From Lysobacterales bacterium (GTDB taxonomy: Bacteria > Pseudomonadota > Gammaproteobacteria > Xanthomonadales > SZUA-38): 64,000 nucleotides of DNA. Below, in pieces: positions 1 to 64,000 of the stretch (the stretch's first letter is position 1; the number at the start of each line of letters is the position of its first letter). Under the pieces are notes generated by a model, which saw only the letters and a program-made list of their open reading frames with translations, did no database searches and had not been told where the DNA came from. A program made the position numbers and the translations under genes. The DNA lies in contig JANQOZ010000109.1 of NCBI GenBank assembly GCA_028285525.1, positions 62,001 through 126,000 on the forward strand. Reading direction: 5' to 3'.

Positions 1-247
1 GACCGAACTACCATCCCTGGACCCTCGCGTGAACCACTGTCTCAACCTGACTCTTGTATCGTGAACTCATAGTGAAGCCAGCCGTCACCTGTTCGAACCT
101 GACTCTGAAACCGACGCCGAATTCGGTAATGGAATACTACCCGCATTTGCGGAGAGGGAGCACAACAGGAGTCGCATTCCACGAGCAGACGAGAGCGGGA
201 TTGGCTTAGAAACGGCAGTGCGCCGGGTGGTGGCCTGCTCCCGAACC
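1..247. other. Left-edge non-coding stretch
   Basis: No convincing gene is visible. The phrase CCTGACTCT occurs twice (near 47 and 99) in an unremarkable context. A perfect 7-bp inverted repeat with a 4-base loop (CCCGAAC/GTTCGGG, 240-257) straddles the stop codon of the minus-strand DUF748 gene. It has no T-run on either side, so it is not a clear intrinsic terminator. Confidence 0.5.
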
Positions 248-3103
248 TCAGTTCGGGGCCAACACGAGTTCGATTACCACCGTCTCGCCCCCGCTGAGTT
301 CAACCAGGCGGGGATCCAGGACGTAGGCTCGCTGAATCAGCGATTCGTCAGAGGCTGCAAGCGCGGACTTGATGGCTGAGGCGCGTGCCGTGGCGAGCTC
401 TCGCAGAGCGTCATCTGAGATTTCCAGCGAAGCCAACAGCTGTTCTTCGACGGCGGCGAGGTCCGGGAGTGGTTCAGCGCCCTCCTCTTCCGGCGGTAGC
501 GTCGGGAGTTCGCCGATTCGCGCCTGAAACGCCTCGATCAGCGCGGAATTTCTCGCTTCGTCATCCAGACCGGAGAGACCCAGCTCCGCTTCCAGGCGCT
601 GGGTTTTTAGCGCCGGTGCATCAAGGCCGCGGCTGGCGACGCCCGCGATGTCCAGTCGCAGCGTTGGGCGCTGCAGCAGGGCTTCCGAGAGTTTTGTCAA
701 TCGATCGGTGGCGGCCTCGTCCAGCTCGCCGATGCCGGGCTGAAAGTTCACGTACTGCAGGTCTTCGCCGCCCCCAGGAATGAGCTTGCCGAGAATGAAA
801 AACGGTGAGGCGGCGGCTTTGACGATCAGGTTCACAAACGCCTTGAAGACGACCGAGCCGATGCGGAACTTCGGATCGTTCAAGTTGCCTGCAACCGGCA
901 CGCCGAGGTCGATGTTGCCCGACGGGTCCTTGAGCAGCGCCAGGGCAAGGTCCAAAGGCAGCGATACCGCATCCTCGCTGTCCACCGATCCGCCCAGCGT
1001 CAGCTGGCCCAGGACAACTTCATTGCTGCCCTTGAGGCTGTCACCGTCAAGCTCATAACCCAGCTCCAGGTCCAGTCGCCCGCGTTCGATCAGGCGTCCG
1101 ACATACTTTCCGGCATAAGCGTTCGCTGAGGTGAGATCGATGTTTTTGGTGGACAGCGTTACCTTGTTGCGGTCTTCGAGCGGATTCAGCTCGCCGGTGA
1201 TTCCGATATCCGCGTATCCCTCCAGCTTACCGGCGAAATCCAGCGACGCCGGCTTGTCCACGTTGCTGTTCAGGCCTCTTAGCGTGCCGCCAAACTGGTT
1301 GATGCTGGCGCTGAAGGCCGGCTGCACCGATGCGTCAGCAAACCGCAGCGTACCGCCGTCGATCGTCAACTCACCCAGCTCGATGACCGGTCCGGGTGCC
1401 TCCTCGGCCTCAGCCGCCGACTCCGGCTGCGCCTCAGCCTCCTCCGCTTCCGTCTCATCGGGCGAACCGGTGAGCCGCGAGATATTGCTGCTGCCGTCTG
1501 CGGCAATCGCAAACGTAGCGCTCGGCTCGCTCAAGGAAACTCGATCGAAGTGAACCAACGCCGGCTCATCGGCCGGCACGTTGACGTCGATGCCGGCCAG
1601 CGAAAAAGAAGCAAATCCGGCCAGCGGGCCCTCCTCACCGCTGGTGGCCAGGTTCGACACCTCAACCGAACCGCCCGCTTTGAGTCCATCGCTGAGGCTC
1701 ACGTTCAGCTGCGCGCCCAGTGCACCGCTCTCCACATTCAGCGCGGCTGATTCGCGCACGTAGCCCGTCAGCCAGGGCAGCGGGAGCTGACTGAGCGTCA
1801 GGCCGCCGTCGACCGCAAGCGGCGTGAGCACATGCTGCCCGTCCCAGAGAATCTGGCCGTCGCCCAGCGCCGCGTCCAGCCTGACCGGGAACTGCGTGCC
1901 GGGCGACAGATCAAAGTCCGCCAGCGACAGCTCGTTGATGGTGAGCGTCTGAGCGGTTTCAGGCTGAACCGACTGATCGGTCCAGTTGATCGGGAGATTG
2001 TTGACGGTTACTGACGCGATCGCGAACTGAAACGGTTCGCCGCCGCCGGCAGTGGCAGGATCTGCGGCGGGCGCCTCCGCCTCCTCAGATTCGGAAGACT
2101 CGCCGCCAACCAGCGCTGCCGGCAATTCGAGCTCTCCATCCGGGCCGCGGGTGAGGTTGATGGTACCGTCGCTTAGCGCGATTCGGCTGATCCCTGCACT
2201 GCGCCCGGCGAGTGAAAAATCGGGTCCCTCGACGGTCAGGCTGGCCAGCTTAAAGAGAGACTGACCATCCTCAAGCGTCATGTCCGTATCGGTAAGCGAC
2301 CAGCTGCCGTTGCTCGTCGCCAGCTCAAGCCCGTCTGCCCCGTCGACATTGATGTCGAGACTGCCGTTGAGCGTTCCGCTTTCCCACTCGATACCGTGGA
2401 GATAACGTGCGTAGCGCCAGGACGGCTTCAGCTGAAGCTCGCTGACCGTCAGCGCTCCATCGAACGTCAGAGGCGTCAGCGCAAAGGCCCCTTCCAGCCG
2501 AACCTCGCCCTGGCCTTCGTGGGCGAACGCGATCGAAAACGGACCTGGTTCCCCGACCTGCGTCGTCAGCCCGCCAAGCGAGAAGTTCAGGCCGCCCAGC
2601 TCGGTGTTGTAGGTTTCCGGGTGCGGTTCGTCCGCGTAGCGGATTTTCCCGTCGATTATGTCGGTCTGCGCCAGCGTGAAGACCCAGGGCTCGGATTCTT
2701 CGGCAACTGCAGGCTCTGGATCCTCTGTAGCCGGCACCAGCTCCAGCCAGTGCGGATCGCCAGCCGCCGTCAGAATGACGTTCACATCCGGCTTTTCCAG
2801 GATCAGACTCTTCAGGGTGATGTTTCGGCGAACCAGCGGCCAGAGCTGCGCGTTCACGTAGATCCGGTCAGCTGCGATCAGATCCCGCCCCTCACGGTCC
2901 TGACTGGCCAGCTTTTCCAGCGTGACCGACAGCACCAGCGGATTGACCTTCACCTTCTCAACCGACAGATCCACTCCAGCCTGATCTTTGGCCTGGCTGA
3001 TCAGCTGCTTTTTGAGCTGCGAGGGGGCAATAAAAAACCCTGTCACGCAGTAGAGGACAAACAACGTCAGGACGACAACACCCGTCCACTTCCACCGGTT
3101 CAT
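248..3103 (-). CDS. DUF748 (AsmA-like) envelope protein
   Basis: A 951-residue protein with one N-terminal membrane anchor (about residues 7-27) and a long periplasmic part. The N-terminal block (LSVEKVKVNPLVLSVTLEKL, then the IYVNAQLWPL and PDVNVIL phrases) is typical of DUF748, a family related to the AsmA/YhdP proteins that bridge the envelope. Two acidic Glu/Ala-rich linkers (around 330-355 and 545-570) separate the repeated beta-rich modules. A segment near residues 775-850 looks like a degenerate OmpA-type peptidoglycan-binding domain. The start ATG is preceded by a purine-rich stretch. Family members are thought to help envelope maintenance or lipid transport; the exact role here is unknown. 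No partner gene overlaps it. Confidence 0.85.
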   Translation of the reverse strand: MNRWKWTGVVVLTLFVLYCVTGFFIAPSQLKKQLISQAKDQAGVDLSVEKVKVNPLVLSVTLEKLASQDREGRDLIAADRIYVNAQLWPLVRRNITLKSLILEKPDVNVILTAAGDPHWLELVPATEDPEPAVAEESEPWVFTLAQTDIIDGKIRYADEPHPETYNTELGGLNFSLGGLTTQVGEPGPFSIAFAHEGQGEVRLEGAFALTPLTFDGALTVSELQLKPSWRYARYLHGIEWESGTLNGSLDINVDGADGLELATSNGSWSLTDTDMTLEDGQSLFKLASLTVEGPDFSLAGRSAGISRIALSDGTINLTRGPDGELELPAALVGGESSESEEAEAPAADPATAGGGEPFQFAIASVTVNNLPINWTDQSVQPETAQTLTINELSLADFDLSPGTQFPVRLDAALGDGQILWDGQHVLTPLAVDGGLTLSQLPLPWLTGYVRESAALNVESGALGAQLNVSLSDGLKAGGSVEVSNLATSGEEGPLAGFASFSLAGIDVNVPADEPALVHFDRVSLSEPSATFAIAADGSSNISRLTGSPDETEAEEAEAQPESAAEAEEAPGPVIELGELTIDGGTLRFADASVQPAFSASINQFGGTLRGLNSNVDKPASLDFAGKLEGYADIGITGELNPLEDRNKVTLSTKNIDLTSANAYAGKYVGRLIERGRLDLELGYELDGDSLKGSNEVVLGQLTLGGSVDSEDAVSLPLDLALALLKDPSGNIDLGVPVAGNLNDPKFRIGSVVFKAFVNLIVKAAASPFFILGKLIPGGGEDLQYVNFQPGIGELDEAATDRLTKLSEALLQRPTLRLDIAGVASRGLDAPALKTQRLEAELGLSGLDDEARNSALIEAFQARIGELPTLPPEEEGAEPLPDLAAVEEQLLASLEISDDALRELATARASAIKSALAASDESLIQRAYVLDPRLVELSGGETVVIELVLAPN

Positions 3104-3232
3104 GGGGAGATCACTCTTCGGTTACTGGAGGCTTAAATTATGCCCTGTCCGTCGTTGTGGAAACATGACCGATGCACGTTCGTTAACGAATCGAAAGGCG
3201 CTGCCTCCGTCTTGCGGACAATTCCCTAACGC

Positions 3233-4606
3233 TTAGCCGCTGACCAGCTCGTAGCAGGGTTCGTATTTGGTGCCCGGCAGCTTCATCCGCTGCTGCTCCA
3301 CGAAGGAGGCCAGCAGGCGATCGAGGCGATCCATGATCTCCGGCTCGCCACGCATCTGGAACTTACCGTGCTCCTGGATTGCGCGCAGACCGTTCTCTTT
3401 CACGTTGCCGGCCACAATGCCGGAGAAGGCCCGGCGCAGATTAGCGGCCAGATCGTGCGCCGGCTGGTCCCGGTGCAGCGGCAGGTTCAGCATGTTTTCG
3501 TGGGTTGGGTCGAACGGCACCTGAAAAGCCTCCGGCACTCGCAGACCCCAGTTATAAAAGAAGGCGTCCTTGGTGTTCCGACGGTGTTCCCGCACCTCCG
3601 CCATACCGGACATCATGCGGCGCGCTACGCCTTCCGGATCATCCACAAAGATTTCGTACTTGCGCTGAGCCTCGGTACCGAGGGTGGCCGCGATGAATTC
3701 GTCGATCTGTTCAAAGTAGGCTTTGCTCTCCGCCGGGCCCGTGAACACCAGCGGGAACGGCGCGTGGCTGTTGACCGGGTCGAGCAGCAGGCCGAGCAAA
3801 TAGAGGATCTCCTCACACGTGCCGACGCCGCCTGGAAACACGATGATCCCGTGGCCGAAGCGTACAAAGGCCTCGAGGCGTTTTTCGATGTCGGGCATGA
3901 TCACCAGCTGGTTCACGATCGGGTTGGGCGCTTCGGCCGCAATAATCCCCGGCTCCGAAATCCCGACGTAACGCGCCGGATACGTGCGCTGCTTCCGGTG
4001 AGCGACCGAGGCCCCCTTCATCGGGCCTTTCATGGCGCCGGGGCCACAGCCCGTGCAGATTTCCAGGCCTCGCAGACCCAGGTGATAACCCACCTTCTTG
4101 GTGTAGTCGTACTCTTCGCGGGAAATGCTGTGCCCGCCCCAGCACACCACCATGCTCGGATCATCGCCCGGGTTGAAAACGCCCGCGTGTCGCAGGATGG
4201 AAAACACCGCGTTGGTGATGCCCTCGCTGCTCTCAAAATCAAACTCGTCGGCCTCCACCTGACTGTTCACGAAGATGATGTCGCGCAGCACGTCGAACAG
4301 CATCTCGCGAACGCCCTCAATCAGGCGCCCGTCAACAAAAGCCTCCGACGGGGCGTTGGTGAGCTGGAGCTTGATGCCCCGATCCTGCTGCAGCACCTGG
4401 ATCTCGAAGTCCTGGAAGGCCTTCATCAGCTCCTGTGCGTCGTCCTGATCGTGACCGCTGTTCAAGATAGCCAGGCAGCAGCGCCGAAACAGATCGTGCA
4501 GCCCGCCGTGACCGGCCTGGCGAAGGCGCGCCACCTCCTGCTGGGACAAAACGTCCATGCCGCGGGTTGGCGTGATGTTGACAGTGTCGGTGAGTTGGTT
4601 GGACAT
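3233..4606 (-). CDS. ppnN: Nucleotide 5'-monophosphate nucleosidase PpnN (YgdH, LOG family)
   Basis: Cytosolic enzyme of the PpnN/LOG family, which hydrolyses nucleoside monophosphates to free base and ribose 5-phosphate and in E. coli is activated by (p)ppGpp. The Rossmann-like LOG motif PGGVGTCEE is seen near residue 257, with the family C-terminal extension present. Starting at the ATG at 4606 gives 457 residues, close to the 454 of E. coli; an upstream in-frame TTG at 4660 would add 18 residues rich in Cys and is less likely. The sequence just upstream of the ATG is CCCCTCCT, the complement of a Shine-Dalgarno site, so the ribosome site is poor. It stands alone between fimV-like and DUF748 genes on the same strand. 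Confidence 0.9.
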   Translation of the reverse strand: MSNQLTDTVNITPTRGMDVLSQQEVARLRQAGHGGLHDLFRRCCLAILNSGHDQDDAQELMKAFQDFEIQVLQQDRGIKLQLTNAPSEAFVDGRLIEGVREMLFDVLRDIIFVNSQVEADEFDFESSEGITNAVFSILRHAGVFNPGDDPSMVVCWGGHSISREEYDYTKKVGYHLGLRGLEICTGCGPGAMKGPMKGASVAHRKQRTYPARYVGISEPGIIAAEAPNPIVNQLVIMPDIEKRLEAFVRFGHGIIVFPGGVGTCEEILYLLGLLLDPVNSHAPFPLVFTGPAESKAYFEQIDEFIAATLGTEAQRKYEIFVDDPEGVARRMMSGMAEVREHRRNTKDAFFYNWGLRVPEAFQVPFDPTHENMLNLPLHRDQPAHDLAANLRRAFSGIVAGNVKENGLRAIQEHGKFQMRGEPEIMDRLDRLLASFVEQQRMKLPGTKYEPCYELVSG

Positions 4607-4742
4607 AGGAGGGGCTCTTTGCGTGGACGGGCGATTATGGCAGAGGCAATCGCTGCACAACAGGGCGCACGGGCGCGGCCCGCGGCAGGCGAAACAAAAA
4701 GACTAGCTCGGGCGAAACGGCAGTTGGGAGAGTTCGAACGCC

Positions 4743-6200
4743 CTACTCGGCGACGTCGAGCTCACCGGTATTGCGCTTGCCCGCTTGCTGGATGCGGTGC
4801 ACGAGGTCGGCCGTACGCTGCGCGCGCTGCTGGTCCTCGCGGCGACCGCGATACCAGACGATAAACGTCAGCACCAGCAGCAGCAGGACGCCCAGTACCC
4901 AGGGCCACCAGCCGAGGCCGGACGTCCGCTGAGCCGCTTCGGTCGTGTTCGTGGCGTTGGCCAGTTCCGACTCCACCGCCATGGGGCTGGGGTTCGGGTC
5001 CGGCGTCGCCTGCGCTGACGGCGGCGCAACGGCCAGACTGCTGGATTCAGATGCCGCCTCTTGGGCAGTATCCCCGGCCGCCGCGTTGAGCTCCTGATCC
5101 GTGGCCGCAACCTCGAGGTCCTGCTCCTCGGCAGCCCTCAGGGCAATCAGCTTGCGCAGCGTCTCGATCCGCCCTTCCAGTTCGCTGACGCGATTTTTCA
5201 GGACGTCGTTTTCCTTGCGGTAGGTCTCGATTTCGGCGGTGGCGTAAGCCAGGTCCCGGCGCGCCTCCTGGGCCCGCAGCCCAAGCTCCGCGTCGTCTTC
5301 GTCGAGCCACTTGTTCAAAGAATTCAGTATTTCGCCGCTGGTTGGCGTACCGATCAGCTCCAGTCGCGACTCCTCGTCTGCGGGGCTCGGCCGCGTTTCG
5401 GGCCCTGGCTGCGGGGCAGCCTCGGGGCTCACAGTGGCAGCCGGGGCTTCCGCCATACGCTCTGGCGCGGAAGTCACCGGCCGAGGCGCGGGCGCCGATA
5501 CCCGCGGCGAGAAACCGGCCAGCTCCGGCAGCGTCAGGCTGACGCCCGCACGCATCCGGTTCATGTCCCCATTCACAAAAGCGCCGGGGTTCAGGTCTAC
5601 GATCGCCTGCATGTACTGGAAGCCGTTCACCGGCTGGTCGCCAGCCAGCTCCGAAACAATCTCGGACAGCGTCTGACCACTCTGAATCGGGCCGTAGGTG
5701 TTGCCGGAGCTGACCGCCGCGACCCGACGAGGCCGCGGTGTGCTGGCGGGCTCGGCAATCGGCGTGGGCTCGGGTGCACTCGGAGCCGGCGCAGGGGTGG
5801 TCACCACGCCATCGATCTGCGGCGCAAAGTCGATGATCACCGGATAGTGACGCATGCTTTCGCTGTCGTCCGCATTCATGATCAGCACGAGATCGATCAC
5901 AAGATCCGTCACGGGCAGCCGGGAGCTCAGGCGCACCACGTTTTTGCCGCCCACCAGCGACAACGTGGCGGTGTAGTCGCTTAAGTTCCGCGGCGCGTTG
6001 ATGTCCATCCGCCGGTAGCGGGAAGGCCCGGCCAGCTCGACCGACAGGTTCCGAACGTCGTCGGTGCTCAGCAGCTCAATGGTCGCGTCAAACGGTTGGT
6101 TGAGGTACGAGTTCACCTCGAGCTCACCGAAGCCGACCGCCCACAGGGCGCTTGACGGGAGCAGCAGCACCGCGGCCAGCAGACCCCGCCAGCGCTGCAT
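4743..6200 (-). CDS. FimV/HubP-like polar scaffold protein (short form)
   Basis: Starts with a signal peptide (MQRWRGLLAAVLLLPSSALWA) followed by a FimV N-terminal domain (residues about 22-130: GFGELEVNSYLNQPFDATIEL, VIIDFAP) and a LysM-like region (about 175-235, GQTLSEIVSEL to GVSLTLP) expected to bind peptidoglycan. A Pro/Ala linker and a coiled coil (about 320-360) precede a membrane segment near residue 440-460 and a short basic cytoplasmic tail. FimV/HubP proteins organise the cell pole and type IV pili. At about 485 residues this copy is much shorter than Pseudomonas FimV and lacks the cytoplasmic TPR/FimV-C region. The ATG at 6200 gives a better signal peptide than the upstream start at 6227. 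Confidence 0.82.
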   Translation of the reverse strand: MQRWRGLLAAVLLLPSSALWAVGFGELEVNSYLNQPFDATIELLSTDDVRNLSVELAGPSRYRRMDINAPRNLSDYTATLSLVGGKNVVRLSSRLPVTDLVIDLVLIMNADDSESMRHYPVIIDFAPQIDGVVTTPAPAPSAPEPTPIAEPASTPRPRRVAAVSSGNTYGPIQSGQTLSEIVSELAGDQPVNGFQYMQAIVDLNPGAFVNGDMNRMRAGVSLTLPELAGFSPRVSAPAPRPVTSAPERMAEAPAATVSPEAAPQPGPETRPSPADEESRLELIGTPTSGEILNSLNKWLDEDDAELGLRAQEARRDLAYATAEIETYRKENDVLKNRVSELEGRIETLRKLIALRAAEEQDLEVAATDQELNAAAGDTAQEAASESSSLAVAPPSAQATPDPNPSPMAVESELANATNTTEAAQRTSGLGWWPWVLGVLLLLVLTFIVWYRGRREDQQRAQRTADLVHRIQQAGKRNTGELDVAE

Positions 6201-6293
6201 TGGCACTTTATTCTGTCTACAAAACATTACGGGGAGGGAGTTTATCGGCTGAATGGGGCTGTCACAACCGATTGCAACGATCGTTCATAAAGC

Positions 6294-6332
6294 AAAAAGC
6301 CAGCCTGGATCAATGCCCGGGCCGGCTTTTTT
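6294..6332 (-). terminator. Intrinsic terminator, bidirectional form
   Basis: Arms AAAAAGCC (6294-6301) and GGCTTTTT (6324-6331) pair perfectly and extend inward by three further pairs after one mismatch. Both ends carry a run of five or more A/T, so the hairpin can end transcription on either strand. Its position just after the stop of the minus-strand TonB receptor and before the fimV-like gene indicates that it ends the receptor transcript. Confidence 0.8.
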
Positions 6333-6353
6333 AAAGGATTTGCTTAAGTGATT

Positions 6354-9300
6354 TTAGAAGGTCACTCGCAGACCCAGCTGCACCTGCCAGCGAGACTGGC
6401 CGATGCCATCCTGGCGGCGGTTGAAGTCAGTCCTCGTGAGGTCGTATCTGTAGCGACCGTCTGCCGTCAGACCTTCAAAGTTAACGGCCTCTGCTACGTA
6501 TTCAAACGGCACCTGATCAATGCGGCCCCACTCGTCGTTGATGAGGTTGCCGAAGTTCAGGATGTTGACATAGATCTCGCTGCCACCCCAGTCGAAGAAC
6601 GGCAGTTCCTGACGGATGCTGATGTCCAGAGAGCCGACCGACTCACTGCGGCAGTGGTTACGCGTAACCACCGTGCCGCGGAAGCGGTTCAGGCAGGGCG
6701 TGGCGTCAACCAGCGCGAAGAACTCAGCCTCTTCCGCTGCGTCGGTGAATTCCACGTCGCCCGGGCCAGCCGGCACAAACAGCAGGTCGTTGTCGCGGAT
6801 GAAGTCGCCGTTGGCGTCGTTGTCGAACGTGAAGCTGAACGGACGACCACTGCGGCGCTCGTAGAACGCGGTGATAGAGGTCTCCAGATCACCAAACAGG
6901 TTGTCGCGAAACTCGATGCTGGCCACGGTGCGGCTCTGAATCTCGTAGTTGGCGGTGGTTTCCTGCTCTTCGTTCGGGTTGAACGTGGCGCGGTTGTTCC
7001 AGTTGGAAATCGCGCGGCTGGAGGTGCCCGGGTTCACCGCGTCAGCGCGGCTCCAGGTTTTGCCCAGACGTACGGTCCAGTTGTCGTTGAACCGCTTGGT
7101 GAAGTCGAGCGTGAAGTTGGTGGCCGAACCTTCGCTGGTGTTTTCCAGCAGCAGCACGTCGTTGAAAGCCGCGTCGCGGTTGCATCGACCGCCACTGGCA
7201 CTGGCCGCATCACACCAGTAGTTGTTGCGACCGTCGGGCAGCAGACCATTCGGTGTACCCAGGTTCAGGTGGCGATACTGGATGGCGTTCTCCACTTCCG
7301 TGTGCACCAGCTCAGCGGTGGCGTTGATGCCCCAGGGCAGCTCACGGTCGTAGGCCAGATTGGCGCGCCAGATGGTGGGCTGCTCGAGGTTCGGGTCAAC
7401 CACGTCCACGTCCTGACGGGCAGCGCGAGGGCCACCGGCCGGCAATGGCTGGTTGTCCGGATCAGCGGTGTAGCGAATCGTGTCGTCGATCTGGAACACG
7501 TTCAGGTTGCCGCCCGGGTTGGTGAACGGGTTGGACAGCCACACACCTGCGCTGGAGCCGGCGAAGAGGCCAACACCACCACGCAGCTGGGAGGCGTACT
7601 CACCCTGGCTGATGTCCCAGTTGAAACCCACGCGCGGCTGAATGATTTCGTTGCCGTCGATGGTGGCGTCGTTCGGGAAGCCGAAGGTCTCAAGAAACAG
7701 CGGGTTGAAGAGCGGGCTGTCGTCCACGCTGGGCACGTCGATCCGCAGACCGTAAGTCAGCGAAAAGTTGTAGGCAACGTCCCAGGTGTCCTGGATGAAG
7801 AAGCCGGTGTTTTCCAGCGCCCAATCGGCGGCCGGGAACGGATCCGACGGGTCGCTGCCGATGCGGTACTGGTAGAAACTCGGGATGCCGGCTTCGAAAG
7901 CTTCGATGCTCTCGAATTCATAAGTTCCGAGGCTGCCGAAGACAAACACGTTGTTGATGTCGGTTTCTTTGTAGTCGAAGCCGAACTTAATGTTGTGGTC
8001 GCCCCAGATGTATTCGCCTGCGGCATAGAACGTGGTCACGTCGGTGCTCAGCATGTTGGCGTGACGGAACTGTTCGGTGCCGAAAATCACGTCGCCACCG
8101 TCGGTCTCGATCAGGGTCTGGGGTGCGCGAGACCGGGTGATCGGCATGCTGTCGTAGCCGCTCACCGAGAAGTTCACCTCGGTGGACAGGTTCGGGGTCC
8201 AGTCGCTGTACCAGATGACGTTGGCGGAGTCGCGCTCGATGTCGCTGGTGTACCAGTAGCTGCCCAGAGAGAACTCGCCGACGTTGCGGTCGGGAATGAT
8301 CACTTCCTGGCCGTTGTTTTCGGTGTAGGTGAACTGCACCCGGTTGCTGTCGTTCACGTTCCAGTCGAACTTGACGATGATGTTTTCGTCTTCGTCCGAC
8401 AGGTTGGTCGGCGCATCGATGGTGCCGACGTCCAGGCCGTACTGCGTCTGGGCGATGCTTGCGATACGCTCGATCTCTGACCGGTCTAGGTTGAAGATCG
8501 TGGAGGCGCCGCTACCTGGCAGGCCCACACCCGGGCCCGGCTCGGTGCGATCGAAGCCTTCGTAGCCGACGAAGAAGAACAGCTTGTCCTTGATGATCGG
8601 GCCGCCGACAGTGAAGCCATAGACGTCTTCCTCAAAGGTCGGAAAGTCCTGGCCGTTTTCGTTCTCGCCGATCAGGCCGTCGTCACGGAACAGGTAGTAG
8701 ACGCTGCCGTTGAATTCGTTGGTGCCGCTCTTGGTCACGGCGTTGATGCTCGCGCCGTTGAAGTTTGACTGTGCCACGTCATACGGCGAGATGTTGATCT
8801 GGAACTCTTCGATGGTCTCGATAGAGATCACCTGGTTCCGAGCCGGCAGGCCTGATGCATTGAGGCCAAATTCGTCGTTGGCCGGCACGTTGTCGATGGT
8901 CAGGTTGTTGTATCGGTTGTTCTGGCCCGCAACCGACAGCTCCTGGCGGCCCTTGTCGATGACCACAACGCGCGGGTCGAGGCGGGCGAAGTCGTTCAGC
9001 GAGCGTGAGATCGTCGGATAGTTCTCGATCTGGTCACGCGTGATGGTCGTCATCGTGCCCTTCATGTCGGGTCCGAACTGACCAGCGGTGGCGATATCAC
9101 CAACCACTTCCAGCGTACCGAGCTGGGCAGAGCCGCTCTGCAGCTGGGCGTTGAGGGCGTACTCATCGGACAGGTTGATGAACACCTCGCCGAACTGGTC
9201 GCCCTGGAAGCCTTCTTTGGTCACGGTGATGGTGTAAGGGCCGCCGACGCGCAGGCCTTTGGCGCGATAGCGCCCGCTTGCCTGGGTGACTACGGTTTTG

Positions 9301-9467
9301 GCCGTTCCAGTGGGCTCGTGCACCACCAGCACTTCTGCGTTGGGCACCGGGGCGCCGGATTCGTCCGTGACGATACCCGCGATGCTGGATGTCGAAAACT
9401 GTGCGTAGGCCGGAGCTGCCAACAGGAAAGCAGCCGCAGCGATAAGCAGCGATCTATAGAGTCTCAT
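6354..9467 (-). CDS. Oar-like TonB-dependent receptor with carboxypeptidase-regulatory domain
   Basis: Outer-membrane receptor of about 1037 residues. It has a clear signal peptide ending AAPAYAQ, an N-terminal CarboxypepD-regulatory-like domain (about 24-110, SIAGIVTDESGAPVPNAEV), a plug region (about 115-230) and a long barrel ending in the terminal aromatic residue typical of outer-membrane proteins (LRVTF). This architecture is that of the Oar/Cna-B-type receptors common in Xanthomonadales, Myxococcota and Bacteroidota. The ligand cannot be read from sequence. The ATG at 9467 is preceded by GAGG and starts the signal peptide; the in-frame extension to 9566 is not protein-like. Transcription is probably ended by the hairpin at 6294-6332. 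Confidence 0.9.
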   Translation of the reverse strand: MRLYRSLLIAAAAFLLAAPAYAQFSTSSIAGIVTDESGAPVPNAEVLVVHEPTGTAKTVVTQASGRYRAKGLRVGGPYTITVTKEGFQGDQFGEVFINLSDEYALNAQLQSGSAQLGTLEVVGDIATAGQFGPDMKGTMTTITRDQIENYPTISRSLNDFARLDPRVVVIDKGRQELSVAGQNNRYNNLTIDNVPANDEFGLNASGLPARNQVISIETIEEFQINISPYDVAQSNFNGASINAVTKSGTNEFNGSVYYLFRDDGLIGENENGQDFPTFEEDVYGFTVGGPIIKDKLFFFVGYEGFDRTEPGPGVGLPGSGASTIFNLDRSEIERIASIAQTQYGLDVGTIDAPTNLSDEDENIIVKFDWNVNDSNRVQFTYTENNGQEVIIPDRNVGEFSLGSYWYTSDIERDSANVIWYSDWTPNLSTEVNFSVSGYDSMPITRSRAPQTLIETDGGDVIFGTEQFRHANMLSTDVTTFYAAGEYIWGDHNIKFGFDYKETDINNVFVFGSLGTYEFESIEAFEAGIPSFYQYRIGSDPSDPFPAADWALENTGFFIQDTWDVAYNFSLTYGLRIDVPSVDDSPLFNPLFLETFGFPNDATIDGNEIIQPRVGFNWDISQGEYASQLRGGVGLFAGSSAGVWLSNPFTNPGGNLNVFQIDDTIRYTADPDNQPLPAGGPRAARQDVDVVDPNLEQPTIWRANLAYDRELPWGINATAELVHTEVENAIQYRHLNLGTPNGLLPDGRNNYWCDAASASGGRCNRDAAFNDVLLLENTSEGSATNFTLDFTKRFNDNWTVRLGKTWSRADAVNPGTSSRAISNWNNRATFNPNEEQETTANYEIQSRTVASIEFRDNLFGDLETSITAFYERRSGRPFSFTFDNDANGDFIRDNDLLFVPAGPGDVEFTDAAEEAEFFALVDATPCLNRFRGTVVTRNHCRSESVGSLDISIRQELPFFDWGGSEIYVNILNFGNLINDEWGRIDQVPFEYVAEAVNFEGLTADGRYRYDLTRTDFNRRQDGIGQSRWQVQLGLRVTF

Positions 9468-9738
9468 GGTGTGCCTCGTCTCTGGAAAACAGGTCAGTTT
9501 TGGTTGCCCGTGACGCCTGGGGCGAGACCGGAAATAGGAATTATTATTGGTTCCGGCCCAGCTCAACCGAGGTTGAACGCCGCCATTTTACGAAGATTTG
9601 TTATCGTTTTGTTAAAACGCGCGGAAGAATGTGCAATCGTTGCTGAAAGCGTCTGCAAAGCGCTGAAATTCCAGCACAAAGCATGACCAATGGCCTATGA
9701 AAAAAGTCCCCGCGATAATCCGCTGAAGCGCGCGCAGA

Positions 9739-12279
9739 CTACCCCATCACCCAATGGCCGGGCCAGCCCCCTTGCGGCGGCCGAACCACAAGGCTTTCGC
9801 AGCGGCTCGCGAGCATTTCAGCGGTTGGGTCCTGCTCGGCAAGCTGTGAAAAACCCGTAACCGCAAGCTGGAATTCCCCGTCCAGGTACCACGAAAGGGC
9901 GCGATCGAACCGTCGCAGCTGGCGCTCCTCGGCGAGCGCGGGGTTATCCAACACCTGGTAGAGGCCCACAGGCTGATCTTTACCCCTGACCGCCACCCGG
10001 TCGATCCGTCGGATCGGGTAGCTGCCGCTCAGCTCGCGTAGCGTCAGCTCCGAGATCATCAGCCGGGCCCGGTATTGCTTGCTGGCGCTCTCGATCCGGG
10101 CCGCCAGGTTCACGGTGTCGCCGATCACCGTGTAGTCCATCCGACGCGCGGACCCGATGTTCCCGACCACCACCTCGCCGGTGTTGAGCCCGATTCCGAT
10201 ATCAATCGCATGTTGGCCGCGCTCCACCCGGCGCTGGTTCAGAGTCTCCAGCCTGTGCAGCATGTCGAGCGCCGCTTTCACCGACCCGTCCGCGTCGGTC
10301 GGCCCGGGAAACGGCACGCCGAAGGCCGCCATCACCGCGTCGCCGATGTACTTGTCGATCACCCCACCCTGCTCGCTGATGGCCTCGGCCATTTCGGCGA
10401 AGTATTCGTTCAGCATGGCAACCGTCTGGCGGGCGCCGATGCGCTCGGAGATGCTGGTAAAGCCCCGGATGTCGGAGAACAGCACCGTCACCTTCTGCTG
10501 GGTGCCGCCGAGGCTGGCGCCGTGATCCGACAGCAGGCGGTCGGCCACCGTGTGCGGCACGTAGCGCGACAGCGTGGCGCGAACGCGTTTTTCCTCGGAC
10601 AGATCTTCCAGCACCAGCATCGAGCCGATCGTATGGTCTTCCAGATCCGCCAGCGGCACTCGTGCCAGGTTCACCGAGTGCCGCTTGCCGTCGCCGAGCA
10701 CAATCTCCTGATCCGGCAAATAGAGCTCCGCGCCGCCGGCCGCGATCGCCTTGAGCCACTGATTTTCCGAGCTGAGTACCGCATCCAGCCGCTGGCCCAG
10801 CAACTCGTCCGAAGCCGCCAGCAGCCGCTGCGCGGCCGCGTTGGCTTTTACCACGCCGCCGTCGCCATCCAGCGTGATCACCCCGTTGGTCAGGCTGCGC
10901 AGGATGGACTCGTTGTAGTTCTTCATGCGGTTCAGGTCAGCGAACAGCTGTGCGTTCACGAGCGCCACCGACGCCTGTGCGGCAAAAGCCCGCAGCCGGC
11001 CCGCGTCATCCTGGGTGAACCGCCCGTCGAGTTTGTTGATGGCCTGGATCACCCCGATCGTGTCGCCGGCCCGGCTGGTGATCGGCACACACAGGATGTT
11101 TCGGGTGACGTAGCCGGTCATCTCGTCGAAGCGCCGGTTGAACTTCGGGTGCCCGTACGGATCGTCCACCGTGAGGCTCTGTCCGGAGCGAAACACCTGT
11201 CCCGCAATACCCTCGTCCGCGGGAAACCGGAGCTCCTTCGACTCGCCCTCAGCCACCTTTGACCAGAGCTCGTCGGTGCGAGGATCGTGCAGAAACAGGC
11301 TGACGCGGTCGGCGCCGACAAACGATCGCGTGGTCGCCACAATCATGGTCAGCAGCTGGTCGAGCTGCAGCTCGGTCGCCAGCGCCAGCGACACGCGGAA
11401 CAGCTCCGCCTGCTCTTCGCTGGCCCGCTTGAGGGTGCCGATCATCTGGTTGGTCTTGCGCGCGATCAGGCTGAACTCATCGCGGGTGACCACCGGCACG
11501 ACGGTATCGAGCCTTCCCCGCGACACGTCGCTCAGGCCCGCAATCTGCAGGCTCAGCATGTAACGCAGATTGTTGCCGTACGACCACATCAGGCGCAGCG
11601 ACAGCGCCAGCACGGTCAGCAGAATAAAGCCGATGTCGATGAAAACCGCCCGGCGCAAAAAGGCGTGCGACTCGCGGTTCACGTTGTCGATAATGAAGTC
11701 GATGTCTTTGATCAGCACCAGCGCGGTGACCATCCCCGTAAAAATGGCGATGCCAAAAAAGATCACAACCAGTCGCCGGGTGATGGGAAAGATGCGCTTT
11801 TCGACACCGCCCGATGCCGGGGGTGGCGGGGTGCGCCGCTCGCGCCTCAGGCCGTTGTCGAGGCCCGCAAAGATACCGAAGGCAAAGCAGCCGATCAGCA
11901 CCTTAAACCCCGACTCCAGCGGGAAACCGAACCAGAAGTGGTTATACAGCGCGATCGCAATCCCGGCGACGGTGAACAGCGCCAGGTCGATAAAAAACTG
12001 CAGCACCGACCGGCCAAACGGGTCGTCGGGCCGCATCAGCTTTTCCTCTAGCGTCAGCTTCAGCGCCAGCACGCTGGCGAAGGCCACGCCAAAGGTCGCC
12101 AGCACAACCAGCGGATTGAGCGACTCTACAAACGGGCACACGCGGGTGCCGTAGAAGCTTAGGGTGATGATCGCGAGCAGGTAGTAGGCCAGCGCCAGCT
12201 TCTGGTCAAACGGTTTGACCTGCGACGCCGCTTTCACAAATTCGCCGGTGACCGCCACGTGGCCTCCTCGGATCCCCAT
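9739..12279 (-). CDS. Membrane class III adenylate/guanylate cyclase with HAMP, GAF and PAS-like regions
   Basis: About six hydrophobic segments lie in the first 235 residues, followed by a HAMP linker (about 245-295), a GAF domain (about 305-460, ADRVSLFLHD), a PAS-like region (about 470-560) and a class III cyclase domain (about 590-790). The cyclase shows the metal-binding Asp in FSDIRGF and GDAVMAAF, the VIDKYIGDA strand and the NLAARIES helix, so it should be catalytic; cAMP is the likelier product but cGMP cannot be excluded. Start is uncertain: ATG at 12279, or a GTG at 12258 which has a perfect AGGAGG only 4 bases upstream. It may feed the cyclic-nucleotide-binding domain encoded at 58514-61345. 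Confidence 0.9.
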   Translation of the reverse strand: MGIRGGHVAVTGEFVKAASQVKPFDQKLALAYYLLAIITLSFYGTRVCPFVESLNPLVVLATFGVAFASVLALKLTLEEKLMRPDDPFGRSVLQFFIDLALFTVAGIAIALYNHFWFGFPLESGFKVLIGCFAFGIFAGLDNGLRRERRTPPPPASGGVEKRIFPITRRLVVIFFGIAIFTGMVTALVLIKDIDFIIDNVNRESHAFLRRAVFIDIGFILLTVLALSLRLMWSYGNNLRYMLSLQIAGLSDVSRGRLDTVVPVVTRDEFSLIARKTNQMIGTLKRASEEQAELFRVSLALATELQLDQLLTMIVATTRSFVGADRVSLFLHDPRTDELWSKVAEGESKELRFPADEGIAGQVFRSGQSLTVDDPYGHPKFNRRFDEMTGYVTRNILCVPITSRAGDTIGVIQAINKLDGRFTQDDAGRLRAFAAQASVALVNAQLFADLNRMKNYNESILRSLTNGVITLDGDGGVVKANAAAQRLLAASDELLGQRLDAVLSSENQWLKAIAAGGAELYLPDQEIVLGDGKRHSVNLARVPLADLEDHTIGSMLVLEDLSEEKRVRATLSRYVPHTVADRLLSDHGASLGGTQQKVTVLFSDIRGFTSISERIGARQTVAMLNEYFAEMAEAISEQGGVIDKYIGDAVMAAFGVPFPGPTDADGSVKAALDMLHRLETLNQRRVERGQHAIDIGIGLNTGEVVVGNIGSARRMDYTVIGDTVNLAARIESASKQYRARLMISELTLRELSGSYPIRRIDRVAVRGKDQPVGLYQVLDNPALAEERQLRRFDRALSWYLDGEFQLAVTGFSQLAEQDPTAEMLASRCESLVVRPPQGGWPGHWVMG

Positions 12280-12363
12280 CCCCAACCAGTATAACGTCGC
12301 CCCGGCGCAGGCTCCTCAGCCCCTCCAGTGCGGGCCGGGTGGGACTGCCTTGATCGGCCCTGG

Positions 12364-13866
12364 TCAGCCCTGCTGCGAAAGCTGCGTCAGCGTCTGCTGG
12401 TAGGCGTCGCGGAACGGCTGGAGCCGCTCCGCGTAGGGAGCCGAACGCCCAATCGAACCTTGATGAATCGGCTGACGAACCTGCATGTCGCTGCTGGTCA
12501 GCACCTCGTTGCCTCGCTCAAAGAAGCGGGTGCAGTCGTCAGACCACTCGAGCCCGAGGGTCTGGACGAGTTCGCGGACGGCGCGATCAAAGTCCGACGT
12601 CAGCGTTTCGTAAGGCATCACAAGGATCCCATCCGAGCCGCAGCGCTCCTCCCACTGGCCCATCAGATAGTCGTGCAGCGCGTGCAGGCGGCCGATGTCG
12701 TGCAGGTTCAGCAGCAGGTTCGGCAGGGAGAACGCCGATGTGAAAATCGACCAGGCGGTGTCCTGCGGATCGCGCTGCGTGTGAATCACATGGCCATGCG
12801 GGAACAGTGCGCGTGCCGGGCCCACCAGCGAGAAGTTGAACGGCATTTTGTCGACCACGCGCTCCGCGTCGGGGGTGCCCAGCTCCCGCACTCGTCGCAG
12901 GTAGTCGCCAGCGGTTTTGGTCAGCGTGTCGGGCGCCAGATCAAAAGCATCCAGCGTCGTGACCGGCTCGCCGTCAGCGGCACCCGCTACCTGTGCGGCC
13001 GCCAGGCGGGCGCTCACGAGGTTGCTCAAAATCCGGCGCTCACCCACCGAGTGAATCTCGGGGTGGGCATCCAGCACCTGGGCGATCAGGGTGGACCCGC
13101 TGCGCGGCATGCCGACCACAAAAATCGGGGCTGAACTTAAGTGCGCCCGGTCGCGCAGTTCCGCCATCCGCTCAGGCGGAAAGCTGGCCACATACGCCGG
13201 CGCCATCTCAAGCTGACGCGTTAGCGCGCGCGACTGGGCGGGGTCACGCAGCAGCTCTCGGGCCTGCTCGAAGGCGGTGAAAGCCTCGTCATACCGCTTA
13301 AGGCGGCCCAGGCAGCGCCCCCTCGCGATCTTGAGGTTGGCGTGCTGCACCTTGGTGAGTTCGCCGAAGTCCTGCTCCATCACCTCGAGCCAGTGCGCTG
13401 GCTCGGCCTCCGGGTCGCGCGAGAAAAACAGATACACCGAACTCAAGCGCGGATCAGCCGCCTGGGCTTCCCGATAGAGCTCCCGAGCCTGTGCCACCTC
13501 CCCGACAGCCAGCGCCAGATCGGCTTCTCGCGCAGTGAGTACCGGTTCGTCGGGATTGGCGGCGCGCAGCGAACCCAGCAGCTTGCGGGCCTCCGCCGGT
13601 AGAGCGCTGGCCCGCAGCATGTCGACCACCGTGACGCCCGCCTGCCACGTGGGCGGCGGCATCTTTGCCAGCGTTTGAAGCGTATCGCGGGCCCAGGCCG
13701 GCTGTTCGATCCGCAGCGCCAGCTGCGCCGCGGCAAACTGGATCGAGTACTCCTCTGACGCCGCGGCCTGCAGGTCCTGCATCTGCGCCATGGCGCCGGC
13801 AAAGCCACGGGTCTTGAGCGCGGTATCGATATTCTCCAGCGCCATCTGTACCGCGGCTGGGGTCAT
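12364..13866 (-). CDS. TPR-containing sulfotransferase family protein
   Basis: About 500 residues. The first half is a set of TPR-like helices (about 20-230); the second half is a sulfotransferase domain with the PAPS 5'-phosphosulfate loop VVGMPRSGSTLIAQVLDAHP near residue 251 and the later VDKMPFNF and HTQRDPQDTAWS phrases that match the 3'-phosphate region. Family members move sulfate from PAPS to sugars or proteins; the acceptor is unknown. There is no signal peptide, so it is probably cytosolic. It follows mdh on the same strand with a gap of about 40 bases, which suggests co-transcription. ATG 13866 is preferred over an upstream TTG at 13896. Confidence 0.85.
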   Translation of the reverse strand: MTPAAVQMALENIDTALKTRGFAGAMAQMQDLQAAASEEYSIQFAAAQLALRIEQPAWARDTLQTLAKMPPPTWQAGVTVVDMLRASALPAEARKLLGSLRAANPDEPVLTAREADLALAVGEVAQARELYREAQAADPRLSSVYLFFSRDPEAEPAHWLEVMEQDFGELTKVQHANLKIARGRCLGRLKRYDEAFTAFEQARELLRDPAQSRALTRQLEMAPAYVASFPPERMAELRDRAHLSSAPIFVVGMPRSGSTLIAQVLDAHPEIHSVGERRILSNLVSARLAAAQVAGAADGEPVTTLDAFDLAPDTLTKTAGDYLRRVRELGTPDAERVVDKMPFNFSLVGPARALFPHGHVIHTQRDPQDTAWSIFTSAFSLPNLLLNLHDIGRLHALHDYLMGQWEERCGSDGILVMPYETLTSDFDRAVRELVQTLGLEWSDDCTRFFERGNEVLTSSDMQVRQPIHQGSIGRSAPYAERLQPFRDAYQQTLTQLSQQG

Positions 13867-13908
13867 GCCGGAGTCATGCGTTACGCGTTCCGGCAACCGC
13901 TTGGTCGC

Positions 13909-14910
<1,002 letters not shown>

Positions 14911-15035
14911 CTATTTTAGCACCGCCATCCCCGTCATAAACCATTCGGTGAGGAGGAAACCACAGTTGCCGCGATGACCGGCATCGGGGGATGATTTATG
15001 CTACCGCTCCATGAAAGGCCACCCGGGTCTCGACC

Positions 15036-16796
15036 TTGCGCTCCCACCACTTGTTCTCTCAGCCCTGGAAAAGCTCCAGGACCCGATCGGCGTTCGGCGC
15101 CCGGATCATTTCGCTGGCGCTGCTGGCTGGCCTGCTGTCCGGAGGCGTCGTGGAGAGCGCTGACCGCGTTTCCGGCTCGCGCTTTGCGACCCGCTCGGAG
15201 GTGCTGGCGGTGAACGGTATGGCCGCCACCTCCCAGCCCCTGGCCACCCAGGTGGCGCTGGATGTGCTCAAAGCTGGCGGCAACGCGGTGGACGCGGCCA
15301 TTGCGGCCAACGCCATGCTGGGCCTCGTGGAACCCACCGGCAACGGCATCGGTGGGGACCTGTTCGCCATGGTGTGGGACGCCAAAGCTGAGGAGCTGAT
15401 CGGTCTGAACGCCAGCGGCCGCTCCCCGAAGGGCCTTACGCTCCAGTGGTTTGTCGACAACAACTACCGCTCCATCCCGTCGCGAGGCCCCCTGCCCGTT
15501 TCGGTGCCGGGCGCGGTGGACGGCTGGTTCATGCTCAGCGAGCGCTTCGGCACACGACCCATGGCGGAACTGCTGGCGCCGGCGATCGGCTACGCCCGCG
15601 AGGGCTTCCCGGTGAGCGAGGTCATCGCCCGGACCTGGGCCCAGTCGGTGCCGCTGCTTGACGCTTATCCCGGCTTTGTCGAGCAGTTCACCATCGACGG
15701 CAAGGCGCCGCAGACCGGCCAGCTGTGGCGCAACCCGCATCTTGCAAAAACGCTCGAGATCATTGCTCGAGAGGGGCGCAGCGGGTTTTACGAAGGCGCG
15801 GTCGCCAAAACAATGGCCGAGTACGTCCAGGAACAGGGCGGCTTTCTGTCCGAAGCTGATCTCGCGGCGCATCAAAGCACCTGGGAGACCCCGGTCTCCA
15901 CCAGCTACCGCGGTTACGACGTCTGGGAACTGCCGCCGAGCGGCCAGGGCATCGCGGCGCTGCAGATCCTGAACATACTCGAAGGGTTTGATCTCCGGTC
16001 CTTCGGCTTTGGCTCCGTTGACCATCTGCACTACTTCATTGAGGCCAAGAAGCTGGCCTTCGAGGATCGCGCGCGCTTCTACGCCGACCCTGCCTTCTCG
16101 GCGGTCCCGGTTAACGGCCTGCTGTCAAAGGACTACGCCGGCGACCGGCGCGGGCTGATCAAGGCCAGCGAGGCCGGCGATCGCTACCGGGCCGGCAACC
16201 CGGTGCTGGAGGCCGGCGACACCATCTACCTCACCGTCGCTGACCGACACGGCAACATGGTGTCGCTGATCCAGAGCAACTACCGCGACATGGGGTCGGG
16301 CATGACGCCCCCGGGATTGGGCTTTATCCTCCAGGACCGCGGCGAGCTGTTCAGCCTCGACCCGAAACACCCCAACGCCTACGCGCCCGGCAAGCGGCCG
16401 TTTCACACCATCATTCCCGCGTTTATCACCCGCGACGGCAAACCCTGGGTCAGCTTTGGCCTGATGGGCGGCGCCATGCAGCCACAGGGGCACGCGCAGA
16501 TTGTGATGAACCTGATCGACTTCGATATGAACCTGCAGGAGGCGGGTGACGCCCCGCGGATTCGTCATCGCGGTTCGTCACAGCCCACCGGCGAATTGCG
16601 CCGCGGCTCGGGTGTCGTGAGTGTGGAAACCGGATTCGGCAACGGCGTGATCCGCGGACTTAAGCGCCGCGGTCACGACGTGCGGTTTGAGGCGGGCGTA
16701 TTCGGGGGTTATCAGGCGATTGCACGAGACCCCGACACCGGGGTTTATCGGGGCGCATCCGAGTCACGCAAAGACGGGCACGCGGCCGGCTACTGA
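15036..16796 (+). CDS. Gamma-glutamyltransferase family Ntn-hydrolase (YwrD/HpxW-like)
   Basis: A 586-residue Ntn hydrolase of the gamma-glutamyltransferase superfamily, with a basic, hydrophobic leader (about residues 20-42) suggesting export. Maturation should cut before Thr396 in GDTIYLTVADRHGNMVS, which would become the N-terminal nucleophile of the small subunit. The following IQSNY and GSGMTPPGLGFILQ phrases match the YwrD/HpxW branch rather than classical glutathione-degrading GGT, so substrates other than glutathione (for example other amides) are possible. The small-subunit motif GLMGGAMQPQGHAQ is intact. The long ORF on the opposite strand at 14934-16031 is a shadow. Confidence 0.88.
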   Translation: MRSHHLFSQPWKSSRTRSAFGARIISLALLAGLLSGGVVESADRVSGSRFATRSEVLAVNGMAATSQPLATQVALDVLKAGGNAVDAAIAANAMLGLVEPTGNGIGGDLFAMVWDAKAEELIGLNASGRSPKGLTLQWFVDNNYRSIPSRGPLPVSVPGAVDGWFMLSERFGTRPMAELLAPAIGYAREGFPVSEVIARTWAQSVPLLDAYPGFVEQFTIDGKAPQTGQLWRNPHLAKTLEIIAREGRSGFYEGAVAKTMAEYVQEQGGFLSEADLAAHQSTWETPVSTSYRGYDVWELPPSGQGIAALQILNILEGFDLRSFGFGSVDHLHYFIEAKKLAFEDRARFYADPAFSAVPVNGLLSKDYAGDRRGLIKASEAGDRYRAGNPVLEAGDTIYLTVADRHGNMVSLIQSNYRDMGSGMTPPGLGFILQDRGELFSLDPKHPNAYAPGKRPFHTIIPAFITRDGKPWVSFGLMGGAMQPQGHAQIVMNLIDFDMNLQEAGDAPRIRHRGSSQPTGELRRGSGVVSVETGFGNGVIRGLKRRGHDVRFEAGVFGGYQAIARDPDTGVYRGASESRKDGHAAGY

Positions 16797-16860
16797 TCCG
16801 AACGATGCGTGCGGGCCTAGCCCGGAACACAACAAAAAGCACAACAACAAGAGGGAGACA

Positions 16861-17559
16861 ATGATGAATCAACAACCACGTGGATGGACCAGCGTTGTGG
16901 GGGCAACGCTTCTCGCTTTGGTCCTGGGCACCACCCAGGCGATTGCCCAGGACAACAGCAAGCTCCTGCGCCGTTCAGACACCGGCGAGCGAATCCGCAT
17001 TCTCGACGCGGTCTACGGCCAGGACGAGCGCATCTGCCGCGCGCTCGACGCGGTCTCGCGCAGCTGCGATCGGCGCGAAAGCTGCGAAGTCACGGCCGAT
17101 GATCGTCTCTGCGGCAACCCCTACGCCAACGTCCGCAAAGAGCTGTTTGTCGGCTACGACTGCGGCGACGGCCGCCGCTCCATCACGGTGTACGAGGGTG
17201 AGGTCGCCCGAATCTATTGCCGGACGGCTCGGGCCGAGGTGGTGGGAGTAGTAGAAGACTCGGTCGAAGACCCGGTCCCGGTGGATCTCCTGCAGGAGCC
17301 GCCGCCCAATACTCAGCGCGGCGCGCTGTACATCGCGGTGGCCGAATACGGCGCTCGCGATCGAATCTGCGACGCAGCGCCCACGCTCGCCTACTCCTGT
17401 GACGGTATGGAAAGCTGTGACGTGCCGGTGGGTAACGACCTGTGCGGCGATCCCGCGCGCGGGACGCCAAAGTCGCTCTATCTGGCCTACTGGTGCGACG
17501 GCGAGCTGTCCGAGCGCGACTACCGCGAGGGACAGACCGTCAGCCTTCGATGCCGCTAG
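16861..17559 (+). CDS. Secreted protein with two SUEL/rhamnose-binding-lectin-like repeats
   Basis: A 232-residue exported protein; signal peptide about 1-30 ending in TTQAIAQ. The mature part consists of two repeats (about 40-125 and 148-232) with identical cysteine spacing: C-x9-C-x5-C-x8-C-x16-C-x18-C. Both carry an ALDAVYG/VAEYG strand, a central ESCxV turn, a CG[ND]P turn and a [KR]xLxxxYxC strand, as in SUEL-type galactose/rhamnose-binding lectin domains of animals and some bacteria. That assignment is by motif resemblance. The ATG at 16861 has AGGGAG 4-9 bases upstream. It follows the GGT-like gene in the same direction by 64 bases. Likely role: carbohydrate binding outside the inner membrane. 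Confidence 0.8.
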   Translation: MMNQQPRGWTSVVGATLLALVLGTTQAIAQDNSKLLRRSDTGERIRILDAVYGQDERICRALDAVSRSCDRRESCEVTADDRLCGNPYANVRKELFVGYDCGDGRRSITVYEGEVARIYCRTARAEVVGVVEDSVEDPVPVDLLQEPPPNTQRGALYIAVAEYGARDRICDAAPTLAYSCDGMESCDVPVGNDLCGDPARGTPKSLYLAYWCDGELSERDYREGQTVSLRCR

Positions 17560-17572
17560 CACTTAGCTGCCG

Positions 17573-18379
17573 CTAAATCATCCCGCTGAGCTTGAGACCC
17601 AGCACGGCGGCGGCGATCACCAGCACCATGATGATTGCCCAGCGAGCTGAGGACGACTTGGCCGGCTCCTCGGGAACGGCCGTGCGTTCGGCGGTGCTCT
17701 TCGGTTTGGCGGCGTCCACGCCCGGCATCTGAACGAGCAGCCGGACCATGTCCAGCTTCAGCTCGTCGCCCGCCTTGAGCTCCGCTTTGGTAACGCGCTC
17801 GCCGTTGACGAACGTGCCGTTCGACGAGTCGAGATCTTCGACAAACAGCCCGGTGGGCGTCACCAGAATCTTGGCGTGCCGACGCGAGACCTCGTCGTTC
17901 GGCAAACAGATATCGCAGTCGGAATGGCGCCCGATCACCTGGTCGGTGTGCAGCGGATAGTTCTTGCCGAAGGTTGAGCCCGACACGCCGCGCAGCAGGT
18001 ACTTGGGGATCGCTGCCCGCATCACCGTCTGGCTGGCTTCGTTTTTCGGCTTGCGCACCGGCTCGGGCTCCGGCGGTGGGGGCGCGGCCTGCTGGCCTTC
18101 AGCCCCGACCACCTGGCACTGAATACTGGCAAACAGCAGCGCGTCCCCGGCCTTGATCGGGGTCCGCGCGGCAACCAGCGTGCCGTTGACGCGTGTGATG
18201 TTGGTGGCGTCACGCACCCCGATCATCGCGGAACCGTTGTCCATCGTGATCTGTGCGTGGTGCGCGGCAATCCCCTCCTGCTTCAACACCACCTGGCAGT
18301 CGTCGTCTGAACCCACCACGTTTTCGCCGGGCTTAAGCTCGACCTGCTCACTCTCACCGTTGGGAAAAACCAGCTTCAT
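17573..18379 (-). CDS. Double FHA-domain membrane protein
   Basis: A 268-residue protein with two FHA domains. The first (about residues 22-92) is weaker; the second (about 145-215) has the full phosphothreonine-binding signature: VIGRHSDCDICLP, SRRHAKI and DSSNGTFVNG. A Lys/Ser-rich linker leads to one C-terminal membrane segment (about 248-265), so the FHA domains should face the cytosol. It lies 122 bases downstream of the Ser/Thr kinase gene on the same strand, which makes it a likely phospho-reader or substrate of that kinase. Its 3' end nearly meets the lectin-like gene. Confidence 0.88.
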   Translation of the reverse strand: MKLVFPNGESEQVELKPGENVVGSDDDCQVVLKQEGIAAHHAQITMDNGSAMIGVRDATNITRVNGTLVAARTPIKAGDALLFASIQCQVVGAEGQQAAPPPPEPEPVRKPKNEASQTVMRAAIPKYLLRGVSGSTFGKNYPLHTDQVIGRHSDCDICLPNDEVSRRHAKILVTPTGLFVEDLDSSNGTFVNGERVTKAELKAGDELKLDMVRLLVQMPGVDAAKPKSTAERTAVPEEPAKSSSARWAIIMVLVIAAAVLGLKLSGMI

Positions 18380-18501
18380 TCAGGTCCCCATTCTCGTTTT
18401 CGGGCGTTATTGCCGGCCGATTCTAGCGGATTTGGGCGCGCTGCGCAGATCGGGTGGCGAGGTGCCGGGAGGGCTCTGCAGGAGGGCGGAAGCGCGCCGC
18501 G

Positions 18502-21027
18502 TCAGGGCGTGTCCGCGGGGTCTTCCAGGCGGACAACCCGGAAGCCGATCGAGTTGTAGCGCTGGTCCGGGTCGTAGCCTTTGGGCGCGACCAGAAACTT
18601 GGACCGCTCTCCGTCGAGCCAGGAAGTGCCGAGTACCCCGTACTGACGGCAGGAGCCGCCGCGTTCGCGCAAGCAGTCCGCGGTCCATTCCCGCACGTTG
18701 CCGTGCAGGTCGTGCACGCCGCCGGCAATCGCCGGAAAGCTTCCCCCGGGAGCGGTGAAGGGATAGCCGTCGTCGCAGTCCAGCACCTTGCGGCGGCGAA
18801 GCTGCGCGACCAGCGTCTGATCACCCCAGTTGGCGCTGCAGTCCTCCGGAGCATCACCGGCAGTCTCAAGCCACTGTTCCACGCTCGGCAGCGCGTAAGA
18901 CCTGCCGGTCTGATCGCTGAGCCACCGCGCGTAGGCGCTGGCGTCGTTCCAGTTCACGCAGACTACCGGGTGGTCACCGTCCTGCTCAAAACCCGGCTCA
19001 CGCCAGTTGCGCTTGCGGCTGGCCCGCATCCACGACTCCAGGTTGCGGCACGAAGACTCGGCGAGGTCGTAGCCGGTGGCGGCAACAAACTGCTCAAACT
19101 CGTCGACGCTCGTTTCCCGGACCGCCATGGTCACCCCGTCAGCCACGAGCATCTCGGGGCCCTCGCCGCCGTCCATCAGCTCGTCGCGCTCTACGTACGG
19201 TCCTTCCGGCTCCGGCGGCAGCGCGAGGCGCGCCAGCGCCTCAGCAATGGTCGCGTCTTCCGGCTTGAACAGCGCGGCCGCGCGATACTGGCTGCCGGCG
19301 CGGGCCCGATCGCCGACCCGTTCGGCCTCCACGGCACGCGCGATGGTCTGCTCGTAGCCGTACTCCTCTACGCTGTCCAGCGCCTCGGCTACGCTGTCGC
19401 TGAGCGTGATCTGGCGCGCGACCTGGCGCGCCCGGTTGCCCAGCGTCAGCGCGCTTTGATAGCGCCCCCGGTCGACGGCACGCTGCGCCAGACGCACGTA
19501 CCGACGAATGATCTGCTCCATACCGGCCTGCGCCACCTCGTTGTCCGGATCCAGAGACAGCGCCGACTGAAACAGGTCAAACGCATTATCGTCCGCCGGC
19601 GTGGTCAGCCGGTTGGCCGCCAGCGCGGCGCTTGCATCGTCCAGCAGCGACTGCAGCCGGGCGCGGCCCTGCGGTGTGTTGAGCAGGCTTTCGACGAGCA
19701 GCGCCTCGTCCGATTCGTCGAGATCCACCAGCACCGGCTCATCGGGCTGCGTGGAATCCACCGTCGGCAGCACGGGCAGGGGCTCCTCTTCCTCGGGCTC
19801 GACTGTGCCGTTCGCCAGCCCGGACAGGTCTTCGCTGCCCTCTACCTGCCCGGTTCCGCCGCCGGCGTCGAGTGTCGCTGGCGCGTCCTCGGAAGCCTCG
19901 GCTACGGCGAGCGCCGCGTCATCCGGGGTCTCAACATCTGCCTCGTCGGAGCCGCCGGCAAAAAACGCGGCCAGCCCTAGCAGCACTACTCCAGCGACAA
20001 GGCCAGCCAGAGCGGCAGGCGGCAGGCGCTGCAGCTTGCCACGCAGCCACGCGGTGCCCCGGCGGGCCGCCGGACCGAAACCCGACAGCCAGTCGCCCGG
20101 ACCTTTGCCAAGGGCCAGCCCTACCCAGCGCAGCCTTCCCGATTTGCTTGGCGACATCTCCGGGATGGGCAGCGGTGTTGTGACGGCCAGGTCCGGCTTT
20201 TGCTGCTCGCGACGGCGCCCGTCGCCGGTGGTCTTCTTGAGGAACCCCTCAAGCACCGCGGAGACCTCTTTCATGCTGCCGTAGCGATCGTCAGATGACT
20301 TGGCCATGCAGCGCTGAATGAGCTCCTGCCAGCGCAGAAAGCGCGGCGGCAGTTTGGGTACCGGCTCGTACACGTGGGCGTACGCCACGGCAAAGCTGTC
20401 GTCGCCTTCGTAGGGCGGTTTGCCGGACAGCGCCTCGTAGATCACGGCGCCGAGGCTGTAGATGTCGGAACGGGCGTCCACCTGCCGACCCCGGGCCTGC
20501 TCCGGGCTCATGTAGTAGCTGGTGCCCATGCTTAAGCCCGTTGCAGTCATCCTCGACGCCTCGCTGACCACCGTGGCGATGCCAAAATCAGTCAGGACGG
20601 GCTGGTCAGCGACGTCGAACATCACGTTGCCCGGCGTCACGTCACGATGAACAAAGCCGCGCTCGTGGGCGTGCTGAAGCGCGCTGCAGATCGGCAGCAG
20701 GATGCGCAGCAGCTCGCGCTCCGGCATGCCGTCGGGAATGCGCTGCTCCAGGTCACCCCCGGGCAGCAGCTGCATAGAGAAGTAGTGCAGCCGGTCTGGC
20801 GTTACGCCGACGTCGTGGATCGAGACGATATTGGGATGGTTGAGCTCAGCGATGGTGCGCGCCTCGCCGACAAAGCGGTCGGCGAACGTCCGGTCGGCCG
20901 CCAGGGCCGGCGACATCACCTTGAGCGCCACTTCGCGCTGAAGCGAGTCCTGCACGGCCAGAAAGACCGTAGCCATGCCGCCCGTTCCCAGCGTTTTTTT
21001 CAGCGTATATCCGGGGATTTGCACCAT
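18502..21027 (-). CDS. Membrane Ser/Thr protein kinase with C-terminal SUMF/FGE-like domain
   Basis: An 841-residue PknB-type kinase. The N-terminal kinase domain (about 8-265) has the glycine loop GTGGMATVF, VALKVM lysine, HRDVTPGNVMF catalytic loop, TDFGIA and SPEQARG, so it should be active. A membrane segment lies near residue 338-358; beyond it are an acidic linker, TPR-like helices (about 455-610) and a formylglycine-generating-enzyme-like fold (about 625-835: PVVCVNWNDASAYARWLS, GNVREWT, IGFRVV). The region that holds the paired active-site cysteines in true FGE reads GVLGTSWLDGE here and lacks them, so the domain is probably a binding module in the periplasm. Confidence 0.9.
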   Translation of the reverse strand: MVQIPGYTLKKTLGTGGMATVFLAVQDSLQREVALKVMSPALAADRTFADRFVGEARTIAELNHPNIVSIHDVGVTPDRLHYFSMQLLPGGDLEQRIPDGMPERELLRILLPICSALQHAHERGFVHRDVTPGNVMFDVADQPVLTDFGIATVVSEASRMTATGLSMGTSYYMSPEQARGRQVDARSDIYSLGAVIYEALSGKPPYEGDDSFAVAYAHVYEPVPKLPPRFLRWQELIQRCMAKSSDDRYGSMKEVSAVLEGFLKKTTGDGRRREQQKPDLAVTTPLPIPEMSPSKSGRLRWVGLALGKGPGDWLSGFGPAARRGTAWLRGKLQRLPPAALAGLVAGVVLLGLAAFFAGGSDEADVETPDDAALAVAEASEDAPATLDAGGGTGQVEGSEDLSGLANGTVEPEEEEPLPVLPTVDSTQPDEPVLVDLDESDEALLVESLLNTPQGRARLQSLLDDASAALAANRLTTPADDNAFDLFQSALSLDPDNEVAQAGMEQIIRRYVRLAQRAVDRGRYQSALTLGNRARQVARQITLSDSVAEALDSVEEYGYEQTIARAVEAERVGDRARAGSQYRAAALFKPEDATIAEALARLALPPEPEGPYVERDELMDGGEGPEMLVADGVTMAVRETSVDEFEQFVAATGYDLAESSCRNLESWMRASRKRNWREPGFEQDGDHPVVCVNWNDASAYARWLSDQTGRSYALPSVEQWLETAGDAPEDCSANWGDQTLVAQLRRRKVLDCDDGYPFTAPGGSFPAIAGGVHDLHGNVREWTADCLRERGGSCRQYGVLGTSWLDGERSKFLVAPKGYDPDQRYNSIGFRVVRLEDPADTP

Positions 21028-21148
21028 GACGCCCGCAAAAAGTAATCGTAGATGGCGCCTTTTGCTTCCGTGGATGGGCGCTCTAGTCTGGTATCGTCAC
21101 CAGCAACACCTTGAATTCTAGCGCATCCACGACAAGGATTTTACGCAC

Positions 21149-21490
21149 TTGGACACACTGACACCGGCACTGTTGCTTTTGCTCGGCGCCCTCGGCTACC
21201 TGTGGTTTAACGGGGTGCGGGCGCGCGAAGCGGCCGTTGCGGCGTGCCGGCACGCCTGCAGTCAGGTTCAGGTGCAGTTTCTCGATCAGACGGTCCGCCT
21301 GAGCGGGCTCGGGCTCGCCCGGGCGCCGTCGGGCAGCCTCAGTCTCCGGCGCCACTTTCGTTTCGAGTTCAGCGAGCAGGGATCGGACCGGCAGCCCGGG
21401 ATGGTGGTCCTGCTGGCCGGTCAGCCTACGCAAGTGATTTTGGACGGGGCCGCCAGCGGCCGGCTCGTCATTCCGATGGGGTCTACTTAA
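21149..21490 (+). CDS. DUF3301 family small membrane protein
   Basis: A 113-residue protein with one N-terminal membrane segment (about 5-21) and a conserved soluble tail (LSLRRHFRFEFSEQG, GQPTQVILDG) that fits DUF3301, a family found in gammaproteobacteria and of unknown function. The only credible start is the TTG at 21149, supported by AAGGA about 11 bases upstream. Its last 8 bases overlap the end of the convergent sspB gene. Confidence 0.78.
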   Translation: MDTLTPALLLLLGALGYLWFNGVRAREAAVAACRHACSQVQVQFLDQTVRLSGLGLARAPSGSLSLRRHFRFEFSEQGSDRQPGMVVLLAGQPTQVILDGAASGRLVIPMGST

Positions 21491-21881
21491 TCACCTTGAG
21501 GTGACTCTTCCCGCCATTCGGATCGTCGGTCTTGTCGTTGCTGTCCGCATCATCAGTCAGCGAGCTGTCTGCCTCGTCAGCGGCAAACATCATGCCGTGG
21601 CCGTTTTCTTTCGCGTAGACGGCCAGGACCGCCGAGACCGGCAGATAGACGTTGCGAGCGGCGCCGGAAAAGCGCGCGGAGAACGTCACGGCATCGTTGC
21701 CGAGCACCATGTCCTGCACGGCGTGTGGCGCCATGTTGAGCACAATCCGGCCGTCCTTGATGCCCTGAGGGGGCACGTCGACGCCGTCGATGGTCACGTC
21801 AGCCAGCAGATAGGGCGTCAGATCGCAGTCGACGATCCAGTCGTACAGGGCTCGGATCAGGTACGGGCGGGATGAGATCAT
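21483..21881 (-). CDS. sspB: ClpXP adaptor SspB
   Basis: A 132-residue stringent-starvation protein B, the adaptor that brings ssrA-tagged proteins to ClpXP. The substrate-binding core (about 5-105; RPYLIRALYDWIVD, ARFSGAARNVYLPVSAVLAVYAKENG split between strands) is followed by an acidic disordered linker and a C-terminal HLKVIK, which fits the short ClpX-docking tail. It overlaps sspA by 4 bases (ATGA), so translation is probably coupled. Confidence 0.95.
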   Translation of the reverse strand: MISSRPYLIRALYDWIVDCDLTPYLLADVTIDGVDVPPQGIKDGRIVLNMAPHAVQDMVLGNDAVTFSARFSGAARNVYLPVSAVLAVYAKENGHGMMFAADEADSSLTDDADSNDKTDDPNGGKSHLKVIK

Positions 21882-22510
21882 CCGCGCATTTGGAGCTCTT
21901 CTTCCGACAGGCTGGCGCGGAACGACGGGCGCTCAAAGAGCTGCTCGGCGTATTTTTTGACCGACGCGGCCTGGCGCGGCAGCTTGATGCCGAAATGCTC
22001 CAGGCGCCAAAGGAGGGGCGCCACGGCGCAGTCCACCAGCGTCAGCTCGTCGTGGAGGAAAAACGTTGCGGCCTTGAAGACGTCGTTTGAGGTCACCAGG
22101 GCCTCGGTGAGGTGCTTTCGCGCCGACTCGTGTTTCCGGCGGTCGCTGGCTTCGAGCTTTGCCGCCAACGTGTACCAGTCTTTCATCAGCCGGTGCATGG
22201 CGAGACGCAGCCGGGCGCGCGAAACCGGGTCAACCGGCATCAGCGGCGGATGCGGGTAACGCTCGTCGAGATATTCGGTGATCACGCCCGCGTCGTACAG
22301 CACGAGGTCGCGGTCGAGCAGGGTCGGAATGGTCTGGTAGGGGTTGAGGTCGATCAGGTCTTCGGGCGGCTGGGCGGGGTCTACGTCCACCACCTCAACG
22401 TTGATGCCCTTTTCCGCCAGCACGCATCGCACGCGGTGGCTCTGCAGTGACGTTGGTGAAGAAAACAGCGCCATCACCGAGCGGCCTCGCGCCGCAACTG
22501 ACACATTCAT
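21878..22510 (-). CDS. sspA: Stringent starvation protein A (GST-like RNA polymerase-associated)
   Basis: About 210 residues with a glutathione-S-transferase fold that does not act as a transferase. In E. coli it binds RNA polymerase during starvation and acid stress. Family phrases are clear: SVMALFSSPTS, CVLAEKG, PPEDLIDLNPYQTIPTL, EYLDERYPHPPLMPVDP, DWYTL and APLLWRLEHFGI. ATG 22510 (MNVSV) fits the usual N-terminus; another ATG lies at 22522. It is followed by sspB with a 4-base overlap and lies 97 bases after petC, with a strong hairpin between them. Confidence 0.95.
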   Translation of the reverse strand: MNVSVAARGRSVMALFSSPTSLQSHRVRCVLAEKGINVEVVDVDPAQPPEDLIDLNPYQTIPTLLDRDLVLYDAGVITEYLDERYPHPPLMPVDPVSRARLRLAMHRLMKDWYTLAAKLEASDRRKHESARKHLTEALVTSNDVFKAATFFLHDELTLVDCAVAPLLWRLEHFGIKLPRQAASVKKYAEQLFERPSFRASLSEEELQMRG

Positions 22511-22580
22511 TATTCTTTTCATCCCCTCGTTTGTGCCGCCGGCAACGCCTGCGCGACGATATAGGATACCAATTTCGTCA

Positions 22581-22601
22581 GGGGCCGGCTCGGCCGGCCC
22601 C
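22581..22601. other. Perfect 9-bp GC hairpin between petC and sspA
   Basis: GGGGCCGGC and GCCGGCCCC pair perfectly around a 3-base loop. In the minus-strand transcript the hairpin lies after the petC stop and before sspA. No U-run follows, so it is not a standard intrinsic terminator. It could stabilise the petABC transcript end, slow polymerase, or be part of a Rho-dependent end. Confidence 0.6.
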
Positions 22602-22618
22602 CAGCGGATCGGTAACCT

Positions 22619-23380
22619 TTACTTGACGTCTTTCCAGAATTCCTTCTTGAGCAGGTAGGCCACGAAGGTGAACAGCGCCAGGTATAGCAGAACCCAGATG
22701 CCAAGAGACTCCCGCTGCAGCTTGGCCGGCTCGCCGAGATACTCGAGGTAAGACACCAGGTCGAGCATCGTCTGGTCGAACTCCTCTTCGGTCATCGTGC
22801 CTTCGGTGACCTGCTCAAAGCCGACCAGCACCTTCTCCTCAGCGCCGTCTTCTTTCTCGTGCGTCTCATACACGGCCTTGCGAACGCCCTGCATTTCCCA
22901 GAAAACGTTGGGCATGTTGGCGTTGGGGTAAGCCTTGTTGTTCCAGCCGATCGGCCGCGACGGGTCGATGTAGAACTGACGCAGATAGGTGTAGAGCCAG
23001 TCGACGCCGCGCGAGCGCGCCACAACCGACAGGTCCGGCGCCTGGGCGCCCAGCCACACCTGCTGATCCGCACCGTCCATTGCCGACAGGATCACATCCC
23101 CGACTTTGGCGTCGTTGAAGATCAGGTTTTCTTCGATCTGCTCTTCGGTCAGCCCGAGATCTTCGCCGAGACGGCTGTAACGCATGTACTGAGAGCCGTG
23201 ACAGCCCTGGCAGTAGTTGACGAACAGCTTCGCTCCGCGCTGAAGCGCAGCGATGTTGCTCACGTCGGTCTGGGCGTGGTCGAGATCGACATCACCCGCA
23301 GCGATCACGGCGCCGGCGGCAGCCAGGGCCAGCAGGGCGCTGCTGACCAGCACCCTGCCCTTCACGATAGTCCGCTTCAT
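22619..23380 (-). CDS. petC: Ubiquinol-cytochrome c reductase, cytochrome c1
   Basis: A 253-residue haem subunit of the bc1 complex. A leader/anchor region (about 10-27) is followed by the haem site CQGCH (near residue 56) and the SQYMRYSRL phrase typical of c1. A C-terminal membrane anchor (about 228-245) ends in KKEFWKDVK. It passes electrons from the Rieske centre to soluble cytochrome c. Its start overlaps the petB stop by 4 bases (ATGA). It is the last gene of petA-petB-petC. Confidence 0.96.
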   Translation of the reverse strand: MKRTIVKGRVLVSSALLALAAAGAVIAAGDVDLDHAQTDVSNIAALQRGAKLFVNYCQGCHGSQYMRYSRLGEDLGLTEEQIEENLIFNDAKVGDVILSAMDGADQQVWLGAQAPDLSVVARSRGVDWLYTYLRQFYIDPSRPIGWNNKAYPNANMPNVFWEMQGVRKAVYETHEKEDGAEEKVLVGFEQVTEGTMTEEEFDQTMLDLVSYLEYLGEPAKLQRESLGIWVLLYLALFTFVAYLLKKEFWKDVK

Positions 23381-24621
23381 GAGGTGACCCTCTCCGGCAC
23401 GGGCTTGGTTTCACCCATCGTCGTCCACCAGGGCATCAGCAGGAAGAACGCGAAGTAGTACAGCGTAAAGACCCGCGCCAGGATGGTTTGCAGCGTGCTG
23501 CCGGTTTGCGCACCGAGCCAGCCGAGCCACACAAACGAGACGGCGAAGATGGCGTACAGCACCTTGGTCAGCATCGGCCGGTACCGGATCGAGCGCACCG
23601 GGCTGCGATCCAGCCAGGGCACTGCGAACAGGATCATGACCGCGCCGCCCATCACGAGCACGCCCATCAGCTTGTCGGGAATCGCCCGCAGCATCGCGTA
23701 GTACGGCGTGAAGTACCAGACCGGCTTGATGTGCTCAGGCGTCACCAGCGGGTTGGCCGGCACGAAGTTATCGTGCTCCAGGAACCAGCCACCCATCTCC
23801 GGTGCAAAGAAGATGATGAACGCGAACAGCAGCAGGAAGAAGCCGACGCCCACCAGATCCTTCACGGTGTAGTAGGGGTGGAACGCAATACCGTCCAGCG
23901 GCTTGCCGTTCTCGTCCTTCTTCTTCTTGATGTCGATGCCGTCAGGGTTGTTGGAACCCACTTCGTGCAGCGCCAGGATATGCAGCGCAATCAACGCGAT
24001 CAGCGCCAGCGGCAGCGCCACCACGTGCAGCGCGAAGAAGCGGTTCAGCGTGGCGTCCGAGACCAGGTAGTCGCCGCGGATCCACTCGGCCAGCCCCTCA
24101 CCGACAAACGGTATGGCGCCAAAGAGCGAGATGATCACCTGCGCACCCCAGTAAGACATCTGCCCCCACGGCAGTACATAGCCCATGAACGCTTCGGCCA
24201 TCAGCAGCAGGAAGATCACCACGCCGAAGACCCAGATGAGTTCACGCGGCTTCTGGTACGAACCGTAGATCAGGCCGCGGAACATGTGGAGGTACACCAC
24301 TACAAAGAAGAGCGAGGCGCCGGTCGAGTGCATGTAGCGCACCAGCCAGCCCCACGGCACATCGCGCATGATGTACTCCACGGAAGCGAAGGCCTCCGCG
24401 GCGCTGGTCTTGTAGTGCATCGTCAGCCAGATGCCGGTCACCAGCTGGTTGACCAGCACCAGCAGCGCCAGGGAACCGAAGTAATACCAGATGTTGAAAT
24501 TCTTCGGCGCCCAGTACTGTCCGAGGTGCTTGTTCCAGGCGTCTACGACCGGCAGACGCTGGTCGACCCAGCTCAGGCCGTCGCTCAACGCTCGAACGAC
24601 TGGTCCATTTGCTTCTTTCAT
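23377..24621 (-). CDS. petB: Ubiquinol-cytochrome c reductase, cytochrome b
   Basis: A 414-residue, multi-span haem b subunit of bc1 with quinol-oxidising and quinone-reducing sites. Haem-ligand helices are visible (WLVRYMHSTGASLFF and FFALHVVALPLALIALIALHILALHE read in two parts). The Qo-site PEWY motif reads PVWY here (HIKPVWYFTPYY); this variant is known among beta- and gammaproteobacteria, so it does not imply loss of function. It overlaps petA by one base (TAATG) and petC by four. Confidence 0.96.
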   Translation of the reverse strand: MKEANGPVVRALSDGLSWVDQRLPVVDAWNKHLGQYWAPKNFNIWYYFGSLALLVLVNQLVTGIWLTMHYKTSAAEAFASVEYIMRDVPWGWLVRYMHSTGASLFFVVVYLHMFRGLIYGSYQKPRELIWVFGVVIFLLLMAEAFMGYVLPWGQMSYWGAQVIISLFGAIPFVGEGLAEWIRGDYLVSDATLNRFFALHVVALPLALIALIALHILALHEVGSNNPDGIDIKKKKDENGKPLDGIAFHPYYTVKDLVGVGFFLLLFAFIIFFAPEMGGWFLEHDNFVPANPLVTPEHIKPVWYFTPYYAMLRAIPDKLMGVLVMGGAVMILFAVPWLDRSPVRSIRYRPMLTKVLYAIFAVSFVWLGWLGAQTGSTLQTILARVFTLYYFAFFLLMPWWTTMGETKPVPERVTS

Positions 24622-25220
24622 TACGCGGCTCCTTCCGGGTTCACGCCAATCAGCAGGCGTGATGAATCAAGATAGGTATGAGGCGGTACCTTCAGGTTTG
24701 CCGGCGCCGGAACGCCAGAGAAAACCCGGCCCGCCAGATCGAAGCGGCTGTTGTGGCAGGGGCAGAAGAACCCGCCCTTCCAATCTGAGTCGAAAGGCTG
24801 CGCCGTCATCTCGGGGATGAATTTCGGCGAGCAGCCGAGGTGGGTGCAGATACCCACGAGCACGAGCATCTCCGGCTTGACGGAGCGGTACTCGTTGTTA
24901 GCGTATTCGGGCTGCTGGTCTGTGTTTTCCGAATCTGGATCCTGCAGTCGCTCGCGAACCTGCGGCAGGCCGTCCAGCATGGGCTTCGTCCGGTTGACAA
25001 TCCATACCGGCTGTCCGCGCCATTCGACCTGCAGCAGCTGGCCGGGTTCGAGCTTGTCGACGACAACCTCTACCGGTGCGCCGGCTGCTTTCGCCTTAGC
25101 GCTGGGCTCCCACATTTTGATAAACGGAACGGCAGCGCCCGCGGCACCCACGCCGCCGACTACAACCATACTGCCCGTCAGGAACTTACGTCGGCCCTGA
25201 TCCACGCCTTCGTTAGACAT
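24621..25220 (-). CDS. petA: Rieske iron-sulfur subunit of cytochrome bc1
   Basis: A 199-residue Rieske protein. It has a Tat-type N-terminal anchor (GRRKFLTGSMVVVGGVG) and the two cluster-binding boxes CTHLGCSPKF and CPCHNSRFDLAG, which provide two Cys and two His ligands. Its 2Fe-2S centre takes an electron from ubiquinol at the Qo site. A GGAG lies 6-9 bases before the ATG. First gene of the petABC operon; divergent from degS. Confidence 0.96.
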   Translation of the reverse strand: MSNEGVDQGRRKFLTGSMVVVGGVGAAGAAVPFIKMWEPSAKAKAAGAPVEVVVDKLEPGQLLQVEWRGQPVWIVNRTKPMLDGLPQVRERLQDPDSENTDQQPEYANNEYRSVKPEMLVLVGICTHLGCSPKFIPEMTAQPFDSDWKGGFFCPCHNSRFDLAGRVFSGVPAPANLKVPPHTYLDSSRLLIGVNPEGAA

Positions 25221-25351
25221 GCTTTCTCCAGAAAATCGGGTAAAAAAAAGGGAAGCGCCAGCATCCCAACCGCCAATTGTAACGACTCAAGTCAGCTCAA
25301 GTCCACGACATTAGAACGATTTAACAGTCAATTTCGCGTAAAATCTCAATC

Positions 25352-26524
25352 ATGGGAGCTACGGCAAAACTCACGCTATTCTTCGGAAAAGCCGTTACCG
25401 TCGGCCTCGCGCTCGCCGCGGTGGCCATTCTTTCCCGGCAATACCTGCTGGGACCATCCGCCGAGGCAAACGTTGCCTCGACCGCGTCACCCCCGACCAT
25501 CCGCTCATTTTCCGAAGCGGTGGCCATCGCCGCGCCAGCCGTGGTTAACGTTTACGTCGATCGAATACAGCTAAGGCAGCGCCAATCGCTGGTACCCCGG
25601 GACCCACAGTTTCAGCGTTTTGCCGGCGGAACTTTACTGTCCACCCAGCTCATCAACCGTCAGGTGCTCGGCTCCGGCGTCATCCTGCGCGAGGACGGCA
25701 TCATCGTGACGAACTTTCATGTGGTGTTTGAGGCCGACAATATCAACGTGGCGCTGTGGGACGGGCGGGTCACGCAGGCCCGGGTCATTGGCGTCGACGA
25801 GGAAACCGACCTGGCGCTGCTGAAGGTCGACTACGACAACCTCCCGACGCTGGAGACGCCCGACCAGCCGCTCCTGGTGGGCGACGTGGTGCTGGCGATC
25901 GGCAATCCGCTGGGCCTGGGCAAAACCGTCACCATGGGTATTGTGAGCGCCACCGGTCGTTCGGACCTGAAGGTCAGTCTGTACGAGACGCTGATTCAGA
26001 CCGACGCGGCCATCAACGAGGGCAACTCGGGCGGCGCGCTCATCAATCCCGATGGGCGCATCGTTGGGATCAACACCGCGGTCGGGACACTACGCAATCG
26101 CAACCCCAACGAAGCCCCCCAGAACGCGGAGGGCATCAGCTTTGCGATCCCGATTGAGACCGTTCTGTCTGTAGCCAATACGCTCATCGAAGACGGGGTC
26201 ATCGTGCGTGGCTGGCTCGGCACCGTGCTCAGCGACAGCGCCAACCGCGCGACCCGCCGGGCGGCAGGCGTGCCGGGCGTTACGGTTGTCGGCGTGTATC
26301 AAGGTGAACCGGCCGAGGCGGCGGGTCTGCAGGCGGGCGACTACATCACCCGCATGGACGGGCAGTCGGTGAGCGATCGCGTCACGGCCTACCGGCTGAT
26401 CGCCAACACCCTGCCGGGCACCCGCATGTCCATCGAGTACTGGCGCGACGGCCAGCAGTTTGTCACCGAAGCGGACATCGTGCTCCGCACGCCCGCAACC
26501 AACAAGCTGCCACCCTCGGGCTGA
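25352..26524 (+). CDS. degS: DegS/AlgW-type HtrA serine protease
   Basis: A 390-residue periplasmic protease held by one N-terminal membrane segment (about 10-27), with a trypsin-like domain and a single PDZ domain (about 285-375). The catalytic triad is His123 (TNFHVV), Asp153 (EETDLALL) and Ser226 (NEGNSGGAL). One PDZ domain plus an uncleaved anchor is the DegS/AlgW layout: the enzyme that starts RseA cleavage in the sigma-E envelope stress response. No rseAB genes are near. The start has no clear ribosome site and the upstream region is AT-rich for this genome. Confidence 0.9.
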   Translation: MGATAKLTLFFGKAVTVGLALAAVAILSRQYLLGPSAEANVASTASPPTIRSFSEAVAIAAPAVVNVYVDRIQLRQRQSLVPRDPQFQRFAGGTLLSTQLINRQVLGSGVILREDGIIVTNFHVVFEADNINVALWDGRVTQARVIGVDEETDLALLKVDYDNLPTLETPDQPLLVGDVVLAIGNPLGLGKTVTMGIVSATGRSDLKVSLYETLIQTDAAINEGNSGGALINPDGRIVGINTAVGTLRNRNPNEAPQNAEGISFAIPIETVLSVANTLIEDGVIVRGWLGTVLSDSANRATRRAAGVPGVTVVGVYQGEPAEAAGLQAGDYITRMDGQSVSDRVTAYRLIANTLPGTRMSIEYWRDGQQFVTEADIVLRTPATNKLPPSG

Positions 26525-26545
26525 GTCGGCAGGACTCAGGTTTTA
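26521..26545 (+). terminator. Weak terminator shared by convergent degS and dcd
   Basis: CTGAGTC and GACTCAG (26521-26527 and 26533-26539) form a 7-bp stem with a 5-base loop, followed on the plus strand by GTTTTA. The stem contains the stop codons of both degS and the opposing dcd gene. The short T-run makes it a weak intrinsic terminator for degS; there is no T-run on the dcd side. Confidence 0.45.
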
Positions 26546-27105
26546 GGCAGGGTGACGCCTCGCTGCCCCTGGTACTTCCCGCCACGATCCTTATATGAGG
26601 TTTCGCAGGGCTGGTCGGACTCAAAAAACAGCATCTGCGCGACGCCCTCGTTGGCGTAAATCTTTGCCGGCAGCGGCGTGGTGTTGGAAAACTCCAGCGT
26701 CACGTGGCCCTCCCATTCAGGCTCAAGCGGCGTCACGTTCACGATAATGCCGCAGCGCGCGTAGGTGGACTTGCCCAGACAGACGGTCAGCACGCTGCGC
26801 GGAATCCGGAAGTACTCAACGGTGCGTGCCAGCGCAAAAGAATTGGGCGGGATGATGCAGCAGTCGCCGGTGAAGTCCACGAAGCTGGCCTGGTCAAATG
26901 CCTTGGGGTCGACCACCGCCGCGTTGATGTTGGTAAAGATCTTGAACTCTGGGGCGCAGCGCACGTCGTAGCCGTAGCTCGAGGTGCCGTAGGAGACGAT
27001 ACGGTGCCCGTCTTCTCCCTGGCGGACCTGACCGGGCTCAAACGGCTCGATCATTCCGTGCTCTTGCGCCATCCGGCGAATCCAGTGGTCGGCCTTGATA
27101 CTCAT
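26536..27105 (-). CDS. dcd: dCTP deaminase
   Basis: A 189-residue homotrimeric enzyme that deaminates dCTP to dUTP for dTTP synthesis. The family core is complete: [37 protein letters not shown] and [16 protein letters not shown], including the catalytic Glu of the last block. The length matches the E. coli protein (193). Its ATG overlaps the stop of apbC by one base (TGATG), so the two are translated together. Confidence 0.97.
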
Positions 27106-28199
27106 CAGGTGTCCTTGATCACAATGTTGGGGAACTGCACCTTCTTGTTCCGCGCCTGCACCGACAGCTGCGCGGCGGTCTTGCGGGCGATTTCCCGGTA
27201 CGACTGCGCCAGCGCACCGTCAGGCTCAGCCACCACCGTCGGATTGCCCGAATCGGTCTGCTGACGAATCCGGATATCGAGCGGGAGCTGGCCCAGCAGC
27301 TTGACGCTGTACTGCTCCGCCATCGCGGCGCCGCCACCCTCACCGAAGATGGGCTCCTCGTGGCCGCAGTTTGAGCACACGTGAGTGCTCATGTTTTCGA
27401 CGATCCCGAGTACCGGCACCGAGACCTTCTCAAACATCCGCAGGCCCTTCTTGGCGTCCAGCAGCGCGATGTCCTGGGGTGTGGTTACGATCACCGCGCC
27501 CGACACCGGCACCCGCTGGGCAAGCGTCAGCTGGATGTCGCCCGTGCCGGGGGGCATGTCAATAATGAGGTAGTCCAGTCCTTTCCAGCGGGTGTCGGAG
27601 ATGAGCTGCTGCAGCGCCTGGGTCACCATCGGCCCGCGCCAGACCATCGGCGTGTCTTCATCGATCAGGTAGCCGATGGACATGGTCTGCAGCCCGTGGC
27701 TGATCTTGGGTTCGATCGTGTGGCCGTCGTCACTCTCGGGCTTGCCCGACGCGCCGACCATGCGTGGCTGGCTGGGTCCGTAGATGTCGGCGTCCAGCAG
27801 CCCGACGGTGGCACCTTCGGCGGCCAGCGCCAGCGCCAGGTTCACCGAGGTGGTGGATTTGCCGACGCCGCCCTTGCCGGACGCCACGGCGATCACGTTC
27901 TTGACCTCCGGCAGCGGCGTCAGCTCACCCTGAACCTTGTGCGCGACGATGCGGCTGGAGACCTCAACGGCAACAGCGGCAAACGAACCGCCGGCCCTTA
28001 GGTGGTCTTCGACGTCGGTGGCCAGCTGATCCTCGATACCCTTCGCCGGATAGCCGAGCTCGATTTGCACGGCCAGCTTGTCGCCGTCAAACGCGAGGCC
28101 CGCCAGCGCGCCGGCATCCTTGAGATTCTCACCGGTCAGCGGGTCCACAAAATCCGCCAGCAGCGCTTCTACGGTCGATCGATCCGCCACAACACCCAT
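27105..28199 (-). CDS. apbC: Iron-sulfur cluster carrier protein ApbC/Mrp
   Basis: A 364-residue P-loop ATPase that carries Fe-S clusters to target proteins. It has an N-terminal DUF59/MIP18-like domain (about 5-85), the deviant Walker A loop [19 protein letters not shown] (about residue 103), [12 protein letters not shown], and the cluster-binding CSNCG near residue 275. It is followed by dcd with a one-base overlap and is divergent from metG over about 120 bases, an arrangement common in gammaproteobacteria. Confidence 0.95.
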
Positions 28200-28317
28200 C
28201 CTGCGTCAAAAGGCGCGCGATTATAGCAAGCAGCCGGGGCGGCAGGGTGAAGCAAACTGTGTCATAGCGGTCGATTTCCCGGATAATGCGCCTTTGGACT
28301 CAACACCCGCTCAACCC

Positions 28318-30378
28318 ATGACCGAAAAGCGCAAAATCCTTGTCACCTGTGCCCTGCCCTACGCCAACGGCGCGATCCACCTGGGGCACATGGTCGAACA
28401 CGTGCAGGGCGACATCTGGGTGCGGGCGATGCGGATGCAGGGGCACGAGTGCTGGTTTGTCTGCGCGGACGACGCCCACGGCACGCCGATCATGGTCAAC
28501 GCGCAGCGGCTGGGTATTACGCCTGAGCAGCTGATCGCGGAGAGCCGGGAGGCCCACGAGGAGGACCTCAAGGACTTTTCGATCAGCTACGACTACTACT
28601 ACTCGACGCACTCGGACGAGAACCGGGCCCTGGTCTACGACATCTACGAGAAGCTCAAGTCGAGCAACCTCATCGACGTGCGCACGATCGAGCAGTACTT
28701 TGACCCGACGGCGGAAATGTTCCTGCCCGACCGGTTCATCAAGGGCACCTGCCCGAACTGCGGCGCCAAAGATCAGTACGGCGACGCCTGTGAGGTCTGC
28801 AGCGCCACCTACAACCCGACCGACCTGATCGAGCCCTACTCGGCCGTCACCGGCGAGAAGCCCGTACTTCGCGAGTCGGAGCACTACTTCGTTCGCCTGG
28901 GCGAACGTCAGGCGTTTCTCGAGGAGTGGGTGAACAGCGGCCAGCTTCAGCCTGAGGTGTCCAATAAGCTGTCCGAGTGGTTCGAAAAAGGGCTCACCGA
29001 CTGGGATATCTCGCGCGACCAGCCCTATTTCGGGTTCACCATCCCCGGCACGGACGACAAATATTTCTATGTCTGGGTGGACGCGCCGGTGGGCTACATG
29101 GCCAGCTTCCAGCGCCTGTGCCAGGAGCGGGGTCTGGATTTCGACGAGTTCTGGCGGCCGGGCGGCGGCACCGAGCTGTACCACTTCATCGGCAAGGACA
29201 TCGTGTACTTCCACACGCTGTTCTGGCCGACCATGCTGGAAGCCGCCGGCTATCGCCTGCCGAGCGCCGTGTTTGTGCACGGCTTTCTCACGGTGAACGG
29301 TCAGAAGATGTCCAAGTCGCGCGGCACCTTCATCATGGCCCGGACCTACCTGGAGCACCTGGCACCGGACTATCTGCGCTACTACTTTGCCTCCAAGCTG
29401 GGGCCCGGGCTCGCGGATCTGGATCTGAACCTGGAAGACTTTGTCGCGCGGGTCAATTCTGATCTGGTCGGCAAGGTGGTGAACATCGCCAGCCGCTGCG
29501 CGGGTTTTATCAGCAAGCGATTCGAGGGCCGGCTGGCCGACGAGCTGCCTGATCCCGCGCTGCTGGAGAAACTTCAGGCCGCCGGGCCGGACATCGTCAG
29601 TCACTTCGAGGCGCGCGACTACAACCGTGCGGTGCGGGCCATCATGGCGCTGGCGGACGAGGCCAACCGATACATCGACGAGCATAAGCCCTGGCAGATG
29701 ATCAAAGAGGCCGGCCGCGAGGCGGAGGTGCAGGCCGTCTGCACCCAGGGCATCAACCTGTTCCGGCTGCTGATGATTTACCTGAAACCCATCATTCCCG
29801 ACACGGCCGTCAAGGCCGAAGCGTTCCTGCAGGTGGATCCGCTCACCTTTGCGGACCTGAACCAGCCCCTGCTGTCGCACGAGATCGCAAAGTTTGCGCC
29901 GCTGATCACGCGGGTGGACGAGCGCCAGGTGGCCGCCATCGTGGAGGCCTCTCGCGAGGACATGCAGGCCACGGAGCAGCCCAAGGCTGAGGACAAGAAA
30001 CCCGCCAAGAAGGACAAAGACGCGAAGGCGGCACCGGAGGAGACGGCCACCGTCACAATCGACGACTTCAGCAAGATCGACCTTCGCGTGGCGCGCGTCG
30101 TCAAAGCCGAACACGTTGAGGGCGCCGACAAGCTGCTGCGCCTGGAGCTGGACCTGGGTGACTACGGCCCGCAGCGCCAGGTGTTTGCGGGCATTAAGTC
30201 GGCCTATCAGCCCGAGGCGCTCGCCGACCGGCTGGTGGTCGTGGTCGCCAACCTCGCCCCGCGCAAGATGCGGTTCGGTCTGTCGGAGGGCATGGTGCTG
30301 GCCGCCGGACCGGGCGGTGACGAGCTCTTTCTAATGGCCCCGGACAGCGGCGCCAAGCCGGGCATGCCGGTGAAATAA
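28318..30378 (+). CDS. metG: Methionyl-tRNA synthetase
   Basis: A 686-residue class I synthetase charging tRNA-Met. Signature HIGH appears as HLGH (residues 20-23), the zinc knuckle as CPNCG and CEVCS, and KMSKS as [11 protein letters not shown] Lys/Ala/Glu-rich linker (about 560-585) joins the C-terminal tRNA-binding, EMAP-II-like domain (about 588-686: [20 protein letters not shown]), which makes the dimer. The ATG at 28318 gives the family N-terminus ([17 protein letters not shown]); the longer reading frame to 28078 runs over the divergent apbC promoter. Confidence 0.97.
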
Positions 30379-30424
30379 CCGGCTGAGCCATTCGGCTTAA
30401 ACCCAAACAAGATAACCAAGCGCT

Positions 30425-30443
30425 GTTCGCCCCACCGGCGAAC
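30425..30443 (+). other. Leader hairpin upstream of the NYN-LOTUS gene
   Basis: GTTCGCC (30425-30431) and GGCGAAC (30437-30443) form a perfect 7-bp stem with a CCACC loop. It is between metG and the NYN gene and 20 bases before that gene's ATG. No T-run follows. It could be a leader structure or an RNA processing site. Confidence 0.45.
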
Positions 30444-30463
30444 GCGCAGGAGAACAACAAACC

Positions 30464-31297
30464 ATGAGTGACATGAATTCGACCGCCAACATGGCGGTTT
30501 TCTGCGACTTCGAAAACGTCGCCCTGGGCGTGCGAGACGCCAACTACAAACGCTTCGATATCCAGAAGGTACTGGAGCGCCTGCTGCTGAAGGGCAACAT
30601 CGTCGTCAAGAAAGCCTACTGCGACTGGGACCGCTACAAGGGCTTCAAGAGCACGATGCACGAGGCGGCTTTCGAGCTGATCGAGATTCCCCACGTGCGC
30701 ATGTCCGGCAAAAACTCCGCCGACATCCGGATGGTGGTGGACGCCCTCGACCTCTGCTACACCAAATCCCACGTCGACGTGTTTGTCGTGATCAGCGGCG
30801 ACTCAGACTTTTCGCCGCTGGTGGCCAAGCTTCGCGAGAACAACAAGCTGGTGATCGGCGTCGGGGTCAAGAACTCAACGTCTGACCTGCTGATTGCCAG
30901 CTGCGACGAGTTTATCTACTACGACGACCTGATCCGCGCGGCCGACAAGCGCAAGCCGCGGGCGAAAAAGTCGGGCAGCAAAAAGAAAACGCGCAGCAGC
31001 AAGGCCGCCGCCAAAGAGGCGGAGACTGAGACCGAGGTCGATCGGACCCAGGAGGCTTTCGATCTGCTGCTGGAGACGCTCGACGACATGATGGCCGAGC
31101 GGGGCGACAAGAAGGTCTGGGGTTCGATGGTCAAGCAGGCGATCAAGCGCCGCAAGCCCGGCTTCAACGAGAGCTATCACGGCTTCAAGGGCTTCAGCCA
31201 GCTGCTGGAGGAAGCGCAGAAGAAGGGGCTGCTGACCATGCAGAACGACGCCGAATCCGGCGGCCACATCATCACGGCCGTCAATACCGACGACTAG
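30464..31297 (+). CDS. NYN (PIN-like) nuclease with C-terminal LOTUS/OST-HTH domain
   Basis: A 277-residue protein. The N-terminal NYN domain (about 8-160) has the acidic residues expected of a PIN-like RNase: AVFCDFENVA, SADIRMVVDALDL and VVISGDSDFSPL. A Lys/Arg-rich linker (about 165-190) leads to a LOTUS/OST-HTH domain (about 195-270, KVWGSMVKQAIKRRKPGFNE, LLEEAQKKGLLTM), a fold that binds RNA in eukaryotic Limkain/Oskar and in bacterial NYN proteins. It should bind and may cut structured RNA. The start has GGAG 12-15 bases upstream. It ends 7 bases from the convergent nucleoside hydrolase gene. Confidence 0.9.
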   Translation: MSDMNSTANMAVFCDFENVALGVRDANYKRFDIQKVLERLLLKGNIVVKKAYCDWDRYKGFKSTMHEAAFELIEIPHVRMSGKNSADIRMVVDALDLCYTKSHVDVFVVISGDSDFSPLVAKLRENNKLVIGVGVKNSTSDLLIASCDEFIYYDDLIRAADKRKPRAKKSGSKKKTRSSKAAAKEAETETEVDRTQEAFDLLLETLDDMMAERGDKKVWGSMVKQAIKRRKPGFNESYHGFKGFSQLLEEAQKKGLLTMQNDAESGGHIITAVNTDD

Positions 31298-31304
31298 AGA
31301 AGCT

Positions 31305-32231
31305 TCAGCTCAGGCCCTGGCGAATCAGCGCCTCGAAGCGCGCCTGATCAAACCTCTGAAGGATCCGCGCATTGGCCGGCCGACCGGTGCGCTTGTTCCA
31401 GTCCACCACCGTCATGCCCCGGGTCATCCCGGGCGCAAGCCCCACGGCCACGTGGCGCTCGGCAGATTCGAGTACCGAAGCCGGCTCGAGCGTCATGGCC
31501 ATCGCCAGCGCGTCGGCAGCGCGCATCTTCGGGTCTTGAGGTTCGCTCTCGGCAACAAATTTCCGGACCTGGCCACAGATTCTGGCGTAGAGCTGAGCGC
31601 TCGGTGAGCCGGAGGTCAGCCACTCGTCCAGCGCGGCAAACGTGAACTGGTGAACCATGGTGGCCTCCCAGTCGGCCAGCTCGAAAAACGGCCATTCGGA
31701 AAACACGATGTGTGCCGCTTCGGGATCGGTGTAGATGTTGAACTCGGCACTGATGTTCGACACGTTGCCGCGCCCCGTCACCGCGCCACCCATCACCACC
31801 AGACGCTGATAGAGCTCCGGCAGCCGCGGCTCAAGCCGCAGCGCAAGCGCTACGTTGGTGAGCGGCCCGATGGTGACCAGCGTCAGCTCGCCGGGGTTTT
31901 CTTGCGCGAGCCGCACCAACGCGCTCGCGGCGTGTTCCTGTTCCGGAGCGGCTTCGGGCTGCCCTTCGAGCACATCACCAAAACCGTCCTCGCCGTGCAC
32001 AAACGCCGCGTTTTCCGGCTGCCAGCAAAGGCCGCGACCGCAGCCGGGGTAGATGGCAAAGTCGGCGGCCAGCGTGTCCTTAAGAAAACCGGCGTTGCGC
32101 AGGGTCATGTCGAGACCCACGTTGCCGCCGACCACGGTGAGCGCCTCGATCCGACAGCCGGGGAAGGCGTGCGCCATCATGATCGCCAGCGCGTCATCCA
32201 CTCCCGGATCCGTGTCGATGACCAGCCGCAT
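31305..32231 (-). CDS. Inosine-uridine-preferring nucleoside hydrolase family protein
   Basis: A 308-residue IunH-family enzyme that breaks ribonucleosides to base and ribose in nucleoside salvage. The calcium-binding signature DTDPGVDDALA is at the N-terminus and further family segments are present (LTLVTIGPLTNVALAL, VVMGGAV, EFNIYTDPEAA). Base preference cannot be told. ATG 32231 shares one base with the glnS stop (TGATG), so it is probably translated with glnS, an unusual partnership with no obvious metabolic link. Confidence 0.93.
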   Translation of the reverse strand: MRLVIDTDPGVDDALAIMMAHAFPGCRIEALTVVGGNVGLDMTLRNAGFLKDTLAADFAIYPGCGRGLCWQPENAAFVHGEDGFGDVLEGQPEAAPEQEHAASALVRLAQENPGELTLVTIGPLTNVALALRLEPRLPELYQRLVVMGGAVTGRGNVSNISAEFNIYTDPEAAHIVFSEWPFFELADWEATMVHQFTFAALDEWLTSGSPSAQLYARICGQVRKFVAESEPQDPKMRAADALAMAMTLEPASVLESAERHVAVGLAPGMTRGMTVVDWNKRTGRPANARILQRFDQARFEALIRQGLS

Positions 32232-33967
32232 CAACTCTTCTGACCCGCCTTCTGGCCCTGCTGTTCTTCCTGCTGCTGCTGTTGCTCGATCTTGGCCCAG
32301 GAGTCGCGCAGCGTGACCGTACGATTGAACACCAGGGCGTCGGGGAAGCTGTCTTTTTCGTCGGCCACAAAATAACCGTTCCGCTCAAACTGAAAGCGGC
32401 TGCCCGCTTCGGTGCCGGCCATCGATCCCTCCAGCTTGCAGCCCTCGAGCAGCGTCAGGGACTCGGGGTTCAGATACTCCTTGAAGTCTTTGCCTTCTTT
32501 GCCGTCGTCCGGGCGGCGCCGCGTGAACAGCCGATCGTAGACGCGCACGGTGGCGTCCACCGCGTGGGCTGCGGACACCCAGTGGATGGTGCCTTTCACT
32601 TTGCGCCCTGAGGTGTCGCTGCCGCTGCGGGTTTCCGGGTCGACGCGGCAATGCACCTCCAGCACGTTGCCGTCGTCGTCTTTGACGACCGACTCGAAGT
32701 CCACGATGTACCCAAACCGCAGTCGCACCGCCCCGCCGGGCTTCAGGCGAAAGTATTTGCCGGGCGGATCTTCCATGAAGTCGTCACGCTCGATGTAGAT
32801 CTCCCGTGTGAACGGCACGGGCCGCGAACCGAGCTCCGGCTGCTGCGGATGGAACGGGCAGTCGAGCGATTCGGTCTTGTCTTCTGGATAGTTGGTTAGC
32901 ACCAGCTTGAGCGGATTGAGTACCGCCATGACGCGCGGCGAGGTGGCGTTCAGCGCCTCGCGCACCGAGTTTTCCAGCACGCCCATCTCGACCTTGTTTT
33001 CGGCCTTGCTGACGCCGATACGCTGGCAGAAGTCGCGGATCGCCTCCGGCGGATAGCCCCGTCGACGCATGCCTGACAGCGTCGGCATCCGCGGATCGTC
33101 CCAGCCCTCGACAAGCCCGAGCGACACCAGCTCCGCCAGCTTGCGCTTGCTCGTGACCGTGTACAGCAGCTCCAACCGCGAGAACTCGATCTGCTGCGGC
33201 TGATGCGGCACCGAGGTGTGTTCGATCACCCAGTCATACAGCGGCCGGTGATCTTCGAACTCCAGCGTACACAGCGAGTGGGTGATGCCCTCCAGCGCGT
33301 CGGAGATGCAGTGCGTGAAGTCGTACATCGGATAGATGCACCACTGATCGCCCGTGCGGTGATGGGTCGCGCGCCGAATCCGGTACAGCACGGGATCGCG
33401 CATATTGATGTTGGGCGACGCCATGTCGATCTTGGCCCGCAGCACGTGCGCGCCGTCCTCGAACTCGCCGTCACGCATGCGCCGGAACAGTTCAGCATTC
33501 TCCTCGACGCTGCGGTCGCGATACGGGCTCGCCTTGCCGGGCTCGGTCAGCGTGCCGCGATACTCGCGGATCTGGTCCGCCGGCATCGAGTCGACGTAGG
33601 CCAGCCCTTTCTGGATCAGCTCCTGGGCAAAGTCATAGAGCTGTTCGAAGTAGTCGGACGCGTGACGCATTTCCTGCCACTCAAAACCCAGCCAGCTCAC
33701 GTCGCGCTCAATGGCGGCGGCAAACTCCTCGCTTTCCTTCTCGGGGTTGGTGTCGTCGAAGCGCAGGTTGCAGCTGCCCGCGTAGTCAAGCGCCAGCCCG
33801 AAGTTGAGGCAGATCGACTTCGCATGGCCGATGTGCAGATAGCCGTTGGGCTCCGGCGGGAAGCGGGTGCCAACCCGCCCCTCGTGGCGCCCGGCGGCCC
33901 GATCTTTTTCGATGATCTGCCGAATAAAGTGGCTGGCTAACGGCGAGTTCTCGCTCGCATCACTCAT
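32231..33967 (-). CDS. glnS: Glutaminyl-tRNA synthetase
   Basis: A 578-residue class I synthetase that charges tRNA-Gln directly. HIGH appears in [15 protein letters not shown], the KMSKS-like loop as VTSKRKL, and the two anticodon-binding beta barrels fill about 345-555. The C-terminus carries an extra glutamine-rich tail ([18 protein letters not shown]) that is not part of the E. coli enzyme core. AAGGA lies about 12 bases before the ATG. The nucleoside hydrolase gene follows with a one-base overlap. Confidence 0.97.
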
Positions 33968-34069
33968 GAACAGTGTGTCCTTGTCTTTTGGTGCGCGGAC
34001 CGGCCTCAGGCCAGAAAGCGGCGCTGAGCGCCCGCACCCATCAAAAATTCGACGCGTAGTTTACTGCAA

Positions 34070-35194
34070 TCAGGAAGTTTTGAGCCCGCGCAGCAGGCGC
34101 TGGGCGAGGTGCGCTTCGGAAGTCGTCGGCATCAGCGTCAGCAGCGTCTCGGCAAAGTACGTGGCTCGGTTGACGTTGCTCGATCGGACGTAGGACTCCG
34201 CCAGCGCCAGCATGGCCCGCGGCAGCCCCTGGTGGCCGGGTTCTCGCTGCAGGTAGACGTTGACGATATTCGCCGCGTGGTCGGTCACGTCCCAGTCGGC
34301 AAAGCGCTGCGCGAGCGTGATGTGCAGGTTGGACGTGAGCGCCGGCTGCCCCTGCGCCACCGCCAGGTAGTCTTTGTACAGGGCCGTGATGACCTCGCGG
34401 TCGCCGCCCTCCCCTTCCTGACGCATCAGCAGATTGCCCGCCGCGGCGTGGAACTGCGGTTTCTTCGGTTCAAACTTCCAGATGGCGTAGCGCAGCTGTC
34501 GGACCCTCAGATCGCCCGGAGCGGCGCGGTGCATCGCCTCGATCGCCCGCTGCGCGGCCGGCAGCTTGCGCTCGTTCAGCAGGCCTTCCACCTGATTCAG
34601 CGATTCCTCGAGCTTGTCACCCTGGGCCGCGGCGCCAGCTGAAGGGTCGCTGGCAAGACCCGCAATCTTGACCACCATCCCCAGCAGCAGCCCTCCGGCA
34701 AATGCCAGCAGCGCGTAGACCGTCGGAGACAGGCCCAGCGTGAAGAACATGATCAGCAGGCCGATCCCGCCCAGACCCGCCGGCATCCACCACGGCAGGG
34801 CCAACGCCCCAACGGTGCCCGGCAAAAAACAGAAAGGTCGGGCTGCGGCACCCTGCAGAACGCCCAGGGCGAGGCCCTGCATCCCGAAGGCAACCATCAA
34901 AAGCGTATCGGCGCCGAGCTGCAGGCTGCCGTCCAGGAGTTGTGGGATTCCCAGCGCGAGACCCACGCAGCAAGCAACACAGGCCGCCAGCAGCAGCGTG
35001 CCAAGGAGGACTTCCAGCGCGACTACGATAGGCAGAATCAGCACCGCAGCGCCGAGCGCAGGCAGGCTTAGGCCCGGCGCAGGCCAGCCGCCGGCGGACG
35101 TACCCGCTAGCACAAGCAGCCCGACCAGCAGCAGCGCACACAGCACGGGCACCCGCTGTTTAAGGGTGTAAAACGGTCCGGGAACCGTTGTCAT
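34070..35194 (-). CDS. Integral membrane protein with C-terminal TPR-like region
   Basis: A 374-residue protein not assigned to a named family. Residues about 15-200 form five or six hydrophobic segments; after a short Ala-rich linker the rest (about 210-370) is a helical region like TPR repeats (KLPAAQRAIEAMHRAAPGDL, ANIVNVYLQREPGH, ATYFAETLLTLMP). The layout recalls the second half of some rhomboid-type membrane proteins, but the Ser/His catalytic motif is not seen. The ATG at 35194 has a good GGAGG 5 bases upstream, better than the longer frame to 35266. Divided from glnS by about 100 bases. Confidence 0.7.
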   Translation of the reverse strand: MTTVPGPFYTLKQRVPVLCALLLVGLLVLAGTSAGGWPAPGLSLPALGAAVLILPIVVALEVLLGTLLLAACVACCVGLALGIPQLLDGSLQLGADTLLMVAFGMQGLALGVLQGAAARPFCFLPGTVGALALPWWMPAGLGGIGLLIMFFTLGLSPTVYALLAFAGGLLLGMVVKIAGLASDPSAGAAAQGDKLEESLNQVEGLLNERKLPAAQRAIEAMHRAAPGDLRVRQLRYAIWKFEPKKPQFHAAAGNLLMRQEGEGGDREVITALYKDYLAVAQGQPALTSNLHITLAQRFADWDVTDHAANIVNVYLQREPGHQGLPRAMLALAESYVRSSNVNRATYFAETLLTLMPTTSEAHLAQRLLRGLKTS

Positions 35195-35387
35195 TCTGCC
35201 TCCCCAGGCAAAGTGTTGATTAAATCGATTGTACGGTGACTCTGACGCAGCAGGATGTCGCCACATCCATGCCGCAGTCTGAGTTAGAACAGAATTATAG
35301 CCGGCCGCCGTTTGAGATGTCGCGGCCGGGAGAGGTATATCGCAGCGTCCAGCCGATCAGCCAGACTTAGACCGGTACCGCTTTCCG

Positions 35388-35582
35388 CTAGCCGGTTCCG
35401 ACAAACGGTGGCGGCGCACCCCTGACGGACTCGCCATGGTGTTCGGTATCGCTGTCTTTTGCGCGCTGTTCGGCGACCACCGCCAGAGCCGCAAGCTCGC
35501 TTTGCCACCAGGCCAGCTGGTTCTGGTCGGTTTCGAGCATGATGAATTGTCGCAGCTGGCCAATCAGTTCCGATCTGGTCAT
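35388..35582 (-). CDS. Small hypothetical protein (64 aa)
   Basis: Candidate small gene in the 460-base stretch between the membrane-TPR protein and the TrmB-like gene. The first 45 residues (MTRSELIGQLRQFIMLETDQ onward) look like amphipathic helices with a protein-like composition; the C-terminus is Pro/Gly-rich and less convincing. GGAG is found 11-14 bases before the ATG. Overlapping frames of similar length exist on the same strand (35284-35649), so the choice of frame rests on composition and ribosome site alone. No function is proposed. Nothing else is seen in this stretch. Confidence 0.35.
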   Translation of the reverse strand: MTRSELIGQLRQFIMLETDQNQLAWWQSELAALAVVAEQRAKDSDTEHHGESVRGAPPPFVGTG

Positions 35583-35657
35583 GTCTGGGCACTCCGTTTG
35601 CCCGGGAATTGTCGGCAGGTTTTTCCGAAAACTTTAGCCGTCTTTCCATAAATACAG

Positions 35658-36353
35658 TCAGCCGAGATCGTAACAGACCCCGTAGAGCGGGTGACCGCTC
35701 GCCAGGTATTTGTTTTCAAAAGGTGACATTGGTGGATCCGGAGAAATTCTCGTCGCTTTGGCGCCGGGGTGACCGTAGGCGTCCAGCGCGGCGGCAAATT
35801 CTTCGGCGTAGGCGGCCCAGTTGGTGCGAAGCGTCAGCCGCCCACCGAGCTCAAGGACCGCCGCAAAGGCGGGATGGGCGTGCCAGCGGCGCTGCAGCTG
35901 GGAAGGCTTGGGCCAAGGATTGGGGTAAAGGAAGTAGTGATGAGCCAGCCTGACGCTGGCCTCTGCCAGCAGCCGCCAGAAATCGGTCAGCTCAGCCCGG
36001 AGCAAAATCACGTCACCGTCGCGCTGGCCCGGTGCGTCCCACTGCTCGCTGCGCAGCCTTGCGGCGGACTGGTCAACGCCGATAAAAAGGGTCGGCGCCT
36101 GGTCACCCAAAGCCGGATCGGCCGCCACGCCGCCTGAGAGATGCCGTGTGGAGGCGCCGGTACCGCAGCCGCTGTCCAGCAGCAGCTGATGCTGCGACAG
36201 GTCGGCCTGGTCGCAGAGCCACTCAAAGGCGTCACGCGTATGTTCGGCCACCGGCTTCAAGTATTCGGACACGCGGTAGCGGGCGATTAAGTCGGTCAGC
36301 CGGTGATCAACGCCCAGCTGGCTGCTGTCGATGCGGCGGGAGTTGCCGATCAC
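35658..36353 (-). CDS. TrmB-like SAM-dependent methyltransferase
   Basis: A 231-residue methyltransferase related to tRNA (guanine-46-N7)-methyltransferase. The SAM loop is LLLDSGCGTGASTRHL, and the TrmB-like features YPNPWPKPSQLQRRWHAHPAF and the C-terminal SPFENKYLASGHPLYG are present. The first loop differs from the usual EIGFGxG form, so this may be a diverged paralogue rather than the main TrmB. The start is weak: GTG at 36353 with no clear ribosome site. It follows the DUF4252 lipoprotein gene by 33 bases. Confidence 0.75.
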   Translation of the reverse strand: MIGNSRRIDSSQLGVDHRLTDLIARYRVSEYLKPVAEHTRDAFEWLCDQADLSQHQLLLDSGCGTGASTRHLSGGVAADPALGDQAPTLFIGVDQSAARLRSEQWDAPGQRDGDVILLRAELTDFWRLLAEASVRLAHHYFLYPNPWPKPSQLQRRWHAHPAFAAVLELGGRLTLRTNWAAYAEEFAAALDAYGHPGAKATRISPDPPMSPFENKYLASGHPLYGVCYDLG

Positions 36354-36386
36354 GCGGCGCGCCGCCGCGCCGCCGCCGGCAGCAGT

Positions 36387-36914
36387 TCAGGTTGAGTCCA
36401 CCGACACCCGGGGCGCGTCGATAGCAAGATCGTCCATGTAGGCATTAAACATCTCGGGCCGCAGGCGACCCATCAGGTTGACCATCACCAGCTCACGGCC
36501 ATCAGCGGCCAAAACCACCATACCGCGAACCGCGTCATGGCGATCGGTTTTGAGCAATACGTGCACCGTCTCACCGTCCTCCCGGACGGCAACGACCGGC
36601 TCCCAACCCTTGCGATCAAGCGTCGCGAGCGTCGGCGCCAGCGCTTCGGCGCTGACCGGGTCATCGAGTTCGTAGACAAATACCCGCACGCCGCGCAGCC
36701 CTTTCAGGATCATCGCGACCTCCGGATCGTCGTCGTCCACGACAACCCGCGCCAGCTTCAGCGGCAGCACCCCCAGACTGATACCGACCACCCGATCGGC
36801 CTCCGGCGGCGGCGCAAAACTGGCGAAGCCGGCACCACGGCCGGCGGTGATGCCGCAGCCCGCCAGCAGCGTTAACAGTGCTGCTGCGGCCGCAGCGCGA
36901 ATCCAGTGGCTCAT
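36387..36914 (-). CDS. DUF4252 family lipoprotein
   Basis: A 175-residue lipoprotein: signal peptide with lipobox LLAG-C (Cys20) and a mature part matching DUF4252 (ILKGLRGVRVFVYEL, GMVVLAADGRELVMVNLMG). The function of the family is unknown. It lies downstream of the M56 peptidase and BlaI-type repressor on the same strand (60-base gap), a setting in which DUF4252 genes are often seen beside envelope-stress or regulatory genes. Likely sits on the periplasmic side of a membrane. Confidence 0.83.
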   Translation of the reverse strand: MSHWIRAAAAAALLTLLAGCGITAGRGAGFASFAPPPEADRVVGISLGVLPLKLARVVVDDDDPEVAMILKGLRGVRVFVYELDDPVSAEALAPTLATLDRKGWEPVVAVREDGETVHVLLKTDRHDAVRGMVVLAADGRELVMVNLMGRLRPEMFNAYMDDLAIDAPRVSVDST

Positions 36915-36974
36915 CAGTTGTTCCTCGAGGTGTACGCCAAGCTTACCCCTCGATACGATCCGAGTCGGGTTTGG

Positions 36975-39131
36975 TTACAGCTCCCGCAGCAGGAGCTCTT
37001 TCTCCAGGCCACCCATCTGCTCTGCCGCCCTCGAGACCGCGTCCCTCACCGCCTCATCGTCGTAACGATCGAGCACGTCTGACAGCAGCAGCCGCAGCTC
37101 CAGATCCGAGCCGATCTGCTCGCTGGCCTTGCGCACCAGCATCACGGCGGACTCCTGCTGCAGATCACTTTTGATCAGTTCAGCCAGCAGCAGACGCTGC
37201 TCCACGTCCGAGCCGATATCACCGGCTGCGTCGATGACCGTGTCGTGAACCGCTCGGTCCAGGGGGCCGCGCTCCAGCAGCGCTTCCAGCGCCAGGCGAT
37301 GCTCAACGTCGCTGCCCAGGTCACGGCTGGCCCGCACGTAGGCTTCGCTGAGCTCCGGCTTCTCAGGCAGCAGCCGAAGAGTCGACTGCAGCGCCAGCCG
37401 CTGCTCGACGTCAGAGCCGATGGCGTTAGTGGACTCGTAATAGGTCAGCCAGTCGATCTGCGCCGCCTGGTATTTGGCCAGCGCCTCCATCGCCAGACGC
37501 TGCTCCACGTCGCTGCCGATGCTCTCGCCGGCGATGCTCAGCAGTCGGGTGACCTCATCCTCAGCCAGCGACTGGCTCTTCGCCAGGCCGCTCAGGTACC
37601 GGCGGCGGGTTAAATCGCTGCGGGTGAGCCGGACCTCTTCGGTTAGGGCGTCGATCCCGCCGGCGCGGTAAATCCGGCCTGCGCGCGCCTCAGAGTCGAT
37701 GCCGGTGATCCGAAGCATCTCGGGAAGCTGCTCGGCAAACCAGGCCTGGGCATTGGCATCGTATGGCTGCTTGCGGCCATCGACCCAGTAGGTCGTTTCG
37801 ACTTCACCGTCATCGCCGACAAAGCGCACGCGACGTTTTTCACCGGTCCGGCTTGTGGTCAGGTCGAAGAACCCGTCGAGCGAGGACAGCGCCGTCTCGG
37901 CTTCGTTGAACGTGAACCGGCCCTCAGCCTTGAGCTTGAGCCTCATATCATCGTCGCTGTGGGTCACCGAGATCTGGGTCGTACTATTGGAATGGCTGGT
38001 GACTTCCACACTCGTGCCACGACGCTCCGAACCGGTCGAAAGGGTCGGCAGAGACAGCGCGCCCGCTAACGCGACCACCACGGCCACCGGGAGCACCAGC
38101 CGGACATTGGGTCCAACACTGAGCCGGCCGGCCAAAAGGTTTTCGATGCGGGTCACCACCTCGTGGCGGCGACCGGCCATGGCGCTAGCCAGCAGGGGGG
38201 TGTCCAACGCCTTACGCGACGGGCGCCACCTGGCAGCCCGCCCAGTGCTGAGCGCAAACGCCGCGAGCACCTCGACGAGGTCAGCACGCTTCGCGCCGCC
38301 TCGCAGCGCCAGCGCGTCACTGCCCTGCTCCGCGGCGGCGGCGATCCTGCGCGAGGCCAGCACGTTGAGCGGCTGAAAAAACAGCACCGATTGCACCACC
38401 AGGCAAAGCCACCGCCAAACGCCGTCTCTTCGCTGGAGGTGGGCCAATTCGTGGGCCAGGGCCGCGTGGACCTGCTGCTGCGGCATAGCGGTCATCGATC
38501 GCGGTAAGCAGATCTCCCTGAGCCCGACGGCCATCGGCTGACTGATGCTGCGGCAGGCGCTGACCCGGACCCAGCCGGGCAGATCGTCTGGCAGTAGACC
38601 TTCAGGAAACGGCTGGCGATCGCGCAGCAGATGGCGGAGCTGAAACGCGGCCAGCTCGAGCCGCGCGAGCAGCAGCGCTGCGCCGATCAGCCAGAGGCCG
38701 ATCCAGGGTGCGCTGGGCGCTCTGGCGGGCAGGATTGCGGGCTTTGCCGGCTTAGGCGCCAGGCTTGGGGCTTTTAGCTTGCTTCCGCCAGCCTCCAGAA
38801 CCGCGACTCGCGGCCGCGGCGCCGCCTGGGGCGCGGCCAGAGATTTTGGAAGCGGCCGCTGTGAGTCGACGGTCCTTTCCGCCGCAATGTTCGGCAGCAG
38901 CATGTCGGGCACCGGCAGCTTCAGCAGCGCAGATCCGCCGATCGCCAGCTGCAGCGATGCGCTCAGGATGCCGCCCAGGAGCGCGCTCTTCCAAACCAGC
39001 TCCTGCCAGTAGGAACGCCCACGAAGGAAGGTCCGGTCCGCGAACGCCGCCGTGCCCAGCAGCACGGTGCTGTGCAGCGCGTAGGTGAGGAGCCACTCGG
39101 TCAGCAGGTTCAGGTTGAGGTCCGCCATCAT
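36975..39131 (-). CDS. BlaR1/MecR1-like M56 membrane metallopeptidase with tandem C-terminal repeats
   Basis: A 718-residue protein. The first half has membrane segments (about 14-30, 45-65, 145-165) and a zinc protease site HELAH (His227, Glu228, His231) with a downstream AAEQGSDALAL that should supply the third ligand; a further membrane segment is near residue 340. In BlaR1 this domain cuts the BlaI repressor. The sensor part is not a penicillin-binding domain: instead there is a beta-rich region (about 365-500) and then five helical repeats starting with [IL]GSD[VL]Exx at residues 538, 571, 605, 639 and 673. Its start overlaps blaI by 4 bases (ATGA). The signal it senses is unknown. Confidence 0.88.
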   Translation of the reverse strand: MMADLNLNLLTEWLLTYALHSTVLLGTAAFADRTFLRGRSYWQELVWKSALLGGILSASLQLAIGGSALLKLPVPDMLLPNIAAERTVDSQRPLPKSLAAPQAAPRPRVAVLEAGGSKLKAPSLAPKPAKPAILPARAPSAPWIGLWLIGAALLLARLELAAFQLRHLLRDRQPFPEGLLPDDLPGWVRVSACRSISQPMAVGLREICLPRSMTAMPQQQVHAALAHELAHLQRRDGVWRWLCLVVQSVLFFQPLNVLASRRIAAAAEQGSDALALRGGAKRADLVEVLAAFALSTGRAARWRPSRKALDTPLLASAMAGRRHEVVTRIENLLAGRLSVGPNVRLVLPVAVVVALAGALSLPTLSTGSERRGTSVEVTSHSNSTTQISVTHSDDDMRLKLKAEGRFTFNEAETALSSLDGFFDLTTSRTGEKRRVRFVGDDGEVETTYWVDGRKQPYDANAQAWFAEQLPEMLRITGIDSEARAGRIYRAGGIDALTEEVRLTRSDLTRRRYLSGLAKSQSLAEDEVTRLLSIAGESIGSDVEQRLAMEALAKYQAAQIDWLTYYESTNAIGSDVEQRLALQSTLRLLPEKPELSEAYVRASRDLGSDVEHRLALEALLERGPLDRAVHDTVIDAAGDIGSDVEQRLLLAELIKSDLQQESAVMLVRKASEQIGSDLELRLLLSDVLDRYDDEAVRDAVSRAAEQMGGLEKELLLREL
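37089..37520 (-). repeat. Five in-frame tandem repeats (99/102-base period) in the M56 gene
   Basis: Five 27-base conserved blocks begin at 37089, 37191, 37293, 37395 and 37494 (spacings 102, 102, 102, 99). Each encodes [IL]GSD[VL]E-x-RL at the start of a 33-34-residue helical unit. The DNA is conserved along with the protein, which points to recent duplication or repeated exchange between units. Confidence 0.85.
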
Positions 39132-39514
39132 GATGACTCTCCGTTTCGGTTCTTTTCGAGCAGCTTGAGGATCCGCTCCCGGTCCTCGTCGTCGATCGGC
39201 TGGTCGCCCAGCAGGTGATTGACCAGCGCGGCCGGGTCGCCAAGGAACATTTGTTTGATGAGGCCCCCGACCAGGTCGCGCTGTACGTCTTTCTGCTCCA
39301 CCTCAGCCCGATAGATAAAGCTGCGTCCCTGGGTTTCGTGGCTGACCAGCCCTCGATCTTCCAGGCGCTTCAACAGCGTTGCCACCGTGGTTAGGGCCAG
39401 CGAGCGCTGCTCGGCGAGCGCCTCGCAGACCTCGGCGCTGGTGGCGCTTCCCAGGTTCCAGAGCACCTGCATCACGTCCAGCTGCAGGTCGCTTAATCGG
39501 GTGTCGGCAGTCAT
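39128..39514 (-). CDS. blaI: BlaI/MecI-type winged-helix repressor
   Basis: A 128-residue regulator of the BlaI/MecI/CopY family. The winged helix occupies about 5-75 (LSDLQLDVMQVLWNLGSATSAEV split at Val, ALTTVATLLKRLEDRGLV) and the C-terminal helices form the dimer. GGAG lies 9-12 bases before the ATG. It overlaps the M56 peptidase gene by 4 bases, as expected for a repressor-protease pair, and two inverted repeats typical of this family lie in its own promoter (39540-39565), so it should be self-regulated. Confidence 0.93.
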   Translation of the reverse strand: MTADTRLSDLQLDVMQVLWNLGSATSAEVCEALAEQRSLALTTVATLLKRLEDRGLVSHETQGRSFIYRAEVEQKDVQRDLVGGLIKQMFLGDPAALVNHLLGDQPIDDEDRERILKLLEKNRNGESS

Positions 39515-39539
39515 CTCAATCGCTCCAGCAGTCTCTTAA

Positions 39540-39573
39540 CTACAGTTGTAGTACTACAGGTGTAGTTTGTCAA
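39540..39573 (-). promoter_or_regulatory. blaI promoter with two BlaI-type operators
   Basis: Minus-strand -35 TTGACA (39573-39568) and a 17-base spacer lead to a -10-like TACAAC (39550-39545). Two 12-base dyads of the form CTACA-N2-TGTAG lie at 39540-39551 and 39554-39565, 14 bases apart, covering the spacer and the -10. TACA/TGTA dyads are the known BlaI/MecI recognition form. Binding would block RNA polymerase directly. Confidence 0.82.
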
Positions 39574-39716
39574 CTGCGATACCCCAAAATTGGCTGTTTT
39601 GGTGGGTGTTACGGATTTGACGACCGGCGAGCCGAAATGGTTACGCCAGACTGCGCTGGCCGCCTCGACTAAATTCGCCGACAATGCCGTCTCCTTTTCC
39701 CAGCCGGCGGTCCATG

Positions 39717-40802
39717 AGCGACGCACGCAAGTATTTCACCTACGACAAACCGTTCCGCTTTCATCGGGGCGGGGGTCTGAGCCAGTTCACTCTGGCCTAC
39801 GAAACGTGGGGCGAGCTCAACAGCCGTGGAGACAACGCCGTGGTGATCTGCACCGGCCTGTCGCCGGACGCGCACGTCTGCAGCTCGGACGAGAACCCCT
39901 CCCCCGGCTGGTGGGAGTTTATGGTCGGGCCGGACAAGCCCGTCGACACCAACCGCTGGTTTGTCCTCTGCATCAACTCCCTGGGCAGCTGCAAAGGCTC
40001 CACCGGGCCGGCCTCGGTCAACCCAGATACGGGCGAGCTCTATCGCCTGACTTTTCCCAAGCTGAGCATCGAGGACATCGCCGGCGCGGCGCACGAGCTG
40101 GTGCGGACGCTGGATATCCCCGAGATTGCGGTGATGATCGGACCCTCCATGGGCGGCATGACAGCGCTGGCGTACTCGCTGCAGTTCGGCCGGGTGCGCC
40201 ATATGATCAACATCTCGTCAGGCATTTCCTCGACGCCTTTCGCTATCGCGCTGCGGTCACTGCAGCGCGAGATGATCCGCGAAGACGACGAGTGGGAAAA
40301 CGGCAACTACGGCGACGGTGACGGCCCCAAAACCGGCATGCGGCTCGCGCGCAAGCTCGGTATGATCACCTACCGCTCGGCTGAAGAATGGCAAGACCGC
40401 TTCATGCGCGAGACCATTCCGCTGGAGGAACAGGGAGAAGATCCGTTCGGGCCAAGCTTTGAGATCGAGTCCTACCTGCAGTACCACGCGCAGAAATTCA
40501 TCCACGGTTTCGACCCCAACTGCTACCTGTATCTGTCGCGCGCCGTCGACTGGTTCGACGCCAAAGACCACGGTTTTGGCATGGCTGACTCGATCGCGCG
40601 ATTCAAATCGGCGCTGGTAGTCGGCGTTGGTTCAGACATCCTGTTTCCGATCTACCAGCAGCGCCAGATCGCCACGATCATGACCGAGGAACGTACCCCG
40701 GTGCAGTTTCGTGCGCTAGAATCGGTGCAGGGTCATGATTCTTTCCTGGTCGACGCCGAGCGATTTGCGCCGGTGGTGGCCAGCTACCTGGAGCACTTAT
40801 AA
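39717..40802 (+). CDS. metX: MetX-family acyltransferase, serine O-succinyltransferase-like
   Basis: A 361-residue alpha/beta-hydrolase acyltransferase with triad Ser144 (GPSMGGM), Asp307 (GSDILFP) and His340 (GHDSFL). It has the MetX pattern, and phrases such as SLGSCKGSTGPASVNP, YRLTFPKLSIED, SGMRLARKLG-like GMRLARKLGMITYRSAEEW, and PNCYLYLSRAVDWFD closely resemble the Xanthomonas/Lysobacter group shown to be serine O-succinyltransferases, which make O-succinylserine for cysteine synthesis. Homoserine remains an alternative substrate. ATG 39717 gives the usual spacing to the first conserved block; another ATG is at 39684. The cysteine dioxygenase gene begins right after the stop codon. Confidence 0.88.
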   Translation, partial: SDARKYFTYDKPFRFHRGGGLSQFTLAYETWGELNSRGDNAVVICTGLSPDAHVCSSDENPSPGWWEFMVGPDKPVDTNRWFVLCINSLGSCKGSTGPASVNPDTGELYRLTFPKLSIEDIAGAAHELVRTLDIPEIAVMIGPSMGGMTALAYSLQFGRVRHMINISSGISSTPFAIALRSLQREMIREDDEWENGNYGDGDGPKTGMRLARKLGMITYRSAEEWQDRFMRETIPLEEQGEDPFGPSFEIESYLQYHAQKFIHGFDPNCYLYLSRAVDWFDAKDHGFGMADSIARFKSALVVGVGSDILFPIYQQRQIATIMTEERTPVQFRALESVQGHDSFLVDAERFAPVVASYLEHL

Positions 40803-41384
40803 ATGGCGGCACAGCCACAGCAGAACTTTCCCGGCTATCTGGAACTCATTGAATCTATTGATCACGCGGTGCGCTTCGAGGCGGAGAATGACATCGTTCG
40901 GGAGCTGCGCGGCGCGCTGTGCAGACTGATCCGCAGCGATAGCGTCGAGCTTCCGCAGGAAGTTTTTCAGCCCACCGACGGCCACTACGCGCGGCGCGAA
41001 CTGCACCGCAGCGAAGACCTGGGTTATTCGGTCATCGCCATGACCTGGGGCCCCGGCCAGGGCACGCCCATCCACGACCACTGCGGCATGTGGTGTGTCG
41101 AGGGCGTCTGGCACGGCGAGCTGGAGGTGGTGCAGTACGACCTGACCGAAGAGGACGGCGACCGCTTTAACTTCCGCGAGGTGGGCGCCATCCAGGCCGG
41201 CCAGGGCTCCGCCGGCAGCCTGATCCCGCCCCACGAGTACCACACGATCAAAAACGCCCACGACGACCAGATCGCGGTCTCCGTGCACGTCTACTCCGGC
41301 TGTATGACCAACTGCAACGTCTTCATGCCGATCGAAGGCGACTGGTACCAGCGCCAGCCGAAGTCCCTCTACCTGGACTCTTGA
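40803..41384 (+). CDS. Cysteine dioxygenase (cupin thiol dioxygenase)
   Basis: A 193-residue cupin of the cysteine dioxygenase family, which oxidises cysteine to cysteine sulfinate with non-haem iron. Ligand histidines are His91 and His93 (PIHDHCGMW) and His144 or His147 (PPHEYHTIKN). A 3-mercaptopropionate dioxygenase function is possible, as the bacterial families are close. The ATG directly follows the stop of the MetX-like gene (TAA-ATG), which couples a possible cysteine-synthesis step to a cysteine-removal step. Confidence 0.9.
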   Translation: MAAQPQQNFPGYLELIESIDHAVRFEAENDIVRELRGALCRLIRSDSVELPQEVFQPTDGHYARRELHRSEDLGYSVIAMTWGPGQGTPIHDHCGMWCVEGVWHGELEVVQYDLTEEDGDRFNFREVGAIQAGQGSAGSLIPPHEYHTIKNAHDDQIAVSVHVYSGCMTNCNVFMPIEGDWYQRQPKSLYLDS

Positions 41385-41408
41385 TCGACGCCTGACCGGC
41401 CCTATACT
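41381..41408 (+). promoter_or_regulatory. Promoter of tRNA-Leu
   Basis: TTGATC (41381-41386), 16-base spacer, TATACT (41403-41408), followed by a GC-rich discriminator (GGGCCGCCC) like those of stringently controlled stable-RNA promoters. The -35 overlaps the stop codon of the cysteine dioxygenase gene. Start would be near 41415, leaving a leader of about 24 bases. Confidence 0.6.
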
Positions 41409-41438
41409 GGGCCGCCCGGCGAGACCGGGACACCTCAA

Positions 41439-41525
41439 GCCGGGGTGGCGAAATTGGTAGACGCGCCGGATTCAAAATCCGGTTCTGGCAACAGAGTGCG
41501 GGTTCAAGTCCCGCCCCCGGCACCA
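41439..41525 (+). tRNA. tRNA-Leu (anticodon CAA)
   Basis: An 87-base tRNA with encoded CCA. The acceptor stem GCCGGGG/CCCCGGC is perfect. The anticodon stem CCGGA/TCCGG closes the 7-base loop TTCAAAA with anticodon CAA. There is a long variable arm as in leucine tRNAs, and a T-loop GTTCAAGTC. Reads UUG codons. Confidence 0.97.
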
Positions 41526-41571
41526 TCACTATCCCCCACTGACTATCGCCGGACACTCTTTCATTCGTCCG

Positions 41572-42102
41572 TCACTGATTGCTTTCTTTGGTCAGATAGC
41601 TGCCCTGGTAGGGAATTTCGTAAAGCGCGTACAGGTGCCCATCACGATCGAAGAATCCCATTTCGATCCCGCTGCTGCCTAGCGCCTGGGGGGGCAGCGT
41701 TTCGTAGCCGTCTGCCTTTAGCATTTCGACAATCCCATCGAAACGTCCGCGGGCGTTAAACAGAGCCAGGGATCTGCGTACCCCGTCCGTTTTTTGTGGT
41801 GGGAGTCCAGGGATCTCAACAATGGATAAAACCCGTTTCTGATCACCGTCATGAAATACCGCGTGTCGGGTGACGACGCCTGGCGGTACGTTGAACACCT
41901 TGTACACGTAAGACTCCGGCGGGTCGGTCGATACTTCGCCCAGCTCGAAGCCCAAGATATCGGTGTAAAGGTGAATAGTGTCTTCGAGGTTGGATACCAC
42001 CGGGGACCAGCGGCGAAAACCCGCACCCTGGGCGAACGGGAGCTGGCTATGGGTGACGGCCAGGAAGGCCAGCAGAAAAACCAGAGTCCGTATCAGCATC
42101 AT
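41572..42102 (-). CDS. Exported VOC-family (glyoxalase-like) protein
   Basis: About 176 residues: a signal peptide (MMLIRTLVFLLAFLAVTHS) and one or two VOC beta-alpha-beta units (SPVVSNLEDTIHLYTDILGF, then MGFFDRDGHLYALYE). The second phrase matches the usual VOC metal-binding C-terminal strand (Glu of ALYEI). Most VOC enzymes are cytosolic, so export is notable; substrate unknown. GGGAG 7 bases before the ATG at 42102 supports this start. It is divergent from the molybdenum-enzyme genes. Confidence 0.78.
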   Translation of the reverse strand: MMLIRTLVFLLAFLAVTHSQLPFAQGAGFRRWSPVVSNLEDTIHLYTDILGFELGEVSTDPPESYVYKVFNVPPGVVTRHAVFHDGDQKRVLSIVEIPGLPPQKTDGVRRSLALFNARGRFDGIVEMLKADGYETLPPQALGSSGIEMGFFDRDGHLYALYEIPYQGSYLTKESNQ

Positions 42103-42243
42103 CGCTCCCGAGCAGAGGGCCGGTTGAGCACAATGTACCATCGCCGGACGCCTGTCCTACTGCAGGTCGACCATAGTTTCGTAGCCAGTTTGCCTGTCTT
42201 GCCCCTGGAAAATCGGTCGCTGCCGGTTTTCAGCAATCTCCTG

Positions 42244-42333
42244 CACTAGGGGTCGGAAACCGACACTAGGTATCGAAAAAGCTACTGGTTGTGCCGCCTT
42301 ACCCCGCTCGTATACTCGGCCCAAAGCTACTGG
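42244..42333 (+). promoter_or_regulatory. Promoter region of the iorAB-type operon with flanking direct repeats
   Basis: A -10 TATACT (42311-42316) lies 16 bases after a weak -35 TTGTGC (42289-42294). An 11-base direct repeat AAAGCTACTGG occurs at 42278-42288 and 42323-42333, bracketing the promoter 45 bases apart. Upstream, CACTAGG repeats (42244-42250 and 42264-42270) flank a GTCGG-AAA-CCGAC dyad (42252-42264). These are candidate regulator sites. The rest of the 42103-42410 gap holds nothing else recognisable. Confidence 0.42.
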
Positions 42334-42410
42334 CACGACGGCGACTTTACTTTGCCCTCCTGTGATCGTGCCGCCCACATTCTCGTTGTTGGTCATTGGG
42401 GATGCTCGAG

Positions 42411-42875
42411 ATGAAGTTGAAAGTCAACGGTTCCGAATACGATGTGAACACAGAACTCGACACCCCGCTTCTTTGGGTGCTGCGGGAGGATCTTGGCCTA
42501 GTCGGCACAAAGTACGGTTGCGGTATCGCCCAATGTGGCGCTTGCACGGTGCATGTTGGGGGCCTTGCGGTGCGTTCATGCCAGCTTGCTGTCGGCGAGG
42601 TTGGCGGCGAGATCACAACCATCGAAGGTCTTGGGACCCCGGAAGCGCCGCACCCCGTCCAGGCCGCCTGGATAGAAGAGCAGGTGGCGCAATGCGGCTA
42701 CTGTCAGTCCGGACAGATCATGCAGGCGGCCAGTTTACTCCTGACCGATAAAAACCCATCGGACGAAAAGATCGATCGGGTGATGTCCGGCAACCTCTGC
42801 CGCTGTGGCACTTATCCACGTATCCGTTCGGCCATTCACAAGGCTGCAAAGAGTATTGCAGGCGGTGACGCATGA
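42411..42875 (+). CDS. iorA: 2Fe-2S subunit of isoquinoline 1-oxidoreductase-type molybdenum enzyme
   Basis: A 154-residue small subunit of the xanthine oxidase family. It binds two 2Fe-2S clusters: the plant-type box CGIAQCGAC with a later Cys (VRSC), and the second CGYCQSGQ with CRCGTYPRI. It passes electrons from the molybdenum cofactor to the cytochrome. ATG 42411 has GGGGA about 10 bases upstream; an ATG at 42402 is also in frame. It overlaps the large-subunit gene by 4 bases (ATGA). Confidence 0.93.
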
Positions 42876-45124
42876 GCGAGAACCCCAGCATGGAGCGCCG
42901 TCGGTTCCTGACCGGATCCATTGCGATTGCAGGTGGTGTTGCCTTTGGTGTGATCTCACCTTGGAAGCCGGCTCTCGGACAAGCCACGCAGGGGTCGCCT
43001 GCCCAGATACCGCTCGCCCTCACGCCTTTCATCAGGATCAGTAGCGCGGGCATCACGCTGATCGGACCGCGCACGGACATGGGACAGGGGATCGCGTCTA
43101 CGCAAGCGTACCTTGTGGCTGAAGAGCTCGATGTTGATCCGCTCAAATGCGAAATCAGCCCGGGCATACCCGATCCGATCTACTACAACGCAGCGGTTGC
43201 AGACTCGCTGGCCCCATTTCCTGAATACGACCATTCCGCAGCGGCAGAAGCCGCCAGAAAACAAGGGCAAGAAGGGTTTCGGACTGCTGGACTGCAGGTA
43301 ACGGGTGGGTCAACGTCGATTCCTGATATGTACGACCGATTGCGAATCGCTGGCGCCACCGCCAGGGAAACCATAAAGCTTGCTGCCGCGAAACGTCATG
43401 GCGTCTCAGTAGACGCCCTTCGCACAGATGACGGCCATGTGGTTCTGCCTTCTGGCACTCGGATCTCGTATGAATCCCTGGCGGATGCTGCGGCCACGAT
43501 TCAACCACCGGCAAACGTCGAGCTACGGAAGTCCGATCAGTGGCGGTATCTGGGCAAACGCCTGATGCGTACCGACATTGTTGCCAAGTCGACCGGTACT
43601 CAGAGCTACGGCATCGACGCCACCGCTGACGGGATGCTGTACGCCACCGTTCGCACGCACCCGGCGTGGGGCGGCGAAATGCTTGGTTTTGACGCAACTC
43701 GCGCCGAGAAGATGCCGGGCGTGAAGCAGATTGTTCCGCTTGAAAATGGCGTGGCTGTTGTCGCGGATCGAACCTGGCGCGCATTCAAAGCGATGCAAAC
43801 CATCGACTTTCAATGGGGTAACGGCACGTTCCCGAAGTCAAGCGAAGCGCTGTGGGAAGCCTTGGAAAACGGCGAGAGACCTGAGCTTTTGGAGGGGAAG
43901 CTGCGGGATGACGGTGCAGTCGACGAGGTGTTTGCTTCTGTCGGCGGAGAAACGCTGGAGGCCGAGTATCGCGTGCCTTACCTGGCGCACGCGCCGCTTG
44001 AACCCATGAATGCGATGGTACGTGTCAGCGATGATCAAGTTGATGTTTGGACCGGCACCCAGATCCCTGGATTCGTCCAGGCCCATGTTGCGGCGGTCAC
44101 CGGTAAACCGGTGGAACAGGTTGTCGTCCACAACCACACTATGGGAGGCAGCTTCGGCCGGCGACTCGAAGACGAACACGTCAAACAGGCGGCGCTGATC
44201 GCACTGGCAGTCAAGAACACGCCGGTCAAGATGACCTGGACTCGCGAGGAAGACATGAGCCACGACTTCCCGCGACCCGCACAACTTGGAAGGCTTCGCG
44301 GGCGCATCGAGGATAGAAAAATTCGCGCCCTTGACGTCACAACCATCGGATCATCCGCAGTGCGTTCGTGGCTGGGGCGGGTGGCCGAAGCGCCACCAAA
44401 GCCTGACGTCCTGCAGATGGCGGGGGCATGGGACCAGCCGTTTAACATCCCCAACTATCGAGTCACGGGTTATGCACCGGAAGGCCTGGTTCCGACCACA
44501 ACGCACCGATGCCCTGGCGCCAACGCCAACGGATTCTTCCACGATGCGTTCCTGGACGAACTGCTGCACGAGGCGGAACAGGATCCGCTGGAAGCACGCG
44601 TGGCCCTGTGTCACCACGACGCCTCCCGCAAGGTTCTGGAGGCGGTTGGTGAACTGAGTAGCTGGCGCGGCACCCATCTTGGCAAGGGTCGCGGTCGAGG
44701 GGTGGCGTTCGTGCTGTCACACGGTGTGCCGGTGGCTGAAGTGATCGACGTAACCCTGACCGATCGGGGCGTGCGAATCGACGATGTCTACGTGGCCGTC
44801 GATTCCGGTGCCGTCCTTGATCCGGCCAACTTTGAAGCTCAGGTCACCGGTGGTGTCGTTTGGGGCCTCGGTCATGCGATCAACGCCGAGCTCACCTACG
44901 AAGACTATGCGCCAACGCAAACCAATTTTCACGCGTACGAGTGTTTACGGATGTACCAAACGCCCCGAATTCAGTTCGTCGCGCTCGAAAACAATTTCAA
45001 GATCCGCGGGATTGGGGAGCCGACGGTTGCACCAGCCGCGCCGGCGCTCGCTAACGCCATATTCGCGGCGACCGGCAAGCGTATTCGCGAGCTTCCGCTG
45101 AACAAACATATCGATTTCGTTTGA
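42872..45124 (+). CDS. iorB: Molybdopterin-binding subunit of isoquinoline 1-oxidoreductase-type enzyme
   Basis: A 750-residue large subunit with a Tat leader ([15 protein letters not shown]) and periplasmic location. It has the aldehyde oxidase/xanthine dehydrogenase fold in the two-subunit IorB form, with the cofactor loops [11 protein letters not shown] and [10 protein letters not shown], and the catalytic Glu in [14 protein letters not shown] near the C-terminus. Such enzymes hydroxylate N-heterocycles or oxidise aldehydes; substrate not known. It sits between iorA (4-base overlap) and a dihaem cytochrome gene, and the set is a full periplasmic oxidation module. Confidence 0.93.
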
Positions 45125-45135
45125 GGAATCTGCCG

Positions 45136-45780
45136 ATGATGTCGCGAGCTTTGATCAAGTGCCTCATGTGTTGGTCACTCTTTACTCTGGTCCTCGTATG
45201 CAATGAGACGTCAGCAGAGGAGAAACTGATTCGATCTGAAGCGCCGGAGCCTGGCTCGGTCAACACGGCAGATGGGCTAAAGGCGTGGGACCGCATTTAT
45301 GAAGTCGCCTCTCACCCCCGTTGTGCGAACTGTCATGTCGGCGCAAGCGAACGTCCGATGTGGTCAGGTCCCAGCTATGGCAAGACGCGTGTTCATGGAA
45401 TGAATGTCGTGGCGGGGAAAAGTCGAATCGGTGCCGAGACGATGCTTTGCAGCACCTGTCACGTCGACAGCTCTGCAACGGGAAGGGGTAACCCTGTCCC
45501 GCACGCAGCTCCGAGAGTCAAAGCCGCCTGGGCGCTGGCGCCAGTCGAAGCGGCATGGTTTGGTCGAAGCTCAGCCGAAATCTGTGAACAGCTGAGAGAT
45601 CCAGCACGTAACGGAGGGCGATCGGTAGCCCAGCTGGCCGAACACCTGGGCCATGACGTGATCTTGCACTGGGCCTGGAATCCAGGTGGTGATCGAGAGC
45701 CTGCCCCCTACGACCTGCAGACACATGTCAACGATCTGCTCGCCTGGGGCGCAGCGGGCCAGCCCTGCCCAGATCGGTAG
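45136..45780 (+). CDS. Dihaem cytochrome c-like electron acceptor of the Ior enzyme
   Basis: About 214 residues with a signal peptide (about 1-27) and two haem c sites, CANCH and CSTCH. The C-terminal part (AWNPGGDREPAPYD, LLAWGAAGQPCPD) is shared with cytochromes found next to iorAB. It should carry electrons from the molybdenum enzyme to the respiratory chain. ATG 45136 has GAGGA about 10 bases upstream and starts 12 bases after the iorB stop; the frame extends back to a TTG at 45121 that is less likely. Confidence 0.82.
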   Translation: MMSRALIKCLMCWSLFTLVLVCNETSAEEKLIRSEAPEPGSVNTADGLKAWDRIYEVASHPRCANCHVGASERPMWSGPSYGKTRVHGMNVVAGKSRIGAETMLCSTCHVDSSATGRGNPVPHAAPRVKAAWALAPVEAAWFGRSSAEICEQLRDPARNGGRSVAQLAEHLGHDVILHWAWNPGGDREPAPYDLQTHVNDLLAWGAAGQPCPDR

Positions 45781-45867
45781 GCCCACTTGGTGGCTGGTGA
45801 CCGCTAGCACCAGAGTGACTTTGGCCCCCTGCTACGGAACGTAACGCCGATCGATCGAGCGCGTCAC

Positions 45868-45890
45868 TTTCGCAAGAGTAATTTGCGAAA
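45868..45890 (+). promoter_or_regulatory. 8-bp inverted repeat beside the S41 peptidase ribosome site
   Basis: TTTCGCAA (45868-45875) and TTGCGAAA (45883-45890) are perfect inverted copies with a 7-base spacer. The second arm runs into AAGGAAG (45889-45895), the ribosome site of the next gene. It could be an operator or an mRNA hairpin that hides the ribosome site. Confidence 0.45.
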
Positions 45891-45905
45891 AGGAAGACGC
45901 CAGCC

Positions 45906-47288
45906 ATGACCCGATGCTGCTCACCCCGTAAACCTCGCTGTTCATCCATACCGCTCACGACTGACATCGGGCGCTCCGCTCTGATTTTGCTGGTCAGCCT
46001 TCTTGTCGCCTCGATCAGCATGAGTGGAAAGGCGGACGTACTTGATCCAGCGGCGTTGAAGCGAGAGCTCCGCGCGCTGAGTGAACAGCTGCGAACGGTT
46101 CACCCAGACGCTTTTGCGGTGATCTCTGCGCAAGACTTCGAAGCGCTCACCAGCGAACTCGCAAGCAGTATCGATTCCGAGACAACCAAGGAGGATCAGC
46201 TGTGGAACTTCAGCCGCCTGCTTGCAGCGGTCGGATGCGGACACACCAAGCTTGGGTTCTTCAACCAGGAGGATTCGTTGATCAGTCCAGAGGAGCGATT
46301 TCCGGTCGACGTGCGCTTCCTTAAGGAAAAGCTATTTGTGATCGACCCGCTGGTTAACCGGGATCGGGTTGCGCCCGGCGCAGAGATACGGTCGATCAAC
46401 GGGATTTCGGTCACCGACCTGCAGAGGACGATCTTCGATCATATCTCGAGCGATCACCACAACCCCGGTGCCAAAACGAGCTACGCCAACGCTTATGCAA
46501 GCAGCTACCTGACCTATGCGCTCGGGTACCCGGAATCGTACGTGATAACCATCCAAGGCTCGGACACGGCTACGGCCCTACTGCCGCTCACAACCTTCCA
46601 GCATAAACCGGTGATCGACCCGGCCAGCCAGTGTCAGGAAACGCTCTGCCTGGATATCGACCAGGAGGGCCTGGCCTTGATGACAATCAGAAACTGGGAC
46701 TTCTACGGGGAACGACTTGCTGTGTTTGAGAAGTTTGTTGACGACAGCTTTCAAACGCTTTTGGAGAAGCCGGTCAAGGCGTTGCTCATTGACGTCCGTG
46801 GGAACCTGGGTGGCAGCGGCAGCGCGTCGGCCTATCTCCTGAGACATTTGGCCAAGTCGCCATTTGCCTACTTCGCCGAACATTCTGCCGGTAACCCGGC
46901 ATTAAAGCGCCTTCTGGAGCCGTCGGCGATTCGCTTCGACGGCCCGCTGTTCGTTCTGGCTAATGGCCAGACGGGCTCATCGACCGGCCATTTTCTGTCT
47001 CTGGTAAAGGAGCGCGGCATGGCAACCCACATCGGCTTTCCATCGGGTGCGGGATCTCGGGTACACGACAACAAGCAACAATTCCGTTCGGAAGCATCGG
47101 GTATCAGCTACGCCATTGCGCGCAGCACTTTCCGGGCAGCAACGCCCGACCTTGGCGCGACGACGGCCGTGGAACCGGATTTCACTCTCACCTTCACCGT
47201 CGACGACCTGTTGGCTGAGCAGGACGCTGTTCTGGCCAAAGCCCAACACCTGATAAGACAACAGTTCGTAGAGGACATTGCCAGGTAA
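45906..47288 (+). CDS. S41-family (C-terminal-processing-like) peptidase
   Basis: A 460-residue exported protein; its hydrophobic leader is at about 22-42. The S41 domain (about 240-440) has DVRGNLGGSGSASAYLLRHL and the nucleophile region NGQTGSSTGHF, close to the tricorn/IRBP-type S41 group. A PDZ-like segment (about 125-170, APGAEIRSINGISV) precedes it. The substrate is unknown. It is the first of two unusual peptidase genes in this region and has a good ribosome site (AAGGAAG). Confidence 0.85.
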   Translation: MTRCCSPRKPRCSSIPLTTDIGRSALILLVSLLVASISMSGKADVLDPAALKRELRALSEQLRTVHPDAFAVISAQDFEALTSELASSIDSETTKEDQLWNFSRLLAAVGCGHTKLGFFNQEDSLISPEERFPVDVRFLKEKLFVIDPLVNRDRVAPGAEIRSINGISVTDLQRTIFDHISSDHHNPGAKTSYANAYASSYLTYALGYPESYVITIQGSDTATALLPLTTFQHKPVIDPASQCQETLCLDIDQEGLALMTIRNWDFYGERLAVFEKFVDDSFQTLLEKPVKALLIDVRGNLGGSGSASAYLLRHLAKSPFAYFAEHSAGNPALKRLLEPSAIRFDGPLFVLANGQTGSSTGHFLSLVKERGMATHIGFPSGAGSRVHDNKQQFRSEASGISYAIARSTFRAATPDLGATTAVEPDFTLTFTVDDLLAEQDAVLAKAQHLIRQQFVEDIAR

Positions 47289-47438
47289 CGTGGACCGGGA
47301 CGGTCCGCGAGTTCAGACCTGGCGCGACGCCGCCGCACCCTGTCAGCGATCCAGCAAGATTTTGTAAACCCAAACCGCGATCTCGTTAGACAATGGCACC
47401 ACCACTGGAAACGGGAAAGTCGTTTGTATGAGTCTCTT

Positions 47439-48647
47439 GTGAAACGCTGGCCTGAGTGCCTGGCAAACATCGCAGTCGCGCTCCTGGCCAGTCCGATGCT
47501 TGCTGGACAGGTGGTCGCGCAGGCGAAGGCGCCCACCTGGGTGACCGAGGGTCCCTACGTCGACGCGGACACTTTTTCTTTTGCCCTGCCGATGGAGAGC
47601 GTCGCCGGGAAGCTCTACGTGTCCGTTGAACTGGGCGGCGAGCCAAGGCGGTTTGTGTTCGACACCGGTTCACCCTCCATGATTCGGAGCGATCTTGCTC
47701 AGGCGCTTGGCCTCAAGATTGTCGATAAACAAAAGGGTCGAGATTCTCACGGCGCTGTCATCGAGAGCGACATCGTCCAGGCCGCAATCACGTTGGGTGA
47801 CGTGACGATCAACAAGGTGCCGCTGTTTGCAGCGGACTTTGGCTCGTCGCTGGCCGCAAAGTGTCTCATCGGTGATGGCGTGCTGGGATCGGAGGTACTG
47901 CCGCTGTGTGCCTGGCAGATCGACAAACCGGCTGGCGTACTGAGGTGCAACACCGACCTGAGCAAGCTCGACCACATCAAAGACGCAAAAAAGCAGCGTC
48001 TATTCAGCTTCGGCTATCCCCATACACCCTATCTCGACGTTCAGCTGGCAAAAAAGGCCAACAGTAAAGCCATGTTCGACACCGGGTCGCCGGCGTATCT
48101 GGCCCTGTCTCCGCCCGACTATGAAGGCGCGAGGCGCAACAAAGGCATTGCCGGTAAGACCTGGGGCCACGGGTCGTTGGGCGGATCGCTGGGTGGTCAG
48201 GCTCCCGTTAAAGACCAGCTACAAGCTCAGCTCAAAACGTTTTCCGTGGGTAACGTTCGGCTAGGCCGTGTTTCAGCGCATGTGCGCGAGGCGCCGCCAA
48301 GCCTGCTCGGCGCGCCGCTGCTGGATCATTTTGTGCTGACGCTCGACCAACGATCCGAAGCTGCTTACTTTGCCTCGTATCGTGACGGCCCGTTCGAGCG
48401 ACCCACCTTTGGTTTCTCCCTGGGGTTATCGGACCCGATAACCATTAGTTTGGTGTGGGAGGAAACACCGGCCTCGGACGCCGGGTTACCTGTCGGGCGC
48501 ACGGTCGCGTCCATCAATGGTGCAGCGGTGGACTATTCCTGTAGCGGCATCACCCGAGCCCTCGAAGCGATGTCGGCCGATTCTATCGATATTGAGTGGG
48601 ACGGCGGGGCGGCCAGCCTGCGGAAGGCACATCAAGAGTCGCGCTGA
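47439..48647 (+). CDS. Exported two-lobed aspartyl protease-like protein with PDZ-like tail
   Basis: About 402 residues. A signal peptide (MKRWPECLANIAVALLASPML) is followed by two retropepsin/pepsin-like lobes, each with an Asp-Thr-Gly: DTGSPSMIRS (Asp75) and DTGSPAYLAL (Asp214). The C-terminus (about 310-395) looks like a PDZ domain (ETPASDAGLPVGRTVASING). Two DTG motifs in one chain give a complete active site in a single molecule, as in pepsin. The GTG at 47439 is preferred because it starts the signal peptide; a TTG at 47424 is in frame. Function unknown. Confidence 0.78.
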   Translation: MKRWPECLANIAVALLASPMLAGQVVAQAKAPTWVTEGPYVDADTFSFALPMESVAGKLYVSVELGGEPRRFVFDTGSPSMIRSDLAQALGLKIVDKQKGRDSHGAVIESDIVQAAITLGDVTINKVPLFAADFGSSLAAKCLIGDGVLGSEVLPLCAWQIDKPAGVLRCNTDLSKLDHIKDAKKQRLFSFGYPHTPYLDVQLAKKANSKAMFDTGSPAYLALSPPDYEGARRNKGIAGKTWGHGSLGGSLGGQAPVKDQLQAQLKTFSVGNVRLGRVSAHVREAPPSLLGAPLLDHFVLTLDQRSEAAYFASYRDGPFERPTFGFSLGLSDPITISLVWEETPASDAGLPVGRTVASINGAAVDYSCSGITRALEAMSADSIDIEWDGGAASLRKAHQESR

Positions 48648-48652
48648 TTCCT

Positions 48653-49234
48653 CTAGCTTCGAAGGCCGTCGATAAATCCCCGAATGGACGCTTCGATGAT
48701 GTCCTTCGACGGTTTTGGCTTGCCGTAGGCCGAGAGCAGTGCAGCTTCAGCAAGCAGGGCGTTGATCAGCAGTGCCGCAACCTCCACCGAGGGTACTTCG
48801 ATCTCGTTAGCCTCCTGTGCCATTTCGAGCCCGCTGCGCATGGGCGGCAGGCTGATTTCAGCATCGATTTCGCGTGCCCTCGTCCATCCAAGCACCTGCG
48901 GACCCTGGTCGAGCAGAATCTTTGCAACCGCAGGCTTACGAACGGCCGCCAACCAGGCCATGCAGGCCGCAAACAGCGCTTCCAGTGTGGAGTCACTGTC
49001 GACGCGGGTCTTCAGCGCCAGATTGATGGTCTCTTCTACCTGGGCCACATAAACCGCCTCAAACACGTCTCGTTTGCTGGGAAAGTGGTGGTACATCGCG
49101 CCACGCGAGACGCCGGCCCGCTCAAGGATGGCGTCAGTGTGCGTACCCTCATATCCCTGCGCAACAAAACACTCCCTGGCAGCCGAGATGATGCTCGATC
49201 GTGTTGCTTTACGTCGCTCTGCGTGTGTGGCCAT
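48653..49234 (-). CDS. TetR-family transcriptional regulator
   Basis: A 193-residue repressor. The N-terminal helix-turn-helix (about 10-55: IISAARECFVAQGYEGTHTD, GVSRGAMYHHFPSK) is typical. The ligand-binding half is not assigned. It is divergent from the SnoaL-like gene; two related 17-base palindromes lie between them (49241-49257, 49279-49295), so it most likely controls both. Confidence 0.92.
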   Translation of the reverse strand: MATHAERRKATRSSIISAARECFVAQGYEGTHTDAILERAGVSRGAMYHHFPSKRDVFEAVYVAQVEETINLALKTRVDSDSTLEALFAACMAWLAAVRKPAVAKILLDQGPQVLGWTRAREIDAEISLPPMRSGLEMAQEANEIEVPSVEVAALLINALLAEAALLSAYGKPKPSKDIIEASIRGFIDGLRS

Positions 49235-49240
49235 TCATTT

Positions 49241-49296
49241 ACAGACACTGTGTCGGTTTGTTAGTGTAGGCGAAAAATACCGATACGTTGTCGGTA
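49241..49296. promoter_or_regulatory. Two candidate TetR operators in the tetR-snoaL gap
   Basis: ACAGACACTGTGTCGGT (49241-49257) is a 17-base palindrome with one mismatch. ACCGATACGTTGTCGGT (49279-49295) matches it at 13 of 17 positions and is itself palindromic with arms TACCGA/TCGGTA. Centres are 38 bases apart. The first lies 7 bases before the tetR start. Confidence 0.7.
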
Positions 49297-49325
49297 AATA
49301 TCACGCAAAGCAGGAGGAACCCCTG

Positions 49326-49697
49326 ATGTCCGACTATCCCGACTCGTTTAACCATATGTATGCCGCCTGGAACGAAAGCGATCGCGCGCTCGTTCGATCA
49401 CACCTGGAAAAGGCGCTGGCCGAGGACGTTCGATTTGTGGACCCGACCATCGACCTCACCGGGATCGATGACTTTGAGAAAAACGTGCACGCCGTGCACG
49501 AGAAATACCCTGGCTACGTCTACTCCATGGCCAGCCGAGTGGATTCGCAGCACGGTTTTCATCGCTATCATTGGGCCATACACGACAAAACGGGAAAGAT
49601 GGTCCTGCCAGGCTTCGACGTCGTCGAGACTGATGCTGACGGCATGGTGCGCTCCGTGATCGGCTTTTTTGGTGAATTGCCGGCGGGCGCTGACTAG
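49326..49697 (+). CDS. SnoaL-like (NTF2-fold) protein
   Basis: A 123-residue protein of the SnoaL/NTF2 fold (ALAEDVRFVDPTIDLTG, FHRYHWAIHDKTGKMVL). Such proteins are small enzymes or ligand-binding proteins; no catalytic residues can be assigned. The ATG at 49326 has a strong AGGAGG about 9 bases upstream. The longer frame back to 49074 overlaps the divergent TetR gene and is an artefact. Likely the main target of that regulator. Confidence 0.85.
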   Translation: MSDYPDSFNHMYAAWNESDRALVRSHLEKALAEDVRFVDPTIDLTGIDDFEKNVHAVHEKYPGYVYSMASRVDSQHGFHRYHWAIHDKTGKMVLPGFDVVETDADGMVRSVIGFFGELPAGAD

Positions 49698-49776
49698 CAG
49701 GATAGGGAGTCCACGCTCTTGTGGTGCTGGCGCTGGACGACTACGCCGTTTGTCAGCTTATTTGGCTGTCGCGATA

Positions 49777-50406
49777 CTAAGGCCGGACGTAGCCAATGAC
49801 CGAAATGAAGTGGCTCACCGTGCCCGCCAATACAAAAAAGTGCCAGATTCCGTGGGCGTGGGGCATGCGCTTCATCTTATCCAGCAGGTAGAAGACCACG
49901 CCCAGCGAGTAGGTGATGCCGCCGACCGTCAGCCAGGTGACGCCGGCAGGATCCAGCTCCGCTTCCAGGCTGGCCAGGTCAAACGCGCAGGCCCAACCCA
50001 TACCCAGGTAAATCGCCAGCTGCAGCACTTTGGGATGCCGAAACGGCAGCACCTCCAGCAGGATGCCGATGACGGTCAGGCACCAAATGATTCCCATGAT
50101 GACCCAGCCATTGCCGTCACGCAGCGTCACCAGCATGTAGGGCGTGTAGGTGCCTGCGATCAGCACATAGATGGAAATATGGTCCAGCACCTTAAACAGC
50201 GCCTTCAGATCCGGCGGCTGGAAGCTGTGGTAAAGCGTCGACATGGTGTAGAGCAACACCATGCTCAGCCCGAACACCGCGAAGCTGACAATCATCCATG
50301 GGTCGCGGCTTTCGATACTCACCGTCAATAACGCCCCTAGACCCATCAGGGCAAAAGCGGTCCCCACCAGGTGTGAAATGCTGTTGAGGCGCTCACCGTG
50401 ATACAT
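49777..50406 (-). CDS. trhA: Hemolysin III/TrhA family membrane protein (PAQR)
   Basis: A 209-residue protein with seven hydrophobic segments, related to the eukaryotic PAQR receptors. The family residues are present: early NSISHLVG, STLYHSF, LDHISIYVLIAGTYTP and the C-terminal MPHAHGIWHFFVLAGTVSHF, whose histidines form the metal site. The bacterial role is membrane lipid/fluidity related. GGGAAG is seen before the ATG. It stands alone. Confidence 0.92.
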   Translation of the reverse strand: MYHGERLNSISHLVGTAFALMGLGALLTVSIESRDPWMIVSFAVFGLSMVLLYTMSTLYHSFQPPDLKALFKVLDHISIYVLIAGTYTPYMLVTLRDGNGWVIMGIIWCLTVIGILLEVLPFRHPKVLQLAIYLGMGWACAFDLASLEAELDPAGVTWLTVGGITYSLGVVFYLLDKMKRMPHAHGIWHFFVLAGTVSHFISVIGYVRP

Positions 50407-50573
50407 CGCGGTCTTCCCTTTCCGTGCTGAATCGATCGAGCCGTCTGATCATACGCACAAGTCACCTGTTCGTATGCAGTTGATTTGACCACGCCGGGTT
50501 TCCTGAAAGCAGACAACTTCTGGCCGGCACAAGAGTCCAACCAGGAGAGGTAGACACTGACCGGTGCGTATCG

Positions 50574-51533
50574 ATGTTCAGAGTTACGACGAACCACCGC
50601 TACAACCGTTTAAGCAGCTCATGGCTGGCCGTCGCTTGCTGGGTTTTCCTGTTGTTTTTTCCAGCCCAACGATCAGCGGCGCAAGCCGCGGATCCGGAGG
50701 ACAACCTTTTTGCAGCGGTCTCCTTTGCTCGCCTGCCCAGCGCGGATTTTCAAAACGTAGCCGGCGCAGACGTGCTCGGCAAGGAGCATCAGCTCAACCT
50801 CGGCGGTCTTGGGTTTTCGCTGGGGCGGGTCGCCCTGTCTGCGGGCCTCGACTACCAGTACACCCGCTATGAGTTCGACGGCATTACCGGGCGGGACCGC
50901 GACCTACATCGGCTGCAGGTGCCGTTCGATTTTTCTGTGGCAGTAGCCGACTGGCAGCTTGCCGGCTATGTTGCCCCAGGCGTTTCCACCTCTTCAAACG
51001 TGTTCAAAGACCTGTTCGATCGCGGCTCGAGCGACGATCTGCTGGTTTCCGCCCGGGTTGAAGGCCGGCGGGTCATCGACGGGCGGAACTGGTTTCTCGG
51101 CCTGGCCTACGATCGACTGTTCGGCGAACCCACCCTCTACCCGGTGTTGGGCGCCGAGTTTTCGCCGACAGCGAAACTCAATCTGCGTTTGGCCTTTCCC
51201 GACCCGGCCTTTCGCTACCAGCTGTCGGAGCGGCTCGCACTCCACGGCCGGCTGTTTCCTGCGGGTCATGAGTGGCATGTCGTCAGCGACGATTTTTCCA
51301 GCGACTTTAACTACGAGGTTGAGGCCTACCGCGCCCAGGCCAGCCTGAGCTATCGAGCCTTGGGACGCCTGCACGTCGACCTTTCGCTCGGCTACGAGTT
51401 TGGTCGAGAGCACCGGTTCGTCGACGACGTGGGATTCAGTATAGATTCCGCGGTCGATAGCCACTGGCTGCTCTCGCTTGGCTTCCGACTCGCTCCTGCC
51501 GGCCTCGTCTACGCGCACGGGAGCCAGCTCTAG
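50574..51533 (+). CDS. Putative outer-membrane beta-barrel protein (DUF6268-like)
   Basis: A 319-residue protein with a signal peptide (about 15-37, cut near AAQA) and a mature part made of alternating amphipathic strands (LNLGGLGFSLGRVALSAGLD, VDLSLGYEFG, HWLLSLGFRL). This pattern suggests a beta barrel and resembles the DUF6268 group; the assignment is tentative. The ribosome site is poor. It is convergent with the small membrane-protein gene. Function unknown. Confidence 0.65.
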   Translation: MFRVTTNHRYNRLSSSWLAVACWVFLLFFPAQRSAAQAADPEDNLFAAVSFARLPSADFQNVAGADVLGKEHQLNLGGLGFSLGRVALSAGLDYQYTRYEFDGITGRDRDLHRLQVPFDFSVAVADWQLAGYVAPGVSTSSNVFKDLFDRGSSDDLLVSARVEGRRVIDGRNWFLGLAYDRLFGEPTLYPVLGAEFSPTAKLNLRLAFPDPAFRYQLSERLALHGRLFPAGHEWHVVSDDFSSDFNYEVEAYRAQASLSYRALGRLHVDLSLGYEFGREHRFVDDVGFSIDSAVDSHWLLSLGFRLAPAGLVYAHGSQL

Positions 51534-51564
51534 TTCAACAGCGGGAAGGTGCGCAAGCCTGCGG

Positions 51565-52083
51565 TTAGGGAAATCGGAGCTCGCTGCCCGGCCGCTCGAA
51601 AACTGGCGCCTTCTTGACGAGCAGCGCTTTGATCTCGTCCCAGTGTTGTGGCGGTAAACCCAGAAATACGGCGTCCCGGCCATGGCGGTCGATTCTCATC
51701 AGGTCGTGGAGGCCGGTTTTCCAGCTGATGTACACGCTGATCTCCTCGATCTCGTCGAACGGAACCTGGATGACCCGGTTTAAGGTGATACTGACGATCT
51801 TCGACTCGTTTAAAATGAGTTTCGCCACCAGAATTCCCAGCCCAGCATAAAGAAGCAGCGAGCCCCCGATCAGCGCGACCAGCCCGGCAAATATCACATT
51901 GAACGCCCCGAACTCCGCCGGCTGGAAGATCACCCAGAGGCACATGGCGGCAACGGCGGCCGCACCGACAACCGCGGTCCAGCCCGCCAGTTGCTGCCCG
52001 GCAAAAACCCGATCACCTGGCTGGACCTCGTAATCGTCGTCAGCGCCGACCGATTGCTGCGCCTGATTCGACTCGGAACTCAC
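51565..52083 (-). CDS. Small membrane protein with PH-like tail
   Basis: A 172-residue protein with two membrane segments (about 35-55 and 62-85) followed by a short beta-rich tail (VIQVPFDEIEEISVYISWKT, MRIDRHGRDAVFLGLP) like a bacterial PH domain. It starts 19 bases after the MORN-C13 gene stop on the same strand, so the two are probably co-transcribed. No known family was recognised. Confidence 0.65.
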   Translation of the reverse strand: MSSESNQAQQSVGADDDYEVQPGDRVFAGQQLAGWTAVVGAAAVAAMCLWVIFQPAEFGAFNVIFAGLVALIGGSLLLYAGLGILVAKLILNESKIVSITLNRVIQVPFDEIEEISVYISWKTGLHDLMRIDRHGRDAVFLGLPPQHWDEIKALLVKKAPVFERPGSELRFP

Positions 52084-52102
52084 GGTTGGCTTTGGGAGCC
52101 CA

Positions 52103-53812
52103 TTACTCCGACTGGGGCGCAGTGCCGGTCGGCAGCTTTCTTCGCGCCCGCCACGCGGCTAGCTGAGCCTCCACCGCTTTGGCGCGCAGCAGCTGCGGCT
52201 CAGATGGCGTCAGGTCCTGCTCCTCTTCCCACTCAGCGACCTTTTCCCGGGCAAGCTCGAAGGCTTCCACAAGCGACTCACTGTCGCTCAGAGACTCGGC
52301 CAGGAAGGCCCGGCCAAAATCGGTCATCTCGTTTTCGTCGGCGCAGCCGAAAGAATTGCGGTCGGCCCGGGCAGAGGTCATCACGAGGGTCTTGCCGTCA
52401 TCGAGGTGAGGGATAAACCCACCCGAGTAGCAGGCCGCGACAATCACCACTTTGTGCTGGATGTCTGCCGCCCGCAGCATCTCGCCGAGCTCCGCGGCAG
52501 GCAGGTTGGGCAGCCGCATGCCCCGTTGTGCCAGCGACAGCTCGTGATCGCTGCTGCCATGGCTGGTCAGGTACAGCAGCACAATGTCCTGCGCCCGATC
52601 CATCTTGCCGGCCACCGCCTCCAGCGTCCGCCTGAGGCTGGACCGTGTCGCCATCGGCAGCCGCTCGACCGAGGTGCGGCTGTTCGCGAGCGTGACCAGC
52701 CGATCCGCCGCCTGCCACTCGCTGCCGTAGATTTCGCCTGCGAACTCGACCTCTCGTCGGAACACCTCCTGCCGGCCGTCGCCCGCCACCTGCACGATAA
52801 ACAAATCGATTTCGTCGGGCCTCTCTGCTGGAACGGCGCTGAGCGCCTGCTCAAGCAGCGCTTCCTGCAGGTAGAGGCTTTTTTCCGCCAGCAGCTCGGC
52901 GGGATCGGGGCCCGCCATGCTGTGACCGGGCGTCAGGTCATCGACCAGCGCAACCGCCGTTTCGGCGAGCGAGTCCAGCCAGCTCGGGGCGGGCCCGACG
53001 TATTCGCCGTAGGAAAACTGTCCTTCGCTGACGGTACCGTCCGCAGCCGTCAGGCGACCGACGCCGTGATAGTCGTAGTAGCCGTCGAACGCCCCCTGAT
53101 AGGTGCCGCCGTCACTTCTTTGGTGCGTCCCGTACATGAGGTAGCCGTCCTCAAAGTTGCCACTGTAGGTGCCGGCTTCCGAGACAAACTTCCCCTGACC
53201 CGTGATGACCCAGTTCGAGTAAGTACCCTCGTAGTAGTCCCCGTTCGGCAGCGTCCAGCGGCCCGCCACAAACTTTCGATTCTCAAACGTCCCGCTGTAG
53301 ACCGTACCCCCGGGCATGCGCATTTCACCCTGCCCGGTCTCCGCGCCGTGACGGAACTCCCCTTCATATTCGCTTTCGTCTCCATACCGGAGCAGTCCAC
53401 GCCCCGAAAAGCGGCCAAAGGCAAACGAACCTTCGTACGTCTCACCCGAGACGACAGTGAGCGACCCCTGACCGCTTGGGTAACCCTCGGCAAACTGGCC
53501 CTGGTACCGCGAGCCGTCCGCGAAATCCATCACGCCCTCGCCGCCGAACATGCCGTTACGCATTTCGCCGACAAACCGATCGCCGTTCGCGAAAGAGAAG
53601 TCTCCGTCACCGTGCATCAGACCATCCCGGAACTCGCCCTCGTAGCGGTCGCCGTTGGACCAGACCAGCAAGCCAATGCCGTGCATTCGATCACGCTTGA
53701 GCTCGCCGTCATACCGACTGCCGTCCGGCAGTTCCAGGGTCGCCGCACCGGCGGCGCCGGCGATTAACGCAACTGCGAGCATCGGGCTTCGCAAGGATTT
53801 CGCAAACAACAT
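52103..53812 (-). CDS. Exported MORN-repeat protein fused to a C13 (legumain/caspase-like) peptidase
   Basis: About 569 residues. After a signal peptide (MLFAKSLRSPMLAVALIAGA) come eleven MORN units in residues about 28-270, each starting [YF]xG[ETQ][FLM]. The C-terminal part (about 330-540) is a clan CD peptidase: catalytic His418 in LYLTSHGSSDHE and Cys461 in IVAACYSGGFI, with the SARADRNSFG phrase of the C13 family (legumain, GPI transamidase). MORN repeats bind lipids or make scaffold sheets, so the peptidase may be held on a membrane. The ATG at 53812 fits the signal peptide; the frame back to 53899 does not. Confidence 0.85.
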   Translation of the reverse strand: MLFAKSLRSPMLAVALIAGAAGAATLELPDGSRYDGELKRDRMHGIGLLVWSNGDRYEGEFRDGLMHGDGDFSFANGDRFVGEMRNGMFGGEGVMDFADGSRYQGQFAEGYPSGQGSLTVVSGETYEGSFAFGRFSGRGLLRYGDESEYEGEFRHGAETGQGEMRMPGGTVYSGTFENRKFVAGRWTLPNGDYYEGTYSNWVITGQGKFVSEAGTYSGNFEDGYLMYGTHQRSDGGTYQGAFDGYYDYHGVGRLTAADGTVSEGQFSYGEYVGPAPSWLDSLAETAVALVDDLTPGHSMAGPDPAELLAEKSLYLQEALLEQALSAVPAERPDEIDLFIVQVAGDGRQEVFRREVEFAGEIYGSEWQAADRLVTLANSRTSVERLPMATRSSLRRTLEAVAGKMDRAQDIVLLYLTSHGSSDHELSLAQRGMRLPNLPAAELGEMLRAADIQHKVVIVAACYSGGFIPHLDDGKTLVMTSARADRNSFGCADENEMTDFGRAFLAESLSDSESLVEAFELAREKVAEWEEEQDLTPSEPQLLRAKAVEAQLAAWRARRKLPTGTAPQSE

Positions 53813-53966
53813 CAGGACTTCTCGTCTTCGATCGATGAATCTGAGACTACCGCCTATCCATCGGCAGGAAAACCCGATTTTGGTACCGCTGTGGACCACG
53901 TCACGAAGTCGGGACAGCGCACGAGGCTCTGGTAGACTTCAGTGATGGGAAAGAGGAGGGATCGGA

Positions 53967-55310
53967 TTGGCTGCGCCGGCTGACGTAGCGTCTGCTGCGC
54001 GCTCGGGTGAGCCTGGCGTTTCTCACAGCGCAATGTCCGGCCAGGAGCCCCCGCTGATCGCCTGCCACGAGTGTGACGCGATCTACCGCCGCGAGCCGAT
54101 CGCCCGCGGGGCCAAAGCCACCTGCAAGCGTTGCGGTGCGCTGCTCTACCGTGGCCTGCCCGACTCGCTCGATCGTTCCCTCGCCCTTTACCTCGCTTCA
54201 CTGGTGCTGCTGATCATCGCCAATACGTTTCCCTTCCTGGCGCTGAAGGTCGGCGGGATAGTTGAGCAGGACCACGTCATCGGCGGCGGCCTGGCGCTGG
54301 TGGACTTCGGCATGGCGGAGCTCGGGCTGGTGGTGTTCCTCACCAGCATCGCTTTTCCGTTCATCACGATTGCCGGCACGCTCTACCTGCTGATCGCCAG
54401 TCGGCTGGACGTGGTTGCCCCCGGCATGCGGCTCACTTATCGCGTCGTGAACGCGCTCGGCTCCTGGAGCCTCATCGGGGTTTTTCTGCTGGGAACGCTG
54501 ATTGCCATCGTCAAGCTCAAAGATCTGGCGACCGTGGTTCCCGGGCCTGGCCTGTTCGCGCTCTTTGCGCTGGTGGTGGTTTACGCCGCGGCGCGGACGG
54601 GGTTCGACCCGGAAGTGGTCTGGCGACCGCTGCGTCTGCGGCGGCTCACCGAAGCCGACCTGCCCTCGGCCGGGCAACTGCTGCATTGCCACAGCTGCGG
54701 CCTGCTGAATCGCGGCACGCAGCACCCGCATCCGCAGTGTGCGCGATGCCACGCGCCCCTGCATCCGCGCCTCGCCAATAGCGTGCAGCGAACCTGGGCG
54801 CTGATGGCTGCCGCGGTAGTGATGCTCATTCCCGCCAACCTGCTGCCGGTGATGACGTTCAAGAAGCTGGGGCAGGGAGAACCGAGCACCATCCTCGGTG
54901 GCGTCGTGCATCTGGTCGAAGACGGCGCCTGGGGGCTGGGGCTCATCGTCTTTTTTGCCAGCGTCGCCGTGCCCGTCGCCAAGCTGATCTCGCTCGGCAT
55001 GCTGCTGCGGTCGTTTCGATCCGGCGCCACCTGGCGACCGAAAGACCGCACCGCGCTCTACCGCGCTACCGAAATGATCGGCGCCTGGTCGATGATCGAC
55101 GTGTTCCTGGTGGCGCTGTTGGCGGGACTGGTCAGTCTGGGGCTGGTTGCCTCAATCGAGCCAGGGCTGGGCGTCACGTTCTTCGGTGCCGCGGTGATCC
55201 TGACCATGTTTGCGGCCCACAGCTTCGATCCGCGCCTGATCTGGGATCACGCTGACCTGGCCGGGCAGTCCGGCGACCCGGTCCCGACTGCGGTAGATCC
55301 ATCACGATGA
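53967..55310 (+). CDS. pqiA: Intermembrane transport protein PqiA
   Basis: A 447-residue, inner-membrane protein with two PqiA units. Each unit begins with a zinc-ribbon-like Cys set (CHECDAIYRRE...CKRCG at about 31-52, CHSCGLL...CARCHAPL at about 245-268) and then about four membrane segments. PqiA works with the PqiB MCE tunnel to move lipids between membranes. The start is a TTG at 53967 with a perfect AGGAGG 8 bases upstream; an ATG at 54033 lacks one. First of five tightly packed genes; overlaps pqiB by 4 bases. Confidence 0.93.
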   Translation: MAAPADVASAARSGEPGVSHSAMSGQEPPLIACHECDAIYRREPIARGAKATCKRCGALLYRGLPDSLDRSLALYLASLVLLIIANTFPFLALKVGGIVEQDHVIGGGLALVDFGMAELGLVVFLTSIAFPFITIAGTLYLLIASRLDVVAPGMRLTYRVVNALGSWSLIGVFLLGTLIAIVKLKDLATVVPGPGLFALFALVVVYAAARTGFDPEVVWRPLRLRRLTEADLPSAGQLLHCHSCGLLNRGTQHPHPQCARCHAPLHPRLANSVQRTWALMAAAVVMLIPANLLPVMTFKKLGQGEPSTILGGVVHLVEDGAWGLGLIVFFASVAVPVAKLISLGMLLRSFRSGATWRPKDRTALYRATEMIGAWSMIDVFLVALLAGLVSLGLVASIEPGLGVTFFGAAVILTMFAAHSFDPRLIWDHADLAGQSGDPVPTAVDPSR

Positions 55311-56971
55311 ACGATCAGCCGCCCGTCGCTTCACCGGACGTGAGCCAGAGCTCCGGCTTCTCCATGGTCTGGCTGATCCCGATCGTCACGCTGGCGGTGG
55401 GCGGCTGGCTGATCGTCAAGACGCTCACCGACCAGGGCCCCACCGCCACGGTCAGTTTCCGCACGGCGGCGGGCATCGAGGTCGGCAAAACCCGGGTGAA
55501 GTACAAGAGCGTCGATATCGGGATGGTCGAGGATGTGCAGTTCGCCGAAGACTTCGGCAGCGTCATCGTCAACCTGCGCCTGAACAAAGGCCTGGACGAC
55601 TTTCTGCGCCGCAACACGCGCTTCTGGGTGGTACGGCCCCAGCTCAGTGTCCGCGGCGCGTCGGGGCTGGAGACGCTGCTGTCCGGGGCCTACATCGAAA
55701 TCGATCCGGGGCCCGGCTCGCGACAGCGACACTTTGTGGGTCTCGAGCGTCAGCCCCTGATCAGCGCTGAGGACGAGGGTTCGCGGATCACGCTGATCTC
55801 CGACGCGCTGGGGTCGGTCGATTCAGGCTCGCCTATCTACTATCAGGGGCTGCTGGCGGGTGAGGTGCTCGGCTACGACCTGGCCAGCGACGCCCAGAGC
55901 GTTTACGTCTATGCGTTTGTGCGCGACCCCTACGACCAGCTCATCCGCGGCAACACCCGCTTCTGGAACGTGAGCGGCCTGGACATTTCGCTCGGGGCCG
56001 ACGGGCTGGAGGTGCGCACCGCGTCGGTCCAGTCGCTGCTGTTCGGCGGCATCGCCTTTGAGACGCCCAACACCACGGAGCCAGTACCCGAAAACATCTC
56101 CGACCTGGTGTTTACGCTGTACCCCGATTTCCAGGCGATTGCGGAAGGCGCCTACGCTCGGCGCCTGCGCTACGTGCTCTATTTCGACAGCTCCGTCCGG
56201 GGCCTCAACGCCGGCGCGCCCGTTGAGCTCAAGGGCATTCGGGTCGGCAGCGTTCACGACGTGCGCCTCGAGTTCAACGCGGACGACACCAGTTTCCTGA
56301 TTCCGGTGATCATCGAGCTCGAGCCCGATCGGATTGTCGGTCAGCAGAACCTCGAGCAGGCGCCGGAGAACATCCTGTCAACGCTGGTCGAACGGGGCCT
56401 TCGAGCGCGCCTCCAGACCGGCAGCCTGCTCACCGGCCAGCTGTTTGTGGAGCTGAACATGTACGACGATGCGCCGCTGGATCTGCGGGGCGACGGCAAG
56501 CAGCCCTACCCGGAGCTCCCGACCATCGCCGGCAGCTTCGAGGCCATTACCGCCACGGTCGATCGCTTCATCGCGCAGCTCGATTCGGTCGACCTCGAGG
56601 CGATGGCGGAAAACCTCAATGGCATCCTGGCCGGCGCCAACAGCCTCATCAACACCGATATCAGCAGCGATGTGGCCACCGATCTGCAGGACTCCATCAG
56701 GTCGCTGCGCAACGTGCTGCGGGACCTCGACGCCGGCAATCTCGACCAGACCCTTGTCGCGGCCAACGCGACGCTGGCGCAGCTCGACGAAGCGCTCAAG
56801 CTGACCAGCGACGTGCTGACCCCATCTTCGCCACTGCAGTACAACCTGACGCAGCTCACCGCGGAGCTTGAGGAGACCGCCCGCTCCATCCGCAACCTGA
56901 TGGATCTGCTCCAGCGCCAGCCCAGCTCGCTGCTGTTCGGCAAGGACAATGATTCGGAGTCCGACCCATGA
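55307..56971 (+). CDS. pqiB: Intermembrane transport protein PqiB (three MCE domains)
   Basis: A 554-residue protein with one N-terminal anchor (about 16-36), three MCE domains (about 45-140, 160-250, 285-390) and a long C-terminal helix region (about 400-535) that in E. coli forms the needle across the periplasm. Length matches E. coli PqiB (546). MCE hexamers form a lipid tunnel. Overlaps of 4 bases on both sides (ATGA) tie it to pqiA and pqiC. Confidence 0.96.
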   Translation: MNDQPPVASPDVSQSSGFSMVWLIPIVTLAVGGWLIVKTLTDQGPTATVSFRTAAGIEVGKTRVKYKSVDIGMVEDVQFAEDFGSVIVNLRLNKGLDDFLRRNTRFWVVRPQLSVRGASGLETLLSGAYIEIDPGPGSRQRHFVGLERQPLISAEDEGSRITLISDALGSVDSGSPIYYQGLLAGEVLGYDLASDAQSVYVYAFVRDPYDQLIRGNTRFWNVSGLDISLGADGLEVRTASVQSLLFGGIAFETPNTTEPVPENISDLVFTLYPDFQAIAEGAYARRLRYVLYFDSSVRGLNAGAPVELKGIRVGSVHDVRLEFNADDTSFLIPVIIELEPDRIVGQQNLEQAPENILSTLVERGLRARLQTGSLLTGQLFVELNMYDDAPLDLRGDGKQPYPELPTIAGSFEAITATVDRFIAQLDSVDLEAMAENLNGILAGANSLINTDISSDVATDLQDSIRSLRNVLRDLDAGNLDQTLVAANATLAQLDEALKLTSDVLTPSSPLQYNLTQLTAELEETARSIRNLMDLLQRQPSSLLFGKDNDSESDP

Positions 56972-57576
56972 CGACCGCCAGCATTCGCCGATTCTCCCTG
57001 CCGTTCCTCGCAGCTTTTCTCCTGGCCGCCTGCGCCGGCGGCGGCGGTGCGCCGACACGCTACTACATCATCGGCCCCACGGACGCAGACGCCCTGAGCT
57101 CGGGCGCCACGCCGCCCGCGGTGCAGATCGTGGGTCTCGATCTGCCACAGTACCTGGAGCGGGTTCAGATCGCGACGCAGGCGGCGCCCAACCGGATGCG
57201 TTTTTCCGAGGGGCACCAGTGGAGCGAGAACCTGCGGAAGAACCTGCTTCGAACCCTGAGCCGGAACCTTTCGCGACTGCTGGGCAGCCCGAGCGTCGGC
57301 GCTCCCGGTGCGCGCAGCGCCACGGCGCCGGACTACCGGGTCAGGGTCACCATCGAGCAGTTTGAGCGCGACGTGGCGGGCACCGTGCGTCTGGACGCCA
57401 GCTGGCAGCTGCTCGACGCGAGCGGCGCTGCGCCGACGCTCAGCTTTCAGTCGCGGCTGAGCTCGGACAATACGGTCAGGGCCGGCGACTACGACGCCAT
57501 CGTCGCGGCCATGCAGGATCTCTTCGGAGAGCTGTCCGTGGCGATTGCGCAGCAGATCGTGGCGGCGGAAGCGTAG
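56968..57576 (+). CDS. pqiC: PqiC-type lipoprotein (ABC-transport auxiliary)
   Basis: A 202-residue lipoprotein with lipobox LLAA-C (near residue 21) and the DUF330/PqiC domain (YYIIGPTDADAL, GLDLPQYLERVQI, DYRVRVTIEQFERD). PqiC sits in the outer membrane and caps the PqiB needle. The start overlaps pqiB by 4 bases; the LolA-like gene follows after 2 bases. Confidence 0.93.
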   Translation: MTTASIRRFSLPFLAAFLLAACAGGGGAPTRYYIIGPTDADALSSGATPPAVQIVGLDLPQYLERVQIATQAAPNRMRFSEGHQWSENLRKNLLRTLSRNLSRLLGSPSVGAPGARSATAPDYRVRVTIEQFERDVAGTVRLDASWQLLDASGAAPTLSFQSRLSSDNTVRAGDYDAIVAAMQDLFGELSVAIAQQIVAAEA

Positions 57577-57578
57577 TC

Positions 57579-58517
57579 GTGAACGCCCGACGCCCAGTCC
57601 GCTGCGTGGCGGCGCTTGCGCTGACCGGCTGGCTTGCGGCCTTTGCACCCGTCGGCGCTCAGCCGAACGGTCCGCCAGTCGAAGCAGAGTCTCCGATGGC
57701 GGAAGCCACGGGCCGCGCGCTGATGAACGCGGTCTACGGCCGCCATCAGCGCTATCCGCACGTCTACGAGGAGCAGTCGATGGTGCTGGTAGACCGGCAT
57801 GGGCGGCGTGAAACCCGGCGGCTGACGCTCTATTCAAAGCTCGAGACAGACGGCAGCACCCGCGTGCTGCTCCGCTTCACCGACCCGAGCGAGCTGCTGG
57901 GCATGGCGCTGCTGGCGACGCTCTACCCCGACGGCACCTCCAAGCGGCAGGTGTTTCTGCCGGCACTCGGGCGCCAGCTGATCAGCAATAGCTCGCTCGA
58001 CGGCGAGGACTTCGCCATCACCGACCAGCATTTTCTCGGCACCGATTTTTCGATCGAGAACCTGGCCGGCGAAAACCTCGACCACTACCGCTACGAGCGG
58101 CGCCGCGACGCGCTGATGGATCAGGCCGAATACTACGTCGTCGACGCGTTCGATCCCGGGGCCGACCCGGCGACGGCGCTGCCGCTGCGGCGCCACTTCA
58201 TCATCAAAGACGGGCTGTTCATCACCCGCACCGACCACTTTGCCGCCAACGGAGCGGTTGAGTCGCGCCAGACGCACCACGACCTGGTGGTGGTGAACGG
58301 TGACACCTGGCGCGCCAACATGACGCTGATGAACAACCTGCGCGAGGTGCACCAGACCATCATCAAGGTCGACCAGCGCGTGTTCTCCCCGGATTACGTA
58401 CCCGACGAGGTGTTTACGGCCGACTGGATCTTCGCCAACGCGCCGGCGTTCGACGAGGAAACCCCTGAGCCGGCGGATGAGACGGATGCAGCCGCCCCGG
58501 CGGAGGCGGACGCATGA
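57579..58517 (+). CDS. LolA-like outer-membrane lipoprotein-sorting family protein
   Basis: A 312-residue exported protein with a GTG start two bases after pqiC. The signal peptide (about 10-29, cut near VGAQ) is followed by a LolA/LolB-like half-barrel domain (about 45-270: QSMVLVDRHGRRETRRLTLY, RFTDPSELLGMALL, DLVVVNGDTWRANMTLMNN). This family often accompanies RND/MMPL transporters and is thought to carry lipids or lipid-linked cargo in the periplasm. Its end overlaps the next gene by 4 bases. Confidence 0.88.
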   Translation: MNARRPVRCVAALALTGWLAAFAPVGAQPNGPPVEAESPMAEATGRALMNAVYGRHQRYPHVYEEQSMVLVDRHGRRETRRLTLYSKLETDGSTRVLLRFTDPSELLGMALLATLYPDGTSKRQVFLPALGRQLISNSSLDGEDFAITDQHFLGTDFSIENLAGENLDHYRYERRRDALMDQAEYYVVDAFDPGADPATALPLRRHFIIKDGLFITRTDHFAANGAVESRQTHHDLVVVNGDTWRANMTLMNNLREVHQTIIKVDQRVFSPDYVPDEVFTADWIFANAPAFDEETPEPADETDAAAPAEADA

Positions 58518-61345
58518 TCCACGCGCTCTTTACGCTGGGCTTTCGCCGTCCGCTCTGGGTGGTGGCGCTGGTGACCGCGGTCACGGTGCTGGCAGCCATG
58601 GGGCTGCCGCGACTCGAGATCGACACCAGCTTCGGCAATCTCATTCCCGAGAACGACCCCGCTCGCGTCGCCTATCAGCAGGTGATGGAGGAGTTCGGGT
58701 CGGACAACATGACCATCGTCTATGCCGCCGACCAAAACCTCTGGACCCCCGAGGGACTGCGGCGCCTGAACGAACTCCAGCTCGCGCTGGAGCGAATCGA
58801 CGGCGTCGAACGGGTGGACAGCGTCTTCAGCCTGCGAGCCATTCGCGGCACCGAGCCCGACGACGCCGACGCGCGGGCCGTGTCCCAGATCGAATCCATG
58901 CCGGTGCTCGCTGATGTTCCCAGCACGCTGGCGGACGCCGAGGCAGCGCGCGACCGGGCGCTGGCGAACCCGCTGTACCTCGGCAACTTCCTCTCCGAGG
59001 ACGGCACGGCAACCGCCCTGCTCGTGTCCGTTAGCGACAGCGACGATCGGCCGGACTTTGATCAGACGCTCAACGACGCGCTGGACGCCGCGCTGGCGCC
59101 GTTTAAGGGGGATTTTGACGGCCTGTTTCAGGTTGGGCCGCCCCGTATCCAGTCGGAGCTCGCCAACAGCCTGAGCGGCGACTTCCGGCTGCTGGCGCCG
59201 CTGTCGGCCGCCGCGCTCGTGCTGGCGATGGTGGTCTTCCTGCGCAGCTCGGTGGCCGCGCTGGTACCGCTGGTCACCTCCGCGCTGTCCATCATCTGGA
59301 CGTTTGGTCTGCTCGGCTGGCTGGGCGTGCCGATGAACATGCTGAGCGCGATGATTCCGTCGCTGATTATCGCGATAGGCTCCACCGAAGACACGCACCT
59401 GATCGCCGCCTATTTCCGCGGACTGGCCGAGCACCGGACGCAGGCGCCAGACCAGGCTCGCCGCACCGCCATCCGCTACCTGGCAAGCCACGCGGGCCTG
59501 GCGCTGATCCTCACGGTGATCACCACCACCCTCGGTTTCGCGGCAAACCTCTTCAGCGACATCGGCCTGATCAAACAGTTTTCTATCGCCGCCACGGTCG
59601 CCATGGTGGCCAACGGTGTTGTCACCGCGCTGGTCGTACCGCCGCTGCTGTCGCAGCTCGGGCCGGAGCGGCTGCCGCGCGCCTTTGTCGCTGAAGCGGA
59701 GGCCAAGGCACAGCACAAGCCTGGAACTCATCTGTCCGGCCGTATCGTCAACCTGTTTCGGCGGTCGCAGCGCCGGTTTCCGATCGGCATTCTGCTGATC
59801 ACCGCGGGGCTTGTGGTGTTTTTCCTCTACGAGGCGTCGAAGCTGTACGTGACCAACGATCCGCTGTCTTACTTCCCCGGCGATCGTCCGCTGGTTCAGG
59901 ACACCCGCCGCATCAGCAGCGAGCTCGCCGGCGTTCGGGTGTTTTTTGTCACGCTGAAGGCGGACGCAGACCGCGCTTTCTTGGAGCCGGATAACGTCAG
60001 AAAGCTTGCTGAGATCCAGGAGTTTGCCCGGGCGCAGGATGCTTACGACCGCAGCCTGTCGCTGGCAGACCATCTGAGCTACGTCAACGAGCAGTTCCGC
60101 GGCCGGTTTGCCAGCAGCGACCTGCCGGAAACCCGTGCCCTGATCGCCCAGTACCTGCTGTTTTTCCACCGCAGCGAGCTGGAGAGCTACGTCAGCCACG
60201 ACTACCGCCGCGCGAACATCATCGTGCGCCACTCCATCAGCGACTCTCACACCCTCAACGAGTACGTTCGGGAGCTGGAGGACGCGCTGGGCACGATCAC
60301 CGGACCGGGTATTCAGGCGGAAATTGTCGGCGAAAACCTGATGGTCAATCAGGCGGCCGAGAGTCTGATGGTGGCGCAGCTCAAAGCGCTCGCGCTGCTC
60401 CTGCTGCTGATCTTCATCCTGATGTCGATCATGTTTACCTCATTCAAAGGCGGCGCCCTGGCGCTGGTGCCGGCGATTATTCCGATTGCGCTGATGTTCG
60501 GCATCATGGGGCTGCTGAATATTCCGCTGAATCCGGGTACGGCCATGGTGGCGGTGATTGCGGTGGGCATTGCGGTGGACGGCACGATCCACCTGCTGGC
60601 GCGCTACAACGAGCGCTGCCGGAAGACCTCTGACTACGTGCAGGCGGTTCACGACTCGATGGACGACGTGGCAACGCCGCTCATCAGCTCCAGCCTCGCG
60701 CTGGCCCTGGGCTTTGGGATGCTGCTGTTTTCCAACTTCACCGTGGTCGCCCAGTTCGGGGCGCTCGCCGCGGCCACCATGCTGATCTCCATCATCGCCA
60801 ACCTGCTGGTCACGCCGATTCTGATGACCCGGATTCGGCTGGTCGGGCTGTACCAGATCCTGTCCATGCGGGTCGACCGCGAGGTGCTCGATCGCAGCAC
60901 CCTGTTCAGCGGCATGTCCGGCTATCAGCGCCGCAAGGCGATATTGATCTCGGAGATGCACGAGGTGGAAGCGGGTGAACTGCTGGTCGAGCAGGGTGTG
61001 GTCGGCCGCAGCATGTACCTGATCCTGGAAGGGGAAGCCGAGGTAGTGCGCCGGGACGACGGCACCAGCCGAACGCTGGCCATGCTGAAGCCCGGCGAGA
61101 TCTTCGGCGAGATCGGCTATATCCGAGCCGTCGAGCGCACCGCGGACGTGCGTGCACGCACCCCGGTGACCGCGCTGCGGTTTCAGTTCGACCGCATGCA
61201 GAAGGACCTCAAGTTCTTCCCGACGATCGTCGCCAACCTCAACTTCAACATCAGCGCGATTCTTGGCGAACGCCTGGCCGATACGCTGGATCACGCCAAG
61301 CCCGGCGCGCAGGGCAGCAGCCCGGCCGGCGGCAGTACTGGCTGA
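58514..61345 (+). CDS. RND/MMPL transporter with C-terminal cyclic-nucleotide-binding domain
   Basis: A 943-residue inner-membrane RND protein: two repeats, each with a first membrane helix, a periplasmic loop and five more helices (first set ends about 385, second set about 620-780), with intracellular motifs SFGNLIPENDP and DVATPLISSSLALALGFGML. The last ~150 residues (about 795-930) form a cNMP-binding domain: VEAGELLVEQG, GEIFGEIGYIRAVERTADVRA-type phosphate cassette split at Gly, with the phosphate-binding Arg near residue 875. The fusion suggests that transport is gated by cAMP or another cyclic nucleotide. Last of the five-gene pqi-lolA-RND unit. Confidence 0.9.
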   Translation: MIHALFTLGFRRPLWVVALVTAVTVLAAMGLPRLEIDTSFGNLIPENDPARVAYQQVMEEFGSDNMTIVYAADQNLWTPEGLRRLNELQLALERIDGVERVDSVFSLRAIRGTEPDDADARAVSQIESMPVLADVPSTLADAEAARDRALANPLYLGNFLSEDGTATALLVSVSDSDDRPDFDQTLNDALDAALAPFKGDFDGLFQVGPPRIQSELANSLSGDFRLLAPLSAAALVLAMVVFLRSSVAALVPLVTSALSIIWTFGLLGWLGVPMNMLSAMIPSLIIAIGSTEDTHLIAAYFRGLAEHRTQAPDQARRTAIRYLASHAGLALILTVITTTLGFAANLFSDIGLIKQFSIAATVAMVANGVVTALVVPPLLSQLGPERLPRAFVAEAEAKAQHKPGTHLSGRIVNLFRRSQRRFPIGILLITAGLVVFFLYEASKLYVTNDPLSYFPGDRPLVQDTRRISSELAGVRVFFVTLKADADRAFLEPDNVRKLAEIQEFARAQDAYDRSLSLADHLSYVNEQFRGRFASSDLPETRALIAQYLLFFHRSELESYVSHDYRRANIIVRHSISDSHTLNEYVRELEDALGTITGPGIQAEIVGENLMVNQAAESLMVAQLKALALLLLLIFILMSIMFTSFKGGALALVPAIIPIALMFGIMGLLNIPLNPGTAMVAVIAVGIAVDGTIHLLARYNERCRKTSDYVQAVHDSMDDVATPLISSSLALALGFGMLLFSNFTVVAQFGALAAATMLISIIANLLVTPILMTRIRLVGLYQILSMRVDREVLDRSTLFSGMSGYQRRKAILISEMHEVEAGELLVEQGVVGRSMYLILEGEAEVVRRDDGTSRTLAMLKPGEIFGEIGYIRAVERTADVRARTPVTALRFQFDRMQKDLKFFPTIVANLNFNISAILGERLADTLDHAKPGAQGSSPAGGSTG

Positions 61346-61393
61346 GCGCCCTGCCCTATACTGGCGACGAAGTGAATCTCAAGGACCAAAACC

Positions 61394-62920
61394 ATGGGTA
61401 AAAAACTGTCCAGGCGAAGCGTGCTTTCGATCCTCGGCTCCACGCCGGGCCTTGCGGCGTTCCCGGCGCATGCTCAGGACAGCGAAACGCCCCTCTGCGA
61501 TTTGCTGGTGGTCGGTGGCGGGAACGCGGGGATGCCGGCCGCCATCTTTGCCGCCGAGCGAGGTGCTCGGGTGCTGATCGTGGATACGGCGACGCAGCTT
61601 GGCGGGACGCTCTGGCTGTCGTCAGGACAGATGAGCGCCGCCGGAACCAAGCTGCAGGCGGCGAATGGCATTGAGGATTCACCCCAGTCCCACTACGACG
61701 ACATCATGCGCATCAGCGAGGGGACCGCTGATCCCGACATCGTGCGCCTCGCCGTGTTCAACGCGGCCGACACGTTCGACTGGCTCATGGATCACGGGCT
61801 GGGTGTGCACGACGAACATCCGGTGACCGGTACCAATCACGAGCCCTACAGCCAGCCGCGCTACGCGTGGGGCAAAGACGACGGGCGCTCGATCATTCGC
61901 ATTCTCAGTGCGCAGCTTCAGCCGCACATCGACGCCGGCCGCGTGTCGGTGAGCCTCCGTACCAAAGTCACCGAATTGATCCAGGCGCCGGACGGCACCG
62001 TGACCGGCGTGGTCACGCACAATGAGGCCGGCGAGGTGATGAGGCATCGTGCACGTCACACGCTGCTGGCCTGCGGTGGCTACACGGCCAACGAAAAAAT
62101 GTTTGCGCAGCTCGAAGGCGCGCGCGACTACGCTGACGTCACCTATCCTTACAGCCAGGGCGCCGGCATTACGCTGGCGCTCGCTGCCGGCGGCTACGTC
62201 CGCGGCGGTGAACATCATCTTCCGCTGTTCGGCGCCGTGCTGGCGAGCGACAGCTACCCGGCTCGCATGATCGGTACGGTGCGTCCGTGGCCGCCAGCGC
62301 GGCCGCCCTGGGAGATCTACGTCAACGCCAACGGCCAGCGCTTTCTGCGGGAGGACATACCCAGCCATCACGCGCATGAAAACGCGCTGCTCGAGCAGCC
62401 GGAGGAGCGCTGCTGGGTCGTCTTCGACGAAGCCATCTTTGCCCGCGCCCCGCAGCTGGTGCGTGGCTCATTTGCGGGGCCGCTGGACCAGGAGGACATC
62501 CGCCTGGCCTTCGAGAGCGGCATGGATATGTTCTACAAGGCTGACTCGATCGAGGCGCTTGCCGAGGCTGCCGGCATCGACGCGTCCGGCCTTGCGGCAA
62601 CCGTCGCCGATTACAACCGCGGGCAGGCGGACGGTCAGGACAGCCTGGGCCGGAAGCACCTCCCGCTGCCAATTGCCGAACCGCCCTTCTATGCCGTTCA
62701 GCTCCAAAGCTGGCTGCTGACGTCCTTCGCCGGCGTGGCCGTCGACGACCGGCTGCGCGTCATCCGGGACGACGGCACGGCGATCCCCGGGCTCTATGCC
62801 GCCGGTGAGCTGCTCGGCTCCGGGCAGTTCAACGGTCGGTCCTACTGCGGGGGCATGCTGGTCACGCCGGCCCTGACCTTCGGCCGACTGCTGGGGCAGA
62901 AGCTGCTGGATTTTGCTTGA
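61394..62920 (+). CDS. Exported FAD-dependent oxidoreductase (fumarate reductase/KstD-like)
   Basis: A 508-residue flavoprotein. A Tat-like leader (SRRSVLSILGSTPG) is followed by the dinucleotide loop LLVVGGGNAGMPAAIFAAERG (read in parts) and, near the C-terminus, GLYAAGELLG and FNGRSYCGGML, which close the FAD site. It belongs to the fumarate reductase/3-ketosteroid dehydrogenase flavoprotein family; the substrate is not known. AAGGA lies 9 bases before the ATG. A lone -10-like TATACT is at 61357-61362. It is convergent with the hydrolase gene. Confidence 0.87.
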   Translation: MGKKLSRRSVLSILGSTPGLAAFPAHAQDSETPLCDLLVVGGGNAGMPAAIFAAERGARVLIVDTATQLGGTLWLSSGQMSAAGTKLQAANGIEDSPQSHYDDIMRISEGTADPDIVRLAVFNAADTFDWLMDHGLGVHDEHPVTGTNHEPYSQPRYAWGKDDGRSIIRILSAQLQPHIDAGRVSVSLRTKVTELIQAPDGTVTGVVTHNEAGEVMRHRARHTLLACGGYTANEKMFAQLEGARDYADVTYPYSQGAGITLALAAGGYVRGGEHHLPLFGAVLASDSYPARMIGTVRPWPPARPPWEIYVNANGQRFLREDIPSHHAHENALLEQPEERCWVVFDEAIFARAPQLVRGSFAGPLDQEDIRLAFESGMDMFYKADSIEALAEAAGIDASGLAATVADYNRGQADGQDSLGRKHLPLPIAEPPFYAVQLQSWLLTSFAGVAVDDRLRVIRDDGTAIPGLYAAGELLGSGQFNGRSYCGGMLVTPALTFGRLLGQKLLDFA

Positions 62921-62929
62921 GGTTTACGA

Positions 62930-63880
62930 CTAACCCTTAAGGAAAGCCGCCACGGCGTCAGCCCAGGCCTCCGGCTGCTGATCGACGATGTCGACACCGC
63001 CGCCGTCCAGCTCAGCGAACGCGAAGTCCGGACGCAGCTGCCGGGCCTCGTGCGCCTCTTCGTTGATGACGTCGCCGGTGTTGGTGAGGATCAGCGTGTG
63101 GTGCTTCACTCTCTTCAGCGCTGCCGCGTGGTCGTAGATAAACGCCGCGTGGTGACCGATCCAGAAAGGCGCGTAACCCTGAAACTTTTCCACCGCGTAG
63201 CGGGTGATGGTCTTCGGGTCCGCGCCCTCCCCGTACATGCGGTAACGGGTGGCAAATGACGCCTGCAGGTGGCTGCCGTCGTCCTGAAAAACAAAATCGA
63301 TCTCCCGCTCCTGCACGCCTTCCAGGAATTCCTTTCGCTGAGCCTCATCCACCGGCAGCGGTCCGTTGACGATCAGGCGCCGAACCCGAGATGGGAACTG
63401 GAGCGCCACTTCCGTTGCGACCATGGCACCCGTGTGATGACCCAGCACATCTGCTTGCGTTAATCCAAGGTGATCCAGCACCGCGGGCACCGCGCCGGCC
63501 CAGTCCTCGATGGTCGGCACAAACGGCACCGGGTCCGACTCGCCAAAGCCCGGCGTGTCAATCCCGATGGCGCGAATACCTCGCCGGTGCAGCGGCTCAT
63601 AAATGTTGCTGAACTGGCGCGAGGTTTGCGGCGCCTGATGGCACAGCACCAGCGGCATGCCGCTGCCGGTATCCCGGTAATGCACCTGACCGAACGGCCC
63701 TTCGGCGTAGCCGCGACGCGGCACAAACGGCGGTTCCATCGGGCCGGCGCGCAGCGCGTGAGGATTGAGTTCGGCCCGGGTTTTGACCGACTCGCCGCGC
63801 GTGGGCATCGCCGTGGTCAACAGGGCGGCCCCAGCCGCGGCAGTACCCAGCAAGAGCTGACGACGGGCTAAATCAACCAT
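62930..63880 (-). CDS. Exported alpha/beta hydrolase with His at the nucleophile position
   Basis: A 316-residue protein with a Tat-like leader (ARRQLLLGTAAAGAALLTT). The alpha/beta-hydrolase fold is clear (oxyanion strand VLCHQAPQTSRQFS, GIDTPGFGESDP), but the nucleophile elbow reads G-H-H-T-G instead of G-x-S-x-G, so Ser is replaced by His. This may be a non-hydrolytic or altered-chemistry enzyme. ATG 63880 has AGGAG 8 bases upstream, better than the ATG at 63886. Its start overlaps the end of an upstream minus-strand reading frame. Confidence 0.83.
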   Translation of the reverse strand: MVDLARRQLLLGTAAAGAALLTTAMPTRGESVKTRAELNPHALRAGPMEPPFVPRRGYAEGPFGQVHYRDTGSGMPLVLCHQAPQTSRQFSNIYEPLHRRGIRAIGIDTPGFGESDPVPFVPTIEDWAGAVPAVLDHLGLTQADVLGHHTGAMVATEVALQFPSRVRRLIVNGPLPVDEAQRKEFLEGVQEREIDFVFQDDGSHLQASFATRYRMYGEGADPKTITRYAVEKFQGYAPFWIGHHAAFIYDHAAALKRVKHHTLILTNTGDVINEEAHEARQLRPDFAFAELDGGGVDIVDQQPEAWADAVAAFLKG

Positions 63881-64000
63881 GAGCATCTCTCCTGATGGAC
63901 CTTACGGCGGGAATCTGCCGCCAGCCGGTTGTCTCGTCCAGCACAAAAGCCGTGGCGCCACGGCTTGCCAGAATCGGCCTGGCGGCATCGCCGAGGCTCA
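63873..64000 (-). CDS. C-terminal fragment of a gene running off the right edge
   Basis: The last 128 bases hold an open minus-strand frame of about 42 residues (including ARPILASRGATAFVLDET) ending at a TGA that overlaps the hydrolase start by 8 bases. The protein-like composition and overlap suggest a real upstream gene of the same operon. It is too short to identify. Confidence 0.4.
   Translation of the reverse strand, partial: SLGDAARPILASRGATAFVLDETTGWRQIPAVRSIRRDAHG

Follow-up and report, generated by a model that had tools for sequence, protein, structure and literature searches.

Gene organisation of the locus

The window (the whole stretch of DNA that was analysed, 64,000 nucleotides) contains a row of five open reading frames on the forward strand between positions 53967 and 61345, coding for homologs of PqiA, PqiB and PqiC, a LolA-like protein and an RND transporter with a cyclic-nucleotide (cNMP)-binding tail; all features given below lie on this strand (+). 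Three of the junctions are ATGA overlaps of 4 bases, and the pqiC/lolA-like junction is a gap of 2 bases. This is the arrangement described in the original prediction, all coordinates of which are confirmed by the sequence. A probable ribosome-binding site, AGGAGG (53954..53959), is read in the sequence 7 nt before the TTG start of pqiA at 53967, for which an in-frame ATG at 54033 is an alternative. A search of the region for sigma-70-like promoter sites gave none, and the terminator-like matches (7 observed vs 4.3 +/- 2.2 expected in the region) all lie within genes. The FAD-binding gene found 48 bp downstream (61394-62920) was excluded from the unit because this neighbour is not conserved.

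The first three products have the features of a PqiABC (MCE) system, namely a two-domain PqiA, a three-MCE PqiB with a single N-terminal transmembrane segment, and a PqiC-like lipoprotein with a lipobox. The PqiA-like protein (53967..55310, 447 aa) is a PqiA/LetA-type inner-membrane protein which matches PF04403 in two stretches (E 4.2e-91), corresponding to its two domains, and passes TIGR00155 with 280.6 bits (cut-off 260.35). The PqiB-like protein (55307..56971, 554 aa) matches PF02470 (MlaD/MCE) in three stretches (4e-37), and its hydropathy indicates a single N-terminal transmembrane segment at residues 19-37. The PqiC-like outer-membrane lipoprotein (56968..57576, 202 aa) matches PF03886 (ABC_trans_aux, 9.3e-34), and its lipobox, LAAC, ends in Cys22 (57031..57033). 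The cut-offs of the E. coli-type Pqi profiles are missed, with 251.4 bits of the 562 required for NF011683, 33.4 of 200 for NF033620, and 452.6 for the pqiB-like product on the PqiB-type profile NF008070, which has a cut-off of 525.

The fourth gene (57579..58517, GTG start) encodes a LolA-like periplasmic carrier of 312 aa with a signal peptide. It scores 60.0 on PF17131 (LolA_like, 3.1e-16) against a gathering cut-off of 30, which all six tested relatives also pass, and its profile matches solved LolA-like structures (3bk5, 1.8e-37; 9tp6, 2.3e-34). The LolA lipoprotein chaperone proper is not matched: PF17131 is the sole Pfam family found, and NCBIfam returns nothing at E 0.001.

The RND pump and its predicted cyclic-nucleotide-binding tail

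The last gene (58514..61345, 943 aa) codes for an HAE3-like RND/MMPL transporter with matches to PF03176, PF12349 and PF00027. The MMPL match has an E-value of 1e-31, and PF03176 is found twice, corresponding to the two MMPL halves. The AF2 model (pLDDT 86.6) was compared with solved structures using Foldseek, for which the nearest folds are those of MmpL4/5/3 and NPC1/NPC1L1. The putative proton-relay residues are Asp293 in TM4 (IGSTEDTH, 59390..59392), which is an aspartate in 81 of 84 homologues, and Asp689 in TM10 (GIAVDGTIH, 60578..60580), conserved in 83 of 84 with a gap in the remaining one. Two MMPL halves, an RND fold and acidic residues in both TM4 and TM10 are the marks of the RND superfamily, and the transporter part has a lipid-RND fold with intact putative proton-relay residues. 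The HAE3 subfamily profile TIGR00921 is its best match, yet the score is below the cut-off (215.6 vs 351.9).

The tail carries a cNMP-binding domain at residues 817-896 (60962..61201; PF00027, 9.4e-18), which scores 64.4 against a cut-off of 27.5 and which, when used as a phmmer query, matches regulatory subunits of PKA, as well as PKG, SthK and CRP. The phosphate-binding cassette, FGEIGYIRAVERTA, lies at residues 864-877 (61103..61144). Among 80 homologues, G865 and E866 are found in 79 (the last one being read as an undetermined X), R875 and A877 in all 80, and T/S876 in 78, so that the cassette is kept in every readable tail, in homologues from several phyla. It is the canonical cassette by which the CNB domain of a cyclic-nucleotide receptor is recognised, and the genome itself encodes class III cyclase-domain proteins. 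Based on these sequence features, the pump is probably regulated by a cyclic nucleotide. CNB-fold domains that bind no cyclic nucleotide occur in many other proteins, and the tail could accordingly be a structural or oligomerisation domain which binds no signal, a reading compatible with any of the transport schemes discussed below. We consider this unlikely, as the G-E ... R-T/S-A cassette is kept in the 80 homologues across several phyla and the domain matches receptors of both cAMP and cGMP.

Conservation and co-divergence of the five genes

When genome_contigs was scanned with the RND protein as the key, 332 relatives were obtained, and gene order was examined in the best 80. All five genes are present in the same order and on one strand in 49 of these 80 loci, and these 49 span Gammaproteobacteria, Zetaproteobacteria and metagenome-assembled genomes labelled Nitrospinota, Desulfobacterota and Verrucomicrobia; the order also recurs in four further families within the same class sample. 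The isolate Mariprofundus sp. EBB-1 (L104) is among the carriers of the unit. The original prediction had made a combined unit depend on this order being conserved, and had proposed looking in related genomes for pqiC followed by a LolA-like and an RND-cNMP gene: the order is indeed retained, also beyond the Gammaproteobacteria. The genes of these loci usually overlap or touch, with a 4-base lolA/rnd overlap in 39 of 75. No conserved sixth gene was found in the flanks of the five-gene loci, where the commonest cluster is a signalling protein family (8 loci, on either side). That the five genes stand together by chance or as hitch-hikers, without any link in function, is scarcely credible and was rejected, since their order is kept across several phyla while the other flanking genes vary.

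We also considered whether pqiABC in general has these partners, which was rejected because all 20 ordinary pqiABC loci lack an adjoining LolA-like or RND-cNMP gene. One of these ordinary loci (L189) has a distant RND gene (23%) on the other strand. All pqi-linked RND proteins form one clade (support of 100 in FastTree and SH-aLRT of 100 in IQ-TREE), and the PqiB proteins of the five-gene loci also form one, separate from 25 ordinary PqiBs (100). The distance matrices are correlated for RND and PqiB (r = 0.870) as for PqiA and PqiB (0.870), and for RND and LolA (0.909), with none of 2000 permutations as high. The five genes are therefore a conserved unit in which all five proteins co-diverge, and this part of the original prediction is supported by gene order, trees and distance matrices. 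Because dozens of distantly related bacteria keep the row, a joint role of the five proteins in a single system for lipid transport in the envelope is probable. They need not all be strictly co-assembled in every case, because two members of the five-gene clade (L084 and L097) do not have the linked order, one locus (L107) has no recognisable pqiC, and in some genomes pqi and rnd are adjacent but in other orientations.

A sister lineage without pqi genes has the LolA-like/RND-cNMP pair, and in 13 of its 16 testable loci a gene coding for a DUF1302-like outer-membrane barrel is located 3' of rnd. This protein is modelled as a beta-barrel, with matches to AlgE and porins. Novispirillum itersonii has such a DUF1302-like gene. 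Three loci (L126, L129 and L133) have neither barrel nor pqi genes. No such barrel gene follows rnd in the five-gene clade. That LolA-like/RND pairs are an association of their own, as also proposed beforehand, is borne out by these pqi-less loci and by the Ape and Ame systems described in the literature (PMC8253772, PMC6394551). With the barrel present in the pqi-less sister and absent from the five-gene clade, it seems that an Ame/Ape-type exporter had its outer-membrane end replaced by PqiABC. This exchange occupies essentially one point on the tree and has to be counted as a single historical event, however long it has been retained; it points to the outer-membrane end as an exchangeable part of LolA/RND exporters.

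Proposed mechanism and alternatives

It is in our view an even call that the five genes represent two joined modules, with a proton-driven RND lipid pump and a LolA-like shuttle coupled to a PqiABC conduit. We infer cargo, direction, physical coupling and nucleotide gating in the five-gene system as follows. The older module would consist of the HAE3-like RND/MMPL pump, driven by protons and provided with a cytoplasmic cNMP-sensing domain, and the LolA-like periplasmic carrier. PqiABC would stand in the place of the barrel, with PqiA in the inner membrane, PqiB as a hexameric tube across the periplasm and PqiC as a ring at the outer membrane, where it is known to hold PqiB (PMC10897342). Most likely, the pump would extract a phospholipid or another amphiphile from the inner membrane and hand it to the LolA-like carrier, for which PqiABC could serve as a trans-envelope conduit or as an outer-membrane docking site. 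The proton gradient would energise the pathway via the pump joined to PqiABC, and binding of cytoplasmic cAMP or cGMP to the tail would tune the pump. The most specific form of this proposal, in which a cyclic-nucleotide-gated pump driven by protons and the LolA-like shuttle physically load PqiABC as an energised and signal-controlled MCE line, with the barrel of an older LolA/RND exporter replaced by PqiABC, is put forward tentatively.

The operon could instead hold two lipid routes that co-expression keeps in balance, with no physical hand-over, the RND/LolA-like pair working outward and PqiABC independently, possibly inward. Each module does exist alone (the 20 ordinary pqiABC loci and the pqi-less lolA-rnd loci), the modules are divergent or separated in some members of the clade, a situation more easily reconciled with co-regulation than with co-assembly, and PqiABC is regarded as crossing the envelope with no need of a carrier (PMC10897342). 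However, the clade that lacks the barrel of the LolA/RND systems is exactly the one that bears PqiABC, which suggests that the function of the barrel was replaced, and RND co-diverges with PqiB to the same extent as PqiA does; we regard two independent routes as rather unlikely. It is more improbable still that the cargo exported by the RND/LolA-like pair is a special hydrophobic product (a hopanoid, an aryl-polyene-like lipid, a terpene or an alkane-like compound) and not ordinary phospholipid, with PqiABC serving as its outer-membrane exit or for membrane repair. Such a role would agree with the published LolA-like/RND systems, which have aryl polyene lipids (PMC8253772) and monoterpenes (PMC6394551) as substrates, and with HpnN, an HAE3 RND protein that exports hopanoids (PMC8277102). 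In the surroundings of the five-gene unit, however, no biosynthetic gene cluster is conserved, so that no dedicated unusual product is visible.

Comparison with known systems

The separate parts, PqiABC and LolA-like/RND pairs, are known, while a literature search with limited reach into subscription papers turned up no account of the two combined in one unit. PqiABC-type MCE tunnels have, to our knowledge, no established power source or direction of lipid movement, and a lineage that links such a tunnel with an RND pump, a soluble carrier and a sensor for cyclic nucleotides offers a concrete energy source and a regulator that can be put to the test. HpnN, MmpL3-5 and NPC1 have the solved folds closest to the RND part, and we know of no cyclic-nucleotide tail or such operon partners for these proteins.

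The first three genes share with E. coli PqiABC the order, the Pfam families, the three-MCE PqiB, the PqiC-like lipoprotein and a PqiA that passes TIGR00155, but all three products are below the NCBIfam equivalog/exception cut-offs, PqiB belongs to a separate clade, and lolA-like and rnd-cNMP genes come next. ApeLMN of aryl polyene clusters also combines a LolA-like periplasmic carrier with an RND pump, both serving a lipid destined for the outer membrane, but has a LolB-like endpoint where PqiABC stands here, and sits in a biosynthetic cluster (PMC8253772). AmeABCD of Castellaniella defragrans consists of a DUF1302 outer-membrane protein, a LolA-superfamily protein, a second periplasmic protein and an HAE3 RND (PMC6394551). 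The HAE3-type pump with a LolA-superfamily partner is common to both systems, and the barrel gene that marks an Ame-type cluster is present in the pqi-less sister loci and absent from the five-gene clade. AmeABCD differs in having no PqiABC and a LolA partner of the DUF1329 type, and AmeD, with 787 aa, is too short for an extra tail (PMC6394551). The chimeric Mla-Pqi system Mpc of Brucella abortus is likewise a natural hybrid that has an MCE conduit as its basis, there joined with Mla-type parts and here with an RND pump and a LolA-like carrier (PMC12436622).

The five-gene unit and its conservation

The window sequence confirms the five genes that the original prediction placed at 53967-61345: pqiA (53967-55310), pqiB (55307-56971), pqiC (56968-57576), a LolA-like gene (57579-58517) and an RND gene (58514-61345), all on the plus strand. 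Neighbouring genes overlap by 4 bases (ATGA) at three junctions and are 2 bases apart at the fourth. The gene identities are upheld by Pfam (PqiA, PqiB with three MCE stretches, a PqiC-type lipoprotein, LolA_like, and MMPL/RND with a cNMP-binding tail at residues 817-896). From the sequence, pqiA may start at TTG 53967, with AGGAGG 7 nt upstream, or in frame at ATG 54033. The divergent neighbour (52103-53899, minus strand) encodes a protein with MORN repeats at its N terminus and a peptidase domain of the C13/caspase-like type. Close to the window start lies an AsmA/DUF748 protein (248-3103, minus strand), from another lipid-transport-linked envelope family.

The gene order, whose conservation in related genomes had been proposed as a check, is indeed conserved. 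Within 274 genomes of the same class, four strong LolA-like homologues were found (39-47% identity; next best 27%), and all four genomes, from four different families, have the five-gene order. A profile scan of genome contigs with the RND alignment gave 332 relatives, and among the best 80, which were kept, 49 loci carry pqiA-pqiB-pqiC-lolA-like-rnd on one strand (two of them, L073 and L095, are identical in sequence to two of the four class genomes), while 8 more carry pqiB-pqiC-lolA-rnd on contigs starting inside or near pqiB. Taxon labels cover Gammaproteobacteria, Zetaproteobacteria (including the isolate Mariprofundus sp. EBB-1), Nitrospinota, Desulfobacterota/Deltaproteobacteria and one Verrucomicrobia MAG, MAG labels being fallible through mis-binning. 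The lolA/rnd genes overlap by 4 bases in 39 of 75 loci. In one locus of the five-gene type (L107:8147-8200), the stretch separating pqiB from lolA holds nothing recognisable as a pqiC-like gene. Four loci (L061, L066, L070 and L071) have a second MCE protein convergent to the unit, ~0.7 kb past rnd on the minus strand, accompanied in three by a PqiC-like lipoprotein.

Linkage and co-divergence of PqiB and RND

Since the contig scan had been keyed on RND, a PqiB-keyed search was also conducted. PqiB was found (E<=1e-30) in 50 of the 274 class genomes; the window's own aside, those with 53-55% identity belong to exactly the four five-gene-unit genomes, and every other full-length PqiB has at most 42%. 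None of 20 ordinary pqiABC loci has an adjoining LolA-like or RND-cNMP gene. Across the phylum sample, the RND (E<=1e-110) occurs in 20 of 398 genomes, where PqiB, by a manual count of its listed positions, is upstream on the same strand in 11, close in another orientation in 3, on another contig in 4 and undetected in 2. PqiB relatives with 40-46% identity are common in this sample without an RND of this type, so the link is a trait of a sub-clade rather than of PqiB as a whole. In L084, G303, G355 and G430, same-type PqiB and RND are close together but divergent or convergent, not in one operon.

The trees, built mostly with a fast method on the locus set from the single RND-keyed scan, group the pqi-linked RNDs as a single clade (support 100 in the fast tree of 67 rows), which is upheld by IQ-TREE (45 rows); the only exceptions to the gene order within it are L084, with divergent pqiA/pqiB, and L097. 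A single branch, also with support 100, splits the five-gene PqiBs from 25 ordinary ones. Pairwise distances of all five proteins co-vary (r 0.79-0.91, reached in 0 of 2000 permutations). Organism kinship feeds into r, and the informative part is therefore that RND-PqiB (r 0.870) equals PqiA-PqiB (r 0.870).

The RND pump and its cNMP tail

The nearest folds to the RND model (pLDDT 86.6) are MmpL4/5/3 and NPC1/NPC1L1, with HpnN lower in the list, all of them lipid-handling RNDs. Asp293 (TM4) and Asp689 (TM10) are near-invariant among homologues. The cNMP tail matches PKA, PKG, SthK and CRP, and its phosphate-binding cassette is kept in every readable homologue. Positioned after the last transmembrane helix, it should be cytoplasmic, going by the topology of the RND fold. 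The genome encodes class III cyclase domains in five places and four proteins, one of them in the window (MASE10-GAF-class III cyclase, 9739-12285, minus strand; a possible cyclic-nucleotide source), which makes an available ligand plausible.

Apparent exchange of the outer-membrane endpoint

LolA-like/RND-cNMP pairs without pqi genes occur in Alphaproteobacteria, Methylobacter and Vreelandella, outside the pqi-linked RND clade. A ~460-aa gene past rnd is present in 13 of 16 such loci with sufficient DNA, and in no five-gene locus. It is represented by an uncharacterised DUF1302-like barrel gene after the RND-cNMP gene (L118:12790-14205), with equivalents in L108, L109, L112, L117, L120, L121, L122, L124, L127, L128, L130 and L132 (in L132 on the opposite strand, one gene intervening). 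One member reaches the DUF1302 cut-off, the only one recognised by Pfam among those tested; the protein model (pLDDT 75.9) folds as a beta-barrel whose top structural matches are AlgE and porins. In Novispirillum itersonii (L108:18152-21681), an ordinary-type pqiABC, its pqiA apparently broken into two ORFs, lies ~4 kb past the lolA-rnd-barrel set.

Because the pqi-less loci have this barrel, in sets resembling published exporters, this kind of exporter appears to have had its outer-membrane endpoint replaced by PqiABC, once; the swap is a single evolutionary event. The tree alone allows either state as the ancestral one, while outgroup rooting, with long branches, makes the pqi-less state basal. 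PF17131 scores are 60-108 bits in four five-gene-clade LolA-likes versus 136-150 in three pqi-less ones, as expected if the carrier were adapting to a new partner, in a small sample. The RND pump would put lipid into the LolA-like carrier, and PqiABC would supply the trans-envelope route or the outer-membrane end. In the published PqiABC system, PqiB is held at the outer membrane by an octameric PqiC ring (PMC10897342). Cargo, direction and RND/LolA-like-PqiABC coupling are putative, drawn from sequence comparison, models and cited analogues.

That LolA-like/RND pairs are an association of their own, as originally proposed, is borne out by the pqi-less loci and by two published systems. AmeABCD, which combines a DUF1302 protein, a LolA-superfamily protein and an HAE3 RND (PMC6394551), resembles the arrangement of the pqi-less barrel loci, while ApeLMN also pairs a LolA-like protein with an RND, its third member being a LolB-like protein (PMC8253772).
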